This document shows positions 1-64,000 of a stretch of DNA of 64,000 nucleotides, piece by piece (position 1 is the stretch's first letter; every line of letters starts with the position of its first letter). A model generated the notes under the pieces. The model was not told where the DNA came from and did not search any database. It saw only the letters and a list, made by a program, of their open reading frames with translations. The translations under genes were made by a program, and so were the position numbers. The stretch covers positions 1-64,000 of the forward strand of contig NZ_WVIE01000011.1 of the NCBI RefSeq assembly GCF_010091945.1. Direction: 5' to 3'. Source of the stretch: Myxacorys almedinensis A (GTDB lineage Bacteria; Cyanobacteriota; Cyanobacteriia; Leptolyngbyales; Leptolyngbyaceae).

Positions 1-486
<486 letters not shown>

Positions 487-514
487 TCTTCTGCTGATGC
501 GATGATTTAGCTCT

Positions 515-540
515 GCCCTCCCCATCCGGGAGGGCTTTTT
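515..540 (+). terminator. Rho-independent terminator of psbA
   Basis: An 8-bp perfect stem (GCCCTCCC 515-522, GGGAGGGC 528-535) with a 5-nt loop is followed at once by five T. It lies 29 bp after the psbA stop codon. Confidence 0.9.
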
Positions 541-762
541 GCGCTTGGATGTAAATAAACGTGGGTTAGGCAAAATATCGATTTGAATAGGTTTGGTTAG
601 CTATACCCAGTTTGTCGAATTTCGTTGATCTCTATTTCTGTGCGATCGCTAGCAAATATCGGCAAAATCTCTACACCTCGTACATATTCAGCCTGTTCTG
701 CTATCTTGCCGAAAAAGCCTTAAAATAGTACAAGTGTACGTAAACCTCACCGATGCCGATGC

Positions 763-1161
763 TTACTCTGCTGGCAGCAATGCCACAATCTGATCGACAA
801 ACGCCTGATGATCGACCACTGGCTTCGAGATATAGCCATCTGCGCCGCTTTGCTGGAGAAAATTCTCGCGATCGCCCTCCATCGCATGAGCCGTGACTAG
901 AATAATCGGCAAGTCCGCCGTTTGCGGATCGCCCTTTAACAGTTGGGTTAGCTGAATCCCATTCACCGATTTTCCTTGATAAACACTGCGGGCGAGAGAC
1001 ACATCCATCAAAATAATGTCAGCTTCTCTAGATTGAGCGATGTGCATCACCTCATCTCCATCTTCGGTGTGCTTCACTGCTAGCCCCCCGCGCTTGGTCA
1101 AAATCTTTGAAAATACCCGTGCATTAATCAAATCGTCTTCTACAATCAAAACCGTTTTCAT
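763..1161 (-). CDS. Stand-alone response-regulator receiver (CheY/DivK-like)
   Basis: A single REC domain of 132 residues with no output domain. The acidic pocket is E8-D9-D10, the phosphoacceptor is D53 (in LMDVS), and T90 and K113 complete the switch set. An insertion after D53 (about 58-66) occurs in many cyanobacterial DivK-like proteins. Such proteins signal by protein-protein contact with kinases or other partners. No kinase is adjacent, so the pathway is unknown. It is divergent from gyrA with about 200 bp between the starts. An AGAGG lies 8-12 nt before the ATG. Confidence 0.88.
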   Translation of the reverse strand: MKTVLIVEDDLINARVFSKILTKRGGLAVKHTEDGDEVMHIAQSREADIILMDVSLARSVYQGKSVNGIQLTQLLKGDPQTADLPIILVTAHAMEGDRENFLQQSGADGYISKPVVDHQAFVDQIVALLPAE

Positions 1162-1364
1162 GAGGTAATCCTCTAGGGGCGACGCCCGGTCTATTTAAAC
1201 AAATTTTTAGACAAACATACTACTAGCGTAAACAATAAGCCAGAATAAACAATCGCATCGACCCATAACGGATATCACCGCTTAGGAGACGCAATCCGGA
1301 TAAGTATGACTACACTGAAGTTGCAACACCGTTTTCTAACGCTCGGAACCAAGGGACAGGACTC

Positions 1365-3926
1365 ATGGCGAAACAATTAAATATTCTCCCAACAGGACAG
1401 GTTATCACGACTGCCCTACATACGGAGATGCAGCAATCATATTTGGAATACGCCATGAGCGTGATTGTCGGTCGAGCGTTGCCCGACGTGCGTGATGGGT
1501 TAAAGCCCGTGCATCGCCGAATTCTGTATGCCATGCATGAATTGGGTCTAACGCCTGATCGTCCCTATCGCAAGTGCGCCCGTGTGGTGGGAGATGTGTT
1601 GGGGAAGTATCATCCCCACGGAGATCAGTCGGTTTATGATGCCTTGGTGCGACTGGTGCAAGACTTTTCGAGTCGCTATCCGCTATTGGCTGGGCACGGT
1701 AACTTTGGCTCTGTCGATAACGACCCACCGGCAGCGATGCGGTATACCGAGACCCGGCTAGCTGCGATCGGTAATGAAGGATTGCTGAGTGAAATTGGCG
1801 AAGCGACGGTCGATTTTGTGGGCAACTTCGACAATTCTCAGCAAGAACCAACTGTTCTTCCGGCTCAACTGCCGTTTTTGATCCTCAATGGAAGTTCTGG
1901 GATTGCGGTGGGGATGGCAACCAATATTCCGCCCCACAACCTCAACGAAGTGGTCGATGGTTTGGTGGCGCTGATCGATCGTCCGATGCTGAGCGATGAT
2001 GATCTGTTGGCGCTCATTCCAGGTCCTGACTTTCCGACGGGTGGGGAAATCATTGAATCGAGCGGTGTTCGGGAGGCGTACCTCACGGGGCGGGGCAGCA
2101 TTCCGGTACGCGGCATCACCAATATTGAAGAAGTGAATGTCGGTCGGGGTAAGCATCGCAGAACAGCAATTATCATTACAGAGTTGCCCTATCAGGTGAA
2201 TAAAGCTAGCCTGATTGAGAAGATTGCTGACTTGGTGAACCAGGGCAAGATTGAAGGCATCGGCGACCTGCGGGATGAAAGCGATCGCGATGGTATCCGA
2301 GTTGTGATCGAACTGCGGCGCGATGTTCATCCTCATAAAATTCTCAGCGATCTCTACCGACAAACGGCATTACAAAGCAACTTTGGGGCGATCTTGCTGG
2401 CGATCGAAAACGGACAGCCTAAGCAAATGACCCTCCGAGAATTGCTGCAAGGCTTTCTCGATTTTCGGGAAGTCACCCTTACCCGGCAATATCGCCACGA
2501 GTTTGAGCAAGCCGAACATCAACTTCATCTCGTCGAGGGTCGCTTGATGGCGTTGTCTAACCTAGACGAGGTGATCGGCATTTTGCGCCATGCGCCTGAC
2601 GGTGGAACCGCAAAACTTCAGCTACAAGAGCAATTAGACCTCAGCGATCGCCAAGCCGATGCAATTCTCTCTATGCCATTACGCCGATTAACCGCGTTAG
2701 AGCATCAAAGTTTGCAAACCGAGCGCGATGAACTGGCAGCAAAGATGCAGGAATTGAACAAACTGCTGAACGATCGCCGAGAATTGCTCAAGGCATTGAA
2801 AAAAGACTTGCGATCGCTTAAAAAACAACACGGCGACCATCGCCGGACTCGCATCTTGAGCGGTGATACCCCTACCGGCGAAGCGCAACCTTCTACGTCG
2901 GCGGCTAGATCCGATGCGGTTTCGTCAAGCTTTGCCTTGCCCTTCGAGTTTGAGGAAGAGGTTCAAGAAGCGGTGGTTGAAATCACTCAACGCGGCTACG
3001 TGCGACGAATGACGCCAAAATCTTATGAGCGGCAGTCTCGCAATCGCAACGATGACACTACCACAAACGGACTCGAAGACGGAGACGATTTTGCAACGCA
3101 CACACAATTTACAACGACTGGCGAAATGCTAGTGGTGTTTACTCGCAATGGTAAAGCCTATCCTGTGAAGGTGCAAGACATTCCACAAGCCACAGGTAAA
3201 TCGAAGGGAACTCCGCTCGTGACACTGCTACCGGCTGCTGCCCAAGGCGATCCAGATACGATCGCAGGCGGGTTTATTTTGCCAGAAACCCTCGACGATC
3301 AATCGGTTCTGCTGCTCACCGGGCAAGGGCGGATCAAACGCTTGGCTCTGTCTGAGTTTTCTGATCTGACAGGGCGCGGATTGACCATCCTAAAACTCAA
3401 AGACGAGGATCAGCTTTTGTGCGTCAGCTTGGTGGAGCTTGGCGAACAGGTGATTTTGGCGACCTCTAGCGGGCGCGTGTTGCGCTTTAAAGTTGACGAT
3501 GTTGCGATCGCGAGTCGCAGTGCTCAGGGCGCGATGGGAATGCGGGTTGGCAAGAAAGAAGCCATCATCGGATGGGCGATCGCAACTCAGGCAGATACGT
3601 TTCTCATGGTGTCGCAACAGGGCTACGCAAAACAAATGAAGATTGGGTCTCTTCGCGCTGCTACCCCAGGAGAATTAGGAACTCAAGTGTTTCAATTTAC
3701 CAACAAAACTGACATTCTTGCTGGTGTAGTTGCCGTGTTACCTGAAGCATTGATCTTTCTATTAACAAACGAGAACCACTTAGCGCGAATTGATGTTGAT
3801 GCGGTTGAGATTGGTCGTAAAGACGATAAGGGCGATCGCATTGTTAAACTCGGTAAGACAGAACGGCTTACTAGCCTGAGCCTGCCTATTCTCTTTGGGG
3901 GTGCAGCAGAAGAGCCTGATGAGTAA
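1365..3926 (+). CDS. gyrA: DNA gyrase / topoisomerase IV subunit A
   Basis: 853 residues, the usual size for a type IIA topoisomerase A subunit. It cleaves and rejoins DNA with a GyrB/ParE partner to alter supercoiling or decatenate. The catalytic tyrosine is Y127 in AAMRYTETR. The quinolone region reads [10 protein letters not shown], with Q at the position of E. coli Ser83. A coiled-coil region (about 430-490) and a beta-pinwheel C-terminal domain (about 525-845) follow. In pinwheel blade 1, where gyrases carry the basic Gly-rich GyrA box, I read only RQSRNRND (about 555-562). The symbol follows cyanobacterial usage; a decatenase role is possible. The start has a good RBS (GGACAGGA) 4 nt upstream. 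Confidence 0.88.
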
Positions 3927-4180
3927 AAGTTGCCTTTACCAAGTTGAACCTGTGCCCATTTTGTCTGCGGATCGTCTATCTCAGGTCGCACTTGTAAAGC
4001 TGCTGCGATCGTAGATAGAACCGTGCCTATTATAGAAAATATCTGCCCCCAGATAGAACATATCGTGTAGGGCGCTTGTCCCAGCACTCGCTGAGGCAGA
4101 CGCTTTATACTGGACAGCAAGTTTGATACGCAATGTTCGCTTTCTCAAGACAAGTGGAAGAAATCCGTTTCCCCATATTG

Positions 4181-4222
4181 TGACTAACAATTTCTGACTA
4201 ACAGTTTGTGACCAACAATTGA
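4181..4222 (+). repeat. Three tandem 14-bp repeats upstream of GT8 gene
   Basis: TGACTAACAATTTC (4181-4194), TGACTAACAGTTTG (4195-4208) and TGACCAACAATTGA (4209-4222) are three imperfect copies in register, 48 bp before the glycosyltransferase start. They may be a repeated regulator-binding site. The rest of the 344-bp gap 3927-4270 shows nothing else I can name. Confidence 0.6.
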
Positions 4223-4270
4223 GGCTTTCTAGCTTGATGAACGTGTTCTTCAAAATAGGAATATCCAGAA

Positions 4271-5227
4271 ATGAAAAACTCGACTGACCCCATTGTTGTT
4301 GCCTGTGCAGCCGACGATTTCTTCGCAATGCCTCTCGCGGTCACTGCCTGTTCTATGGTAGAAAACCTTAACCCAGATTGCTGCATCGATTTCTATGTTC
4401 TAGACGGCGGTATCAAACAGTCGAATAAAGAAAAGATCATCGAGTCTTTAGAGGGCAAACCCATAGAAATTCACTGGGTTAAGCCCTGCTCTGACTATAT
4501 GGAGAGGCTTTATTTTCAGGCGGATAGCACTTACCCAATTTCAGCTTATTATCGATTGTTATTGCCCGAAATTATTCCCGATCGCTATCAAAAAGTTATC
4601 TACCTCGATACCGATGTCATTCTGCTCGAAGATATCGCCAAGCTTTGGAACCTCGACCTCGGAGAATATTACATGTTAGCGGCTATGGATGCGGCTAACC
4701 AGAAGATGGATAGATTGACCCATCTCAAACATCTCGACCTAGATGCCATGGGCGTTTCGCGGGAAGATAAATATCTTCAGTCTGGGGTTTTGCTGATCGA
4801 TTTGAACAAATGGAGAGCCGATCAAATTTCAGATAAACTCCTCGACTTTATTGCTAACCATCTCGAATTGCCCTATCCAGATATGGATGCGCTGAACTTT
4901 GTTCTCGCCGGAAAGTGGGGTGAACTCGATCCTCGGTGGAATCAAATTCCGGTTGTTCACAGCTTTGCATCTTGGGAAAGCAGCCCGTACACGCAGGAGC
5001 AGTTAGACAACACTGCTAACCGCCCTTTCATTATTCACTATGGTTCCAAGCCAAAACCTTGGGATCAAAGCTGTACACATCCCCAACAGTCTCTCTGGTA
5101 CGATTATCTCCATCAAACGGCTTGGTCAGGGTGGGAAAATACGTTGCTTGAGCAGAACATCCTTTTGATGCGCCGTATTGGGCGTCGGTTAGTTAAAAGC
5201 ACGAAAAAGCTCGTTGCAACCTCGTAG
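4271..5227 (+). CDS. Glycosyltransferase family 8 (LgtC/galactosyltransferase-like)
   Basis: 318 residues, GT-A fold, retaining GT8 family. The N-terminal PIVVACAADDFFA motif binds the nucleotide sugar, D113-x-D115 (YLDTDV) is the metal-binding DxD, and the C-terminal HYGSKPKPW motif is typical of LgtC-like enzymes. No signal peptide or transmembrane segment is visible, so it is probably a peripheral cytosolic enzyme adding a hexose to a polysaccharide or lipid-linked acceptor. Donor and acceptor cannot be read from sequence. It stands alone, followed by a hairpin, with an AGGAA about 9 nt before the ATG. Confidence 0.88.
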   Translation: MKNSTDPIVVACAADDFFAMPLAVTACSMVENLNPDCCIDFYVLDGGIKQSNKEKIIESLEGKPIEIHWVKPCSDYMERLYFQADSTYPISAYYRLLLPEIIPDRYQKVIYLDTDVILLEDIAKLWNLDLGEYYMLAAMDAANQKMDRLTHLKHLDLDAMGVSREDKYLQSGVLLIDLNKWRADQISDKLLDFIANHLELPYPDMDALNFVLAGKWGELDPRWNQIPVVHSFASWESSPYTQEQLDNTANRPFIIHYGSKPKPWDQSCTHPQQSLWYDYLHQTAWSGWENTLLEQNILLMRRIGRRLVKSTKKLVATS

Positions 5228-5275
5228 TTTGTCGCATTGGTGCTTGTCGCATTGGTAGAGAAGATCTTTAGGCAT

Positions 5276-5312
5276 CCGGTTTTCTGAAAAACTGAGTGTC
5301 GCAGAAAACTGG
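5276..5312. other. Hairpin between convergent genes
   Basis: CCGGTTTTCTG (5276-5286) pairs with CAGAAAACTGG (5302-5312), 11 bp with one G-T pair and a 15-nt loop. There is no T-run on either side, so intrinsic termination is not assured. The remainder of 5228-5552 holds a 13-bp direct repeat (TTGTCGCATTGGT) near 5229-5256 and nothing else visible. Confidence 0.5.
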
Positions 5313-5552
5313 CGGCTGATAACGCTGTTCTGATGATGTCGTTTGCGCCTTAATTTCAACGAATCAGCAATCAATACTATGCCTTTGTTGCCATATCCTA
5401 AGTTGAAGCGAAATCGTTGAGGTAGGTAGTTGGCAGTACCCCATCTTGCCCGACAGACTCATCTCAATGACAAGCATTGCTTGCTAAACCCACACAAACC
5501 AGCTTAGGACGCCATACTGTGTGGGCTAGACATCGAATTTGCAAGCAGCAAG

Positions 5553-6731
5553 CTAGACAGTTTGACCGGGCTTTAGCACAACTTTGATGCAGCCGTCCTG
5601 CTTGTGCTTGAAAGTTTCGTAGGCGTGCGGGGCTTGCTCTAGCGGCAGACGATGGGTGATCAGAAACGAGGGATCGATCTCGCCGTTTTGAATCCGTTCG
5701 GCTAACGGGCGCAAATAGCGATGCACATGCGTTTGTCCAGTTTTCATCGTCAAGCCTTTATTCATGAAAGCGCCCATTGGCATCTTGTCTACAAACCCGG
5801 TGTACACTCCCGGAACCGACACTGTTCCGCCTTTGCGACACGCTACGATCGCTTGACGCAACACATTGGGTCGATCGGTCTCCAGACGTGCAGCTTGCTT
5901 TACTTTGTCGTAGAACCCTTCCAAACCGAACCCATGCGCTTCCATACCCACGGCATCCATCACCGAATCGGGACCCATTCCACCCGTCATTTCGTTAAGG
6001 GCGTCGCCTACTTCGACTTCTGCAATGTTCAAAACTTCTGCGCCACCGTCTTTCGCCATCTGAAGACGTTCGGGCACAAGATCGATCGCGATGACCCGCT
6101 CTGCACCGAGTAAAAAGGCACTTCTAATCGCAAACTGCCCAACGGGCCCACACCCCCAGATGGCAACTGTATCTCCAGGCTGAATATCACAGTTTTCTGC
6201 TGCCATATATCCCGTCGGGAAGATATCGGTAAGAAACAAAACTTGCTCATCTGTTAATCCATCAGGAATCTTAAACAAGCCAACATCTGCAAACGGAACA
6301 CGGGCATACTCGGCTTGACCCCCTGCATAGCCTCCGGTCAAATGCGAGTAGCCAAAAAGACCCGCTGGAGAATGCCCCATCTCTGCTTCTGCCATCCAAG
6401 CATTCGGGTTCGAGTTATCACACAGCGACCATAGCGTTCTTTGGCAGAAGAAACACGATCCACACGCGATCGCAAAGGGCACAACCACGCGATCGCCCAG
6501 TTTTACATTCTTAACCGAACGTCCCAGTTCTACGACTTCTCCCATAAATTCGTGTCCCAAGATATCGCCTTTTTGCATCGTGGGATTCCAGCCGTTGTAG
6601 AGGTGCAAGTCAGACCCACAAATCGCTGTAGACGTGATTTTGACCACGGCATCTCGTGGATTAATAATTTTGGGATCGGGTACGGTTTCGACCCGCACAT
6701 CGTTCGTACCGTTCCAACATACTGCTTTCAT
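5553..6731 (-). CDS. Zinc-dependent alcohol dehydrogenase (glutathione-independent formaldehyde dehydrogenase type)
   Basis: 392 residues of the medium-chain dehydrogenase family. Catalytic zinc ligands C38 and H60 with E61 are in CGSDLHLY and GHEFMGE. The structural zinc site is C90, C93, C96 and C104. The Rossmann motif WGCGPVGQ lies near 193-200. The long insertion after about residue 255 ([12 protein letters not shown]) is characteristic of the glutathione-independent formaldehyde dehydrogenase / threonine-dehydrogenase-like branch, which uses NAD(P) on small alcohols or aldehydes. The true substrate is not determined by sequence. Monocistronic as far as I can see. Confidence 0.88.
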
Positions 6732-7242
6732 AGTTATTTCTCACTTGTTAAGAATCTCTAGTTCCGATTAGCCATGACCCTTGGGCTGTTCTTCTGTAGT
6801 AGCAACTTCGCCAGTCTCTATGAGCAGTTTGAAGCCGCATAAACATGACCAAGCTGCCGTTCTAGCGCCTCGCCAAACAGATTGTCAACGGCATCTCTAA
6901 GTGCGCCCCACAGGCGGGTGATATTCTGTGCATTCCTGTCCAGCTAATCTACGGTGGTTAGTTAAAGCTTGCGCTACTCTCGCGATCGAACGGTTGAGGC
7001 AGGCACTATGCTTTGGCTTCAAGCCTAAAAACCTAGCAGCCGGATTGCGTCTCTCTAATGAGGGATCGCGTTCGGTTGATAGGCAGAGTAGCAAGTTGAT
7101 GCTGTACCCCAAACTCTACCCAACGTGGGGTGTTGTCGATTAAATTGGCTTCCAAAATACAACAAAGCCGCGTGGTTGGCTCAATAGCGCCTTGCCACGG
7201 CGATCGCTACCATCTTTATTATTTCTGGAGAAAATACCGCTC
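6732..7242. other. 511-bp intergenic region, no convincing gene
   Basis: Between the divergent dehydrogenase and VKOR-like genes. Short open frames exist on both strands near 6897-7143, but they overlap each other, lack RBSs and resemble no family. A promoter for the downstream pair must lie here. Confidence 0.5.
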
Positions 7243-7761
7243 ATGGAGCCAAAGCAACTGAGTGAAGAACTGCGAAAAGGACAGAATCCTGACCTGACAC
7301 GCCGCCGCTTTATCGTTGGACTTTCCTTTCTCGGCGCAACCATGGCAGAAGCTGTCTCGATGTATCAAGTCGGAATTATCGAAGAACTGCCTGACCTGCC
7401 AATCCCCGGAATTGATTCTAGCAAAGTCGATGCTTCAGACTACGCCTACCAGAACTTTGACACACCCGATGGCTTCATGATGCTAGCAAACTATTCGGTT
7501 ACGGCATTGCTAGCAGGGGCAGGCGGTAAGGATCGAGCCACGCAAGCCCCCTTCTTACCGATCACAATGGCAGCAAAAACGCTGTTTGACTCTATCTTGG
7601 CACTGAGGCTAGCCCGCATTGAGTGGCGAGACAATGAAGCGCTATGTGCCTACTGCCAAGTTGCAACTTTGTGTTCACTCACCTCGTTCATTCTGGCCAT
7701 TCCCGAAGCTAGAACGGCTTTTCAGCATCTATTTGGTCAACGCGATCGCGGAACTGCCTAA
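7243..7761 (+). CDS. VKOR-like membrane thiol protein (CxxC)
   Basis: 172 residues. The pattern of four hydrophobic segments (about 25-47, 78-98, 108-130 and 135-155) and a CAYC motif at the start of the last one matches the vitamin K epoxide reductase superfamily, which passes electrons between periplasmic or lumenal thiols and quinones. The loop cysteine pair of canonical VKOR is missing and there is no fused thioredoxin domain, so disulfide-forming activity is uncertain. An RRR stretch precedes the first hydrophobic segment. I chose the ATG at 7243 over an in-frame TTG at 7192 because conserved sequence starts there. The hydrolase gene starts 7 bp after the stop, suggesting an operon. Confidence 0.7.
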   Translation: MEPKQLSEELRKGQNPDLTRRRFIVGLSFLGATMAEAVSMYQVGIIEELPDLPIPGIDSSKVDASDYAYQNFDTPDGFMMLANYSVTALLAGAGGKDRATQAPFLPITMAAKTLFDSILALRLARIEWRDNEALCAYCQVATLCSLTSFILAIPEARTAFQHLFGQRDRGTA

Positions 7762-7768
7762 GCTATTC

Positions 7769-8620
7769 ATGGTGCAGTTACCACCCGATCGCTATATTCA
7801 GGTCAACGGCATCAAGACGCGCTATTGGAGCTTAGGCACTCAGGGTAGCGTAGTCATCTTTATTCATGGCATCAGCAGTGCGGTTGAAACGTGGGCACTC
7901 AATATCGAGGCTTTGGCTCAACATCACCGAGTCTATGCCCTTGATCTGGTCGGGTCAGGGCGATCGGACAAGCCACTGGGGGTCTACTCGCTAGTTGCCT
8001 TGGCTGAGTTCGCCCATGCCTTTGCTGATGCCCTAACCCTCGATCGTTTCAGCTTAATCGGCAACTCGCTGGGCGGTGGAACTGCGCTGCAATTTGCTCT
8101 TTCCTACCCACAACGGGTTGAAAAGCTGGTGTTGGTCAATAGTTTGGGGCTGGGGCAAGCGGTTTCCTGGGGTTTGCGGCTGGCAAATTTGCCCTTCGTC
8201 GATCGCTTCTACAAGCCCACCCGCAGCAGCACTGCTTTCACGCTCAGACAGAGTGTCGATGATCCCTCCCTAATTACTGATGAGTGGATTGATACCTTCT
8301 ACGAACTTCTCAGTCTTCCAGGCGCACCGGAAGCTGCGATCGCGCAAATTCGTGCCAGTGTTGATTGGTTCGGGGTGCGACCAGAGGTTTACCAGCCGCT
8401 CGTCAATGGCTTACCCACGCTCACAACCCCAACGCTCATCGTTTGGGGCAAGCAAGATCACATATTGCCAGTTAGCCACACACAAGTGGCGATACAACAC
8501 TTGCCAAAGGCTCAGGTTCAGATTTTCGATCGCTGCGGTCATTGGTCTCACTTTGAGCAAGCCGCAGCATTCAACACGCAAGTCGCCAGATTTCTCGCAC
8601 GTTCATCCTCATCAAATTGA
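7769..8620 (+). CDS. Alpha/beta-fold hydrolase
   Basis: 283 residues. Oxyanion motif FIHGISS, nucleophile elbow GNSLGG (Ser), acid in WGKQDHI (Asp) and catalytic His in CGHWSHFE are all present in family order, with a variable cap between. Substrate unknown; relatives act on esters, haloalkanes or lactones. The ATG at 7769 lies just after the VKOR-like stop codon. An upstream in-frame extension would overlap that gene and looks non-conserved. No signal peptide. Confidence 0.88.
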   Translation: MVQLPPDRYIQVNGIKTRYWSLGTQGSVVIFIHGISSAVETWALNIEALAQHHRVYALDLVGSGRSDKPLGVYSLVALAEFAHAFADALTLDRFSLIGNSLGGGTALQFALSYPQRVEKLVLVNSLGLGQAVSWGLRLANLPFVDRFYKPTRSSTAFTLRQSVDDPSLITDEWIDTFYELLSLPGAPEAAIAQIRASVDWFGVRPEVYQPLVNGLPTLTTPTLIVWGKQDHILPVSHTQVAIQHLPKAQVQIFDRCGHWSHFEQAAAFNTQVARFLARSSSSN

Positions 8621-8631
8621 ACCTCCTAAGG

Positions 8632-9846
8632 CTAGCTCGAACGCTCTTGGGAAGCGACGGTTGGTTGGCTCGGCTGTTGAACAATCGGCTTCAGACCGAA
8701 TAGGAACCGAGGGATATTAAACCGACGAATCAGCAATTCGTACAGCCCGATCGTTACGATCAAAGAAGCCGTGCTGATGATCCAAAACTTTGTCGCGATA
8801 CCACTATTCCAGCGCACGACGTAGAATGCGATCGCAACTAACACCGTTTGATGGAGCAAATAAACCGGGTAAGCCGCTTCGTTAGCATAAGACAGCAGCT
8901 TACTGTTGAAATTTAGGAACCTCCGCCCCAACCCCAACAGCGCCAGCACCCAAAACCAGGAATTGCATCCTCGAAAGCCCTGATACGCCATATAAACCAG
9001 AGAGTAGGCACGATCAGGAATACGATCGCTCTGCCATAAACTTAGTAACAGTCCCATGCAGACGAGTGCTAACCCCAAGGCGGTGCCTAAATGCTTATCG
9101 ATCGCGGTTCCAAATCGGGCGTCTGAGCACATCAGATAGCCGTAGAAGAAGTACAACACATACAAACAGAGATTCGCCCAGTCGTCATAGAGATTTTGAA
9201 ACCCAGCCCAACGGGGGCGCAAAAGGCTTTCGATCGCTGCTAAGGGAAATGCCATCAGCAGCACGACGCCCGGTTTTTCGATCCAGTTTGTCAGCGTCAA
9301 TCGTAGCGGTGCATCTAGTCTCCGCAAGTGCAGCAATAGCGGTAGCGCCACGAGTGAAAACGTAAACAGATAGATGAGAAACCAGAGATGCCCCCACTCA
9401 AAATTGCCGTGCGGGCGAATGCCATTAAAAAATTTAGGGTAGAACTGCCAATACGACTGGTCGTAAGTTGAATCGCTCAAAAGCCGCAAATAAACCTGCG
9501 GCGGAATCAGCACCAGCGTGCCAAACACAAACGGAATGAAGAGGCGCTGACAGCGTTCTTGAACATACTGCTGGGTCGATCGGTACGACAGCGCAAACCA
9601 AGTACCTGCTCCAGATATCAAGAAAAATAACGGCATATGCCACTGATGGATAAACAGAACAATGCTGTTCATCACTTGGCTCGATCGAGCGTTGCGGATG
9701 TAAAACTCACCCAAGTCACCCTGATAGAAAACCGCAGCGGTATGAAAGTAGAGCAATAGCAAAACAGCCAGCACTCTGAGCCAGTCAATGTCATATCGGC
9801 GTTGGCGCGACTGGGTTAACTGTTGTGTGTCCTCAGATGATGGCAT
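8632..9846 (-). CDS. Acyltransferase family 3 membrane protein
   Basis: 404 residues, about ten transmembrane segments. The N-terminal RRYDIDWLRVLAVLLLLYFH with its Arg and His is the acyltransferase-3 signature; these proteins move acetyl or succinyl groups onto exported polysaccharides or lipids (OPG succinyltransferase C is a relative). It converges on the hydrolase gene with an 11-bp gap. An in-frame TTG 18 bp upstream (9864) is an alternative start. Substrate unknown. Confidence 0.82.
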   Translation of the reverse strand: MPSSEDTQQLTQSRQRRYDIDWLRVLAVLLLLYFHTAAVFYQGDLGEFYIRNARSSQVMNSIVLFIHQWHMPLFFLISGAGTWFALSYRSTQQYVQERCQRLFIPFVFGTLVLIPPQVYLRLLSDSTYDQSYWQFYPKFFNGIRPHGNFEWGHLWFLIYLFTFSLVALPLLLHLRRLDAPLRLTLTNWIEKPGVVLLMAFPLAAIESLLRPRWAGFQNLYDDWANLCLYVLYFFYGYLMCSDARFGTAIDKHLGTALGLALVCMGLLLSLWQSDRIPDRAYSLVYMAYQGFRGCNSWFWVLALLGLGRRFLNFNSKLLSYANEAAYPVYLLHQTVLVAIAFYVVRWNSGIATKFWIISTASLIVTIGLYELLIRRFNIPRFLFGLKPIVQQPSQPTVASQERSS

Positions 9847-9879
9847 GAAGGTGCAACAATCCAATCTTTCTCTCTGAGT

Positions 9880-10353
9880 TTAATCAGATTTAGAGCAATG
9901 CGAGTCAGGATTCAGCAAAAGCCCCCAGACATCGTTGAACGGATGAACTTGCTTGACTGCCTGCGTTCCCTGGTAAACCGGATGTCCCTCATTGACCCAC
10001 TCAAAAATTGAGCCTTCCAAGTTGAACACATTCTTGTACCCCATGTCCTGCAACTGCTGCGCCAGACGAGCAGAGCGATAACCCACAGAACAATACGTCA
10101 CAATAGGAGTGGAGTGGGTTAGATTTGTCCAATGGCTCAACTCGTTGAGATCAGAAGGTGCTAGGTTGGCATCTAACAGATGACTCACCTCATATTCCTT
10201 TGGCGTCCTAGCATCCAACACTAAAGGTCGATTCATTCCTGCTTGTGCAAACCACGCTGCCAGTCTTTGGGTAGAAAGGGACGGTACATTAGGAAATTGA
10301 CGGTGAATTAGGCGTTTCATCAATGCCCAAGCGATCGCTTTTAGAAAACCCAT
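9880..10353 (-). CDS. Rhodanese-domain sulfurtransferase
   Basis: 157 residues with one rhodanese domain. The active-site loop is TYCSVGYRS with C88, and the CH2A-like region reads VLDARTPKEYEVSHLLDA. Single-domain rhodaneses carry persulfide sulfur. A short hydrophobic N-terminus (FLKAIAWALM) could be an amphipathic anchor. Its start is 11 bp from the start of the divergent DUF547 gene, so each promoter must lie inside or upstream of the other's coding region. Confidence 0.88.
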   Translation of the reverse strand: MGFLKAIAWALMKRLIHRQFPNVPSLSTQRLAAWFAQAGMNRPLVLDARTPKEYEVSHLLDANLAPSDLNELSHWTNLTHSTPIVTYCSVGYRSARLAQQLQDMGYKNVFNLEGSIFEWVNEGHPVYQGTQAVKQVHPFNDVWGLLLNPDSHCSKSD

Positions 10354-10364
10354 ACTGAAATTGA

Positions 10365-11081
10365 ATGATTGGAGCCATGCTTAACTTTGAACCGTGGGAC
10401 AGAATGTTGCATCAGTATGTTGATGCCCAAGGTCGAGTGAATTATCAAGCCTGGAAACTAGAGTCGGTGGAGGAGTTGCAGCATTGGCTCAGCGAACTCT
10501 CAAAGGTCAACCTGCAAGATTATTCTGATCCCAACCCACGACTTGCTCTCTGGCTAAACCTCTATAATGCCCTAGTCATCGCCCAGGTTCTGAAGTCCTA
10601 TCCAATTCCGTCGATTCGTCCCCAGATTTTGGGCGTTCCAAACTGGATTGCCTTCTTCGGGTTCTTTTTGCGTCCAGTTTTCGCCTTAGGGGATCGGCGC
10701 TATAGCCTGAGCGATATTGAGAATGGTGTCGTGCGAGCAACGTTCAAAGACCCTCGCATTCACTTTGCCCTCGTCTGTGCAGCAGTGGGTTGTCCTTTAC
10801 TGCGAAATGAAGCCTACCAGCCAGAACAGGTTCAGACCCAGCTTGACGAAGATGCCACTCGCTTTATCAACAATCCTGCTAAAGTCCGGTTTGATGCAGA
10901 AACTGAAACGCTTTATTGTAGCCCGATCTTCAAGTGGTATCGGCAGGACTTTCTGAACGTTGCCTCTTCAACTCCGACCTATATTCAGACCTACCTTGCC
11001 CCAAGGATTCTCTTGACTGACTCCACCCGTGTTCGGTATCTCGACTATGACTGGAGCTTGAATCAGCGAATGTCTTCATAA
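10365..11081 (+). CDS. DUF547-family protein
   Basis: 238 residues. The motifs NPRLALWLNLYNALVI, IHFALVCAAVGCPLL (with a conserved Cys) and FKWYRQDF are those of DUF547, a family of unknown biochemical role found in cyanobacteria and plants. No signal peptide. ATG at 10365; a second in-frame ATG at 10377 is possible. The 3' end overlaps the convergent GT2 gene by 19 bp. Confidence 0.82.
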   Translation: MIGAMLNFEPWDRMLHQYVDAQGRVNYQAWKLESVEELQHWLSELSKVNLQDYSDPNPRLALWLNLYNALVIAQVLKSYPIPSIRPQILGVPNWIAFFGFFLRPVFALGDRRYSLSDIENGVVRATFKDPRIHFALVCAAVGCPLLRNEAYQPEQVQTQLDEDATRFINNPAKVRFDAETETLYCSPIFKWYRQDFLNVASSTPTYIQTYLAPRILLTDSTRVRYLDYDWSLNQRMSS

Positions 11082-11797
11082 AAACGCTTGAGATAGGTTG
11101 CCGAAACTCCGATACCCCAAAGGAAGCCAATGTAAGCATAAATCGCGGTTGCCTTTAATGCTCCCCACTTTGCCACCCGCCGATCCGACGACTGCACCAC
11201 TCGATTCACCTGGCGGATACGACCATAGCGACTTAGCTTGAGGCACAAGTCTGCTTCCTCCATAATTGGTAAAGCTGGATCAAAGCCACCACACCCGTGG
11301 AAGTCAGCGCGACGGCAGAACATGACCTGATCTCCAAACAGGAGGCGTAAGCCCTTGCACCAGAAAAGGTAAGGATGAAACAGCAAAGGAGCATAGTAGG
11401 TCTTTAAGTAATTGTGTAACGACACACTCCAGCGGGTCGTTTCAGCACCGGTCATAAGTGAAATAAAGCCACCACAAGCAACAGTGGAACCTGCCAATGT
11501 AGTCACAATCACGGCAACTAAATCATCGGGCACAAGGGTATCGGCATGTAGAAAACAAAGGATGTCTCCGGTTGCTACCTCTGCTCCTCGATTAAGCTGG
11601 ATCGAACGTCCAGCTTGCTCTGAAACAATGACCTTAACGCCCATCGTTTGAGCGATCGCTGCCGTTTCGTCCTGACTGCCCCCATCAACGACCACAACTT
11701 CCCAGGCAGGTGGGTCAAGCAAGCTGAGACACCGCAAAGTCCGTCCTAGGGCGGCTGCTTCATTCAAAGTAGGGAGGATGATGGAAACACGAGCCAT
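11063..11797 (-). CDS. Glycosyltransferase family 2 (TIGR04283-type)
   Basis: 244 residues. The N-terminus (SIILPTLNEAAALGRTL), VVVVDGGSQDETA, and HADTLVPDD (metal-binding region) define a GT-A transferase of family 2. The sequence type matches TIGR04283, often found with radical-SAM/selenodomain genes, though none is adjacent. A C-terminal hydrophobic segment (about 215-236) suggests membrane association. Donor and acceptor unknown. The 318 bp after its start (11798-12116) show no gene I can support. Confidence 0.85.
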   Translation of the reverse strand: MARVSIILPTLNEAAALGRTLRCLSLLDPPAWEVVVVDGGSQDETAAIAQTMGVKVIVSEQAGRSIQLNRGAEVATGDILCFLHADTLVPDDLVAVIVTTLAGSTVACGGFISLMTGAETTRWSVSLHNYLKTYYAPLLFHPYLFWCKGLRLLFGDQVMFCRRADFHGCGGFDPALPIMEEADLCLKLSRYGRIRQVNRVVQSSDRRVAKWGALKATAIYAYIGFLWGIGVSATYLKRFYEDIR

Positions 11798-12116
11798 ATT
11801 CTCATGAAGCTAAATAAATGTTGCCACTTGCTCAAGCGTATTCGAGCAGGGGTTCCAGGAAACCCTCTGTGGGTTGAACTAAACGCGATCGTCGTTCGAT
11901 TCTGAGTAATTTGCGCCAAAGACGGCTGAATCGTGGCTTTATCGAGCATTAGAATTGGCGGCAAGGGTCGCGGTTTTGGTTCGGATGCCTAAGTGAAGAG
12001 AGCGATCGCACAGTTCTCCTACCTGGTCAGCGGACACAGATACCTTTTGCAACTCGCCGATTACTTGGCTTTGTTCCATCGCATTGGGATTGTTCGACTG
12101 CTGGCAGCCGTATTGC

Positions 12117-12704
12117 TCAAAATAAATAAGGGATTAAGCGTTTGGTACGCTGCATATATGCTTTGTACTCCTCTCCAAAATGTTGAAGCATCATCTGTTC
12201 TTCATTGCTGATTCGTAGAACGTACATGATGCCGAACGAGATCATTCCCGCTAAACCTGCAACCCAATTTGGAAGTAGCAGTGCTTGTGCCACACACCAT
12301 AACCAGAAAGCTGCGTACATTGGGTGACGAATTTTTTGATAAATGCCACTGCTAACAAAGGTGTGCCCTTCTCTAATCTCTAATGTAGGCGACCAATTCC
12401 TGCCTAAATCATGGTGGGAACGCCAGAGTAGCCAAAGTGAAATCGCAAAGAAAATGGCTCCTAAATAGCCAGCCCAAAGAGATGAATGATAGTCAGCCGG
12501 ACTGAGCCAGGGAGAAAAAACATAGATCAAGGGCAGAATCACCATTCCAACGTAGATAAGTACAAATAAGACTCGTTCTCGTAGGACAAGGCGAGCGGCT
12601 AACCGTTTAGTCTGTTTATCCCGTTTCTGATAGGGAGTACGAATCGCCCATGCAGCAATGAAGCCAACCATGAAGAGTATTTTTAGAGCCAGGGTGTCCA
12701 TCAT
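12117..12704 (-). CDS. Isoprenylcysteine carboxyl methyltransferase-like membrane methyltransferase
   Basis: 195 residues with about five membrane segments. The C-terminal half holds LVSSGIYQKIRHPMYAAF and NEEQMMLQHFGEEYKAYMQR, the RHPxY and E-EE-L-F-G-Y motifs of the ICMT/PEMT membrane methyltransferases that use SAM on lipids or prenylated substrates. I chose the ATG at 12704 because AAGG lies 5 nt upstream; an in-frame GTG at 12764 would add 20 unlikely residues. The substrate in a cyanobacterium is unknown. Confidence 0.8.
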   Translation of the reverse strand: MMDTLALKILFMVGFIAAWAIRTPYQKRDKQTKRLAARLVLRERVLFVLIYVGMVILPLIYVFSPWLSPADYHSSLWAGYLGAIFFAISLWLLWRSHHDLGRNWSPTLEIREGHTFVSSGIYQKIRHPMYAAFWLWCVAQALLLPNWVAGLAGMISFGIMYVLRISNEEQMMLQHFGEEYKAYMQRTKRLIPYLF

Positions 12705-12963
12705 GTCTACCTTACTGCTGACAATATGCGAACTCCTGTAATTATTACCGACGCAGTATACCAATTAAATAAAGAAAGATTCTCAATCAATATTTGCTAT
12801 CATTCTTAAAATTTCAAGTGGTCTTTGTATCGCGATGAAAACTTTCTAAAACTACCCCGATGACTGAAACGAAGTAGTCTAACGGTCTGCCTCACCCGCC
12901 CTGCTAGTAATCTCTTTCGTTCTCAATTAGCTAACTGAATGGGGTCGGTGTGCAAGCGAATTG

Positions 12964-13118
12964 TTATACCAAATTGATTTTTCACCGCGACAGATGCTCG
13001 ACCCCCCTGCCTGCGGCATCCCCCTTTGGTCAGAAGGGACTTTCCGGCTCCTCTCCTGACTGAGGCGGGGTTGGGGGAGGTCGCACGTCTCTAGCATTTA
13101 CAGATTAATTTGGTATTA
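12964..13118. repeat. MITE-like element with inverted ends
   Basis: A 15-bp terminal inverted repeat, TTATACCAAATTGAT (12964-12978) against ATTAATTTGGTATTA (13104-13118), matches at 13 of 15 positions and encloses about 125 bp of C-rich then G-rich sequence. No coding potential. It occupies part of the 432-bp gap 12705-13136; the rest is AT-rich and featureless apart from promoter sequence for 12704. Confidence 0.5.
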
Positions 13119-13136
13119 GGCATGAACTTCGCCAAT

Positions 13137-13889
13137 TTAAGTGAGATTTAGCCCTCCGTCTGAAATTAAAATCTCTCCTGTAAGATAGTGACTTGCAACC
13201 ATCATAGAAGCTATTTGTGCGATCTCTTTTGGTTGTGCTCCCCGCCCCATTGGCGATCGCTCTTCCCAGAGGTTTCGTGCTGCTGTCCAATTCTTGCTCA
13301 TCGGAGTTTCGACTAAACCCGGCGCGATCGCATTCACCCGAATCTGTGGTGCTAGACTCACCGCCAGCAGTTTTGTCATATGGTTTAAAGCAGCTTTGCT
13401 AGCAGAATATGGGATTGAGGCTCCTTTGGGGCGAATACCCGCATGAGAGCTAATGTTGAGAATACAGCTAGGACAGACACGACTTGATGACTGACGTAGC
13501 GCAATTTCAGCCTCGGCAATGAGTGTCCAAGCTGCAATGACATTGACCTCATATAGATTTCGCCAAATCTCCGGTGAGGCTTCCTTCAGAGATGTATGTG
13601 GAATGGTCGCACTAATCCCTGCATTATTGACCAATACATCCAGCCGACCATGATGAGACAAAACCTCGGTAATCAGATTACGAGATTGGTTTTGGTCAGA
13701 TAGATCCGCCTGAAAATAAGATGAACCAGGATGCGCTTCCGCTAATGACTTCCCAACCAGCACTGAAGACTTGGAATGGAAAGAAACAACGAAGCCATCT
13801 TCGGCAAGCCGCTTTGCGATCGCCATCCCTATCCCAGATGTCGAACCAGTCACAAGCGCAACTCTTTTTTCGCCTCTATCTTCGGTCAC
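13137..13889 (-). CDS. Short-chain dehydrogenase/reductase
   Basis: 250 residues, classical SDR. TGSTSGIG binds the coenzyme (about 15-22), NNAG is at about 91-94, and the catalytic set is Ser (NISS), Tyr and Lys in YSASKAA. PGLVETPM follows. After the first strand the sequence reads FHSKSS, which suggests NADP preference, but this is weak. FabG-like folds have many substrates; nothing nearby indicates one. Confidence 0.88.
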   Translation of the reverse strand: MTEDRGEKRVALVTGSTSGIGMAIAKRLAEDGFVVSFHSKSSVLVGKSLAEAHPGSSYFQADLSDQNQSRNLITEVLSHHGRLDVLVNNAGISATIPHTSLKEASPEIWRNLYEVNVIAAWTLIAEAEIALRQSSSRVCPSCILNISSHAGIRPKGASIPYSASKAALNHMTKLLAVSLAPQIRVNAIAPGLVETPMSKNWTAARNLWEERSPMGRGAQPKEIAQIASMMVASHYLTGEILISDGGLNLT

Positions 13890-14044
13890 AATCTTAAACT
13901 TCTCATCTTCCTTGGATTTAATTCTGCCTAACGACTCGCAACCGTCCGCTGCAATCCCTCTTCATAGACTTCCTGCTCCGTTGAACTAGCACCATTGGTT
14001 AGTAGTCTCAGCGTACTTGCCCCCGTTTTTATCTAAAACTCACG

Positions 14045-15463
14045 TTACTTGGAAAGTGATCTGAGCCATGCCAACAAACTTGCTGTGCAGTCTCGCAACA
14101 CTGTATCGCGGCGAGAGGGATGCGCTTGCCAATCGCTCACGAGTTGGCCGATCACTTCGGATGCGGTTGGTGAAGGGAAGGCAGTTGGTAAGTGTTGCAG
14201 TTTAATGCGGTGTTGAATTGCGATCGCAACTGCACTCAAGATCTCTCCAGCATTTAGCCCGACCAGATGCGCTCCCAAAATTTGTCCATTGCGGCGCACA
14301 ATCAGCTTACACAAGCCTGTAGTTTTGCTTCTGATTTGTGGTTTCAATACGGTTGCAAAAGAACGGCGCAAAACGATCACATCTTTGCCATAAAGCTCGG
14401 TAGCGTGGGATTCGGTTAGACCAATCCATGCAATTTCTGGATCGGTTAACGCAAGTTTAGCTGTATCTGTGTATTTAGCAGTGTACTTGGGGAAAAATAA
14501 AGCATTTCTAACTACGATCTCGGCTTCATACTTAGCACTGGCAACATCAAAACTGCCGCAGTAATAAACACGCGAATTGGTCGTTTGCAATTTTTCATTG
14601 GTTTTTATGGGAACTCGCACATTCATAGCGTCTAGATTTAGCGTTTCTAGATACGATTCCCAACCTAATGCGATCAAGACTTTATCAGCGTTGATTGTTT
14701 GATTACCAATTTGGATTATTTTTTTGTCCTCAACTGTGTCAATTTGCATCACCTTCCCATTGGCAACTCGTACCCCTTCCGTTTCTAAAGCAGCTTGTAA
14801 AAGAAAGGCAATCTCAGGATCGGCAGTTGGAAGAATCTGGGGCTGATTGACAATCAGCGTTACGTCTGTACCAAGTCGGGCATACAGTTGAGCAAGCTCA
14901 ACCCCTGCCAAAGCGTGAGTGATAATGGCTAACGAGCCTGGTAGCTCGGTAATAGGAGAGTCGGGCGTGAGGTAATCGACAGCGTGCAATCCGGCAATAT
15001 CTGGAATGCGGGGGCGATGGTTAGTTGCGATCAGGTAAGCGCGCGATCGCAACACGCGACCCTCTACCACAAATCCGGTTTGCGGCTTGCGGCAAAACTC
15101 GCCCGTGCTGAAAATAACCTCAACTCCTGCACTAGCAAGGAGCGCAGGGGAATAGATCTCTTGCTGATCTTGCGCGATCGCATCAATCCAACGATTGACA
15201 TTAGCCCACGCTGGGGAACTCACATCACTAGCGCGATCGCGGTGCAGGTTTTCTTGGAGACGATCGCAACCGTGCAACGAATGAGTTCGCTGGATTTGCT
15301 CAAACGCATCCGTCAGGGTTGAGAGCGCAAAATGGCGGCTCAACTGCGGCTGACACTGTTGCTGAACTAACGCAACTCGTGCCTTAAAGTGGGCGGCTTG
15401 CAATGCAGCATGAACACCCGCAATGGTGTGCCCAATCACAACTAAATCATAATCAACAGCCAT
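14045..15463 (-). CDS. FAD-dependent disulfide-reductase-like protein lacking the redox disulfide
   Basis: 472 residues with FAD-binding, NAD-binding and C-terminal dimerisation domains of the class I pyridine-nucleotide disulfide oxidoreductases (lipoamide dehydrogenase and mercuric reductase relatives). The first dinucleotide motif is degenerate (VIGHTIAG). The GGTCVNxGCxP redox motif is absent; the region reads QQQCQPQLSRHFALSTL. The C-terminal HPT catalytic segment has become SPTASE. It therefore cannot run the usual thiol chemistry. Its start is 3 bp after the stop of the cobD-like gene, a tight operon. Function unknown. Confidence 0.8.
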   Translation of the reverse strand: MAVDYDLVVIGHTIAGVHAALQAAHFKARVALVQQQCQPQLSRHFALSTLTDAFEQIQRTHSLHGCDRLQENLHRDRASDVSSPAWANVNRWIDAIAQDQQEIYSPALLASAGVEVIFSTGEFCRKPQTGFVVEGRVLRSRAYLIATNHRPRIPDIAGLHAVDYLTPDSPITELPGSLAIITHALAGVELAQLYARLGTDVTLIVNQPQILPTADPEIAFLLQAALETEGVRVANGKVMQIDTVEDKKIIQIGNQTINADKVLIALGWESYLETLNLDAMNVRVPIKTNEKLQTTNSRVYYCGSFDVASAKYEAEIVVRNALFFPKYTAKYTDTAKLALTDPEIAWIGLTESHATELYGKDVIVLRRSFATVLKPQIRSKTTGLCKLIVRRNGQILGAHLVGLNAGEILSAVAIAIQHRIKLQHLPTAFPSPTASEVIGQLVSDWQAHPSRRDTVLRDCTASLLAWLRSLSK

Positions 15464-15466
15464 AGA

Positions 15467-16576
15467 TTAAAGAATATCAGCTAGACCTTGAATGAGACGC
15501 TGATTTTCTGCCCTCAACCGAACCGCTACCCGAAAGTAGCGATCGCCCAATTCTGGAAAACTCAAACAGTCTCGGATTAAAATCTTATGACGCTTTAGTA
15601 GCTTGTGCTGAAGATTAGACGCCGAGCCATTCACTTTGACTAGAAAATAATTGGCAACGCTGGGCAACGGCGATAGGTCTGGAAATTGCGAAAGCCCATC
15701 AAATAGCTCTGGGCGAGCCGCTTCTAGCCAACCAAACGTCTGGGTTTGAAACGCTTTATCTTGAATACAGGCTTCGGCGGCGGCGGCAGCAAAGGTATTG
15801 ACCGACCACGGATCGCGGCGTGTTTGCCACTCGTTGAGCCGGGTTGGATGCGCGATCGCATAGCCAAACCGCAACCCGGGCACACTGTAAAATTTTGTGA
15901 GCGATCGCAAGATCACTAAATTTGGATACTGCTGCACATCCCCAATTAAACTATCCTGCTCGTGAGGCAGAAAATCCATAAATGCTTCATCGATCACCAC
16001 TAGCTCAAACCGCTTTAGTAAGGGCAAGATTGCCGCTCTCGACAACAGTTGACCCGTTGGATTGTGTGGGTTGTTGAGCAGCAGCCCACAGCGAGAAAAT
16101 TTAGGGTCAAGGGAGGACAGCCCCTGCCCCTCGTGGTCAAAGACAGACCCTGCTTTGAAGTCAAGCCCTGCAAGCTGAACGCCAAGCCCTGCCTCATTCA
16201 ACGGACATTTCATCACCGTTGCATCAAAGGCATTCAATGCCCGGAAGTAATCGCTAAATGCAGGCGTGACCAGGTAAGTTGCTTCTAGCTTCGCCAAATC
16301 CCACCCTGCCCAGGTGAGCAACTCTGCCGAGCCATTTCCCGGCAAAATCCACTCTGGAGGTACGGCATGAATCTGAGCCAGTCGCGATCGCACCTGTCCA
16401 TAGGTTGGATCGGGATAGTCCCGAATCCATGGAAGCTGCGCTTGAATCGACAAAACCGCCGATTGCGGCGGACCAAGGGGATTTATGCTGGCAGAAAAAT
16501 CGAGAATTGCCGAAGGAGAGCAGCCAGCGATCGACGCTGCCCACTGTAGGTTTCCTCCATGCTTTGGTCGAGCCAA
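15467..16576 (-). CDS. cobD: Threonine-phosphate decarboxylase / CobD-like aminotransferase
   Basis: 369 residues, PLP fold type I. The N-terminal HGGNL and DFSASINPLGPP motifs are CobD signatures. NNPHNPTG, the PLP-contacting VIDEAFMDF, the Schiff-base lysine in SLTKFYSVPGLRFGYA and the Arg in RVAVR are present. CobD makes (R)-1-amino-2-propanol phosphate for the (pseudo)cobalamin nucleotide loop; the close relative is histidinol-phosphate aminotransferase. No other cob gene is near. First gene of a two-gene unit with the redox-dead flavoprotein. Confidence 0.83.
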   Translation of the reverse strand: MARPKHGGNLQWAASIAGCSPSAILDFSASINPLGPPQSAVLSIQAQLPWIRDYPDPTYGQVRSRLAQIHAVPPEWILPGNGSAELLTWAGWDLAKLEATYLVTPAFSDYFRALNAFDATVMKCPLNEAGLGVQLAGLDFKAGSVFDHEGQGLSSLDPKFSRCGLLLNNPHNPTGQLLSRAAILPLLKRFELVVIDEAFMDFLPHEQDSLIGDVQQYPNLVILRSLTKFYSVPGLRFGYAIAHPTRLNEWQTRRDPWSVNTFAAAAAEACIQDKAFQTQTFGWLEAARPELFDGLSQFPDLSPLPSVANYFLVKVNGSASNLQHKLLKRHKILIRDCLSFPELGDRYFRVAVRLRAENQRLIQGLADIL

Positions 16577-16617
16577 ACGACTTTCCTGCCAATCAATAAA
16601 TGAGCGCGATCGCGGGA

Positions 16618-16896
16618 TTATTCGGGAGCAACCTTCTCTTTGAAGAGCTTTCCTGCCGAAAATGCAGGAACGCGAGTCGCAGGAATTTCCATTTTATCTC
16701 CAGTTTTAGGGTTCCGTCCTTCCCGGGCTTTGCGCTCCCGCGACTCAAACGAGCCAAAGCCTACGAGCGTCACTTTGTCGCCTGTAGAAACGGCTTCTAC
16801 GATCGTTTCGATCGCGGCTGTCAAAACAGCATCCGCTTGCTTTTTCGTAACACTTGCTTTTTCGGCAACTGCATCAACGAGTTCACCTTTATTCAT
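16618..16896 (-). CDS. hup: HU-family DNA-binding protein
   Basis: 92 residues starting MNKGELVDAVAEKA. The DNA-binding beta arm contains the conserved FGSFESRERKAREGRNPKTG and the IPATRVPAFSAGKLFK end is typical HU. It bends and compacts nucleoid DNA as a dimer. I chose the ATG at 16896 because GAGGAA lies 6-9 nt upstream and the family begins there; an open extension to 16950 is not conserved. Confidence 0.95.
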   Translation of the reverse strand: MNKGELVDAVAEKASVTKKQADAVLTAAIETIVEAVSTGDKVTLVGFGSFESRERKAREGRNPKTGDKMEIPATRVPAFSAGKLFKEKVAPE

Positions 16897-17230
16897 GTTG
16901 ATTTCCTCAGGACTACTAGATGGTTGGGGTTTTGTCTCAAACTGAGACACTATTGAGAAAAACCAGGGCGAGTGAAGTAGATCGGCTAGGATCGGCTTGA
17001 ATGCTCATTTCCTTGATTTTTCAATGACCTATTCTATAGGTAGTTGCAGGAATGTGTTCCCCTGAAACCATTAATTTATATGGATTTCAGATTTTTTTCT
17101 GATTTTTTCTCAAAAAAGATGAGTAATAATGCTCAAAAAATTAGTTTTCCTGATCAAAGGTGACGGTTTCTTAAGCTTCTAGCAATGATCCCTACGGATC
17201 AGAACCCCATTCTTTTGATGGGTGCGATCG

Positions 17231-17416
17231 CTATTGTTTCGTCTCATCTAAGACCAGATCACACCTATTAAGAATCAGATCGATCACGCCGTACACACCA
17301 ATGTAGATGCAACTGCTAATGATGAAGTTAGTATTTTCAATGTCGAAAAACAGGATGGCTTTGATAAACCATGGCGCATCAACGAACTCAAGCGTTAGCG
17401 CTTCAGGTAATCGCCC
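17231..17416 (-). pseudogene. Possible remnant of a small membrane protein gene (no start codon)
   Basis: An open frame of 61 codons follows immediately after the stop of the DUF6930-like gene. It has no ATG, GTG or TTG that gives a credible start, but it reads like protein (APWFIKAILFFDIENTN, then a hydrophobic IISSCIYIGVYGVIDLIL). It could be the 3' end of a decayed gene or chance. The rest of 16897-17422 is AT-rich with HU promoter sequence. Confidence 0.25.
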
Positions 17417-17422
17417 TTATGA

Positions 17423-19048
17423 TTAGATCATTCGATCTACTGCAAGCTTCCGTTCGAGCGTTCCCAGACCCAACGCTTCTGGCGAAATCGCCTTGACCTC
17501 AAACAGTGCCATCATATCTTTAATATTTGGATCGCCTCGGCTCGCCCCCGTCAGCCCTTTAGCAATCACCAACCCACAGTAGCCCTTCGTTTTTTTACAG
17601 CGCTGCTCCCACTTTCTGCGCGCCTGAACATGGGTTGGATCGTCGCCTTCAAATTCACCAAATAAATGAAGTTCACCGTTTTGAGTTTGAAACAGCCCCA
17701 AATCATAGTGATCGCCCATAAAGGGGTCGGCTCCTGGATTAAAGCAAATTCCCCGAATACCGCCGATTGACTGGATGGTTTCGATCAGGGCTTTGGCTTT
17801 GGGGCGCGAGGTCTGGATCAAAATCACGGGCAAGCCTTCTCCCACTTCTGCCGGTTCCCCCGCTTGATAATGGTCAAGCTGCGATCGCATTTGCTCAACC
17901 ATCGACCACGGAATCACCCCCAAGCTGAGAAACGCATTTTCCGGCACCAAGTCATCCCGAATCACGGGCATGTCGATCAACTCATCTGCCTCATCAACCA
18001 TGCCAAACAGGTCATCTGCCACCTCTGGCAGCGTCATCACCTTGACCGGCACAATCGACGCCTCCACCGCAATCTTATATCGGCTCGCAATCTCAGGAAA
18101 GCGATCGCCATCGAGCTTACGACGATGCTGCTTCATAAATCGATGCAGCGCTTCTAAAATAGTGGACACAGCGATCGCTTCTTCGTCATATAAAAACGAG
18201 CGGATGCCCTCAAGCGGATGCAAGTTCCCAAACACAGGCTTGAGTTCCGGTTCGGCAAACTCAACGAGTTCAAATTCGGAATCAAATTCATCGTCGTCCG
18301 CTTCTGTTTCGTAGGTCAAAAACAAACAGTCTTGCCCTAAAAACGCTTCTTCCATATGTTCGATAGAGTCTTGCGACAACACCCGCTCTCGAAACTGTCT
18401 TAGCGAATCGAGCGAGCGATACAGCAACACCCCATATTCCATGCCCAACATGCCCATGACAGACACATACACCGATTTGAGATCCCACCGATTGAGTTCA
18501 ATTTCTAGAATTTGGTGATCTGCCAACACCTCCCAAGGCGCATCATTCCACAGTTCTTCTGCCCGTTCTAATAGCGTTTCGGCATACTGAGGGGGCAGCG
18601 CAGGGGGGCGGCTGTTAGACGTTTCTTGGAAGCCGCGAAAGATCTCATCAATCAACGGTAAATCAGGAACGTAATCTAATGCAATGTCTAGATCTTGAAG
18701 CACACCCCGCAGGTAAAACAATGTCTCGCGATCGCGCACTACAATTTTTTGCGGGCGGGCAGGTTTTGCAGGGTTGTGGGGGTGCTCCATCGCTCGGAGC
18801 AGCGTTCGCACAATCGCCTCATGCCCCGTCTCCATCGGCACGACATCCATAGATCGCACCATGCCCTGCGAGCCATCTACCCAAAGAATGCATTCTCCAT
18901 CTGCCGAAGGCTTGACCAACGTAGGGTCACTCCATGGAATATCCGTTGGCGCATCTTGAGAAAACGATCGCCGATCGCCCTCCCACACACTTTGAATTTG
19001 GGGTAGCTCCAGTAGTCGCCGTCGAGTCGAAGGATTAAGACCAGTCAT
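17423..19048 (-). CDS. Conserved cyanobacterial protein (DUF6930-like)
   Basis: 541 residues, soluble and acidic. I recognise the style of a cyanobacterial family with DUF6930 domains (KIVVRDRETLFYLRGVLQDLDIALDYVPDLPLID) but no catalytic motif. A second conserved block (LPVILIQTSRPKAKALIETIQ, then GDHYDLGLFQTQNGELHLFGEFEGDDP) lies near 425-505. Role unknown. ATG at 19048; a TTG two codons earlier is possible. Confidence 0.75.
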   Translation of the reverse strand: MTGLNPSTRRRLLELPQIQSVWEGDRRSFSQDAPTDIPWSDPTLVKPSADGECILWVDGSQGMVRSMDVVPMETGHEAIVRTLLRAMEHPHNPAKPARPQKIVVRDRETLFYLRGVLQDLDIALDYVPDLPLIDEIFRGFQETSNSRPPALPPQYAETLLERAEELWNDAPWEVLADHQILEIELNRWDLKSVYVSVMGMLGMEYGVLLYRSLDSLRQFRERVLSQDSIEHMEEAFLGQDCLFLTYETEADDDEFDSEFELVEFAEPELKPVFGNLHPLEGIRSFLYDEEAIAVSTILEALHRFMKQHRRKLDGDRFPEIASRYKIAVEASIVPVKVMTLPEVADDLFGMVDEADELIDMPVIRDDLVPENAFLSLGVIPWSMVEQMRSQLDHYQAGEPAEVGEGLPVILIQTSRPKAKALIETIQSIGGIRGICFNPGADPFMGDHYDLGLFQTQNGELHLFGEFEGDDPTHVQARRKWEQRCKKTKGYCGLVIAKGLTGASRGDPNIKDMMALFEVKAISPEALGLGTLERKLAVDRMI

Positions 19049-19270
19049 AACCAAGCCACTTGAACCGAGAACGCAACTTTCACACGAATCGTAGTTTTCA
19101 TCTTAGTCGGATAACGCCAATCCGACACTGGATGTCCAATTATATTTGCATCGTTGCTTTGCTATCCGAGGGATCAAGATCTTAGTTTTCGCTAAAGAAT
19201 CGATAGAATAGGAAATGAGATAAAAACTCCCTTTTTTGATCGGCTTAATTTTAAGGAGCGATCGCGCAAG

Positions 19271-19642
19271 ATGACCCAAGCAACCCAACCTCAACAAAGC
19301 CAGCCTCAACAGCGCGGCATTCTCATGACCGACGCTGCCATTCACCAAGTTAAGCTGCTCCGTGAACAGCAGGGCAAAGATCTCTGTTTACGCATCGGTG
19401 TGCGAGGCGGGGGCTGTTCTGGCATGTCCTACACGATGGATTTTGAAGATCCGAGCAATATTCGTCCCGATGACGAAGCCTACGATTATGATGGCTTCAA
19501 GGTCGTCTGCGATCCAAAAAGCTTGCTTTACCTGTACGGTCTGATGCTCGATTACAGCAATGCCCTGATTGGCGGCGGGTTTCAGTTTACCAATCCCAAC
19601 GCAGACCAAACGTGCGGTTGTGGCAAGTCGTTTTCTGCCTAA
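19271..19642 (+). CDS. sufA: A-type iron-sulfur carrier (IscA/SufA, HesB family)
   Basis: 123 residues. The three conserved cysteines are C49 (GGGCSGMSY) and C115 and C117 (CGCGKSF), which bind iron or a [2Fe-2S]/[4Fe-4S] cluster for delivery to apoproteins. The first 16 residues are a Gln/Pro-rich leader. AAGGAG lies 12 nt upstream with a HIP1-like CGATCGCG in the spacer. A separate transcription unit with a terminator behind it. The symbol could equally be iscA. Confidence 0.92.
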
Positions 19643-19690
19643 CTGCATTTTCGGCGGGCTTACAAAGTCTGTCATCATAAATAAGTTGAG

Positions 19691-19724
19691 AGTCATTCGC
19701 CACGATCAGACGAATGACTTTTTG
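19691..19724 (+). terminator. Rho-independent terminator after sufA
   Basis: AGTCATTCG (19691-19699) and CGAATGACT (19711-19719) form a perfect 9-bp stem with an 11-nt loop, followed by a T-run. Confidence 0.88.
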
Positions 19725-19760
19725 TTGTTTAACGTTGTTGTTTAACCGCCTAGCTTGATC

Positions 19761-20183
19761 ATGACTCAAACTGTTGAAGCTTTATTTGATGAAGGGCTAG
19801 AACGCTATAAAGCTGGAGAAGACCCAGACGTTCTGATTCCCGTCTTTAAAGAAGTCTGCGATCGCTCCCGCAAAACCAGTGCAGCTTGGACGTGCCTCTC
19901 GTGGCTCTACCTGCTGACAGACAAGCCCTCTCCTGCCTTTACCGCCGCCCAGAGAGCCGTCAAAATCAATCCTCAAGATCCACAAGCCCGCGTTAATTTG
20001 GTGTTGTCTATGTTGGAACTGTCCAAACCGGGGGTGCGATCGCACATTGAAATTACCCAACAACTGATTATGGCAGTCCCCGAACTCAAAGAAGAGGTCA
20101 TGCAAAACCTTGAGGACGGACTCGCCCGAAAGCCAAACTGGAAAAGTTTGGAACGGGTCAAAGCATGGATGACAGAATTTTGA
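19761..20183 (+). CDS. Tetratricopeptide-repeat protein
   Basis: 140 residues, all-helical, with TPR-like helix pairs (AWTCLSWLYLLTDKPSPAFTAAQRAVKINPQDPQARVNLVLSML, about 45-90). TPRs mediate protein contacts; no partner is indicated. A conserved cyanobacterial type. ATG at 19761; an in-frame TTG two codons earlier is an alternative. A terminator stands on each side, so it is monocistronic. Confidence 0.8.
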   Translation: MTQTVEALFDEGLERYKAGEDPDVLIPVFKEVCDRSRKTSAAWTCLSWLYLLTDKPSPAFTAAQRAVKINPQDPQARVNLVLSMLELSKPGVRSHIEITQQLIMAVPELKEEVMQNLEDGLARKPNWKSLERVKAWMTEF

Positions 20184-20224
20184 TCCCCGTTTTGATCCCT
20201 GCTTCAAGTTTATTCATATTTTTC

Positions 20225-20255
20225 AGGGTCAGCGCTTTGGTGCTGGCTCTTTTTT
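20225..20255 (+). terminator. Rho-independent terminator after the TPR gene
   Basis: AGGGTCAGCGC (20225-20235) pairs with GTGCTGGCTCT (20240-20250), 11 bp including three G-T pairs and a TTTG loop, then a run of T to 20255. Confidence 0.85.
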
Positions 20256-20662
20256 ATAAAGCGTTAGAGCGATCCCCAAAAGCACTAACTACGCTTGTTT
20301 GTAGCGATCTCTGCTAAGTTAATTCAGGTTAAACTATAGCAATTTTGGTGTTATTTACAAACAAAAATCATTTATACATTGCAATACTGCATAAATAAAT
20401 TAACAAAATTCTCAGAAACAGAATGATAGTATTTAGAAATCAAAGACGCTCGTATCATTTAATACGATTTCCAGTTAGTAATCAATTTTCGCAAGGTGTG
20501 TTTTCTCACCTGGGAAGGCACTTTTAAAGAGCGCTAACGGATTTCAACTGAGCTTTTCAAACCGTTTTAAGCCGTTTCAACTAACAGTTATGATGCTAAA
20601 TCATAGCTTAAGGTTCGCTCAATTATTTAAATTTCAACCTAGCTTTAAGGAGCAATTTGGCA
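20256..20662. promoter_or_regulatory. 407-bp AT-rich leader of the 68-residue gene
   Basis: No gene visible. It holds a small palindrome CGTAT-N6-ATACG near 20451-20466 and a possible hairpin around 20494-20511 (AGGTG...CACCT). Its length and position suggest a long 5' untranslated region or distal promoter for the next gene; I could not place a -10/-35 pair with confidence. Confidence 0.35.
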
Positions 20663-20869
20663 ATGGAAACTCATGATGTAGGTGTTAGACCAGGTACACG
20701 CAATCACAAAGGCTACTTTGTGCAACATGCGTCGGGTTACAAACTGGTCGAAATTGCTGATTCAGGATGGGCGGTGATTTGCCTCAGTGACGCTGTTTGT
20801 CACTATGTTGATCCTGAAAATCTACAGATGTCTCGGAAGAAAGATTTTGGTACGTTTAGCGAGATTTAA
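20663..20869 (+). CDS. Small conserved hypothetical protein (68 residues)
   Basis: ATG at 20663 is preceded by AAGGAG 10 nt upstream, a strong RBS. The protein is soluble, compact and mixed (METHDVGVRPGTRNHKGYFV, then SGWAVICLSDAVCHYVDPENL); it looks like a small beta-rich fold. I do not recognise the family. It has a long AT-rich leader and its own terminator, so it is an independent gene. An in-frame TTG at 20657 is less likely. Confidence 0.7.
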   Translation: METHDVGVRPGTRNHKGYFVQHASGYKLVEIADSGWAVICLSDAVCHYVDPENLQMSRKKDFGTFSEI

Positions 20870-20909
20870 TGCCCTTTCGTCTCGATATCAATGTTTAAAA
20901 CTGTGGTGC

Positions 20910-20946
20910 GGCTGCCCTCATGCTTTGGAGGCAGCCCTCTTTTTTG
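20910..20946 (+). terminator. Rho-independent terminator
   Basis: GGCTGCC (20910-20916) with GGCAGCC (20930-20936), extendable by a bulged CTC/GAG, then CTCTTTTTT. It ends the 68-residue gene's transcript and lies before the membrane-protein gene at 20982. Confidence 0.85.
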
Positions 20947-20981
20947 GTAACGTGAACAGAGCTACCGTTTCGCTATCTGTG

Positions 20982-21227
20982 ATGAAAGAACAATTTTTCA
21001 AGTGGTTAAATCTGGCGCTAATGCTAGATGTGTTTTTTGTGTTGTTTTGTTTTGCTTGGCTAGCGATCGCGCTGATCGGTCATACGACCAACCTTCCCCT
21101 CGGCTTAAACCTCTGGTACAAACTGTGGGAACCTGTGATGCAACCTGCTCTCGTCATTCTGATGGCAGGCGCGCTGCTAAGCGGCATCAGCAGTTGGGTT
21201 GCCAAACGGTTTAGTTCGGATGCCTAA
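20982..21227 (+). CDS. Small two-helix membrane protein
   Basis: 81 residues from ATG 20982 (MKEQFFKWLNL). Two hydrophobic segments (about 8-32 and 55-73) are joined by a short polar loop with LPLGLNLWYKLWEP. It resembles conserved cyanobacterial small membrane proteins of unknown function. The open frame extends upstream to 20787 but would run through the previous gene and a terminator, so I reject that start. Confidence 0.68.
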   Translation: MKEQFFKWLNLALMLDVFFVLFCFAWLAIALIGHTTNLPLGLNLWYKLWEPVMQPALVILMAGALLSGISSWVAKRFSSDA

Positions 21228-21349
21228 CCTTGAATGCCAAGATGGGAGTTTGGTCAGCAAATGCAAGGTCGAGCGGGTGGCAACGCATATCAGCAGCCTA
21301 AACGAGAATCACCCCTTGTGCCGCAGCAAGGGTCAGAGCCTAACACCCA

Positions 21350-22270
21350 CTAGCTCAAAATATTCTCCAGCGCGGGTTTGATCTCTGGATACTGATACTC
21401 AAATCCACTCTCTAACGTCCGCTTTGGCAACACTTCTTGCCCTTCTAGCACCACCTTTGCCCCATCCCCCAACAACGCTTCTAACGCAATCCCCGGAACC
21501 GGAAGCCACGATGGGCGGTTCATCACTTGACCGAGCACCGTCGTCATTTCTGCCATCCGCACCGGGTTTGGAGCCGTTGCATTGTAAACGCCTTCCAAGT
21601 CAGCATGGGTTAGCGATCGCACGATCAAGTTCACGACATCCTCGCGGTGAACCCAGGCAAACCACTGCTTGCCACTGCCAATGGGGCCACCCGCAAACAA
21701 TTTAAACGGCGTCAGCAGTTTACCCAACGCGCCGCCCATCCCTAAAATAATTCCAAACCGCAAAATCACGAGCCGAGTCCCGCTTTCTTTAACTTTGCTG
21801 GCTTCTGCTTCCCACGCTTGACACACGTCTGCCAGAAAATCATGACCAGCCAAGCTCGTTTCATCAAACGTGGCGGTTTCACTGGTGCCGTAAAACCCGA
21901 TCGCGGAAGCATTAACCAGAACAGAAGGCTGCGGATTGGCGTTGGCAATGGCTGCGACAACGTTCTGGGTTGTGAGCGTGCGGCTGTTCATGATGGATTG
22001 TTTGCGCTCTGGCGTCCAGCGATGTTCAGCGATCGCTTCTCCTGCCAAATTTACGACCCCATCACACCCCGCGATCGCCGCTTGCCACGCTCCAGGCTCC
22101 ATCGGGGTATACGTCACAATCTCAACGTTGGGATACACCGATTTTGGAAATACTTTTTCTGCACTCGCGGCGCTGCGCGTTAAAACAACAATTTGATGCC
22201 CTTCTTGCTGCAACCGCTCTACCAACCGAGAACCCACAAACCCTGTTGCCCCTGTCACCGCGACTTTCAT
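21350..22270 (-). CDS. TIGR01777-family NAD-dependent epimerase (SDR39U1/YfcH type)
   Basis: 306 residues, extended SDR. TGATGFVG binds the coenzyme, GVVNLAGEAI and ASAIGFYGTSE are family signatures, and the C-terminal DUF1731 region begins near LGDGAKVVLEGQEVLPKR. Relatives include E. coli YfcH; in plants a homologue affects chloroplast division. No operon partner; its 3' end faces the 81-residue gene. Confidence 0.87.
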   Translation of the reverse strand: MKVAVTGATGFVGSRLVERLQQEGHQIVVLTRSAASAEKVFPKSVYPNVEIVTYTPMEPGAWQAAIAGCDGVVNLAGEAIAEHRWTPERKQSIMNSRTLTTQNVVAAIANANPQPSVLVNASAIGFYGTSETATFDETSLAGHDFLADVCQAWEAEASKVKESGTRLVILRFGIILGMGGALGKLLTPFKLFAGGPIGSGKQWFAWVHREDVVNLIVRSLTHADLEGVYNATAPNPVRMAEMTTVLGQVMNRPSWLPVPGIALEALLGDGAKVVLEGQEVLPKRTLESGFEYQYPEIKPALENILS

Positions 22271-22457
22271 GATTGAGCCTGAACACGCCAGATCTCACTT
22301 TAAACCACATTGGAGCAGAGCGATCAGCGTCCTTGACTCAGGTTGAAGAGCTTAGAGCCGCCTAAAACTTCTATTTTGCGACATCCAGGGCGGTCTTGCT
22401 TGTTAGTGTGCGATCGCGCCTGGGTACTCTTCGACCAAGCAACCTGGAGGAGTAGCA

Positions 22458-23672
22458 ATGCAATGGATCGACTTTCGGCAAACGGTAAATCAACGGTTGA
22501 TCCACACGCACTTAGACGACGAGCAAAACAAGGCAAAAAATTTCAATATAAAAGGACACTCTCTCATTCGGGGTGTTGCCGGATCGGGGAAATCGCTCAT
22601 TCTCAAAGAGCGCATCGAAAAGATAGTTGAAGAACACTACGAGCCTGTTTTGGTGTTGTCTTACAACCGCTTCATGAAAGGCTGGATCGAAACGCAACTC
22701 GCTCAAAACGGCGTCAATGTCGAGTGTTGTACCTTTCACCAGTGGGCTTACCAGTTTGGTTATCGCTACGACTTCGACCGAAATGAAACGGCGCGGCAAA
22801 CCGCGATCACACTGGCTGAGCAATCTAATTTGAAGTATCAAGCCATTCTCGTTGATGAAGCCCAAGACTTTTACGACGAATGGTTTCAGGCAGTGCTCAA
22901 GGTGTTAGATCCTCAGACAAACTCTCTGTTTTTTGTCTACGACAATGCCCAATCTGTCTACGGACAAGCCCACCGCCGAACAAGCGGCTGGAGTTGGGCA
23001 AAGTTGGGGCTTGAGGTCGTCGGGCGATCGCAGGTCTTCGATCTAAATTACAGAAATGCCCCAGAGATTTTAGAGCTTGCCTGGAGGTTTATTCAGCCTG
23101 CGATCGAGAAAGCAGGAATGAAGACGGAACAGCGAGAAAATAGCCCAACGATCGACAAAATTATCGAACCAAAAACGCTACGTTCTAGAAGTTCGGGCGT
23201 TGCTCCGCTGCTGCTGCAACGCGATCGCGACCACTGGGCAACCACGATCGCATCGCAAATAAAAATGGCGTTAGAAACCCATTCTGAATCATCAATTGCC
23301 GTCTTGGTTCATCCTACTCATGCTGGTGCAAAACCTCTAAGAGCCGAACTTAGTAAAGCGTTACACAAACTCGGTATCAACCATCATGCTCCCATGAAAT
23401 CGGGGGAACGTATGACTCGCATTGTCCAGCGCCCGTTTGTGCTGGTTGACTCGTGGAATGCTGTTAAAGGGATAGAGTTTGATGCGGTGATCTTAGCGGG
23501 AATTGATTGGACAAACGATCTTGAAGAGCAAGATTTTGAAGAAAAAGCAGGACTGTACACAGCAATGACCCGCGCTAGAGATCATCTGATTTTGCTATAT
23601 GAGGAGAAAAGCGCGATCGTAGACCAGATCGCCGCCGCTCTCAGCGCACCCCCACAGCTAAACCAGGCTTAA
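22458..23672 (+). CDS. UvrD/Rep-like superfamily 1 helicase, short form
   Basis: 404 residues. Walker A is GVAGSGKS (39-46), Walker B is ILVDEAQDF, and the motif VI region is [15 protein letters not shown] with [11 protein letters not shown] just before. Length is about half that of UvrD: the 2B domain is missing and no nuclease domain (NERD or PD-DExK) is attached. It may be an ATP-dependent DNA or RNA translocase in repair. RBS GGAGGAG lies 7 nt upstream. Its stop overlaps the convergent DUF445 gene by 4 bp. Confidence 0.85.
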
Positions 23673-24898
23673 CGCAACAACAAAATACCCGACTGAAGAA
23701 TACCAATCACAAATCCTAAAATTCCCCCCAGAGTCACGATCGCTTGCAGTTCGTTCCTCACAATGCCATTAATAGCCGCTTCCAAATCGGCCGGAGACGT
23801 AGCCCTAACCCGATCCGTAATCACCTGATCAATGTTCAAAATCGGAATCGCCTGCGCCACAATCTTCTCCAAGTCCTTCTCTAGATAGCGCTCCAAAATC
23901 AGCGCCAGTTCTTGGCTAACTACTCCTAGCGACTGCGTAACCGCATCTGAAGTCTGGAGACGGTTGAGCACGATCGACGCCACATTTTGCCAATCTACCG
24001 ACTGGCTCAAGCCTTGCAGCACATCAGATCCTCGATCCTGAAAATAGGTACGAACGCTCTCTCGCATGGTCTTGCGGAGTTGTCGCACCGTCGAGACCGG
24101 AAGATTTTGCAACGACAGATTCTGCAACCATTCCTTGAGGCGTTGTTTCACCCCTAGGGAAAAAATCAGTTCTGCCAACACTGAATTGCACGCCTCTCTC
24201 TCATCCAAACAAAAGGCGCGCAGCCGAATCAGCGAGTTACGAATCCCAAATAAATTTGCAACCACCCAGTACGTTCCACTCGTTTTCTCGCGGAACCCCT
24301 CATCAATCACCTGAATATTGCGATCGGTGAGAAAATCGATCAGCGTTTGGCGCAGCACATCCGGCGGAACCACCGCTTGCAGCACCCAATCTGCCAACTT
24401 TCCGGCTTGCTCGTCAGTTAGCTGAAACTCTAGAATAATTTGATCAAAAATGTGATTTAGCTGATCTTCTAAAAAATCTTCGCGCCGTGCCAACACCTTC
24501 AACAACCGTGGAAGAGACTGCCCAAACAAATCTCGCAGAATATTTGCCAAAATTCTTGCGGTTTTTTGTTCTTTATCCACCCCAAGCTGATCGAGCGATA
24601 GTTGCAGCAGCCACAGCAACGCCGCCTGAACTCGCTCCGTTTGCAGCAACCGCCGCGCCAAATTCTGCAATTCTTCCGGCGTCAGCAGCGACCCCATAAT
24701 TGTGTCAGAGATGCGCCGCGCCAATCGCTCTTGATTGCGAGGAATCAAACCTGGTGTGAAGGGAAGCTGCCGTTTACCGATGTAAAGTGCCCGGTAGGGG
24801 CGAAACAGCATTTTGATCGCTAGATCGTTAGTAAAATAGCCGATAATTCCCCCGATCACAGGGGGAGCGGCAACAAGCCAAATTGTCGAGAGATCCAC
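23669..24898 (-). CDS. DUF445-family membrane protein
   Basis: 409 residues. The N-terminus is a hydrophobic segment followed by [17 protein letters not shown] and [16 protein letters not shown], signatures of DUF445 (YheB-like). A long helical middle with repeated amphipathic segments ends in a C-terminal hydrophobic anchor ([22 protein letters not shown]). Both ends in the membrane suggest a tethered helical bridge. Function unknown. Confidence 0.85.
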
Positions 24899-25000
24899 AG
24901 GCGTAGGGAAGGGATGAGGGAGGCAGTTAGCAACGTTTTGCCAGAAGAGACGACGGGAACACTCGTCAGCGAACGGGGCACCAGATCGTGAGTTTGCTCC

Positions 25001-25696
25001 TCATCCCTTCTGAACAACTAATACTCCCATCGTACCGCCCGCGATCGCATAGTGTGTTGCCCTGGAAAACCCAGCTTGATGGGCAAGTTTGATCTGCTCA
25101 GAGCCAATCGGAAACTTATCGAGACTCGGCGCAATGTAGGCATATTCTTCGATAAATCCCAATCGCTGCGCCATCGGCACCACAACTTCATCTAAATACC
25201 ACTGCTGAAACACCCGCATCCACGCCCCATCAGGGCGGTGCATATCGAGAATGGCAGCGTTTGCACCAGGTTTGAGGACGCGATGCAGTTCTTTGAGGCT
25301 CAGCGGAATATCAGTGACGTTCCGCAAGCCATAGCCCATAGTGGCACAGTCAAACTGGTTGTCTGAAAATGGCAGATTCAACGCATCTGCCTCGACCCAC
25401 CGAATTGCAGGCTTGAGGCAACGACGCTCGCTGCGATCGCGGGCAACGTCCAACTGCCTCACCGAAAAGTCAGCCCCATACACCTGACCGGTTCTGCCAA
25501 CTTTCTCGACTAAAATTTGGGCAATATCCCCACTTCCACAGCACAGATCTAAACTTGTATCCCCAAGCTTCGCTCCACTCCATTTCACCGCCATCCGCTT
25601 CCAAACGAGGTGCTGCCCAAAACTTAAGGAATTATTGAGTTGATCGTAAACCGGCGCGATCCGATTAAAAAGTGCCTGAACTTTATCCGCAGTCAT
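25001..25696 (-). CDS. menG: 2-phytyl-1,4-naphthoquinone methyltransferase (UbiE/MenG)
   Basis: 231 residues. The SAM-binding motif is LDLCCGSGDIA, followed by YGADFS, and the UbiE family signature YGLRNVTDIPLSLKELHRVLKPG is complete. In cyanobacteria this enzyme methylates demethylphylloquinone, the last step to the photosystem I quinone A1. Monocistronic. Length matches the family. Confidence 0.93.
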   Translation of the reverse strand: MTADKVQALFNRIAPVYDQLNNSLSFGQHLVWKRMAVKWSGAKLGDTSLDLCCGSGDIAQILVEKVGRTGQVYGADFSVRQLDVARDRSERRCLKPAIRWVEADALNLPFSDNQFDCATMGYGLRNVTDIPLSLKELHRVLKPGANAAILDMHRPDGAWMRVFQQWYLDEVVVPMAQRLGFIEEYAYIAPSLDKFPIGSEQIKLAHQAGFSRATHYAIAGGTMGVLVVQKG

Positions 25697-25822
25697 TCAA
25701 TGTTTAATCTCGGTTTGAGAGGCAATAGATTCAACGAGATCCCTTTAGAATTTTAGGTTTTGAAGGGGTGGTTTGGGAAACTTCTCGCCGTTGGCGACCG
25801 ATGCATCTCAACACCGACCCGG

Positions 25823-26812
25823 TTACACGGGGGCCACCGCCCGCAGAGAATGGGCGCAAGCCAGGGATATAGCCACTTGCTGAGCCGACAAATAGACCAA
25901 AAACAGTTCATCTTCTCGCAAGGTGCACGGTTGCTTCCATTGCAAGGATAAGATGGCGAGCATCTCCCCGCGCCGCGTGACGGGAACAATCAGATGAGCT
26001 TGAGTACCCGAACTGCTGTAGTGCGGAATGTCAGACAACGATGCATCAGCAGGGACATTGACGGAAATTTGCATTTTGTGAGACGTGATGCCTTCGGAGT
26101 TGCGCGCCGCGTTCAGGGCATCGTTCACCATGGGATCGTGCTCTAGCCAATTCTCAACGTCGCCTTCTAGAGCATAGCTGCCGCACCCTGCTACCAACCG
26201 ATTATTTTCCACTCGTTGCAGCAAGCAGCCATCGGTCGCAAAGCTTTTGCCAAATGCTGTTGCCATCAGATCGAGGCTAGTGTCTATATCGGTCGTTTCT
26301 TGAGCAATCCGAATCAGGGTAGAGAGCAAGGCAGTTTGGGACTGCGATCGCCGTAATTCTTCGGTACGCTGCTTGAGTAAATCGTAGGTTTCTGCTGCCC
26401 GTTGCACCACGGCTTTCAATTCGTTTGGATCCCAAGGTTTGGTGATGTATTTGTACACCTGTCCAGAATTAATCGCCTCAACGAGATCTTCAACGTCGGT
26501 AAATCCGGTCAAAATGATTCGCATCGTGTCAGGAAACTGTGGAACCGTGCGACTGAGGAATTCGGTGCCCTTCATTTCGGGCATACGCTGGTCAGAAATA
26601 ATCACAGCAACTTCGCCTTCGGTGGCGAGCAGTTCCAACGCGCGGACACCGCTCTCTGCTCTGAGGACGTGAAAATCGCGCCGAAAGGTTCGGTAGAGCA
26701 GGTCTAAATTGTCGGGTTCATCGTCTACGACAAGCATTTTACTTTTTTTCGGACGTTCTAGGCTCATAAGTTGACGAGTAATCGTGTCAAGTTCTGGAAT
26801 GTTGTATTCCAT
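25823..26812 (-). CDS. Response regulator with REC and GAF-like sensor domain
   Basis: 329 residues. REC domain about 25-145: VVDDEPDN acidic pair, phosphoacceptor in ISDQRMPEMKG, switch Thr in ILTGFTD and Lys in ITKPW. A coiled linker (about 150-180) leads to a GAF-like domain (about 185-325). No DNA-binding or enzymatic output is visible, so phosphorylation probably alters protein interactions or ligand binding. ATG at 26812 has AAGGAG 10 nt upstream; the TTG at 26833 includes that RBS and is rejected. The 299 bp behind it (26813-27111) show no gene. Confidence 0.85.
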   Translation of the reverse strand: MEYNIPELDTITRQLMSLERPKKSKMLVVDDEPDNLDLLYRTFRRDFHVLRAESGVRALELLATEGEVAVIISDQRMPEMKGTEFLSRTVPQFPDTMRIILTGFTDVEDLVEAINSGQVYKYITKPWDPNELKAVVQRAAETYDLLKQRTEELRRSQSQTALLSTLIRIAQETTDIDTSLDLMATAFGKSFATDGCLLQRVENNRLVAGCGSYALEGDVENWLEHDPMVNDALNAARNSEGITSHKMQISVNVPADASLSDIPHYSSSGTQAHLIVPVTRRGEMLAILSLQWKQPCTLREDELFLVYLSAQQVAISLACAHSLRAVAPV

Positions 26813-27111
26813 CAGTCGTGTACTCCTTGGCAAAGCGGGGAAAGGGTGAGTGGCATCCTGTGGAGGTTTGGCAAGGCGAATCGCACCTCCAACAGGGCAT
26901 TTGCGCGATGGGTCGATTATTCTTTAGTTTTGCCACTTTGCCAGAATTTATAACAGTCTGAGGGGTTTGGCAGAGGCGATCGCACCTCAGTCACAAGCAG
27001 CGATCGCTCGATCCTAGGTTCATCTTCACCAACCCTGCCGGAACCCCTCGAACCCAAATTGACGAACGTTACGATCTTCGTTCAACCTGCGATTTTAGAA
27101 ACCCTAAATCC

Positions 27112-28095
27112 TCAACCCACTAAATTTTGGCGAGGGTTAAAAGACTCAAGCTGACGTAATTTTTCGTACAACTCGCGCTCTGGCTCGGTCAATTCTTTCG
27201 GAAACACAATTTGAATTTCAACAATCTGATCGCCCCGCTCACCTCCGTTGGGGTAGCCTTTGTTCGCCAATCGTAGCCGTTGCCCCGATCGCACCCCTGC
27301 GGGAATATTCATCTTCACCATGCCGTCTAGGGTTGGCACTTCGATCGCGCCGCCCAACACCACTTCACTAGGCGTAATTGGCAGTTGACAGACAATATCT
27401 ACCCCTTCGACCTTGAAAAAAGAATGAGGAGACACATCGATCTTGAGATACAAATCTCCGCCGTTTACTCCCTGCCCTTTTAGCCGCACCCGTTGCCCTG
27501 AGACCATTCCAGACGGCATATTCACTTCTAGCGATCGCCCATCTTCTAGCCGAATTCGCTCTCGCCCGCCGGTGTAGGCTTTCTCCAGAGGAACCGTTAA
27601 TCTCGCTTCTGCATCGCGGCGGGCAGGAGGACGCGGTGTACTAACGGTATAGCTTGTTTTACTTGTGCCAGGGCGAAAGATATCTTGGAGCGGTTCGCGC
27701 GGTGCTTCGCGGCGAGGAGTGGCTGTCCGGGTTGTGGCTCGTGGGGGTGCAGCAGCGCTAGAGGCAGTCCGACTGAGAAACTGGTCAAAGAAATCGTTGA
27801 AGTTGCGGAACGCGCCAAAATCAACCTCTCCGCCGCGTCCGCCGCGCCCATTTTTCTGAAAACCGCGCTGCTGCCAGAAATTTCCGTATTGGTCATACTG
27901 CGATCGTCGGGCAACATCCGACAGCACCCCATACGCTTCGCTGAGGTCTTTGAATTTCTCCTCCGCCCCTTTATCTCCCTGGTTGACATCGGGATGATAT
28001 TGCCTGGCAAGGCGTCGGTAAGAGCGCTTGATTTCGTCCATCGACGCATCTCTAGCGACTTCTAAAATTTCATAGTAGTTACGGAAATTTTGCAT
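27112..28095 (-). CDS. dnaJ: DnaJ-type co-chaperone (J domain plus C-terminal peptide-binding domains)
   Basis: 327 residues. The J domain (about 5-70) has the HPD motif in RQYHPDVNQGD. A G/F-like then Ala/Thr/Arg/Pro-rich linker (about 85-165) leads to two CTD beta domains (about 170-320). There are no CxxCxGxG zinc fingers, so it is a CbpA-like class B J-protein. It lies 107 bp downstream of dnaK on the same strand, in the dnaK3-dnaJ arrangement known from cyanobacteria. ATG 28095 is the start conserved in J-proteins; an in-frame start at 28182 would add 29 odd residues. Confidence 0.9.
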   Translation of the reverse strand: MQNFRNYYEILEVARDASMDEIKRSYRRLARQYHPDVNQGDKGAEEKFKDLSEAYGVLSDVARRSQYDQYGNFWQQRGFQKNGRGGRGGEVDFGAFRNFNDFFDQFLSRTASSAAAPPRATTRTATPRREAPREPLQDIFRPGTSKTSYTVSTPRPPARRDAEARLTVPLEKAYTGGRERIRLEDGRSLEVNMPSGMVSGQRVRLKGQGVNGGDLYLKIDVSPHSFFKVEGVDIVCQLPITPSEVVLGGAIEVPTLDGMVKMNIPAGVRSGQRLRLANKGYPNGGERGDQIVEIQIVFPKELTEPERELYEKLRQLESFNPRQNLVG

Positions 28096-28202
28096 AGAAC
28101 CGGATAGGGGAGGGATGAGGGAGGTCTTCGACCCGCTTTGGGATGGGGAATGAAGAGCAAAGAGGACTATTTTATCCCTCATCTCTCATTCTTCACCCCT
28201 TT

Positions 28203-30917
28203 TTATAACCAGTCGTCTTCATCGTCCCAATTGTCTTGAGCATAGTTGGGTCGAGTGGGACGTTTTTTAGGAGAATCGCTGCGACTGGCTCTGTCAATCT
28301 CTGGAGGATCAACTCTTCCATACTCTGAAGGGTTAGAAGAACGCCGCGAGCCGCCTACATCTTCTCGGTTGCCCAGATAGCCAGAACCATCATTACGCCG
28401 AGGAGCGTTTAGATCCGCGTTGCGGCGAGAATCTCGTCTTGGGGCATCGTAGTTTGGCTGAGAGGAGCCGTTGTCGTAGCGAGATGCATCACGACGATTA
28501 ATGGGATCTCGGCTTCTAGAGGCATCTCGGTTATCGCTTCTGCCCAACTCTGCCGGGTCGCTGTAGGGATCACGGGGTCTAGGGGGAGCCGGGTTGGCAT
28601 AGGGATCGCGACTTGGAGCGGGGCGATTGGTTCTGCCATCTCTTGGGTCGCCGTAAGGATCGCGGGTTTGAGAAGGGTCTGGATTGGCGTAGGGATCGCG
28701 GTTGGCTGGCGGTGGGCTGCTGTAGGGATCGCGGTTGTATCGATCGCTCACAGGAGCGTCAAACGAATCGCGCCGGGTGTCATTTTGGCGATAGCGATCG
28801 CGGCTGTAGCGATCGCCATCAGAGCCATCTTGCCGATAGGTGCTCTGCTCATAGGGATCTTGACCGTAGGGATCTTGACCGTAACCATCGCGAGGGTTGA
28901 CCTGATCTCGACCACTGTCATAGCGATCGCGTCCATAGGTGTAGTTATCTCGCCCGTAGGTGTAGTTATTCTGTCCAGCGTTCCAATAATCGCGAGACGA
29001 GCCGTAGGGATCGCGGGGTTCGGGATAGTAATAATCTTCGTCATCTTCGAGGAAGAAGTTTTTGATCGACTCAAAGAATCCACCTTCCCCTTCATCGAGT
29101 TTGGTCTGCTGGTAGACTTCGCGATTGAGGTCATAAAGCGCGTCTTTGAGGTCTGCTTCTGCAATATCTACGCCGCGATCGTCATTATTTGCCAGGGCTT
29201 CTCGGAGGCGCAAGACTTGGGGTTCGATGCGATTGCGATAGGGGCTAACAAACGACATCCCAAAGTCAAGGGTGGCTTCTCGCAGTTGTCGTTCGGCTTG
29301 GAAGGTCATCGCTTCTGCCCGGTTTCGCTTCTCGACTTTTTCTTTGCGGAGCCGATCGATTTCAGCGTATTCTTCAGCACTGCGAATCATCTGCTGAATC
29401 TCGTCTTCGCTGAGATTCGATGCACCTTGAATGGTGATGCTCTGTTCTCGCCCGGTGGTGCGATCCATCGCGGTGACTTGCAAAATGCCGTTGGCATCGA
29501 CATCAAACGAGACCTGGATCTGAGGAATTCCCCGCGGTGCAGGCGGAATGCCCATCAGCTTGAAGCGCCCCAGCGATTTGTTGCCCGACGCCATTTCCCG
29601 CTCGCCCTGCAAAACATGGACTTCTACCATGGTTTGGTTGTCTTCTGAGGTAGAAAACGTGTCTGAGCGCCGGGTTGGAATCGTGGTGCCGCGAGGAATC
29701 AGCTTCTTCATCACGCCGCCGATCGTTTCTAAGCCGACCGAAATCGGCGTTACGTCAAGCAGCAAAATATCTTTCAATTCGCCGCCTAAAATTCCGGCTT
29801 GAATGGCGGCTCCGACGGCAACCACTTCATCGGGGTTGACGTTTTGATTCGGTTCAAGGTTGATCAGCGATCGCACCACGTCTTGCACCATCGGAATTCG
29901 GGTAGACCCGCCGACCAGCACCACTTCATCAATATCATCGGGCATCAGTCCGGCATCGCGAAAGGCTTGACGGAGCGGACCGCGCAGGCGGCTGAGCAAC
30001 TCTCCGCACAATCCTTCAAACTGCGATCGCGTCATCCGAGTTTCTAAATGCTTGGGTCCGTCTTCTGTTGCCGTGATGAATGGCAAATTAATCGCCGTGA
30101 CGCTAACACCCGAAAGCTCAATTTTGGCTTTCTCTGCGGCTTCAGTCAGCCGTTGCAGCGCTTGACGATCTTTGCGTAAATCAATCCCTTCTTGCTCTAA
30201 AAACTGCTCTGCCAGCCAATCGACAATCTTTTTATCAAAGTCGTTGCCGCCAAGTTGGGTGTCGCCGCTGGTGCCTCTGACTTCAAACACCCCATCGCCC
30301 ACGTCTAAGATCGAAACGTCAAACGTGCCGCCGCCCAAATCAAACACGAGAATCGTTTCTTGACTGACGCGATCGAGACCATAGGCTAACGATGCTGCCG
30401 TCGGTTCATTCAAAATTCGCTTGACATCAAGCCCAGCAATGCGCCCGGCATCGCGGGTGGCTTGGCGCTGCGAGTCATTAAAGTAGGCGGGAACGGTGAT
30501 CACGGCTCCGGTCACAGGCTCTCCGAGATAGCGGCTCGCTTCGTCTGCCAGCTTGGTCAAAATCAGGGCTGAAATTTCTTCGGAAGAAAAGTCGCGATCG
30601 AGGCGAGGGCATTTGATTCTGATGTTGCCCGCCTCGTCTTTGCGAATGGTGTAGGGCACCCGCTTCGACTCGGGAGAAAGCTCAGCATATTTACGCCCAA
30701 CAAAGCGTTTAACAGAAAAAAACGTATTTTGCGGATCAAGGACGGCTTGCCGCCTGGCGAGTTGCCCCACCATCCGTTCTCCTTCTTTGCTGATGGCAAC
30801 CACCGAAGGAGTTGTTCGCATGCCTTCTGCGTTGGCGATGACTACTGGCTTTCCGCCCTCCATGACCGCCACCACCGAGTTTGTAGTTCCCAGGTCAATA
30901 CCAACGACTCTGCCCAT
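28203..30917 (-). CDS. dnaK3: DnaK3-type Hsp70 with a long repetitive C-terminal tail
   Basis: 904 residues, against about 635 for standard DnaK. The ATPase domain starts [13 protein letters not shown] and contains [13 protein letters not shown] and [10 protein letters not shown]; the substrate-binding domain and lid run to about residue 620. A tail of roughly 280 residues follows, rich in Arg, Asp, Tyr, Pro, Asn and Ser, with six RDPY units and several QDPY/RDxY variants. It ends NWDDEDDWL. Long tails and a downstream dnaJ fit cyanobacterial DnaK3, a thylakoid-associated Hsp70. The ATPase domain looks fully functional. The tail is disordered and probably evolves fast, while the acidic-aromatic end looks like a docking motif. 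Confidence 0.92.
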
Positions 30918-31119
30918 GTTCTTTGCTAAAGCTAGTGTTGAGAAGTTTTGCTGGATTCATTCTATCTTGCTCAGGCAAGAGGGGATAGGGCAACCCAAAT
31001 CGAGCCATTACCCATGGCTCCAGAGGATGGCTCTAAGGTATGGCTCTAGTGCGATCGCACCCAGGGTTCAGAAAAACCGGACGGTTGACCCCAAAGCACG
31101 ACAGAGAAAGAACGCTGGC

Positions 31120-31449
31120 TCAAGACAAGACATCTCGCAACGCAGCTAACTGCTCTTGCACAATGCGGTAGTAAATCCAGGTTCCCCGCCGCTCTTTGGC
31201 TAACAACCCTGCCTCATACATCACCTTGAGATGATGGCTCACTGTAGGCTGCGATAGCCCCAGCGTTTCTACTAGCTCACAGGCACACACTTCTAGATGC
31301 GGCTGGGCAGCGATCAAACTGAGCATCTGCAATCGGGCAGGCTCACCCAGTACCCGAAAAATAGTGGCTAATTGAACTGCCTGATCAGGGGTTAGACGAC
31401 CCGCCAACAAAGGAGGACAGCACGGAACCATGGGCTTAGAAAACTTCAT
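31120..31449 (-). CDS. arsR: ArsR-family metalloid-responsive repressor
   Basis: 109 residues, winged helix. The recognition helix is LSQPTVSHHLKVM and the wing is KERRGTWIYYR. Cysteines C55 and C57 (LEVCACEL) sit in the helix where ArsR proteins bind As(III) or Sb(III), and a C10-C11 pair lies near the N-terminus. It likely represses itself and the divergent aquaporin gene through the palindrome at 31517-31540. An in-frame ATG at 31506 would add 19 atypical residues; I prefer 31449. Confidence 0.85.
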   Translation of the reverse strand: MKFSKPMVPCCPPLLAGRLTPDQAVQLATIFRVLGEPARLQMLSLIAAQPHLEVCACELVETLGLSQPTVSHHLKVMYEAGLLAKERRGTWIYYRIVQEQLAALRDVLS

Positions 31450-31516
31450 CGCTTCTATCTTTATAGCTTCTATAGTGACACGCACCCCCAGCCTTTGCCA
31501 AAGCATCGATAAGCGT

Positions 31517-31540
31517 ATATATTGATCTATGTCAATATAT
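31517..31540. promoter_or_regulatory. Palindromic operator between arsR and the aquaporin gene
   Basis: ATATATTGA (31517-31525) and TCAATATAT (31532-31540) are perfect 9-bp inverted arms with a 6-bp spacer. Their form (ATATTGA-N-TCAATAT) matches the AT-rich dyads bound by ArsR/SmtB dimers. The position between divergent genes allows control of both. Confidence 0.75.
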
Positions 31541-31664
31541 GGAGCGGTAATGGATTATGCTCAACTTGCCCTGACCATCAGCAATTTAGAATCCGGGATC
31601 TAGAAAACGCTAGCACAAGACTTTTGTGACTAATTTCTTAGTTTTTTACAACCTCATTGCCAGC

Positions 31665-32375
31665 ATGAAATTAGGGGTAAGACGCACGATCGAGCAACCC
31701 ATCAGAGCCTACTCGCGGGAATTAGTTGCAGAAGCCATCGGCACATTTACGCTGGTGTTTGCAGGGACGGGTGCAGTCATGGTGAATCGTCTTAGCGACG
31801 GGGCGATCACCCATCTGGGCATTAGCTTTGTGTTTGGAGCGGTGGTGGCGGCGCTAATTTACAGTCTAGGGCACATCAGTGGCGCGCACTTCAATCCGGC
31901 TGTAACCTTAGCATTTTGGAGTAGCGGCTTTCTTCGTAAAGACAAAGTGATTCCCTACATTCTGTCGCAAGTCTTGGGCGCGATCGCGGCTTCGACAGTA
32001 CTAGCATTGTCCTTGGGCTATGTTGCCAATTTAGGCGCAACGTTGCCGCGAGATGGCAACTGGCAGCAGTCGTTTATTTTAGAAACAGTCCTCACCTTTA
32101 TCTTGATGCTGGTCATTTTTGGATCCGGGCTAGATCGTCGTGCGCCTTTAGGATTTGCCGGAATCGCAATTGGCTTAACGGTGGGGCTAGAGGCTGCTTT
32201 TATGGGATTAATGACTGGAGCCAGCATGAATCCGGCGCGATCGTTTGGTCCTGCTTTCGTCGGTTGGACATGGCAGCACCAATGGTTATACTGGGTTGCG
32301 CCTATTTTGGGAGCGCAACTGGCAGTATGGGTATATCGGTATCTTTCCAATGGATTTTCCGACCTCAAGCGTTGA
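31665..32375 (+). CDS. Aquaporin/MIP channel, probable metalloid or small-solute channel
   Basis: 236 residues, six membrane segments and two NPA motifs (N77-P-A, N189-P-A-R). Aligned by the NPA boxes, the selectivity filter reads F57, A177, A186, R192: the His of the water channel AqpZ and the Phe/Gly pattern of GlpF are both absent, giving a wider filter. The divergent arsR suggests a role in arsenite movement, as for AqpS in rhizobial ars loci. ATG 31665 is the first methionine; a GTG at 31626 is a weaker option. No arsC, arsB or acr3 is nearby. Confidence 0.85.
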   Translation: MKLGVRRTIEQPIRAYSRELVAEAIGTFTLVFAGTGAVMVNRLSDGAITHLGISFVFGAVVAALIYSLGHISGAHFNPAVTLAFWSSGFLRKDKVIPYILSQVLGAIAASTVLALSLGYVANLGATLPRDGNWQQSFILETVLTFILMLVIFGSGLDRRAPLGFAGIAIGLTVGLEAAFMGLMTGASMNPARSFGPAFVGWTWQHQWLYWVAPILGAQLAVWVYRYLSNGFSDLKR

Positions 32376-32585
32376 ACCCTGCTGATCTGACACGATTCTT
32401 GGACTTGGTAGATTGGCTGTGCCGCCTTTCGAGCGATCGCGGTGCCCAGCTTCTCCTGCCCTGGTTTGCCCGTTTTTGCAAAGGTTTGACACCCAACCCT
32501 GACTGACTATATTCTGGCTACGCCCCCAACCTAATCTTTAGGTAACCTCGCGATTTGTACACAGTTATTTTCACAAGGTAGGGCT

Positions 32586-33176
32586 ATGCACCAGCGATCG
32601 CTTCTGTTTCTCAGCATTTTTCTGGTAGGACTCGCGCCCTGGGTAGCGCTGGCTCAACCGTTGCCAGCGCCGTTATCAGAGTCATTACTAGAACCATTAT
32701 CAGAGCCATCATCAGAGTCGTTGTCAGAGCCATTACTCAAAACATCGCCGCCTGCCTCTCCACCCTCTAAGGTAAACGACCAAACTCAAGCGGTGCGAGT
32801 AGTTGTGAAGTTGAAAAAACGGCGGGTCTACGTGTATGAAGGAGACACTGAGATTGCCAGCTATCCGGTGGCGGTGGGTAAAGCGGGTTGGGAAACGCCA
32901 ACCGGGGAGCATCAGGTCATTAATAAACAAGTGAATCCTACATTTATCAGCTTTAAGACGGGAAAAAAAATTCCGCCGGGATACGACAACCCGCTTGGGG
33001 TGAGGTGGATCGGCATTTGGACAGACGGCGACACGCAGATCGGGTTTCATGGCACAAATCAGCCTGAGCTATTGGGGCAAGCCGTGTCGCATGGCTGCTT
33101 GCGGATGTGGAACAAAGATGTGACCGCCCTGTTTGAGCGTGTTGCGATCGGGACGCCGGTTTCTGTGCAACCCTAA
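32586..33176 (+). CDS. L,D-transpeptidase (YkuD domain), secreted
   Basis: 196 residues. A signal peptide (about 1-23, cut after ALA) is followed by a Ser/Glu/Pro/Leu repeat region (LSEPLSEP-like, about 28-52), then a Pro-rich linker and the YkuD domain (about 70-196). The catalytic motif HGTN...SHGCLRM carries H169 and C171. It forms 3-3 peptidoglycan cross-links or attaches proteins in the periplasm. The repeat is built from 12- and 18-bp DNA units and may vary in length between strains. The 281 bp behind it (33177-33457) show no gene. Confidence 0.9.
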   Translation: MHQRSLLFLSIFLVGLAPWVALAQPLPAPLSESLLEPLSEPSSESLSEPLLKTSPPASPPSKVNDQTQAVRVVVKLKKRRVYVYEGDTEIASYPVAVGKAGWETPTGEHQVINKQVNPTFISFKTGKKIPPGYDNPLGVRWIGIWTDGDTQIGFHGTNQPELLGQAVSHGCLRMWNKDVTALFERVAIGTPVSVQP

Positions 33177-33457
33177 CATGACGTGAGTTCGACGAATTAG
33201 AAGATAGCAGGCGGAAGCGCAGGTAAGCCGGTTTCAGGTCGAGCGAGGGTAAGTTGGGCTGATAGGTTGTGAGAAAGTTGATGCCGCACTGTTTAGAGAA
33301 GTAGGGACAATCGCGATCGCACTGTTCCGGGTAGGCTTTGATGGCTGCACTCAATTTTTGCTGCGTCGCCCTGGCTCATTTCTCACTTCTCTAACTGAGC
33401 CTTCCCAGTTGTGCGATAAAATTTAGGCTCGCTTGTATACAACACCACGCCACTGCC

Positions 33458-34861
33458 ATGAGTAAGGGAACGCTATTCGATAAAGTTTGGGATTTGCACA
33501 CAGTTGGAATTTTGCCGTCGGGTCAGACTCAGCTATTTATCGGGTTGCATCTGATTCACGAAGTTACTAGCCCACAAGCGTTTGCCATGCTGAAAGAGCG
33601 GGGACTAGCAGTGATGTTTCCCGAACGAACCGTGGCAACGGTCGATCACATCGTTCCGACCGAGGATCAGTCGCGCCCCTTTGCCGACGGCATGGCAGAA
33701 GCAATGATGCAGGAACTAGAGAAAAACACTCAGGCGCACGGCATTCGGTTTTATAACGTCGGGTCTGGCAGCCAAGGCATTGTGCATGTGATTGCCCCAG
33801 AGCAAGGGTTGACTCAGCCTGGGATGACGATCGCGTGTGGTGATAGCCATACTTCGACTCATGGAGCCTTTGGCGCGATCGCATTTGGCATTGGGACTAG
33901 TCAAGTCCGCGATGTCCTCGCTTCGCAAACCTTGGCACTGGCAAAACTGAAGGTTCGCAAAATCGAAGTGAACGGCACCCTGCAACCGGGGGTTTATGCC
34001 AAAGATGTGATTCTGCATATCATTCGCACCCTCGGCGTGAAGGGCGGCGTCGGCTATGCGTACGAATTTGCAGGGACGACCTTTGAGCAAATGGGCATGG
34101 AAGAACGCATGACCGTCTGTAATATGTCGATCGAAGGCGGCGCACGCTGCGGCTACGTTAACCCCGATCAGGTCACGTATGAGTATCTTCAGGGCTGCGA
34201 TTTTGCGCCTAACGGGGAAGCGTGGGACAGCGCGATCGCATGGTGGAATAATCTCCGCAGCGATGCCAATGCTGTTTACGATGATGTGATCGTTTTTGAT
34301 GCTGCCAGCATTGCCCCAACCGTAACCTGGGGCATTACCCCCGGTCAAGGCATTGGCATTGATGAACCCGTGCCAACAGCAGATATTATTCCCGAAGAGG
34401 AACGGGCGATCGCAGAGGAAGCCTACCAATACATGAATTTGGAACCGGGTCATTCTATCCAGGGTACAAAGGTAGATGTGTGTTTTGTGGGAAGCTGCAC
34501 CAACGGTCGCATTTCTGATTTGCGGGAGGCAGCCAACTTTGCCCAAGGTCGTCATGTTGCAAAAGGCGTGAAAGCCTTCATTGTTCCCGGTTCTGAGCGA
34601 GTCAAAAAACAGGCGGAAGCGGAAGGTCTCGATCAAATTTTCTTGAGCGCTGGGTTTGAGTGGCGCGAAGCAGGTTGCTCGATGTGTCTGGCGATGAATC
34701 CTGACAAGCTAGAGGGGCGGCAACTCAGCGCGTCGTCATCTAACCGGAACTTTAAAGGGCGGCAAGGCTCCTCATCGGGGCGCACACTGTTAATGAGTCC
34801 GGCAATGGTGGTTGCAGCGGCAGTGACCGGACAAGTCACCGATGTTCGAGAGCTAATTTAG
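33458..34861 (+). CDS. leuC: 3-Isopropylmalate dehydratase large subunit
   Basis: 467 residues, aconitase family. [4Fe-4S] ligands lie in VGSCTNGR and in CSMCLAMN, and the substrate loop [21 protein letters not shown] is intact. It isomerises 2-isopropylmalate in leucine synthesis together with LeuD, which is not in this window after leuC, so leuC and leuD are separated or leuD lies elsewhere. Full length for the family. Confidence 0.96.
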
Positions 34862-35192
34862 GCTTAGCTTGCGTTGCATGTGGCTGGGTGGAGAGGTAAG
34901 AGGGTAGAAGGGTAGATGGAGATGTTACCCATCCACTCATCCACTCATCGATTCCCAGTCCATCATTTCAATCTTGACAGATCACTAGGCGCAAACGTCT
35001 CAACTTTATGCGCGGTTTCTGGAGAGTCTTTTTTTCCACTAGCAATTTAAAGCACGCTTGGATCATTCTTTAGGCTGAGCCGGGTAAGCCCAGATGCTTG
35101 GCTGTGCGCGGTCTATTGGCACGGGTCATTTAGCATAGATTGGAGAAGTGATCTCTATCTAATAGTAGAGATAGGGGGATGATAGGCTGATT
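34862..35192. other. Intergenic region with a dispersed-repeat end
   Basis: Contains a purine-rich stretch (GGGTAGAAGGGTAGATGG-like) and the sequence TTGACAGATCACTAG (34974-34988), nearly identical to the end of the element at 54241-54363 (TTGACAGACCACTAG). A small hairpin ATCTCTA/TAGAGAT sits at 35151-35172. No gene. Confidence 0.5.
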
Positions 35193-35230
35193 TGTGATCG
35201 AAATCACAGGGTTGCGTGATCCAGATCACT
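35193..35230. promoter_or_regulatory. Two tandem CRP-like binding sites
   Basis: Site 1 (35193-35208) is TGTGATCGAAATCACA, a perfect TGTGA-N6-TCACA. Site 2 (35215-35230) is CGTGATCCAGATCACT, matching all but the outermost base on each side. Centres are 22 bp apart, two helical turns. Cyanobacterial SyCRP1 and E. coli CRP share this consensus. Confidence 0.75.
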
Positions 35231-35263
35231 CAAGGTAGGATAAACCACAGACATACTGTAGAA

Positions 35264-35340
35264 GACTCAACTTTAGCCGAGTCATCAACAGGGAACACAC
35301 GACTGACCGACAGGTTTCTCAGGAAGACTGTCGGTTTTTT
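35264..35340 (+). ncRNA. Candidate small RNA (about 77-95 nt) downstream of CRP-like sites
   Basis: A 5' hairpin (GACTC 35264-35268 with GAGTC 35279-35283), a single-stranded middle (35284-35305) and an intrinsic terminator (35306-35340) make a compact RNA. A -10-like CATACT (35252-35257) would start transcription near 35264, which places CRP-like site 2 at about -41.5 and site 1 at about -63.5. An alternative -10, TAGGAT at 35236, would give a longer RNA. The open frame 35216-35407 overlaps the sites and terminator, and I do not believe it. Confidence 0.45.
35306..35340 (+). terminator. Rho-independent terminator
   Basis: ACCGACAG (35306-35313) and CTGTCGGT (35328-35335) form a perfect 8-bp stem, 14-nt loop, followed by T to 35340. 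No annotated gene ends just before it, which is what points to a small RNA or an attenuated leader of trhO. Confidence 0.88.
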
Positions 35341-35518
35341 ATGTCTAATTATTATTTTTACGTCTAATTATCCATTGTTGGGTCTAAAGCAGGAGATTGA
35401 GCAGTAAGCATGGGCAGAGCCAACCCCGACCTTAACAAAGCCCTGCTTTAGCCTGGAGAAGGCAGCTAAACGTTTCCCTAAAAACGCTAAACTAGATTCC
35501 TCACTTCTCTCTCCTGCT

Positions 35519-36346
35519 ATGTCTCAACTCGTGGCTACGTTCTACAAGTTTGTGCAACTTGCTGACTGCGCTGACACGCGAAAGCCTCTGCTAACCTACT
35601 GTTTAGAGCAGGGGTTGAAAGGAACTATTCTTTTAGCAGAAGAAGGGATCAATGGCGCGATCGCGGGTTCTCCGAGTGCCGTTCATAACCTGCTTGCCTT
35701 TTTAAGGGCAGATTTGCGGCTGGCAGATTTGGCTCATAGCGAATCGATCACCCACTCGTCGCCTTTTGATCGCATGAAGGTAAAACTAAAAAAAGAAATC
35801 GTCACCTTGGGGATGCCAGAGATCAATCCCAGTCAGCAAGTCGGAACTTATGTTAGACCGCAAGAGTGGAATGCGCTGATTTCTGATCCGGATGTGATGG
35901 TGATTGACGTTCGTAATACGTTTGAGATTGGGGTTGGCACCTTTGCGCGATCGCACGATCCACAAACCGGATCATTTCGGCAATTTCCGAACTATGTTCA
36001 GACTCAGCTTGATCCGCAGCACCACAAAAAGATCGCCATGTTTTGCACGGGCGGCATCCGCTGCGAGAAGGCATCTGCATTGATGCTGGCGCAGGGGTTT
36101 GAGGAGGTGTATCACCTGCAAGGCGGCATTCTCAGCTATCTAAAAGCCATTCCCCGTGAAGAAAGCCTTTGGCAAGGGGAGTGTTTTGTGTTTGATCAGC
36201 GCGTGGCAGTGACTCAGGGTGTTGAGGATGGTTCCTACAAAATGTGCCGCGCCTGTGGGCACCCAATTTCTCAAGCCGATCAGAGCGCAGAGCTAGATCA
36301 CGTAGGAAGGGCTTGCTCTTACTGTGGTGCATCGTTCGATTTTTGA
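35519..36346 (+). CDS. trhO: tRNA uridine-34 hydroxylase (TrhO/YceA, rhodanese-like)
   Basis: 275 residues. An N-terminal domain with EEGINGAIAG is followed by a rhodanese domain with the active-site loop CTGGIRCEK (C176, C182) and a C-terminal segment CRACGHP...CSYC that probably binds zinc. TrhO makes 5-hydroxyuridine at the wobble position of certain tRNAs using oxygen. Length and motif order match the family. The start is about 180 bp after the terminator at 35340. Confidence 0.9.
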   Translation: MSQLVATFYKFVQLADCADTRKPLLTYCLEQGLKGTILLAEEGINGAIAGSPSAVHNLLAFLRADLRLADLAHSESITHSSPFDRMKVKLKKEIVTLGMPEINPSQQVGTYVRPQEWNALISDPDVMVIDVRNTFEIGVGTFARSHDPQTGSFRQFPNYVQTQLDPQHHKKIAMFCTGGIRCEKASALMLAQGFEEVYHLQGGILSYLKAIPREESLWQGECFVFDQRVAVTQGVEDGSYKMCRACGHPISQADQSAELDHVGRACSYCGASFDF

Positions 36347-36475
36347 ACACGGAGGCAGCGCGATCGACGTTGAGGACAGAGGTGAGCGGCGCGATCGCAG
36401 CTACAAAGGTAAGATTAGCGCCAGGCACAACTCCGCAGGAAACGCCGTTTCAAAGCAAATGCTAAGCTGCACGCA

Positions 36476-36508
36476 AAAGAATCCTCCATGGAAAAGGAGG
36501 ATTCTTTG
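36476..36508. terminator. Bidirectional terminator between trhO and the haloperoxidase gene
   Basis: GAATCCTCC (36479-36487) and GGAGGATTC (36496-36504) form a perfect 9-bp stem with an 8-nt loop, flanked by AAAA and TTT that extend pairing. It can serve both convergent genes. Confidence 0.8.
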
Positions 36509-36526
36509 CTACCGATCGACAAGCCG

Positions 36527-38461
36527 CTAAATCTTGATCAGACTTCCATCAAACCCGCTAAACTCGAAATTAGAGACTTCGTTGTACGTGAGGTTTTGCT
36601 GCCTTAAAATGCTGACTGCAATATCCTCACCTAGTTTAAGAGATTCGGTGAAATCGGTCCGCCAGTGCACTCCGCTAGCATTTCGACCCGATGAAATGTT
36701 AGCGGCGACTTTGTTCAACTCGCCCCCAATCGTCATTTTAGAAGCATCTGTTCCAGAGTAAGGGATGAGTTCGGTTCCATCGTCGTTGGCAACAACAGGG
36801 TTGAATATTGGGGCAGTTTCATCAAACCAGGCTTTCAGAACAGTGACACAAGCCCCAGCAACGGTTGCATGACCTGATCCATACGCTGGATGAGTTGGCG
36901 AACCTTCAGGAAATGCGATTGGCAACAAATAGGTTCCATATCGGCTATGCACTTCCTTCAGTGCAGAAGAGTTGAAAATCTCTTCGTTGATAGGATAGTG
37001 AGCCGCATTTGTCACATGATTGTGAATACGTCCACCAAAGGTTTCGGGACGCAAACGACGATGCACATACCATTTCTGATACCACACAGCTTTCAATGCA
37101 CGAGTTGCAACTTCGGTGACTAAACTGAGAACATGAGGTGCACCAAAAGTGCCAAACCCCATCTGAGTTTTAGAATTTCGATAAGGATTGCCTACATTCA
37201 ACGGAGCTTTGCTATCAAGCAAAATAAGACAAGCGTTGAGATAGGCTTCGTACAGGGCATCTACGTGAACATAATGACCCAAATCGCGCAAGTTGCGAAT
37301 GTAGCGTCGAGTCGTGTCAAACGCATCTCCACTTGTAAACCGACCGTTTTGCACGTCGAGCCAAGAGTTGTAATCGGTGAGGTAGTCGATGCCGGGCAGC
37401 ACAGTTTTTTGGCGCTGAGAAATCGTAAGCGACCCATAGCCAATATCTTTAAGCAAAAATTGCGAGAGGTAAGGACCGACTACATCTCCGGGCGTATCGC
37501 CTCGAAATAATAGATTGGGAGTGACTTCGTGCGCCAAACCGGTTTGGGTAGAACGTTCGACTTTGGGAGCACGGTAGTCGGAGAATTGGGATAGATCTTG
37601 AGCCGCCGCGATCGCAAGGTAGCTGCGATCGTAATCGGTAAAGTTAACATCCCTGAGCAACGCCATCCAGTACAGTTCAGCCATTTCCGCCGAATTTTGG
37701 GCACCGTCAATCCGCGGAGCAGGGCGCATTTTCAGCGCATGAGCATCGGCTCCTTCTAGGTCAAAGGCAAGCCCTGCTTGAGGGTTAGTCAAGGGACGAC
37801 TGCACGGAATGCCCCCCAATGGGATGGTTTCAAAATCCTCTGACTGTCCGCTTTTTAGAGCCTTTAGTAAGGCTTGATAGGCGCGACGATCGACTTCTCC
37901 TAAATGGTTATGGGGCAGACCTTTAGAAAAGTTAGCGATGTAATTGGGTTGCCCATCTTTACCAAGATAAGTCTGTTCTTCGCCGTTGCAGGGGTGCTCA
38001 GGTAGCGGCTTAAGATAGGCAATTTGAGCCGCTTCTTGGCGAATTTTAAGCGACTTTTCGCGGCGATCGACATTAGACAGTGGACCGACTTCCTGGCACT
38101 CGTAATTGGGATGAAAGTTCATAGTAACTCTAGTTAATGTTTGATTCGCTCTATTAGGAATTAACAACGGTAATAACACTACTTCCGCAAACGCTTTATC
38201 AACTTTTTCAAAAACGCCTTGATACAAGTACCAGCCATCTTTTTTAGAGAATAACAGCGACACGGAAGGGTCTATTTGCGTGATCAGCAACGAGATAAAA
38301 TTTGAATTTAAAATAGATACTGAAAGAAACACAGAAGAATTAGCTATTTCTAATGCCGCTGGTCTAGCCTCAACAAGCTCAGATGCAAGAAACTTTGAAG
38401 CCTTAAACTGAAGCAGGCTGTGGGTATTTTGCGTCGAGGTGCGAAGAAGACTAGGCATCAT
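36527..38461 (-). CDS. Vanadium-dependent haloperoxidase (algal bromoperoxidase type)
   Basis: 644 residues. From about residue 114 it follows algal vanadium bromoperoxidase along its length (NGEEQTYLGKDGQPNYIANF, GLTFDLEG-like, VGPYLSQF, DALYEAYLNACLILL). The vanadate site is K463, R471, R593 and the covalent ligand H599, with H531 in SGHATVAG. These enzymes oxidise halides with H2O2. The residue three before the active-site Lys is W460 (VWYQKW), where red-algal enzymes have Arg and fungal chloroperoxidase has Trp. The first 113 residues are an unfamiliar extension with no signal peptide; an alternative ATG at 38122 gives a 531-residue core. Confidence 0.92.
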   Translation of the reverse strand: MMPSLLRTSTQNTHSLLQFKASKFLASELVEARPAALEIANSSVFLSVSILNSNFISLLITQIDPSVSLLFSKKDGWYLYQGVFEKVDKAFAEVVLLPLLIPNRANQTLTRVTMNFHPNYECQEVGPLSNVDRREKSLKIRQEAAQIAYLKPLPEHPCNGEEQTYLGKDGQPNYIANFSKGLPHNHLGEVDRRAYQALLKALKSGQSEDFETIPLGGIPCSRPLTNPQAGLAFDLEGADAHALKMRPAPRIDGAQNSAEMAELYWMALLRDVNFTDYDRSYLAIAAAQDLSQFSDYRAPKVERSTQTGLAHEVTPNLLFRGDTPGDVVGPYLSQFLLKDIGYGSLTISQRQKTVLPGIDYLTDYNSWLDVQNGRFTSGDAFDTTRRYIRNLRDLGHYVHVDALYEAYLNACLILLDSKAPLNVGNPYRNSKTQMGFGTFGAPHVLSLVTEVATRALKAVWYQKWYVHRRLRPETFGGRIHNHVTNAAHYPINEEIFNSSALKEVHSRYGTYLLPIAFPEGSPTHPAYGSGHATVAGACVTVLKAWFDETAPIFNPVVANDDGTELIPYSGTDASKMTIGGELNKVAANISSGRNASGVHWRTDFTESLKLGEDIAVSILRQQNLTYNEVSNFEFSGFDGSLIKI

Positions 38462-38801
38462 AAACTGTCTCGCAATAAGAAAAAGTTAGCGGCTGTGGTT
38501 CGTCTGGTTTGTTAGGCATTGAGTCCCCTTTGACCGCTAACTGCCAACTGCTCGAACAGTTCTACCATAAGCGAAAGGTTGATTCACCTGTAGTACCCGG
38601 ATGGGTGACGTTAATAAGAGCGATAAATGCTTGTTTAGACACCTGTTTAATTATGGAAGTTGAATACGCTATGAATATTGAATAGTCACGGCAAAAGCGC
38701 TTTGAAACAGAGATATCGATTCTCGATCTGCTGCGAATTAAAGACCTAAAAAACTGCGATCGCAGATCGGGCAATCTATCTTGTCGCCCATAAAAAAACA
38801 C

Positions 38802-38831
38802 AAAAAAAGGAGGCGCGATAATTCACCTCCT
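38802..38831 (-). terminator. Rho-independent terminator of the 163-residue gene
   Basis: On the minus strand AGGAGGTG pairs with CGCCTCCT (38808-38815 with 38824-38831), 8-nt loop, followed by seven T. It lies 28 bp after the stop at 38860. The remaining gap, to the haloperoxidase start at 38461, shows no gene. Confidence 0.85.
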
Positions 38832-38859
38832 ATCTCACTGATCCTTCACTCTTACCTCG

Positions 38860-39351
38860 TTAATATAAAAAGACCGAGCCAGAACGCTCGACTCGAAGAG
38901 TTGTTGCATCAACCCCTAAATCTGTTGTTGTATCGAGCAAAACTTCTAAGGTCTCAGGAGAGGTTGGGGAAGGGTTAGGCGTCACAAGCAACAAGCCTGC
39001 ATCTTCTCGATCGAGGGTCAGAGTTACAGGTGCTCGAAGCCCTCGTAGAGTGACGCGGGTTCGCCCTTGCAGGGTTCTGGGCTGGGTGTCTCCTACTGCC
39101 TGATACATAATCGAAGCGTAAGTGTTGTTGATGAGTGTAATGGTGGTGCGATCGCTTTTCGGCTGAATTCTAGCTCTGGGAATAAATTGCGATTCTGGGG
39201 CTGGCGTCACAACCGTGGATGGGGACGGCTGCGCGGATGCAACTATCGGCAACATCACGCAGCAGGCAACAAACGCGCTGACCGTTGCTCCAGTAAGCAT
39301 CATGCTAATGAATGGTTTTCCTAGTAGTTCTTTCAACGCTATAAACCTCAT
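38860..39351 (-). CDS. Secreted hypothetical protein
   Basis: 163 residues. A long N-terminal region with a hydrophobic core (about 16-40, ending VASA) suggests a signal peptide. A Pro/Ser/Thr linker and a beta-rich domain follow (TTITLINNTYASIMYQAVGD, RTLQGRTRVTLRGL, LTLDREDAGLLLV). The pattern resembles small periplasmic beta-sandwich proteins of cyanobacteria. No catalytic motif; function unknown. Confidence 0.7.
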   Translation of the reverse strand: MRFIALKELLGKPFISMMLTGATVSAFVACCVMLPIVASAQPSPSTVVTPAPESQFIPRARIQPKSDRTTITLINNTYASIMYQAVGDTQPRTLQGRTRVTLRGLRAPVTLTLDREDAGLLLVTPNPSPTSPETLEVLLDTTTDLGVDATTLRVERSGSVFLY

Positions 39352-39502
39352 TTTTCAATTCAATCAATGATTATAGTAGACACAAACATTAAGATAATTA
39401 CATCTTGAAGGCAGTAGGTTTTCAGATCAATCATCAGATTAATTAGAGGTTTGGAATAACCATTCGACCAATTTGAAGTGGCGTGTTAGCTAGGCTATTT
39501 GC

Positions 39503-40873
39503 TCAATCGATTACAAAAAACTCTTCAGCAGAAGAGGGGTGAATTCCGATCGTGTCGTCAAATTCTTTTTTAGTCACGCCCTTGCGAAATGCGAGGACAA
39601 AGCCTTGCAAAACTTCGGCTGCATTATCACCAATGATGTGAATTCCTAAAACTCGATCATCTTTGTGATTCACGACTAGTTTGATCACCGTTTCAGACTT
39701 GTGCTTGCTCAATGTATGAAATAGGGGCTGAAACTCCGACTGGTAAGATGTGATGCGATCGCTGCCGCTTTGATCCGCACAAGTGCCAAATTTCTCTTTC
39801 GCCTGGGCTTCTGATAACCCCACCGACGCGACTTCAGGGCGAGAACATACCGCCGAAGGAACGCTGTCGTAATCGACTTCGCAAGGATAATTTCCAAACA
39901 CAAGCTCTGCAAATGCCTTTCCTTCTGTCTTGGCGACGGGAGTAAGCTGCATACGATTGGTGCAATCTCCAACTGCGTAAATGTTGGAAACGCTAGTGCG
40001 ACTGGAATGATTGACTACGATCGCGCTTCCGTCTAGTTCTACCCCAATCTGCTCTAGCCCTAACCCTTCTAGATTTGGAGCACGCCCGATCGCGCACAGT
40101 ACCAAATCAGCCGTTACTGTTTTTGTGTGTTCGCCTTCTAAATCAACAGAAATTCCGTTCTCAGTTTTTTCAATTGCTTTAACAGATGTGTTGCAGAAAG
40201 TATGGATGCCTCGTTCTTGCAATCGATCTCTTACTGTTGTGCAAATCAATTCATCAAAGCCAGTTAAAATCTGCGGCTCTCGCTCGACCAAGAAAACTTC
40301 CACTCCAAATCCGTGCATCATGCTGGAAAACTCGACTCCAATATAGCCGCCTCCTATAACTACAAGCGACTTTGGCAGTTGCGCCAGGCTAAACATGCTA
40401 TCAGACGTTACAGCATGCTCGATTCCTGAAATGTTGCCCGGTTTAACTGCTTTGCCACCCACCGCGATCAGAATTTTGTCTGCTGTGATGGGGCGATCGT
40501 TGATCTCTAGCGTGTGTGAGTCAGTAAACCTGGCTCGACCGCGCATGATTTCGATTCCTGACTTTTCTAGCGATCGCACATAACTTTGGCGAATGTGCTC
40601 AATGTGTTGTTTTTGTGCAGAGACTAATGTTGCCCAATCTAGTTGGGGTGCAGATTGCGTCCATCCATACCCACGATACGCTGCTGCCAATCGGGGAAAA
40701 TCAGCCGCGTAGACCATGAGTTTCTTAGGAACGCAACCGAGATTAACGCAGGTTCCGCCCAAATGATTTGCTTCTGCGATCGCAACATTTGCTCCATAAT
40801 TTGCTGCTCGTTTCGCTGCCGCCAAGCCTCCTGGACCTGCCCCAATAACGAACAGATCATAATCATAAGTCAT
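39503..40873 (-). CDS. gor: Glutathione-disulfide reductase
   Basis: 456 residues. FAD motif GAGPGG, redox disulfide C42-x4-C47 (GGTCVNLGCVPKK), NAD(P) motif GGGYIGVEF, and the C-terminal GIHPSSAEEF with catalytic H445 and E450. The KK after the disulfide and the SSAEE end are glutathione-reductase rather than lipoamide-dehydrogenase features. The coenzyme loop reads FLVEREPQILTGFD: one Arg is kept, the second usual NADPH Arg is Thr, and an acidic residue precedes. It maintains reduced glutathione. Monocistronic. Confidence 0.88.
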   Translation of the reverse strand: MTYDYDLFVIGAGPGGLAAAKRAANYGANVAIAEANHLGGTCVNLGCVPKKLMVYAADFPRLAAAYRGYGWTQSAPQLDWATLVSAQKQHIEHIRQSYVRSLEKSGIEIMRGRARFTDSHTLEINDRPITADKILIAVGGKAVKPGNISGIEHAVTSDSMFSLAQLPKSLVVIGGGYIGVEFSSMMHGFGVEVFLVEREPQILTGFDELICTTVRDRLQERGIHTFCNTSVKAIEKTENGISVDLEGEHTKTVTADLVLCAIGRAPNLEGLGLEQIGVELDGSAIVVNHSSRTSVSNIYAVGDCTNRMQLTPVAKTEGKAFAELVFGNYPCEVDYDSVPSAVCSRPEVASVGLSEAQAKEKFGTCADQSGSDRITSYQSEFQPLFHTLSKHKSETVIKLVVNHKDDRVLGIHIIGDNAAEVLQGFVLAFRKGVTKKEFDDTIGIHPSSAEEFFVID

Positions 40874-41059
40874 CGCAAAACGTTCCTAACAATCAGATAT
40901 TCAACCCTAAACTAGAGAATCTACAACGCTTAACTCAACTACCAAAAGACAGGTAAACTAGCGATAGAGTAAATGGTAAAAATAATACACTATCAAAAGA
41001 TAGAGGTTGCAAGAATGCTAAATTCCTATGCTTAGGTAAACGAATACGGAGTCAAGCAA

Positions 41060-41275
41060 ATGGCTAACAATTTGAAAAAGAGCGATCCTGTTGAATGGAA
41101 TACGTCGGGAGGTCAAACAGAAGGCGTGATTGAAGAAGAAATTACAACGCCTACCGACTTTAAGGGGCACCATTTTGATGCATCTGAGGATCATCCTGAA
41201 TACAAGGTCAAGAGCGATAAATCTGGCAAAGAGGCGATTCACAAACCAGAATCTTTGAAAAGAAAGGATGAGTAG
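41060..41275 (+). CDS. DUF2945 (hypervirulence-associated, Tudor-like) small protein
   Basis: 71 residues. The order VEWNTSGGQTEGVI, TPTDFKGHHFDASEDHPEY and VKSDKSGKEAIHKPESL matches DUF2945 proteins (about 65-70 residues, small barrel fold). GGAG lies 8 nt upstream of the ATG. Role unknown; relatives often accompany stress genes. Confidence 0.82.
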   Translation: MANNLKKSDPVEWNTSGGQTEGVIEEEITTPTDFKGHHFDASEDHPEYKVKSDKSGKEAIHKPESLKRKDE

Positions 41276-41405
41276 GTATGGCGGTAGTCCTAAATTGATT
41301 TTATAAATATATCCATGAGGCTAACTATGCTTTGTGCTTTAACGACAACGACACGTTATTCGCCTATGCATCCTGAATTCATATACAAATCTTGAATTGA
41401 ATTCT

Positions 41406-42470
41406 ATGAATCATCCGCTTGGTTTAGTTTGTGTTTCTGCATCAAACGTAGTGCGATATAAAACTATTACACGAAAGCGATTCTTACAGTTTGAAACTCC
41501 TGAACAAGAGCAAATATTGCGAGATTTATATGCTGAAAATTTGCGGCGGCTGATCATTGCTCTCGATTTTTGTGCAGCCCATCAAATTTGCTTGTATCGG
41601 ATGGGTTCGGGGCTATTCCCATTTGCAGATGAGGTGATTGGCTCAGAGATTTTGACAGAGTTTGCAGATGCAATGAGCCAGATCGGAGAGCAGGCAAAAC
41701 GGCTTGGCATTCGGATGGTTATGCATCCTGAGCAATTTGTGGTCTTAAATTCCGATCGCCCGGAAGTGATCAAAAACAGCATCAAAGTGCTGTCAAGTTA
41801 TGCTCGTACATTTGATTTGCTTGGGCAGCCGCGATCGCCGTGGGCATTGATGAATATTCACGGTGGCAAGGGCGATCGCGCTCAGCGATTGGTGCAAGTT
41901 GTGCGAAATTTGCCCGACAATATTCGATTGCGCCTCACGTTCGAGAATGATGAGTACACTTATGGAGTGGCAGATATCTTAGAAATTTGCCATGGGGCGG
42001 GTGTGCCGATGGTCTTCGATGCTCACCATCATGTGATTTACGAACACTCAAAAAGTTATGACGATCCGAGCGTCGCGGTTGCCTTTGAAGCCGCGCGCGA
42101 AACTTGGGAAATTCCTCACTGGCAAGTTGTTCACATCTCCAACGGTGTAGAATCATTTGCCGACCAAAAACACAGCGACTACATTACGGTGATGCCCAAA
42201 TGCTATCGCTCTGCGCCTTGTTGGATCGAGGTAGAAGCAAAGCAAAAAGAATTGGCAATTGAAAAATTGCAACACGAATGGTGGAACTCAGATGCAAATG
42301 TGTTAACTCCTATGATTAAAGCGGTAGAAATGACAGGAGCAACTGCCCAACCAACCGTAGAACAAACCGCGATCGCAACGCCCTCTCTCCTCAATCAAAA
42401 TAGCGCTGATCATGCATCAGACTATGCCCAAGAAACGGCTTTCACTCAACAAATCACACCGATTCAGTAA
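41406..42470 (+). CDS. uvsE: UV damage endonuclease UvsE (UVDE)
   Basis: 354 residues, TIM-barrel metalloenzyme. GLVCVSASNVVRYKTITRKRF at the start, LYRMGSGLFPFA, HPEQFVVLNS, NIHGGKGD, LTFENDEYTY, FDAHHHVI and MPKCYRSAPCWIEVEAKQKE carry the metal-binding His and Glu residues of UVDE. It nicks DNA 5' of UV photoproducts as an alternative to UvrABC. The last 60 residues are a non-conserved tail. ATG 41406 is preferred; a TTG lies 3 codons upstream. Confidence 0.92.
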   Translation: MNHPLGLVCVSASNVVRYKTITRKRFLQFETPEQEQILRDLYAENLRRLIIALDFCAAHQICLYRMGSGLFPFADEVIGSEILTEFADAMSQIGEQAKRLGIRMVMHPEQFVVLNSDRPEVIKNSIKVLSSYARTFDLLGQPRSPWALMNIHGGKGDRAQRLVQVVRNLPDNIRLRLTFENDEYTYGVADILEICHGAGVPMVFDAHHHVIYEHSKSYDDPSVAVAFEAARETWEIPHWQVVHISNGVESFADQKHSDYITVMPKCYRSAPCWIEVEAKQKELAIEKLQHEWWNSDANVLTPMIKAVEMTGATAQPTVEQTAIATPSLLNQNSADHASDYAQETAFTQQITPIQ

Positions 42471-42615
42471 CGCCTGAATGTAATTAAAAAATATTACATC
42501 TATTTGCAATAGTTAACGTTTAATCGTGTTATTAGAAGAAAACCAGCCAGAACGCGCTAAGCTTATGTGAATTCTGATTCACATAGGTTATTGCTGTTGT
42601 GAGGCATAGTATAGA

Positions 42616-44196
42616 ATGCGAGTCCTGCTGATTTATCCGATTTTTCCACAGAGTTTCTGGTCGTTTGAAAAAGCGCTACAACTGGTTGACCGCAAGGCGA
42701 TGCTGCCTCCTTTGGGGCTAATTACCGTCGCTGCTATTTTGCCGCAAACATGGGAATTTAGGCTCGTCGATCGTAACGTTGCCACCCTGACTGATGCCGA
42801 CTGGGATTGGGCAGATCTCGTCATCATGTCGGCGATGATTGTGCAAAAAGAAGATTTTCTTACCCAGATTCGAGAAGCGAGACGGCGGGGTAAACCCGTT
42901 GCTGTGGGCGGTCCTTACGCAACGGCACTGCCGCACGAAGCAGAAGCAGCAGGAGCCGATTACTTGATTTTGGATGAAGGCGAGATCACGTTACCGATGT
43001 TTGTGAGCGCGATTGAAAACGGAGAATCGCAAGGCGTCTTTCGATCAGGCGGCGATCGCCCCGATGTGACCATCACGCCAATTCCCCGCTTTGATTTGCT
43101 CAACTTAGCGGTTTACGACAATATGTCTGTGCAGTTCTCTAGGGGCTGCCCCTTTCAGTGCGAGTTTTGCGACATCATTGTACTCTACGGACGCAAGCCA
43201 CGCACAAAAAACCCTGAACAACTTCTCGCCGAATTGGAATGTCTTTACCAATTGGGCTGGCGACGCAGCATTTTCATGGTGGATGATAACTTTATTGGCA
43301 ATAAACGCAACGTTAAGTTATTTCTAAAAGAATTAAAAGTTTGGATGGCAGAGCACGAGTATCCCTTCCACTTGAGTACGGAAGCCTCTGTCGATTTGGC
43401 GAAAGATCAAGAATTGATGGATTTGATGGTTGAGTGTAACTTTAACGGCGTCTTCTTGGGGATTGAAACGCCTGACGAAGCCAGTCTGACGCTGACCAAC
43501 AAACATCAAAATACTCGCGACTCGCTCAGTGAGGCGGTGGATGCGATCGCATCGACGGGGCTACGAGTGATGGCAGGGTTCATCATCGGATTTGACAACG
43601 AAGCGCCTGGAGCGGGCGATCGCATTGTCCGGTTTGTAGAGCAAACCACGATTCCGATCGCTATTTTCAGTATGCTGCAAGCGTTGCCCGATACGGCGTT
43701 GTGGCATCGCCTCAAAAAAGAGGGGCGCTTGATGGAAGATGTTGCCAACATTAACCAAACGACGTTAATGAACTTTATGCCAACTCGCCCCTTGGAGGAA
43801 GTCACCCGCGAATATGTTCGCGGATTTTGGCAGCTTTACGACCCAAGCAATTATCTCAACCGCACTTACCGCCATTTCCTCAAGCTGGGTGCACCTCGGC
43901 ACCCGTCGAAGCTCAGAAAAGTCACCTGGACAGTGCTGAGAGCGTTTCTCACGGTGTGCTGGCGGCAAGGCGTCGTGCGAGAAACACGTTGGCTGTTTTG
44001 GCATCACTTGTTTAGCATTCTCAAACGCAATCCGGGGGTGGTTGAGCATTACCTGTCGGTCTGTGCACTGAATGAGCACTTTCTGGAATATCGCCAAGAA
44101 GTGCGATCGCAGATTGAGGCTCAGCTTGAGGAGTATCTGAAAAAACAGCGCCTACATCCTGCCCCTGACCGGGAGCGAGATGCGATCGCAAGCTAG
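42616..44196 (+). CDS. B12-binding-domain radical SAM enzyme (DUF4070 type)
   Basis: 526 residues. An N-terminal cobalamin-binding-like domain (1-140; no DxHxxG, as usual for this class) precedes a radical SAM core with the [4Fe-4S] motif RGCPFQCEFCDI and GGP and GIETPDE segments. The C-terminal DUF4070 region includes NINQTTLMNFMPTRP. Relatives methylate unactivated carbons or remodel lipids and tetrapyrroles. No pathway neighbour identifies the substrate. Confidence 0.87.
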   Translation: MRVLLIYPIFPQSFWSFEKALQLVDRKAMLPPLGLITVAAILPQTWEFRLVDRNVATLTDADWDWADLVIMSAMIVQKEDFLTQIREARRRGKPVAVGGPYATALPHEAEAAGADYLILDEGEITLPMFVSAIENGESQGVFRSGGDRPDVTITPIPRFDLLNLAVYDNMSVQFSRGCPFQCEFCDIIVLYGRKPRTKNPEQLLAELECLYQLGWRRSIFMVDDNFIGNKRNVKLFLKELKVWMAEHEYPFHLSTEASVDLAKDQELMDLMVECNFNGVFLGIETPDEASLTLTNKHQNTRDSLSEAVDAIASTGLRVMAGFIIGFDNEAPGAGDRIVRFVEQTTIPIAIFSMLQALPDTALWHRLKKEGRLMEDVANINQTTLMNFMPTRPLEEVTREYVRGFWQLYDPSNYLNRTYRHFLKLGAPRHPSKLRKVTWTVLRAFLTVCWRQGVVRETRWLFWHHLFSILKRNPGVVEHYLSVCALNEHFLEYRQEVRSQIEAQLEEYLKKQRLHPAPDRERDAIAS

Positions 44197-44452
44197 GTAA
44201 GCTACCTAACTTTGAGTTGAGGGGTAGATGGGTGAGAGGGTTGATATATCTTCTGACCTAGAATAATTGCGGGGTACGTCAACGAACCGCACTTCAGCTT
44301 CTGAGGCATACTAAAGGGCGCGTCGCTAAGAGGATCTGGGTTGAGTCATGTCTTTTGCAAGAACTCCCTCAACCTCGCGAATGTTGTGAAACTTAGCACT
44401 GCCAGTTCTCCCAACTGTGGCAACGCTCTCCGCATCTTTGGGCAGCACGAGT

Positions 44453-45265
44453 ATGAACCAGCCTCCCGCGTCTGACTCAATCGATCCCTCTGTTTTGCCC
44501 GTCGCCTCAGCCCAACCGACGATCGAAACTGTGCTGCAAAAGCTTCCTCCCGAAGCCAAGCAATGGGCAGAAAGCTTGCCCTGGAACGAACGGCGCTATG
44601 TCTTGTCGCTCTGCCATTTGCTGTGCGCGGCAACGCCAGATGTGCAAGCTGAGTTTCTAGATGAATACACTGCAAATGGTCTGATTGCAAAACTCGTCAA
44701 CAATCACGAGATTAAGCAAAAAGTGAGAGATAATCTTGAGCGCTTTCGGATTTCGACAGACTTAACCGAGGCGCTGGTCAGAAGCTATATTCGACAGTTT
44801 TACATTCATTCTGTTCAAGATGCCCGTTGCCAGCCCAATCTATTTCTAGAATCGGCACTGCGAATCGTGGCAAGCACCGAAGAGCGAAACAACATTTTTA
44901 ACTATGTTCTAGGATTTGAACTGATTAAGATGATGTTTAAGATGAGTTGGCTACAGCACGAACGGCTGTATCGACTTCAGCGTAACCAAGATGATTTTGT
45001 GGAGACATACATCAAGCCAATTCAGCATACCCATCGGCTCAATCAAATCATTGTTCCAAAAGACGAAAAATTGTTTTTTGCCCGACGGGAATATTTTGTG
45101 CAGCCGCCCGACATATCAGAGAAAAAGTTGGTAGAACTGGCGATCGCAACTTTTACGACCGAGGCAACAACGGGCTTTGGCTTCTCTGTGATCCGCCATC
45201 ACAAAGCCTTTTCGTTTGACTACGAGTTTATTTACGAACTCAATCAAGATGAAATTTTTTCCTGA
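44453..45265 (+). CDS. Conserved cyanobacterial protein of unknown function
   Basis: 270 residues, helical, soluble. The block LPWNERRYVLSLCHLLCAATPDVQAEFLDEYTANGLI is typical of a cyanobacterial family that I recall being labelled cobyrinic acid a,c-diamide synthase in databases; I see no P-loop or glutaminase motif, so that label would be wrong here. Start at ATG 44453; an open extension to 44417 begins with GTG. Function unknown. Confidence 0.72.
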   Translation: MNQPPASDSIDPSVLPVASAQPTIETVLQKLPPEAKQWAESLPWNERRYVLSLCHLLCAATPDVQAEFLDEYTANGLIAKLVNNHEIKQKVRDNLERFRISTDLTEALVRSYIRQFYIHSVQDARCQPNLFLESALRIVASTEERNNIFNYVLGFELIKMMFKMSWLQHERLYRLQRNQDDFVETYIKPIQHTHRLNQIIVPKDEKLFFARREYFVQPPDISEKKLVELAIATFTTEATTGFGFSVIRHHKAFSFDYEFIYELNQDEIFS

Positions 45266-45365
45266 CCGTCTGACGCTAACCTACCCAACCCAGAGCCGTA
45301 TAGGTTAGCACCAGAGTCAGGCTTGGACGATTCTAGAGAAGATTAAACTATCCTAAAGAATTGAA

Positions 45366-45506
45366 CTATCCCAGCAGGTATGCCGAGCGCATTGCCCAGA
45401 CGATCAGCACGCCGATGCTGCCCAAAAGAACGATCGCAGAAGCCGTAATGGCAATTGGGCTATCGGCTCCATCAAACTTCATGATTCCACGGTTTAGGTC
45501 TGACAT
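45366..45506 (-). CDS. 46-residue single-pass membrane protein, probably photosystem-associated
   Basis: ATG at 45506 with GAGGAG 12 nt upstream. The peptide starts MSDLNRGIMKFDGADSPIAI, then one hydrophobic helix (about 20-40) and a short basic end (MRSAYLLG). Size, single helix and N-terminal polar segment fit the low-molecular-weight subunits of photosystems; the FDGADSPI stretch reminds me of Psb35 (Ssl2148), but I cannot verify this. It converges on the gene ending at 45265. Confidence 0.72.
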   Translation of the reverse strand: MSDLNRGIMKFDGADSPIAITASAIVLLGSIGVLIVWAMRSAYLLG

Positions 45507-45718
45507 AACGGGCTATAACTCCTCTCTAACAGTAGCGAAATAGGTGGCTCGATATTAAGTTAGCCAACAATTCAAAACTATTGGCTCATTCTGAAGCATT
45601 ATTTTATCTTTTGTTTTCGATTAGGGTCTGCAATCAATTAAAAGTTTGTCGGAATTTCTTGTTCTGAAATGCACACCAGCAGACAAGATAGAAAAGCACG
45701 AGTGCGAATTGTGACTGA

Positions 45719-46651
45719 ATGAGATGGATTTTACTGATTAGTGCAGCGCTGGTAGTCGTCTTGATCTGGGTTGAGGTGGGGCTGCGATCGCGCTTTGGGT
45801 TTGGTGATCCGTTGCTGTATGTGGCGGATGATGAGATTGGCTATCTCCTCGCGCCAAACCAAACGGTGCGTCGCTTTGGTAACCGCATCTCGATCAATCA
45901 ATACTCTATGCGGAGTGCTGCGATCGTGGAGCGCACGGCGGAGAGATCACCCTCGGTGCGAGTGCTGATGGTTGGCGATTCGATCGTCAATGGGGGCTGG
46001 TGGACAGATCAGCCGGAGGTGCTGTCTGAACAGGTGGCTCGGCAATGGGACGGCATCGAAGTGCTAAATGCGTCAGCAAATTCTTGGGGACCGCGCAACG
46101 AGTTGGCCTATCTTAAACGGTTTGGCTGCTTTGAGGCGCAGGCGATCGTCTTGGTGATCAATACCGATGATTTGTTTGCAACGACGCCCTCCCCTCTGGT
46201 TGTAGGGCGCGATCGCAACTATCCCGATCGTAAACCCCTGCTGGCGCTGATTGAGGTGGTTCAGAGGTATCTTTTACCGGCACCAAAACTACCAGAGGCG
46301 TGGCAGAAGATTCAAAAAGAAGGCGGCGATCGCGTTGGTGCTAACCTAGAAGCGATTCGGCAGATTCAAGCGATCGCCACCCAAGCCAACGCTCGATTCT
46401 TACTGCTGCTCACGCCGTTGCTGCGCGAAGTGGGTCAACCCGGCTCCCGCGAATATGAAATCGTGGCTCGCCAGCGTCTTCTAGCCTTGGCTCAGGCAAA
46501 CCAAAGCTCGTATATCGACGTTCTACCCCTGTTCAACCAAGCCTCTGATCCCAAGGCTCTCTATCGCGATCATATTCATCTCAGTCCGCTTGGCAACTCG
46601 CTTCTAAGTGCTCAGATTAGTCAATGGATGAGTCAATGGATCAATCAATGA
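45719..46651 (+). CDS. SGNH/GDSL hydrolase, membrane-anchored
   Basis: 310 residues. A hydrophobic N-terminal segment (about 3-17) may be an anchor. The SGNH set is visible: Ser in VGDSIVNGG, Gly/Asn in NASANSWGP, and the Asp-His pair in YRDHIHLSP. Such proteins are esterases or acetyltransferases acting on sugars at the cell surface. The stop codon lies at the edge of a 15-bp tandem repeat, and the last residues (QWMSQWINQ) are themselves repetitive. Confidence 0.83.
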   Translation: MRWILLISAALVVVLIWVEVGLRSRFGFGDPLLYVADDEIGYLLAPNQTVRRFGNRISINQYSMRSAAIVERTAERSPSVRVLMVGDSIVNGGWWTDQPEVLSEQVARQWDGIEVLNASANSWGPRNELAYLKRFGCFEAQAIVLVINTDDLFATTPSPLVVGRDRNYPDRKPLLALIEVVQRYLLPAPKLPEAWQKIQKEGGDRVGANLEAIRQIQAIATQANARFLLLLTPLLREVGQPGSREYEIVARQRLLALAQANQSSYIDVLPLFNQASDPKALYRDHIHLSPLGNSLLSAQISQWMSQWINQ

Positions 46652-46700
46652 TCTCGAATTGAATGATCTCGAATTGAATGATCTTGAACTGAATGATCTA
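46648..46700 (+). repeat. 15-bp tandem repeat across the SGNH stop codon
   Basis: ATGATCTCGAATTGA occurs at 46648-46662 and 46663-46677, with a variant (two changes) at 46678-46692 and a half copy to 46700. Likely a slippage repeat. Confidence 0.8.
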
Positions 46701-46873
46701 GACAATCAGAATCGTGGATTACCTCAGATCTGGATTTTTCCTAATTCCTTCTCTTTAGAAACCGTTAGGTGAGATAAACCCAACCGATCCGTTCTCTGCT
46801 TTTCTTTGTCTAATTGTGAGGAATCCTGAAAATTGTTCATGAATTTGTATACCAGTGTTTCGGAGGTAAAAGC

Positions 46874-47872
46874 ATGGCTCTAACTGGAATTGACATATCG
46901 GCTTATCAGGAAAACGTAAACTGGGCAACCGTTGCCAGCCAAGACATCTACTATGCGATCGCCAAGGCAACAGAGGGCGCAACCAGCAGAGATGATTTAT
47001 TTGCAAGAAACTGGAGCGGCATTCGCTCGGTGGGAATTGTGCGAGGAGCTTACCATTTTTTCCGCCCTGGGCGCGATCCAGCAACCCAAGCCAACAATTT
47101 TATGCAAACGGTTGGCAAGATTGAGCCGTTTGATTTAGCGCCCGTGCTCGATCTAGAAATTACCGACGGGTTGGATGCCAGAACGATCATCGATCGCGCG
47201 CTGCAATGGCTTTCTATCATTGAAAGCAGAACCGGACGCAAGCCTTTTCTCTACACGTTTCCCAGTTTTTGGGAAGATAAGCTGGGTAATCCTTCCAGCT
47301 TTGCGCCGTATCCGTTATGGATTGCCAACTTTGGAACCCGGACGCCGTTTGTGCCCAGAACGTGGAAAACCTGGATACTTCACCAATATTCTGAAACGGG
47401 GATTGTTCGCGGTATTGTCGGAAATGTTGATCTCAATCAGTTTAATGGCGATTTAGACGGGTTTCAAAAGTTGCTCACAGGTCGCATTCCGCTGCGGCAA
47501 ACTTACAAAGGAAATGTGGTGCGGGAGATGCAGCAGTTGCTTAAAGCAAGAGGGTTTGATGTTGGCACAATTGACGGCGATTTTGGTTCTAAAACAAAAG
47601 CGGCTGTTGTTGCCTTTCAAAGGTCTAGAAATCTGGGAGCAGATGGCATTGTGGGGGCGGCGACATGGGCAGCTTTGGAAACTGCAACTCCGACGCCTAC
47701 TCCAACTCCGACGCCTACTCCAACTCCGACGCCTGCGCTCACACCGCTTAGCTTAATTAACGTTTGCAAATACTACCGATCGCAGCCTGCTCAAGATCAA
47801 GCGTTGAATTGGTTACAAAGCCAAATTCCCAAAGAAACGCTGGATGAATTTACTCGGAGATGGAGACAATAA
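46874..47872 (+). CDS. GH25 lysozyme with peptidoglycan-binding domain
   Basis: 332 residues. GH25 domain (1-190): GIDISAYQ with D7, and LDLEITDG with the catalytic acid pair. A PG_binding_1 domain follows (about 210-265, GNVVREMQQLLKARGFDVG...DGDFGSKTKAAVVAFQ). A (TP)n linker of eight Thr-Pro units, built on an 18-bp DNA repeat, leads to a small C-terminal helical segment. It hydrolyses peptidoglycan. No signal peptide is visible, so export is unexplained. GGAGG lies 7 nt upstream. Confidence 0.9.
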   Translation: MALTGIDISAYQENVNWATVASQDIYYAIAKATEGATSRDDLFARNWSGIRSVGIVRGAYHFFRPGRDPATQANNFMQTVGKIEPFDLAPVLDLEITDGLDARTIIDRALQWLSIIESRTGRKPFLYTFPSFWEDKLGNPSSFAPYPLWIANFGTRTPFVPRTWKTWILHQYSETGIVRGIVGNVDLNQFNGDLDGFQKLLTGRIPLRQTYKGNVVREMQQLLKARGFDVGTIDGDFGSKTKAAVVAFQRSRNLGADGIVGAATWAALETATPTPTPTPTPTPTPTPALTPLSLINVCKYYRSQPAQDQALNWLQSQIPKETLDEFTRRWRQ

Positions 47873-48059
47873 GGTTGCCAGAGTAAGGTTGCCAGAGTGC
47901 GATCGCAGCTTGGGTTAATCTAAATTCGCCCTAAATTCGCCAGTCTTCATCGTTCTAGCATCTTTCTCGCTTGGGGAAGGAAGCAGCCATGACCCAACAA
48001 TAAATTAAGCCCCTCTTCAACAGGAGAGGGGTTGGGGTAAGAGCAAAAATGGTGATGAA
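47873..48059. other. Intergenic hairpin region
   Basis: Holds CCCCTCT/AGAGGGG (48010-48016, 48025-48031), the core of a palindromic G/C-rich sequence common in cyanobacterial spacers. No gene seen. Confidence 0.4.
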
Positions 48060-48272
48060 TTATGGATTCTGCTTGTCTGGCGAGTCTTGACGCCAGCAGT
48101 GTTCTAGCAAGCGCCGCTCTGAGAGCCGCCAGCAGTGCTCTAACTGCTGAACTTTGTAATAACGACTAAACGCGCGGGGGTTGAAAATAAAAGGCTGACT
48201 CGGATCGAAAAACGGTTGGTTTAAATATGCCCAGAACGGAAATTGATCGAAGTCGTGGGAGTGAGGATTCAT
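48060..48272 (-). CDS. Small hypothetical protein (70 residues) with duplicated LEHCWR motif
   Basis: From ATG 48272: MNPHSHDFDQFPFWAYLNQP, rich in aromatic residues and Pro, then QLEHCWRLSERRLLEHCWRQ, an internal duplication. An AGG lies close to the start. The composition looks like real protein, but I do not recognise the family. An upstream in-frame start at 48299 is possible. The gap 48300-48533 shows nothing. Confidence 0.5.
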   Translation of the reverse strand: MNPHSHDFDQFPFWAYLNQPFFDPSQPFIFNPRAFSRYYKVQQLEHCWRLSERRLLEHCWRQDSPDKQNP

Positions 48273-48533
48273 GCCTAACTGTGTGTGAGTGAACTGCAAA
48301 CTAGATAGGATTCTAACCGTTAGACACCTATCTAAGGAGTGATTTTACCAATCACAATTCGCCCATCAGTATGACATCGAATGAATTTATCTGGGAAGAA
48401 GAAAGATTGATTTTGTGAGCGTTTCATCGCTTCTTTAAGAAAACTTAATTCTCTCTCAAATAACAAAATCAATGTTTTGAATTGTCTTTAGTTACGAACC
48501 TTTCAACAGATTTTAACATCGACTATTAAGTGT

Positions 48534-49718
48534 CTACAAGTTGATTAATGTTTTTGCCTTTTTGCTGAGTGCGATCGCAGTTTCTCGTGCCCACTGATCG
48601 GCTGCCAAAATATCATCTAGGGTTGGGTTTGCCTGATTTTGGGATTGATAGCGATCGCACACTTGCTCAATTAGTTTTGGAATATCTAAGAATCGAATTT
48701 TTTCTTCTAAAAATAGGGCAACGACTTGTTCATTTGCCGCGTTCAAAATAGCGGGCATACAGCCCCCAGTGCGACCCATAGCATAGGCAAGCTGCATACA
48801 GGGATACTTTGCATGATCGGGTTCGCGGAAGGTTAAATTTCCTGCCTTGACTAAATCTAAGCGCTCCCAATCGGTCTGAATGCGCTCTGGGTAAGAGAGG
48901 GCATAGAGCAACGGCAACCGCATGTCTGCCCACCCAAGTTGTGCCAACACCGAGGTATCCTGCAACTCAATCAATGAATGAATGATGCTTTGTGGATGAA
49001 TCACGATTTCAATATCGTCATAATCTACCCCAAACAAGAAGTGTGCCTCGATCACTTCCAATCCTTTATTCATCAGGGTGGCAGAATCGATCGTAATTTT
49101 GCGACCCATTGACCAATTGGGATGCTTTAAGGCGTCTGCTACGGTGACATCTGCCAATTTCTCGACGGGCAAATCTCGAAACGCACCGCCCGATGCGGTT
49201 AATAAAATCTTCCGTAGGCCGCCTTGGGGAACGCCTTGCAAGCATTGAAAAATGGCAGAATGCTCGGAATCAGCAGGCAATAACTTGACGCCGTGTTTCT
49301 GAATGAGCGGCAGAACAACCGGGCCTCCGGCAATCAAGGTTTCTTTATTGGCGAGCGCAATATCTTTTTTAGCTTCGATCGCAGCGATCGTGGGTAATAA
49401 TCCGGCGCATCCAACAATTCCGGTCACAACCAATTCTGCATCACCGTAGCGTGCAACCTCAACAATTCCCGCATCTCCAGATAATAAGATGGGTTGCGGA
49501 TTCAGATCTGCGATCGCGGCTTTGAGGTCTTGCTCTTTACTTTCGTCACAAATGGCAACAATTTGTGGATGAAATTGCCGGATCTGTTGGGCAAACAATT
49601 CAACGTTGCGCCCGGCTGCCATGCCAACAATCCGAAACTGATCTGGGTACTGAGCCACAATATCCAGGGTTTGGGTTCCAATTGAGCCAGTTGAGCCAAG
49701 AAGAGAAATTGCTTTCAC
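48534..49718 (-). CDS. dxr: 1-Deoxy-D-xylulose 5-phosphate reductoisomerase
   Basis: 394 residues from a GTG start at 49718 ([20 protein letters not shown]), the usual N-terminus of the family; a TTG 8 codons upstream is less likely. NADPH motif GSTGSIG, metal and substrate residues in [26 protein letters not shown] and [11 protein letters not shown] are all present. It makes 2-C-methylerythritol 4-phosphate in the MEP isoprenoid pathway. Monocistronic. Confidence 0.96.
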
Positions 49719-49803
49719 GGTTCGGTTGTGGTGACACGCCAATCGTATCTTACGGGGTAGAGGGGACGCGGGGATAGAGGGGGAGAAAGAGCGGCAATAA
49801 CGA

Positions 49804-49842
49804 ATGTAGGGTCACCTAATTTCAAACTAGGCAACCCTACAT
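49804..49842. repeat. Perfect-armed hairpin upstream of dxr
   Basis: ATGTAGGGT (49804-49812) with ACCCTACAT (49834-49842), then a symmetric CA/CA internal loop and CCTA/TAGG inner pairing. A REP-like palindrome or the remains of a mobile repeat. Confidence 0.6.
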
Positions 49843-49917
49843 CTATTTTATAGGCAGACATTCTTTTAACTCCGCTCTACAAATCTTTGAGAGAATTTGC
49901 AAGCGAGCCGCAATCTT

Positions 49918-50073
49918 TTAAGCTGAAACCATTTCAGTAGGTTGCCTTTCTGTTGTTGTGCCTTTGATGCGAGTTCTCATGCTTTTACGAACGCGATCGC
50001 TCGTGCGAACTCCGCCTGCTAACTCATACTGGTGGCTATCTCGACCATACTCAAACGCAACGCCTAACAACAT
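49918..50073 (-). CDS. Possible 51-residue ORF next to an attC-like site
   Basis: MLLGVAFEYGRDSHQYELAG and a basic C-terminal half; the frame is open about nine codons further upstream. It follows attC-like site A in cassette orientation and could be a cassette ORF or a gene fragment. No RBS is obvious. Weak. Confidence 0.25.
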   Translation of the reverse strand: MLLGVAFEYGRDSHQYELAGGVRTSDRVRKSMRTRIKGTTTERQPTEMVSA

Positions 50074-50147
50074 TTCCGCAGGCACCAAGCCCTCGGAAAC
50101 CTATGCCATTGCCATTTGAAGGACTACCCCAACCCAAAAACGAAGCC

Positions 50148-50236
50148 AGCTAACGACCAAGATAAGCGGATGTAAGTAACAATGAAACTAAGCACCAGGA
50201 ACTTCATTACATTCCGGTGCAACGCACTTGTTAGCT
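50148..50236 (-). other. attC-like site A (integron cassette recombination site)
   Basis: Read on the minus strand: R'' AGCTAAC (50236-50230) and R' GTTAGCT (50154-50148) are perfect complements. The right half CCGCTTATCTTGGTCGTT is identical over 18 nt to that of site B. The L boxes (TTGCACCGG and CCGCTTATC) pair poorly, so the site looks hybrid. It overlaps the last codons of the HxlR gene. Confidence 0.6.
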
Positions 50237-50955
50237 TGCATCAACTGCACGACGGAGTTATCAATCCCCATACCATACCGCCATTCTCCATTGAGATATA
50301 ACCAGGTCGGTATTTGATGCACCAGTTTACGATCGCCCTCAAAACAAATTGTCCCTTGCTTAAGGGCAAGATTCAGATGGGTATAGCCCATCCAGACATG
50401 AGTGAAGGCACTCAGATCAGCTGATATTAAGACATTCACTTCAAAGCCTGGATCTTTTTGACACACATCCACCTCTCTATCCTCGATCACTAGCCACCAA
50501 CTGCGCTGAGTTTTGCGCCCTTTGGTTAACCCACGAAAGTCAAACTGAAGCACCATTTTCTGCGCGGGTACTGCCTCAAGATTGATTCGTCGCCTCATGC
50601 CCCACATCAACAAGGCATCATCTAAATCTTCTGGGGCAATTTGTTCGCTTCCCCATTGTTGTGCCCAAACACCCATCGCCTCAATCAGGGGGCGCAGGGC
50701 TTCTCCGGCAGGTGTGAGAACATACTCATGCCCCTGCCCAGTCTCTTTTTCGTAGCTGACGACAATCCCCAATTTCTCAAGTTCTTTGAGGCGTTGAACC
50801 AGGAGGGCACGGGACATTAATGGCACCCCTCGACTAATGTCATTGAAGTAGCGATTGCCATATAGCATTTCTCGCAGCACTAGTGGGTTCCAGCGATCGC
50901 CAATCACTTCAGCCGCCTTTGCCACCGGACAGAATTGCCCATATCCCTTTCTCAT
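50188..50955 (-). CDS. HxlR-family regulator with C-terminal extension
   Basis: 255 residues. The HxlR winged helix (about 1-100) begins RKGYGQFCPVAKAAEVIGDRW, with Cys 9 as possible redox sensor. A further 150-residue domain (SCP2-like appearance, WWLVIEDREVDVCQKDPGFEVNVLISADL) is fused. The final residues (ANKCVAPECNEVPGA) are encoded by attC-like site A, suggesting read-through into the recombination site. Divergent from the acyl-CoA-dehydrogenase-like gene, so probably its regulator. In-frame ATG 50979 and TTG 51018 are alternatives. Confidence 0.85.
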   Translation of the reverse strand: MRKGYGQFCPVAKAAEVIGDRWNPLVLREMLYGNRYFNDISRGVPLMSRALLVQRLKELEKLGIVVSYEKETGQGHEYVLTPAGEALRPLIEAMGVWAQQWGSEQIAPEDLDDALLMWGMRRRINLEAVPAQKMVLQFDFRGLTKGRKTQRSWWLVIEDREVDVCQKDPGFEVNVLISADLSAFTHVWMGYTHLNLALKQGTICFEGDRKLVHQIPTWLYLNGEWRYGMGIDNSVVQLMQANKCVAPECNEVPGA

Positions 50956-50980
50956 AGCATGTCCAGGGAGGTAACACATC

Positions 50981-50999
50981 AGGTTCAGATATTGAACTT
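50981..50999. promoter_or_regulatory. Inverted repeat in the HxlR/dehydrogenase divergent promoter
   Basis: AGGTTCA (50981-50987), GATAT, TGAACTT (50993-50999): six of seven positions pair. Its place between divergent genes suggests the HxlR operator. Confidence 0.5.
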
Positions 51000-51059
51000 G
51001 TACCACTTTGTCAGACAAATCAGAATGGGAGCATCACAAAATTTAAAGGAGACAGTCCG

Positions 51060-52211
51060 ATGTTAGAATTACAGACTGCACCAACAATCCAGCAGGAAGG
51101 GATAGACTGGTTATCCCTGGCGGAATCCCTAGGAAACCAGTTTGCTGCCAGAGAAGCCGAAGCCGATGAGCGCGACTTGTTTGTCGCTGATAACATTGCC
51201 AGATTGAAATCATCTGGACTAGTAGCAGCAGGTGTTCCGGCTGAACTGGGTGGTGGCGGAGCTAGCTATACCGATCTCTGCGCTGTGCTACGCATCTTGG
51301 GGCGCTATTGCAGTTCAACGGCGCTGGCATTTTCTATGCATACGCATCAGGTCATGGTGCCAACCTGGCGCTGGCGTAATCAGAATGCTCCCGTTGATGG
51401 ATTACTCAGACGAGTGGCAACCGAGCAACTGATCATGCTCAGCAGTGGCGGATCAGACTGGTTACAGAGCGCTGGCACGGCTGTAAAAGTGGAGGGTGGA
51501 TTTCTGATCACAGCGCGTAAAGTATTTGCTAGTGGTGCGCCTGTCGCGAATTTATTAATGACCAGTGCTGTTTATGAAGACCCAGAAATAGGGTCTACGG
51601 TATTACATTTTGCGGTTCCCATGAATGCCGAGGGCGTTGCAATTGAATCCACTTGGCAAGCGATGGGGATGCGGGGAACGGGTTCCCATGATGTGGTACT
51701 CTCTGATGTTTTTGTGCCGGATGCGGCAATTGCTTTACGACGAGAACAAGGGAAGTGGCATTTTATTTTTCACCTGATTTCGATGGTGGCGATCCCGTTG
51801 ATTTATTCTGTTTATGTCGGGGTTGCAGAAGCAGCCCGCGATCGCGCGGTTCAACTAGCAATGAAGCGCCACACCGATGAACATCTTTGCTACAAGGTGG
51901 GAGGTTTAGACAATGAATTGATAGCTGCAAAGTTAGCACTTCAGCACATGATTTCGACTGCCGTGGTGAGTCAACCTGGCTTTGAAACCACGAATCAAAT
52001 CATGACGGGACGGACACTGGTTGCCAACGCGGTACTCAACGTCGCTGATTTAGCAATGGAAATTGCTGGGGGAAGTGCGTTCTATCGCAAGCTGGGTCTG
52101 GAGAAATTGTTCCGTGATGTGCAGGGAGTCCGCTATCACCCTCTGCGAGAGGAGGCGCAGCGCAAGTTATCGGGTCAACTGGCACTTGGGTGGGATGTGT
52201 CTTTTTTGTAG
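51060..52211 (+). CDS. Acyl-CoA dehydrogenase-family flavoprotein (SfnB/DszC-like)
   Basis: 383 residues, complete acyl-CoA dehydrogenase fold: N-terminal helices, beta domain (LLMTSAVYEDP, WQAMGMRGTGSHDVVLSDVFVP) and C-terminal helical domain (AGGSAFYRKLGLEKLFRDVQG). The MRGTGSHDV segment and lack of the catalytic Glu of true dehydrogenases point to the branch with flavin monooxygenases and sulfur-compound enzymes. AAAGGAGA lies 8 nt upstream. It opposes the attC orientation, with its regulator HxlR on the other strand. Substrate unknown. Confidence 0.85.
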   Translation: MLELQTAPTIQQEGIDWLSLAESLGNQFAAREAEADERDLFVADNIARLKSSGLVAAGVPAELGGGGASYTDLCAVLRILGRYCSSTALAFSMHTHQVMVPTWRWRNQNAPVDGLLRRVATEQLIMLSSGGSDWLQSAGTAVKVEGGFLITARKVFASGAPVANLLMTSAVYEDPEIGSTVLHFAVPMNAEGVAIESTWQAMGMRGTGSHDVVLSDVFVPDAAIALRREQGKWHFIFHLISMVAIPLIYSVYVGVAEAARDRAVQLAMKRHTDEHLCYKVGGLDNELIAAKLALQHMISTAVVSQPGFETTNQIMTGRTLVANAVLNVADLAMEIAGGSAFYRKLGLEKLFRDVQGVRYHPLREEAQRKLSGQLALGWDVSFL

Positions 52212-52319
52212 AGTAGTTCCTTTCAGCCAGAGCGATCGCTCAGTCTTAGTTCCAGCGAGGAAAAGAGCGATCGTTCTCTCACTGCTAACTTTCCAATCCA
52301 CTCAGACTGATAAGTTGCG

Positions 52320-52408
52320 GTCTAACGACACAGTTGAGCCGACGCAGATAACGTTTCTCGATCCTAACCGATCGCTTCTCGCCGTTCGGCTCCAACGTCT
52401 TGTTGTGC
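52320..52408 (-). other. attC-like site C (best match to canonical attC)
   Basis: Read on the minus strand: R'' GCACAAC (52408-52402), L'' TTGGAGCCGA, L' TCGGCTCAA, R' GTTAGAC (52326-52320), which fits the GTTRRRY consensus. L'' and L' pair perfectly except for one unpaired G, the extrahelical base that attC sites use for strand choice. It overlaps the 3' end of the nucleosidase gene. Confidence 0.75.
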
Positions 52409-53098
52409 TGCGCCGCTTGGTTGCAGCGTTGCTCTCCATTGAATAACAACCTGAGCTAGATTGCACATGGCTGTTACCAAATTCGCTTCAAAATCTGCTG
52501 CTGCTTGATGATTCGCTGTATCAGTTACACCACGCAACTCAACGTAGCACTTCTGATTAAATTTGCACGCTCTAGCACCTCCCGCTCCTTCCCACGCCAC
52601 AGCAATACAATCAGTCAAATTCATTAACTCTTGCCCTCTGGCAGCATCAACAATATCTTCGTCACCGCTTGCAACAGCACCGAAATGAACTGAAAAAGCT
52701 GAATCTGTCTGAGGTAAGCTTTGTAGAACCTCGATGATTTGATGACTTCCAGCGAAACGAGGCAAGGGACGGCTGACAAATTTCAGATTGTAGTCATGTT
52801 CAACTGTTTCAGTTGCGACAACCACATCGCCAACTTCCAATGAATTAGACAACGCTCCAGCGGCTCCGGCACACACTAACAGTTGTATCTGTGGAACTTG
52901 GCAAAGCAAGTATTGGGCTTGTATGCCAAACTGCGTCTTACCATGTCCGCCATTAGCAACTAATAGGTCAACCTCGCCAAATTCAAAAATATCTAAGCCA
53001 CCTGATCGAAACTCTCTTTTTTGCAGCCCAAACTGCTCTAATTGAGCAACCAGAATCGCAAGTTCTTCTTGAAGTGGAGTGAGAATTGCAGTCTTCAT
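52364..53098 (-). CDS. Nucleosidase/nucleoside-phosphorylase superfamily protein (MTA/SAH type)
   Basis: 244 residues. ILTPLQEELAILVAQL, VANGGHGKTQFGIQAQYLL, VCAGAAGALSNSLEVGDVVVATETVEHDYN and RGVTDTAN (catalytic Asp) follow the 5'-methylthioadenosine/SAH nucleosidase pattern. It probably cleaves the glycosidic bond of a purine nucleoside. The last 14 residues (AQQDVGAERREAIG) are encoded inside attC-like site C. Single gene between sites B and C, i.e. one cassette of about 0.94 kb. Confidence 0.82.
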   Translation of the reverse strand: MKTAILTPLQEELAILVAQLEQFGLQKREFRSGGLDIFEFGEVDLLVANGGHGKTQFGIQAQYLLCQVPQIQLLVCAGAAGALSNSLEVGDVVVATETVEHDYNLKFVSRPLPRFAGSHQIIEVLQSLPQTDSAFSVHFGAVASGDEDIVDAARGQELMNLTDCIAVAWEGAGGARACKFNQKCYVELRGVTDTANHQAAADFEANLVTAMCNLAQVVIQWRATLQPSGAAQQDVGAERREAIG

Positions 53099-53259
53099 TT
53101 AAGGAATTTGACTGTGAACGAACTGGATGATTCTAGCTTGACATTTCGAACTCGCCGACAATTTGCCGATTACCACCCTCACCCATAACGTTAAGATCGC
53201 CAATGCTGCATGACTAACAGATTGATTTTAAACCACGGTCACCACCGAAATTCAAGCGG

Positions 53260-53345
53260 TACAACGACCAAGATAAGCGGCGGCAGATAAGTGTGGCATC
53301 ACCACCAAGATCTCTCGTCCGTCCGCTTCATCGACTTGTTAGCTG
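53260..53345 (-). other. attC-like site B
   Basis: Read on the minus strand: R'' AGCTAAC (53345-53339), L'' GATGAAGCGG, L' CCGCTTATC, R' GTTGTAC (53266-53260). The L boxes are complementary except for one extra G, as in true attC. The stop codon of the preceding small ORF lies inside R''. Confidence 0.7.
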
Positions 53346-53572
53346 GCTCTCCTCACCGATCGCCCCCAACCGCTCAATCTCTCCCACTCAGCGATCGCCT
53401 CTGAACACCGCGATGCTTGCAGACTCGCGGGTGACTTAGAAGAAGAAGTGCAAGGATTTTGTGCAGAGCTAGCCAAATCACCATCGAGATTTACAATCAA
53501 GCAAAACAGAAATTTGGCAACTCGTAAGTCTCGTTGCAAGCGTGCCTCTCTCCTTCGACTCGGATCTAGCAT
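53339..53572 (-). CDS. Possible 77-residue cassette ORF
   Basis: From ATG 53572, MLDPSRRREARLQRDLRVAK, a short hydrophobic piece, then Ser-rich sequence ending RRAS. Its TAA is part of the R'' box of site B, a common cassette layout. It has no recognisable fold and no clear RBS, and may be a remnant. Confidence 0.3.
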   Translation of the reverse strand: MLDPSRRREARLQRDLRVAKFLFCLIVNLDGDLASSAQNPCTSSSKSPASLQASRCSEAIAEWERLSGWGRSVRRAS

Positions 53573-53605
53573 AAGAATCTAAAGCGATTCTGAGCGAATA
53601 GATTT

Positions 53606-54091
53606 ATGAACCAACTAGATACTATTTCCCAAGGCTTACAGACGCTTGGAGGACAAGCCGTAAACGCACTTAGCCTGCCTAGCCAAGCTGTAGAACAACT
53701 GAGTAGTGCCGTTGTCATGCGATCGCAAGTTGCCGCTACCTCTGTGCTGCAAAATTGGCTCGACGCCCATCCGATCGCGGCTTGGATGCTGCATCACCCG
53801 ATTTGGGCACTAGCACTGATTGGCTTTTTAGTCATCATGGCGTTTGGGTTGCTCGGTGCGATCGCCCGCCTAACCGAAAATATCTGGCTCTCGCTTTTAC
53901 AAACTCCCATCAAACTTAGCCAATGGCTCTTCAAGAAAAGCCCACGGCTGATCCAACACCTATTCGCACCGCAGCAGCCAAACCGCGATTCAAAGCAGCA
54001 ACTTCTAGATGCCATTCACCAGCTAGAAGAATTGAGGAAGGAGCAAGACAAGGTTTTAGAGCAAATTAAGCAGTTACTCCCAAATGGATAA
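53606..54091 (+). CDS. Membrane protein with C-terminal coiled coil
   Basis: 161 residues. A polar amphipathic N-terminus, one hydrophobic segment (about 66-89, HHPIWALALIGFLVIMAFGLLGAI), then a Gln/Asn-rich stretch and a coiled coil (about 130-158, LLDAIHQLEELRKEQDKVLEQI). A conserved-looking cyanobacterial protein; no motif indicates function. Confidence 0.7.
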   Translation: MNQLDTISQGLQTLGGQAVNALSLPSQAVEQLSSAVVMRSQVAATSVLQNWLDAHPIAAWMLHHPIWALALIGFLVIMAFGLLGAIARLTENIWLSLLQTPIKLSQWLFKKSPRLIQHLFAPQQPNRDSKQQLLDAIHQLEELRKEQDKVLEQIKQLLPNG

Positions 54092-54096
54092 CAATT

Positions 54097-54208
54097 GGGG
54101 TAGTCCTATTTTGTAAAGGTTGTAAATAATCAGGCTAGAGGCTTGTGGCAGCGCTAGACCGTTAATTTGCAGCTATTTTTTCTGTCCTTTACAAAAAGGC
54201 ACTACCCC
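54097..54208. mobile_element. MITE-like element, 112 bp
   Basis: Terminal inverted repeats of 23 bp match at 20 positions: the left end starts GGGGTAGTCC and ends TTGTAAAGG (54097-54119); the right end starts CCTTTACAAA and ends ACTACCCC (54186-54208). The interior is non-coding. No target-site duplication is obvious. Confidence 0.65.
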
Positions 54209-54240
54209 CGAAAACAGAGTAGACGGGACACCGTTTTACA

Positions 54241-54363
54241 CTAGTAGATTGTCAACGTTGAGTCGATGGGTAAATGGGTGGAGGAGTCGGTGACCCGATT
54301 ACTAGACTATCCCTCTCCCCCATCTACTCCTAGTCCCTCAGTTCCACCTTGACAGACCACTAG
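54241..54363. mobile_element. Second MITE-like palindromic element, 123 bp
   Basis: Begins CTAGTAGATTGTCAA and ends TTGACAGACCACTAG, imperfect inverted ends with CTAG at both tips. The interior is purine-rich on the left (GGGTAAATGGGTGGAGGA) and pyrimidine-rich on the right, so it folds on itself. A related end occurs at 34974-34988. Confidence 0.6.
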
Positions 54364-54385
54364 AACCCTGATTGCCTAGAGTGAG

Positions 54386-54997
54386 TTACCGAAAAATATT
54401 AGGTAGCAAATAAGTAGCCCCTGAATACAAAATGTAAAAGGCAAAACCGAAAAACAACGTATTCAAAATAGTAGCTAGATAACCTAGGCACATTAATAGA
54501 CCGTCCGATTCGATGGTCGCAACTGCCAACAATAACATTCCCACAGCAGGAATAGGATTAGTAGCAGGAGGATAGGGCGACATGAGTAATATTGCCAACC
54601 AAGTGAGACAGATGCCATTGAACTGCCACGCTAATTGACTATCGGCAATCTTCTCATAACGTGGGCGGGAGATTTTTTCTAAAACTTTGGTCACACGTTG
54701 TAAATTTTTCAACAACGCTTGGGCAAACCAATTAGGAAATTGGAGGGTGGCAATTTTTTTCGGGAGCCACGGTGTCCGCCTCCCTAAAGCCATTTGCCCT
54801 GACATTAACAAACAAGCGATACCAAGAGGAGTGCTTAAGCCAGGTGGAGTAGGGATCAAAAATGGTAGTACCAATAATGCAATCACTAAGCTAAACCCTC
54901 GTTCTAAGGTTTCTGAAATAACATCACCCAGAGTCAGAGGCTTTTCGGCTAGGCGTTGCAAAAGCAATTTGATGTCGTGAGAAAATTTCAGATTCAT
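54386..54997 (-). CDS. ExoD-family membrane protein (exopolysaccharide synthesis)
   Basis: 203 residues. LTLGDVISETLERGFSLVIALLVLPFLIPTPPGLSTPLG is the ExoD signature, followed by GRRTPWLPKKI and three further membrane segments. Members are linked to exopolysaccharide production and alkali tolerance in rhizobia; the mechanism is unknown. Confidence 0.85.
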   Translation of the reverse strand: MNLKFSHDIKLLLQRLAEKPLTLGDVISETLERGFSLVIALLVLPFLIPTPPGLSTPLGIACLLMSGQMALGRRTPWLPKKIATLQFPNWFAQALLKNLQRVTKVLEKISRPRYEKIADSQLAWQFNGICLTWLAILLMSPYPPATNPIPAVGMLLLAVATIESDGLLMCLGYLATILNTLFFGFAFYILYSGATYLLPNIFR

Positions 54998-55132
54998 TGA
55001 ATTTTAGGTAGTAGGCATTCAAGAAACAGTGATAGCTTAACTTACTGTAATTTGCGTCTAGATCCGGTCTTTAGCAGGTGTAATTACTGCTGGAAAAGTT
55101 CACCAGACATTAAATCCCTCTTAGTTAATTTC

Positions 55133-57820
55133 TTAGTTAATTGGGTCAAACTGCTGTAGGATGAGCGCCCAAAGGATAACGGGAAGCCCAAGTGCCAGAA
55201 TAAAAAGCCCCTGCGCTGGACTGAGAGGAGCCGTATCGAATAGCTCATTCATTAAGCTCCACTGGCTAAAAAGGACTTGCAAAATAACCAATGTGCCAAT
55301 TCCGATCGCGGGTGCATAGCTAATGGTTTTTTGTTGACCCCACAGATTGGCAACTAGAGAAGGGATGAGTCGGCAGATACTCAACAGGTAAAAAATCTCA
55401 GATGAAACCAACACATTGATGGCAACTGTACGAGCAACATCCACATCGCCTGTTGTACGCATCATCCACTCAAACGTGCCGAAGGTTGCGATCGCATTCC
55501 AAACGGAGATGACCAGAATGCGAAGTCCTAACCGTCCTGACAATAGCGGTTCATTGGGGTTGCGAGGGGGTTGCTGCATGGCCCGCTCCGATTTGGGTTC
55601 AAAGGCAAGCGGCAGTGACAGCGCGATCGCACTGACCATATTCACCCAAAGCACCTGAACGGGCAGGATGGGCAGCACGGTACTCACCAGCGTTCCCATC
55701 AAGATGGTTAACGATTCGCCACCACTAATCGGCAGGATAAATCCGATGGCTCGCCGGATATTGCGATAAGCCGTTCGCCCTTCTTCCACGGCAGCGGCAA
55801 TAGAGGCGAAATTATTATCGGTCAACACCATGTCTGCGGCTTCCTTCGCCACCTCCGTTCCCATTCCCATTGCCACCCCAATATCGGCTTGGCTAAGCGC
55901 AGGGGCATCATTGACCCCATCGCCTGTCATCGCGACAATCTCACCTTTTGCTTGTAGCGCCTCTACCAGACGAAGTTTTTGCTCTGGGGCAACGCGGGCA
56001 AACACATCGGTATTTTCTACAGCGTTAGCAAGTTCTTGTGGCTCCATTTGCGCCAATTCTTGCCCGGTAAAGGCAGTCGCCGTTTGTCCCAGCCCAATGG
56101 TACGCGCGATCGCCACTGCCGTAATGGGATGATCGCCTGTGATCATTTTGACCTGAATGCCAGCCATTTTGCACGCACGGACTGCCTCGATCGCCTCTGG
56201 ACGGGGGGGATCAATCATGCCCTGCAAGCCCAAGAAAATTAGCCCCTGATTGAGATCATCCGGTTCGATGGTTTCTTGATCTGGAGCCACTGGTTTTTTG
56301 GCAAACGCTAAAACACGCAAACCCTTCCCAGCCGTATCATCCGCTTGTTGCCGGACGGCATCTAAATCCATCGGTGCCTTCTCACCCTGCCCATTCACCC
56401 AAAATTGGCAGTGAGTCAACAAAGCTTCAACCGAACCCTTGGCATAAATGACACGGTTAGACTGATCTTGATGGAGCGTTGCCATGTATTGCAGTTTCGA
56501 GTCAAAGGGCAGAACATCGAGCCGAGGAATCTCCTCTTCCAGAACCTCTCGATCCAAACCTGCTTTATGAGCCGCCCCTAAGAGAGCACCCTCGGTGGGA
56601 TCGCCGACCACCTCCCACTGTCCATCTTCTTGTTGCAGGTGAGAGTCATTACAAAGCAGCCCTGCCAGCAAACAGTCGCGTAAGGCGGGCGATGTGTTTA
56701 ACTCGATCATCTGATCGTTCAGGGAAATGGCTCCTTCAAAGTCATACCCAGTACCGCTGACTGTGTAGTGCCGTCCCCCAGCGTAGACTTCCTGCACCGT
56801 CATCTGATTTTTGGTCAGGGTGCCTGTTTTATCAGAACAAATGACGGTTGTACTGCCGAGGGTTTCTACAGCGGGGAGTTTGCGAACAATGGCATGACGC
56901 TTTGCCATGCGGGAAACCCCAATGGCTAACGTAATGGTGACAATTGCCGGAAGCCCTTCCGGTACCGCACTTACAGCAAGGGCAACTGCACTTTTGAAGG
57001 TTTCAACCCAGGCATAGCCAGAGCGTACCGCTCCCACTGCAAATGCCAGTGCTGCCATGCCCAAGACAAAGTAGAGCAGCGTCCGGCTGAACCTCTGAAT
57101 TCTCCGGGCGAGCGGCGTCATCAGGTTCGTGGACTCCTGCATCAGTTGTGCGACTCGTCCCGTCTCGGTTTGGTTGCCGATCGCCACAACAAACCCACGC
57201 CCCTGTCCAGCCGTAACCAAACTACCCGAATACGCCATGTTGGTGCGTTCAGGGAGCAGTGTTTCTGGAGCCAAGGGTTCCGTCGTTTTGTCTACGGGCA
57301 AGGATTCACCCGTCAAACCGGATTCATCAATCTGCAAGTCGAACGCTTCAGTCAGCCGTATGTCCGCCGGAACGCGATCGCCCGTTGCCAGGACAATTAA
57401 GTCACCCGGAACCAATTCACGAGAGGAAATCCGCGCTTTTTCATCGTCCCGGATCACCGTGGCTTCTGTGGTCACCACCTCTGCTAAGGCGGCGATCGCA
57501 TTTTCTGCTCTGGCTTCTTGAATGAACCCAATCAGAGCATTTCCAACGGCAACGGCAAAAATAACGCCAGCATCGACCACCTCCTTAAATAGGGCAGTCA
57601 CGGTGCCTGCAACCAACAAGATATATTGAACTGGCTGTTGAAACTGCTGCAAAAACCTTCGCCAACTGCTAGTCTTCTCTCGACTCACCAGTTCATTTGA
57701 ACCGTAACGGCGTTGCCGATTTGTTGCCTCATTAAAGGGCAACCCCAGTTCGGTATCACTTTCTAGAAGTTGAGCAACTTCGGATCCAGAGAGAGTATGC
57801 CAGGAATGATTTAGTAAAAT
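55133..57820 (-). CDS. P-type cation-transporting ATPase (PMR1/SERCA-like)
   Basis: About 895 residues. N-terminal domain HSWHTLSGSEVAQLLESD, actuator motif LTGES, phosphorylation site CSDKTGTLT, hinge TGDGVNDAPAL, and M4 motif AVPEGLPA. M6 reads LWVNMVSAIALSLPLAFEP, lacking the Asp that helps bind calcium in SERCA/PMR1, so ion specificity is open. The frame is open to a TTG at 58015, but there is no ATG in the first 250 codons. The best start is ATT at 57820, 6 nt after GGAGGAAG, which fits the family N-terminus exactly. Confidence 0.9.
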   Translation of the reverse strand: MLLNHSWHTLSGSEVAQLLESDTELGLPFNEATNRQRRYGSNELVSREKTSSWRRFLQQFQQPVQYILLVAGTVTALFKEVVDAGVIFAVAVGNALIGFIQEARAENAIAALAEVVTTEATVIRDDEKARISSRELVPGDLIVLATGDRVPADIRLTEAFDLQIDESGLTGESLPVDKTTEPLAPETLLPERTNMAYSGSLVTAGQGRGFVVAIGNQTETGRVAQLMQESTNLMTPLARRIQRFSRTLLYFVLGMAALAFAVGAVRSGYAWVETFKSAVALAVSAVPEGLPAIVTITLAIGVSRMAKRHAIVRKLPAVETLGSTTVICSDKTGTLTKNQMTVQEVYAGGRHYTVSGTGYDFEGAISLNDQMIELNTSPALRDCLLAGLLCNDSHLQQEDGQWEVVGDPTEGALLGAAHKAGLDREVLEEEIPRLDVLPFDSKLQYMATLHQDQSNRVIYAKGSVEALLTHCQFWVNGQGEKAPMDLDAVRQQADDTAGKGLRVLAFAKKPVAPDQETIEPDDLNQGLIFLGLQGMIDPPRPEAIEAVRACKMAGIQVKMITGDHPITAVAIARTIGLGQTATAFTGQELAQMEPQELANAVENTDVFARVAPEQKLRLVEALQAKGEIVAMTGDGVNDAPALSQADIGVAMGMGTEVAKEAADMVLTDNNFASIAAAVEEGRTAYRNIRRAIGFILPISGGESLTILMGTLVSTVLPILPVQVLWVNMVSAIALSLPLAFEPKSERAMQQPPRNPNEPLLSGRLGLRILVISVWNAIATFGTFEWMMRTTGDVDVARTVAINVLVSSEIFYLLSICRLIPSLVANLWGQQKTISYAPAIGIGTLVILQVLFSQWSLMNELFDTAPLSPAQGLFILALGLPVILWALILQQFDPIN

Positions 57821-58108
57821 GCGAGGCTTCCTCCAGCAAATTAGAGCGCTACAAATGCTGCCAACACGAGCAGCTTTGGGACAAGTTGATGATTTCTCAG
57901 TATAAGCCGAATGTAAATCTTTGAGGTTTGCTGTTTCAAGCAAACCTCTACTCAAATTGGAATAAGTTTTTGGGCGATCGCGATCGGGGCAAGCAAGTCG
58001 CTTTAAGCCAATCAATCGCTCTAGCAGCCCCGTACTTCTAAAGGGATAGAACAGTACCGAAATTTGTTCTGATGGTAGTTTGCTTAGCCTTATAAAAATA
58101 CTTAGCTT

Positions 58109-58158
58109 TGTGAGAACAATTGTAAACTTGCGCTATACTACTCATAGTCGTTATGAGT
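58109..58158 (+). promoter_or_regulatory. Promoter and palindrome upstream of NTRC
   Basis: TTGTGA (58109) and TATACT (58134-58139) with a 19-bp spacer resemble a sigma-70 promoter. ACTCATA-N5-TATGAGT (58140-58158) is a perfect inverted repeat at or just after the expected start site, either an operator or a 5' hairpin. Confidence 0.55.
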
Positions 58159-58171
58159 TCATACAAGGCTT

Positions 58172-59536
58172 ATGGAGAACCCAACCGTAGAAAACTTAGT
58201 CATTATTGGTTCTGGCCCAGCAGGCTACACGGCGGCAATTTATGCGGCGCGTGCAAATCTCAAGCCTTTGGTCTTTGAAGGCTTTCAGGTGGGCGGGCTT
58301 CCGGGCGGACAACTGATGACAACGACCGAAGTTGAAAACTTTCCGGGCTTTCCTCATGGCATCACCGGACCACAACTGATGGATCAGATGAAGGCTCAAG
58401 CCGAACGATGGGGAGCCGAGCTTTATACCGAAGATGTGACGTTTGTTGACTTGAGCCAGCGTCCATTTACAATTCGGTCAGACGATCGCGAAGTCAAGGC
58501 CCACAGCGTGGTGATTGCCACAGGTGCAACCGCTAAACGGCTCGGATTGCCCGATGAAGCCAATTTCTGGAGTCGAGGTATTTCTGCGTGTGCCATTTGT
58601 GATGGTGCAACGCCCTTATTTCGGGGTGCGCCGTTGGTGATTATTGGCGGGGGTGACACGGCGGCAGAAGAAGCGCTGTATCTGACGAAGTACGGCGATC
58701 GCGTCAATATGCTGGTGCGAGGAGACAAACTGCGCGCCAGTAAAGCCATGCAAGATCGCGTCTTAAATAATCCAAAGATCACGGTTCATTGGAATACGGA
58801 AGCCGTTGATGTGGTGGGCGGTAGTGAACATATGACAGGCGTGAAAGTCAGAAATCGTCAGACAGGCGAAGAAAGCGCGATCGAGGCGAAAGGCTTGTTC
58901 TATGCGATCGGGCACACGCCGAATACCTCTCTGTTCAAAGGTCAGCTTGATCTAGATGACGTCGGTTACATTGTCACCAAACCTGGAGAGGTTGAAACGA
59001 GTATTGAAGGGGTGTTTGCCGCAGGTGACGTGCAAGATCACGAATTCCGCCAAGCGATTACGGCGGCTGGAACAGGCTGCATGTCTGCAATGTTGGCAGA
59101 ACGCTGGCTATCGTTTAATGGCTTGATCCAAGAGTTTCATCAAGTTCAGATCGAAGAGTCGAATGAAGAGAAGACGGCTCACAAAGCAGAAGAGTTTTCT
59201 ACAGAGGTCGATCCAGAAAAGACAAAGCATGTGGGCGGTTATGCCTTGCGGAAGCTCTACCATGACAGCGATCGCTTGATTATGGTGAAGTATGTCTCTC
59301 CGAGTTGCGGCCCGTGCCATACACTAAAGCCAATTCTCAATAAAGTGGTAGATGAGTTTGACGGCAAAATTCACTTTATTGAGATAGACATCGAGGAAGA
59401 CCCGGACATTGCAGAATCAGCAGGCATTTCGGGAACTCCAACGATTCAGTTCTTTAAGCACAAAGATAAGGTTGCGGAAGTGAAAGGCGTAAAGCAGAAG
59501 AGTCAGTACCGCGAGTTGATCGAAAGCCATTTGTAG
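58172..59536 (+). CDS. ntrC: NADPH-dependent thioredoxin reductase C (NTRC, reductase-thioredoxin fusion)
   Basis: 454 residues. Reductase domain: FAD motif GSGPAG, active-site C140-A-I-C143, NADPH motif [10 protein letters not shown], second FAD motif FAAGDVQD. A polar linker (about 325-350) joins a thioredoxin domain with C379-G-P-C382. NTRC uses NADPH to reduce 2-Cys peroxiredoxins and tune light-dependent metabolism in oxygenic phototrophs. The symbol denotes NTRC, not the nitrogen regulator NtrC. Confidence 0.95.
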
Positions 59537-59559
59537 GCGTGGCAGCGAACTAGATAGCA

Positions 59560-59608
59560 GATGTAACGGATGGAGGGTTAAACAAACAAACTTTTCATCC
59601 GCTACATC
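59560..59608. repeat. 13-bp-armed palindrome after NTRC
   Basis: GATGTAACGGATG (59560-59572) and CATCCGCTACATC (59596-59608) pair at 12 of 13 positions around a 23-nt loop. It could be an RNA hairpin at the NTRC 3' end or a small dispersed repeat. Confidence 0.6.
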
Positions 59609-59672
59609 CAGAGCGATCGCTTCGAGTTACCCTTTGCGGGTGACTCAAAGAGCGCACGTTATTCATTCTTTC

Positions 59673-59698
59673 AGGAGCATCAGCATGGTGCTCCTTTT
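59673..59698 (+). terminator. Rho-independent terminator
   Basis: AGGAGCA (59673-59679) and TGCTCCT (59689-59695) form a 7-bp stem followed by TTTT. Probable terminator of NTRC. The rest of 59537-59877 has no gene. Confidence 0.75.
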
Positions 59699-59877
59699 CT
59701 ATTTGAAGCTCCCCTAATTGAGCTACGAAGTCGTTTCGATGGGTGATCAGGTCAATCGATTGAGTGGTCAGGTGATTTAATTCGGTTGCCGGATGATCTA
59801 TAATGCGATACAGTTCGGTCGCTACGTTCTAGAGCGGGAAGAGTCCGAAGATTGCTAGTCAGCTAAGTAGCGCATAT

Positions 59878-60981
59878 CTAAGGTTTTTCAGGGTGTTGGT
59901 CGATATCTCGATCGCCTTGATCCGATACGTTGTCCGCTACGGAATTTGCGAATTCAGGATTTTGCCAATCATTCAGGATGTCCTTAACCAGTAACTCTTT
60001 AATCCACACTTGCAGCACCACCATCAAAGGCAGCGCCAGAAATAACCCCAAAAAACCAAAGAAGCTGGCAAAAATCACTTGAGATGCCAGAGTAACGGCA
60101 GGCGGCAGCGATACCTGTTTTTCCATCACCAAAGGCGTAAGAACATTGCTCTCCAGTTGTTGAATGACGATGTATAGAATCAAGATAGCAACGACTTTCC
60201 AGGGAGCATCGAGGAGCGCCAGGGCGATCGGTGGAATCACACTCAGGGTCGGACCCACGTTCGGAATGAACGTCAATAATCCTGCTAGGACTGCATTGGC
60301 TAGAGCCAGCGGCACCTGCAAAATCCACAAGCCAATGCCACTAAACAGAGCAATCACCGTCATGTTAAAAAGAATGCCCGTTGCCCAACCGCCAAGCGAA
60401 ACATTGCATTGCTCTAGAATGTTATTGGCACGACGACGATAAAAGGAGGGAAACAGTAGGACGAATCCTTGTCGATAAATAGTGGGATTGGCTAAGAGCA
60501 TAATGCTCAAAACCAATACGAACAATGCTCTGACCACAATTCCAAGCAAGTCAGAGAACAGCGTGAAGAGATTACCGACTTGCTGAGAGACAAAGGATTG
60601 CAACTGTTGGGTTAGCCCGTCCAATCCGTCAAATGGCACGGACTGCTGCGTTAGCCTATCTTGCAGCCATTCAACCCACTGTCGAGCGAGATCGAATCCT
60701 GTTGGAATGAAATTAATCAGTTGTTGAAATTGATCGACAAATGGCGGCACAATAATCACCAAGAAACCCGCCCCCAATGCCAGCAAAAGCACAAGAGTAA
60801 GAGCAATGGCAATACCGCGTTTTTTGATGCCGATTCGCTGAAGCAGGCGAACCAATCGATCGAGGGCAGTGGCTAAGACAACGGCGGCAAAAATCAGCAG
60901 CAAAATCTGTCGAATCTGCCAGATGATGTAGAGAGAGGCAACAAAAACGACTAAGCCGATCCACTTTCCTAACCCCACCAC
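59878..60981 (-). CDS. AI-2E family transporter (PerM/YdiK-like)
   Basis: 367 residues with about eight membrane segments. LTFIPNVGPTLSVIPPIALALLD and LVMEKQVSLPPAVTLASQVIFASFFGFLGLFLALPL are the conserved core of the family. Members export small molecules or ions; some drive Na+/H+ exchange. Substrate unknown. The C-terminal tail is acidic. Confidence 0.87.
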   Translation of the reverse strand: MVGLGKWIGLVVFVASLYIIWQIRQILLLIFAAVVLATALDRLVRLLQRIGIKKRGIAIALTLVLLLALGAGFLVIIVPPFVDQFQQLINFIPTGFDLARQWVEWLQDRLTQQSVPFDGLDGLTQQLQSFVSQQVGNLFTLFSDLLGIVVRALFVLVLSIMLLANPTIYRQGFVLLFPSFYRRRANNILEQCNVSLGGWATGILFNMTVIALFSGIGLWILQVPLALANAVLAGLLTFIPNVGPTLSVIPPIALALLDAPWKVVAILILYIVIQQLESNVLTPLVMEKQVSLPPAVTLASQVIFASFFGFLGLFLALPLMVVLQVWIKELLVKDILNDWQNPEFANSVADNVSDQGDRDIDQHPEKP

Positions 60982-61016
60982 ACTATCTCCTTTACGATCG
61001 CGCGCTGCCCTTCTTA

Positions 61017-61067
61017 ATTTGTTGATAATCTTAATTTGTTAATAATCTTAATTTGTTGATAAATTGT
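61017..61067 (+). repeat. Three tandem 17-bp repeats
   Basis: ATTTGTTGATAATCTTA (61017-61033), ATTTGTTAATAATCTTA (61034-61050) and a degenerate third copy (61051-61067). AT-rich and just before the pseudogene; may contain promoter elements or be a slippage repeat. Confidence 0.7.
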
Positions 61068-61077
61068 AGAATACCGA

Positions 61078-61567
61078 ATGTCTGCCCCAGTCTCATCCTT
61101 CTTTGGGGACAAGGCTCGAATTGAGCGGACTAGCAATCAGCTTTTCAGTTTAGGTAAAACCCCTCCGGCTTACCAAATTTACTTATTCCTGAACTTATTC
61201 CTGAACAGTACGCTGATTATGGGCAATGGGGTGTTTGCCATGTCAGAAATCGCCGTTGTCTCTGCCCGCAAAGCTCGCTTGCAACAGCAGGCTAATCAAG
61301 GCAATATGGGAGCACGCGCCGCCTTAAAGTTAGCCAACTCACCCAGCCGTTTTCTCGCTACTGTGCAGATTGGCATCACGTTGGTGAGAATTCTGGCAGG
61401 AGCATTTGGCGGAGCGACGATCGCCGAAAAATTGCTAGAAGCTTTGCGTTTGGTTCCTGTGCTGGTGCCCTACGTGGCAAGGACTACGCTTTGAAGGGGT
61501 AGATATGGATGGCAATCGGGTAGATAAAGTGTTGCTCGAAGTGACCAACACTTCTTCTAAGCTGTAA
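61078..61567 (+). pseudogene. CorC/HlyC (CNNM) family transporter, internally deleted
   Basis: The first 138 codons give the start of a DUF21 membrane domain (FAMSEIAVVSARKARLQQQAN, LANSPSRFLATVQIGITL, GAFGGATIAEKLLEAL), then stop at 61494. In another frame from about 61485 the sequence WQGLRFEGVDMDGNRVDKVLLE runs to a stop at 61565-61567; this is the family's C-terminal end. A normal gene is about 1.3 kb, so roughly 0.8-0.9 kb (rest of DUF21, CBS pair, most of CorC_C) is lost and the junction is out of frame. A Gly-to-Arg change in GITLVRILAG is also unusual. Confidence 0.85.
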
Positions 61568-61614
61568 CTTGTTTAATATTGAGGAGCCAATTCATTGTCA
61601 GAATCAGGAACCTT

Positions 61615-62931
61615 GTGAACATCCGTTTAAAGCAACTGTTGCTACGATCGATCGCTACCGTGTTAGCGATTCTGCTATTCCTTCCTGCTGCCGTTGCCCA
61701 GACAGAACAGGTGACAGTGCGGTTGGATGGACGAGCCGTGTTTCGAGTGGGAGTAGTTGGGGAACTGGATGCCACGGCACGCGCCCAACAGATCGAGCGA
61801 CGCATGAATCGCTTATTAGAAAATCCAGATGCCATTGCACCGCCTCGGATTGAACCGACGAATGCCAATAACACTGATCGCGTGATTACGATTGCAGGTG
61901 TACCTATCGTAACCGTAACTGAAGCTGATGCTCAAGATAACCTAACAACGGTGAATGTCTTAGCAACTCAGTGGTCGCAAGCAATTGACACAAATTTAGA
62001 ACGAGCTAGCGGACGTCGGCTTTCTCCCGGTGGACGCTTCATCGCAGAAGTCCAAGCTTCGATCGAAACAGCATTTGGACGACTAATTGAATCGGCGATC
62101 GTAATCATTCCACGCGCCCTTGCTGCCCTGTTGGTAACTGGGTTGTTTTGGGCGATCGCCACTTTCGTTCGCTGGTTGATGCGGATCATCTTTCGTCATA
62201 TTGTGGAAGACCTCACCGTTGAGAATCTGATTAAACAGGTGGCTTACTATGCGGTTTGGATCTTGGGGTTGATCGTCGCGCTCGATGCCTTTGGCTTTGA
62301 CCCACAAGCAGTCGCTACGGGCTTAGGGTTGACCAGTCTAGCACTCGGTTTTGCCCTCAAAGACATTCTCTCTAATTTTATTAGCGGGCTCTTGATTCTG
62401 GTGTTACGCCCCTTTGAGCTAGGCGATCAAATCATTGTGGGAGAAACAGAAGGCAATGTCGAACGGATTGATCTAAGAGCAACACAGCTTCGCACCTATG
62501 ACGGTCGCGTGGTGCTGGTTCCGAATGCAGAAGTCTTCACCTCACGTATCATCAACAACACAGCCGCTCCCATTCGTCGGGGCAGTGTGGCTCTGTTCAT
62601 GGGTTATGATAGCGATTTACCACAAGCGATCGACGTAATTCAAAAAGCCGCTCAAGCCACCGATGGAGTATTAGAGGAACCTGCTATCTCTATCCGCGTT
62701 CAGGAGCTAGGGCAAGATGATATTGTCATTGAAGCTCGGTTCTGGACAGATTCGCGCCGATCGGACTTTGTAGCCACCACGTCTCAGGTTAGACAAGCGA
62801 TCGTAGCGGCGCTCAAAGAAGCTGAAATAGGGTTACCCGATCCTGACATCAGGATGTTGATACCTCGTCAGCTAGACCAATGGCAAGCCGCATTAAAAAC
62901 TATGAATTCAAATGTACACTGCGACGATTAG
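61615..62931 (+). CDS. Small-conductance mechanosensitive channel (MscS family)
   Basis: 438 residues. A signal-like N-terminus (about 8-28, ending AVAQ), a periplasmic domain, three membrane segments (about 148-240) and the MscS core: pore helix region GLTSLALGFALKDILSNFISGLLILVLRPFELGDQI, then beta domain (VERIDLRATQLRTYDGRVVLVPNAEV). It releases solutes on hypo-osmotic shock. The GTG at 61615 has AGGAA just upstream; a TTG at 61579 is an alternative. Confidence 0.88.
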   Translation: MNIRLKQLLLRSIATVLAILLFLPAAVAQTEQVTVRLDGRAVFRVGVVGELDATARAQQIERRMNRLLENPDAIAPPRIEPTNANNTDRVITIAGVPIVTVTEADAQDNLTTVNVLATQWSQAIDTNLERASGRRLSPGGRFIAEVQASIETAFGRLIESAIVIIPRALAALLVTGLFWAIATFVRWLMRIIFRHIVEDLTVENLIKQVAYYAVWILGLIVALDAFGFDPQAVATGLGLTSLALGFALKDILSNFISGLLILVLRPFELGDQIIVGETEGNVERIDLRATQLRTYDGRVVLVPNAEVFTSRIINNTAAPIRRGSVALFMGYDSDLPQAIDVIQKAAQATDGVLEEPAISIRVQELGQDDIVIEARFWTDSRRSDFVATTSQVRQAIVAALKEAEIGLPDPDIRMLIPRQLDQWQAALKTMNSNVHCDD

Positions 62932-63125
62932 GTGAATGAACTAGACAGTGATTCTTTCATTCGTATCACTACCAGCTAAACAAAACAGTTCAACTCTGGC
63001 ACATCTTTTGTTTATTGCAGATGTATGAATAATGGTGTGATGGGAAATGTCACCGCTGCGAAGTGCATCGTGCCCCTCAAGGTAGGTTGCCTGCATCTCC
63101 AGAGAGTCACTTGCCCACAATCGAA

Positions 63126-63941
63126 TTATTTTTGTTCTTCCGATAGTTCTCCTCGCAATACGGTCACAGCTTGCCCACTCAAATAAACTCGATCGTCCCC
63201 GTCATACCGGATCTTGAGAATTCCGCCTCGCTTTGACGCTTGGTAGGCTAAGAATGTATCTTTACCTAAGCGATCGCGCCAGTAGGGAGCCAGACGACAA
63301 TGAGCAGCGCCAGTCACCGGATCTTCAGGAATGCCCAATCCCGGTGCAAAGAAACGTGAGACGAAATCGAATTCTGAATTGGCATCCGCTACACTGGTGA
63401 CAATCACATTAGCGATCGGCAATTGGAGCATCAGGTTGAGGTCGGGCTGCATCTGTCGCACTAAAGCCTCAGACTCTACCTCCACGAGATAGCCCAAAGA
63501 ATCTTGCAGCACTGCTTTGACAGACTCAATCGAAATGCCCAGTACGTTGTCAAGTGGGGTAGGAACTGTGGTAGGTTCGGGGCGGTTGACGGGAAAATCC
63601 AACTCAATCCAGTCATTCTGCTTGCAGGCAATGAGCAATCCACTTTGGGTGTGAAACCGGGCTGGCTGACCGGGTAACAAATGCCCTTCCGACCACAACA
63701 CATGAGCACTGGCTAGAGTGGCATGTCCGCAGAGCGGGACTTCAACCGTAGGGGTAAACCAGCGCAGGTTAAATCCATCGGGTTGCTGAATTAAGAACGC
63801 GGTTTCGGGCAAGTTCATTTCTTGCGCCACATTTTGCATCCACTCGTGCGATCGCAGTTCTGGCAAGACACAAACGGCAGCAGGATTTCCCTTGAACGGT
63901 GTAGTGGTAAATGCATCTACCTGAACGATCGTCTGGCTCAT
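63126..63941 (-). CDS. PhzF-family isomerase/epimerase
   Basis: 271 residues. VDAFTTTPFKGNPAAVCVL, the catalytic glutamate E46 in NLPETAF, PLCGHATLASAHVLW and EDPVTGAAHC are diagnostic for PhzF. In phenazine makers PhzF isomerises DHHA; no other phz gene is here, so another substrate is likely. The last ~60 bases of the window show only upstream sequence. Confidence 0.9.
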   Translation of the reverse strand: MSQTIVQVDAFTTTPFKGNPAAVCVLPELRSHEWMQNVAQEMNLPETAFLIQQPDGFNLRWFTPTVEVPLCGHATLASAHVLWSEGHLLPGQPARFHTQSGLLIACKQNDWIELDFPVNRPEPTTVPTPLDNVLGISIESVKAVLQDSLGYLVEVESEALVRQMQPDLNLMLQLPIANVIVTSVADANSEFDFVSRFFAPGLGIPEDPVTGAAHCRLAPYWRDRLGKDTFLAYQASKRGGILKIRYDGDDRVYLSGQAVTVLRGELSEEQK

Positions 63942-64000
63942 GGGATTAAACTCCTTTTAGTTTACGAATGCATATTTAGCTAGTATGAAAACACAGATTT

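Follow-up and report, generated by a model that had tools for sequence, protein, structure and literature searches.

Three integron attC-like sites, all in minus-strand orientation, lie within a stretch of 64,000 nucleotides (hereafter the window) from Myxacorys almedinensis A: site A at 50148..50236, site B at 52320..52408 and site C at 53259..53344. A preliminary description of the locus had given exact coordinates for A and B and had placed C one base off (53260-53345); the cyanobacterial host it proposed holds. AAC R'' and GTT R' core boxes were found in all three sites alike, and the inner L boxes of B and C pair except for one extra, extrahelical G, both as previously described, while L-box complementarity in site A is only partial.

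Cassette limits were taken from the GTT in R'. Cassette 1, 939 bp (52326..53264, minus strand), runs from the presumed crossover G^TT in site C to that in site B, which closes it, and carries a nucleosidase gene (52364..53098, minus strand; PNP_UDP_1, MTA/SAH-nucleosidase-like but under the NCBIfam cut-offs) whose reading frame extends 45 nt into site B. A comparison of this nucleosidase with plasmids returned distant homologues only, all 49 records having less than 60% identity. Cassette 2, 2,172 bp (50154..52325, minus strand), is closed by site A and holds a gene for an HxlR-type regulator (50188..51018, minus strand; SCP2-like C-terminal match of 25 bits, cut-off 21.3), the reading frame of which stops within site A, and a divergent gene for an acyl-CoA-dehydrogenase-like flavoprotein (51060..52211, plus strand). 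The cassette sizes of about 0.94 kb and 2.2 kb, their positions and the location of reading frame ends inside the sites were thus borne out. Site C closes a truncated upstream cassette, the end of which (53345..53465, minus strand) contains a 77-aa minus-strand ORF that crosses the right junction and ends 5 nt inside C.

A conserved cassette leader lies directly behind site C (53213..53260, minus strand; 9.7 bits, E 0.85, position exact), and another (50147-50115; 6.5 bits, E 9.8, position exact) opens a 72-nt remnant of a further cassette behind site A (50076..50147, minus strand), which was apparently cut off thereafter. For the leader HMM, 23 sequences of the sister species (genome G185) served as the training set, selected for an NGC(T/C) start behind R'. 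In the M. almedinensis loci, 12 of its 15 matches came immediately after a same-strand attC, and the matches were individually weak (E 0.004 to 9.8); no match was found behind site B or behind site D of the second array described below. A gapless base count after R' gave a weak signal only, and the gapped HMM performed better.

The host sequence is broken on both sides of the array. Homology with G185 stops at 50075, the left end of the array; the segment on that side (49803..50075, minus strand) has 79% identity with G185:C5, and a 135-aa ORF there is without its 5' part in M. almedinensis. On the right, the 3' end of a small host gene survives (53466..53532, plus strand), with 88% identity over 67 nt to G185:C124, where the frame was read by eye; the 5' part of the gene is gone at the junction. 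Gapless gene order in relatives had been named beforehand as evidence against mobile cassettes; in the one congener compared, the two flanks lie on different contigs with the cassettes absent between them, and G185 offers no clean empty site for the array.

No intI lies beside the array, and no attI-like element was detected in the window at E<=1. A cluster of attC lacking an integron-integrase is termed a CALIN, and passages of the IntegronFinder 2.0 paper (PMC9024848) describe the same arrangement of two or more attC without intI nearby, here within 4 kb. The array is an ordinary CALIN relic, broken at both ends, its status as a relic fragment following from the imperfect site A and the two broken ends. 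The attC identity of the three sites had been correctly recognised; A is degraded, the array is truncated at both ends, and it is one of 23 attC loci in this genome.

A second, more decayed array occupies 12027-14004, with one recognisable attC and two decayed ones. Site D (12877..12969, minus strand) scored 37.2 bits (E 1.1e-6) with R1, the covariance model introduced below. Decayed attC 'F' (12027..12094, minus strand; partial R1 match of 20.2 bits, E 0.015) sits behind an ICMT-type methyltransferase gene (12117-12764) and has 82% identity over 68 nt with a G185 attC. Decayed attC 'E' (13926..14004, minus strand), read by eye and not found by R1, marks the start of a cassette with an SDR gene (13137..13889, minus strand), and its R' is where G185 has an attC before the same gene. 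In G185 this gene belongs to a four-attC array on C86 and is interrupted by about 1 kb.

Identity of the attC sites

The covariance search over window and genome that the preliminary description had proposed was performed using a model made here (R1), not the published attC one, trained without any window sequence and only on attC around intI in other cyanobacteria. Its seeds were 23 sites chosen by eye out of 49 scan matches in 18 stretches near intI; the seed scan requires complementary L arms, so covariation in alignment A2 is biased. Scores were high, none falling below threshold: 41.6 bits for A (E 9.1e-8), 52.1 bits for B (E 2.5e-10) and 61.2 bits for C (E 1.5e-12), these E-values being rough. 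R1 gave no match at E<=10 in control DNA (80 loci, 1.44 Mb, default filters), and since the E-values in the window stand against this empty control, the three sites are more than chance. Against the 15-pair L helix of R1, the non-standard pairs number one in B, two in C and three in A. Allowing up to 3 mismatches, the 18-mer CCGCTTATCTTGGTCGTT has two occurrences in the window, one in A and one in C, where 0.08 would be expected. Rfam at gathering thresholds gave no match within the window.

Genome-wide properties point the same way. A same-strand ORF end lay within -50 to +35 nt of the attC start for 27 of the 39 attC of the M. almedinensis genome (G000), compared with a mean of 2.7 and a maximum of 9 for random positions in 1000 runs and with 4 of 39 on the opposite strand. 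In alignment A3, held out from R1 but fitted to it, 37 of the 39 sites gave a covariation score of 0.385 against 0.150 in shuffles, a value reached by none of 500; the two sites left out were a partial match on C7 and a site cut by the end of C48. Bottom-strand folding energy alone does not set the sites apart (z of -1.95, -0.41 and -1.71 for A, B and C against shuffles). A hand-made strict attC pattern proved too strict, with no matches on either strand of G000 and one for its reversed control, and the covariance model was used instead. Judged by these sequence features, A, B and C are genuine integron attC sites.

Distribution of attC sites, attI-like elements and intI

Whole-genome R1 searches, in which the best 150 candidates per genome were scored so that totals are lower bounds, found at least 39 attC (E<=0.01) at 23 loci in G000, 14 of these loci being single attC, and at least 68 attC in the congener G185. 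Six of the eight R1 matches of G390, an assembly of 5 contigs, are among its attC listed. The scattering is not an assembly artefact, as it is also seen in near-finished relatives. Besides the SDR gene, present in the window and in G185:C86, one cassette of G000:C21 is common to both species, recurring in G185:C114. Aligned blocks that are 46 bp apart in G185 are separated on G000:C44 by a segment of about 4.9 kb that ends in an attC, an insertion in an intergenic region that has diverged. This insert and the array at C2:69-73 kb adjoin conserved genes, and both have a terminal R' of GAT, not GTT. Across G000 (39 sites) and G185 (59 of 68 sites), excluding one partial match and another seven sites, all GTT, that lie close to a contig end, non-GTT R' was commoner at terminal sites, defined as those with no further attC found within 4 kb (10 of 39), than at internal ones (3 of 51; p 0.014). 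The idea that attC are concentrated at breakpoints of synteny, as in the window, at C2:69-73 kb and on C84, was dropped for want of a background rearrangement rate.

Several arrays scorable as CALINs begin with an attI-like element, which consists of palindromes of about 36 bp with R-box-like arms and a TCTAAATAAGAG|TTA-type core, and is related to the element beside real intI genes. A profile was seeded with seven array heads, three beside intI and four not (one of the latter beside a 22-residue intI remnant), and searched over the fetched loci, the number per genome thus being a lower bound; neighbouring intI was looked for by tblastn in the fetched stretches, a single IntI protein serving as query. 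Among the 28 matches, 20 had no adjoining intI (one too weak to use) and eight lay within 1.5 kb of intI or an intI remnant, four of these outside the seed and including one from G011, of another family. In loci selected for holding attC, 16 of 19 held-out matches headed an array, compared with 2.9 on average and never more than 10 for random placement in 2000 runs; the test used 19 of the 21 held-out matches, L042 and L051, beside intI in other genomes, being left out. G000 has three such heads, at C16, C21 and C46, all without intI; two of the three are weak, at 26 and 33 bits, and the remaining one scores 52 bits. Ten usable matches in G185 had no trace of intI in the fetched stretch; three of these ten are nearly identical to one another and share a contig, where both orientations occur. 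A match to the attI-core regular expression at G000:C2 (L180:9507) was without palindromes and was treated as an attG-type start, not as attI; another near dxr in G185 (L175:7362, E 0.011) was weak, with no attC and no leader, and was not used. The attI-like elements would presumably function as attI, and IntI might act on them in trans.

Integron integrase above the TIGR02249 cut-off was present in 22 of 386 sampled cyanobacteria. A profile search of the whole G000 assembly (E<=10) found none above the cut-off, in agreement with the earlier statement that no integrase is visible; its best two matches, Xer-like recombinases on C8 scoring 47 and 38 bits where the cut-off is 265, were rejected as IntI. 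The same whole-genome search of G185 located intI only on C20 and C47, one copy intact and the other (C47) with an internal stop, together with a fragment on C34, so that a fragment of just 52 residues was still detectable. In the fetched stretches of G389 and G390, searched by tblastn with one IntI protein, G390 has, close to an attC, an intI that lacks its central part, and G389 has a frame-shifted intI on C1 and a 22-residue remnant on C2. Of 89 letters, 84 agree between the attI next to this remnant and that next to the frame-shifted gene on C1.

Origin of the array and comparison with known systems

IntI recombines attC sites as folded hairpins. An IntI-type integrase, closely similar to the intact one of the congener, would once have captured cassettes by this reaction and delivered them to attI-like platforms, several of which occur in each genome among the relatives examined, and to other chromosomal positions; it was presumably IntI that placed the cassettes of the window. 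As no intI is detectable in G000, its arrays appear frozen and eroding, and in the window erosion would account for the material lost at both array ends, the imperfect L boxes of A and the largely decayed second array. Very probably, the array in the window is a remaining fragment of a cassette array built by IntI, integrase-less in G000 and now frozen. The earlier proposal of mobile cassettes is accordingly upheld for cassette identity and not for present mobility, which is probably history given an assembly of 85 contigs, rated 100% complete, without integron integrase.

It is unlikely that the integron is still complete, with intI hidden by a gap in the assembly and the window array belonging to a cassette pool that is still live. 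Persisting attC and attI-like elements, the 85 contigs and the arrays or sites close to contig ends (C10, C16, C17, C21, C24, C47, C48) would fit such a gap, but the completeness rating, the IntI profile matches far below the cut-off where a short fragment was detectable in G185, and the deleted intI of G390, showing that loss does happen in the family, speak against it; intI appears to have been lost rather than missed. Rather improbable also is a direct and complete insertion of the window array by IntI at an attG-type site, for which the consensus is G^WT. The C44 insert and the C2 array, abutting conserved genes with terminal GAT, and the excess of non-GTT R' at terminal sites lend themselves to that explanation, yet terminal non-GTT could also be plain decay, the last R' of A to C is GTT followed by a weak but exactly placed leader instead of recognisable target DNA, and the host genes on both flanks are broken. 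Chance or generic palindromic repeats (REP, MITE) have almost no claim on the data: folding energy close to shuffles agrees with them, and they are contradicted by covariance scores, controls, ORF-end positions, cassette sharing and leaders.

The lineage is best read as having numerous putative attI platforms at dispersed positions, on which IntI used to act. That one integrase (or none, in G000) faces many dispersed putative attI platforms, each building its own array in trans, we hold only tentatively, at somewhat below an even chance. There is close to an even chance that every intI-less array with an attI-like head is an integron in its own right, from which intI has been lost. The 22 residues at G389:C2 beside a near-identical attI, the deleted intI of G390 and the internal-stop copy at G185:C47 favour such losses, against which stand the ten G185 elements without intI trace, the confinement of G185 intI to C20, C47 and the C34 fragment, and the three near copies on one contig.

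Integron integrases and attC are already known in cyanobacteria, and a cyanobacterial attC covariance model exists, according to passages of PMC2426708 and PMC8352920; the latter kept clusters only and removed singletons, so that dispersed single cassettes fall outside its set. The CALIN defaults given in PMC9024848 likewise omit single attC, the state of 14 of the 23 G000 loci, and the CALINs outlined in its passages differ from the three G000 arrays with attI-like heads. Portions of a study of Xanthomonas chromosomal integrons (PMC12444791) describe a similar history, with an ancestral integron, repeated lineage-specific intI loss and CALINs at other chromosomal loci. Those away from the main locus occupy seven distinct loci among well-sampled species, compared with 23 attC loci in the one genome G000, and these portions mention no attI at them, unlike the three headed G000 arrays.

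Loot et al. 2024 reportedly described attG sites, chromosomal cassette insertions at neither attC nor attI. G000 cassettes too appear to be inserted at chromosomal positions that are neither, the difference being that these insertions are natural, old and cyanobacterial. The attG work is mentioned in passages of PMC12901181 and PMC12444791 and stands in the reference list of PMC11023631.

The multi-platform layout, with many attI-like heads on intI-less arrays, appears to be new. Because attI has been little characterised except in class 1 integrons (passages of PMC9024848), the palindromic element provides a handle for finding attI across cyanobacteria, and G000, in which no intI was found, forms with G185 and its intact intI a natural pair for comparing integrase loss. 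The usual view of CALINs is that they are integrons in decay. Should many of them possess an attI of their own, a single integrase could supply numerous chromosomal positions and set cassettes beside many host genes; and if one integrase did serve dispersed platforms in trans, many 'CALINs' would be functional receiving arrays, not debris.

attC sites and cassettes in the window

Integrase genes were surveyed by searching TIGR02249 in 386 cyanobacterial genomes, 22 of which exceeded its curated cut-off, among them the congeneric sister species G185, which has two copies of intI (an internal TAG lies in one of them), and G060, a member of the same family as Myxacorys almedinensis A. An attC scan of 18 stretches around intI gave 49 matches, of which 23, none from the window, were kept by eye to build the covariance model R1. 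As controls, 80 loci surrounding dxr in other bacteria and in cyanobacteria, 1.44 Mb altogether, gave no R1 match at E<=10.

The preliminary description had read three minus-strand attC-like sites from the sequence and proposed a covariance-model search; R1 found all three, at 50148-50236 (A, 41.6 bits), 52320-52408 (B, 52.1 bits) and 53259-53344 (C, 61.2 bits; earlier placed at 53260-53345). In cassette orientation each starts with an R'' ending in AAC and finishes with a CGTT R', and the inner L boxes of B and C are complementary with one extra G interrupting, both as described earlier. In a sequence comparison the 18-nt L'-R' half was identical in A and C, and the L'' half of A was poorly matched to its L' half. 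The folding energy of the three sites taken alone was unremarkable, so that a better test, the independent covariance model, was needed.

The two proposed cassettes were also borne out: that of about 0.94 kb is 939 bp long and encodes a nucleosidase-family protein scoring under the specific NCBIfam cut-offs, and that of about 2.2 kb (2,172 bp) encodes an HxlR regulator and, in divergent orientation, an acyl-CoA-dehydrogenase-like flavoprotein. No integrase had been visible beside them, and no protein of the genome exceeded the TIGR02249 cut-off; the best two were Xer-like, with 47 and 38 bits against the 265 needed, and IntI of G185 scored 473 bits.

A second, decayed minus-strand array at 12027-14004 comprises site D and two degraded attC, E and F. 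Site D (12877-12969, R1 37.2 bits) follows an SDR gene (13137-13889); E (13926-14004), read by eye and not found in the R1 search of the window, holds the R' box preceding that gene; and F (12027-12094), after an ICMT-type methyltransferase gene (12117-12764), has 82% identity over 68 nt to a G185 attC and a partial R1 match at 12027-12083 (20.2 bits). The SDR gene recurs on G185 contig C86, within a four-attC array and interrupted by about 1 kb, and its homology extends to the preceding R' box in both genomes. An inverted repeat seen by eye between D and the SDR stop (12965-13120; ATACCAAATT.../...AATTTGGTAT) is possibly a small inserted element.

Many cassettes of G185 have a leader about 50 nt long behind R'. 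A leader HMM trained on G185 sequences alone gave 15 matches in loci of the M. almedinensis genome. Taken singly these are weak (E between 0.004 and 9.8); 12 come immediately after a same-strand attC, and matches were present behind C and A, and none behind B or D. The first cassette next to intI also gave a match in each of two genomes, G185 and G174, the latter from another family. The leader match behind A points to a former further cassette at this place, now reduced to 72 nt. Upstream of C come 121 nt of a truncated cassette and, beyond them, what is left of the 3' end of a small host gene. Homology with the sister species reaches 50075 (G185 contig C5, dxr side) and starts again at 53466 (G185 contig C124), both breaks falling within reading frames that are whole in G185. 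Given these broken frames at both ends and the remnant cassettes, the array is a fragment and not an intact insertion. The window also holds a MITE-like inverted repeat at 54097-54208, with 34-nt arms (76% complementary) spaced by 44 nt.

Distribution and arrival of cassettes

The genome (4.96 Mb, 85 contigs, completeness rating 100%) contains at least 39 R1 matches at E<=0.01, forming 23 loci after 4-kb grouping; fourteen are single sites, and the other nine are arrays with two to four. Strong covariation (score 0.385 versus 0.150 in shuffles, none of 500 reaching it) was seen when 37 of the 39, all outside the R1 training set, were aligned. An ORF ended between -50 and +35 nt relative to the start of the attC at 27 of the 39 sites, against a mean of 2.7 and a maximum of 9 for random positions in the same loci and 4/39 on the opposite strand. 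An R1 scan of fourteen genomes, comprising this one, G185 and 12 more, gave matches at E<=1e-6 in 12 and none in two. At least 52 matches were found in G389 (3 contigs) and at least 8 in G390 (5 contigs), the six listed for the latter being spaced 50 kb to 2 Mb apart; these near-finished relatives thus show that the scatter is not a product of fragmented assemblies.

On contig C44, an attC-ended segment of about 4.9 kb with a HepT-like gene separates blocks between which G185 has only 46 bp; this lineage-specific difference is best interpreted as an insertion. The array at 69-73 kb of contig C2 adjoins the end of a conserved gene, where alignment with G185 continues up to 8 nt or less from the end of the attC; the opposite flank of the array is on a different G185 contig. 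The last R' of both is GAT, not GTT. Over both species, non-GTT R' boxes were commoner at terminal (10/39) than at internal sites (3/51; p 0.014, leaving out one partial match and seven GTT sites close to contig ends); including the partial match gave 11/40 (p 0.007). Insertion into attG-type sites would leave such a pattern, and decay could add to it.

Three cassettes, from two species, share a sequence of about 42 nt (CGTCAGACCTGAAAGC...) that immediately follows their terminal attC (loci L187:2575-2618, L185:5252-5295 and L216:5240-5283). A rearrangement beside attC separates the species at window position 59535 and L185:5227 versus L228:12376-12446. In G185 the window gene at 58172-59536 is adjacent to the permease-like gene found in L185; here the two lie on C2 and C84.

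attI-like elements heading arrays

Beside intI, upstream of the first cassette, lies a run of palindromes of about 36 bp, with arms resembling R boxes, that ends in a core such as GATCTATCTAAAAAAGAG followed by TTATGC. Seven such heads, of which three adjoin an intI and four do not, were used to build a profile, which gave 28 core-containing matches at E<=0.05 over 2.5 Mb, and none of these fell in the 80 control loci, where the best match (partial) had E 0.79. For eight of the 28, intI or a remnant of it was no more than 1.5 kb away; the seed lacked four of the eight, one of them in G011 of another family. The other 20 had no adjoining intI: ten in G185, four in G390, two in G389, one in locus L175 (weak and left unused) and three in the M. 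almedinensis genome, each heading an intI-less array (contig C21, L177:5718-5813, plus strand, 52 bits; C46, L181:5576-5667, plus strand, 33 bits; C16, L176:6486-6568, minus strand, 26 bits). Of the 21 held-out matches 19 were examined, and 16 of these headed an array on the same strand, against a mean of 2.9 and a maximum of 10 when positions and strands were drawn at random within those loci.

Copies within a genome can be close: those of C16 and C46 agree at 63/73 letters and those on C1 and C2 of G389 at 84/89. Against the attI next to intI in G185, however, the C16 copy aligned over no more than 19 letters, of which 16 were identical. Contig C33 of G185 holds three closely similar copies (L211:3271-3368, 5450-5545 and 8589-8676); one of them lies between attC sites, and one is oppositely oriented.

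Broken intI genes adjoin attI-like elements on G390 contig C1 (L278:6815-7462, residues 124-230 missing from the middle), G185 contig C47 (L040:3206-4165, internal TAG) and G389 contig C1 (L291:2980-3940, reading as two pieces with a one-base frame offset), and C2 of G389 retains 22 residues of intI. Judging by the broken or remnant genes of G389 and G390, some of the orphan heads probably belong to integrons from which intI has been lost; the remaining ones showed no intI trace in the stretch examined.

Integrons are already known in Cyanobacteria (PMC2426708, PMC9668308), the earlier cyanobacterial attC model rests on clustered sites only (PMC8352920), loss of intI with persistence of CALINs (attC clusters lacking an integron-integrase) is documented in Xanthomonas (PMC12444791), and attG-site insertion is mentioned (PMC12901181, PMC12444791). 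IntegronFinder 2.0 leaves attI undetected, on the stated ground that it is poorly described beyond class 1 integrons (PMC9024848). Literature searches, covering few subscription papers, gave no description of attI from cyanobacteria, of attI at CALINs or of several attI in one genome. On this basis we class the window array as a CALIN relic, and as apparently new the family-wide layout in which arrays are headed by attI-like elements of putative function.
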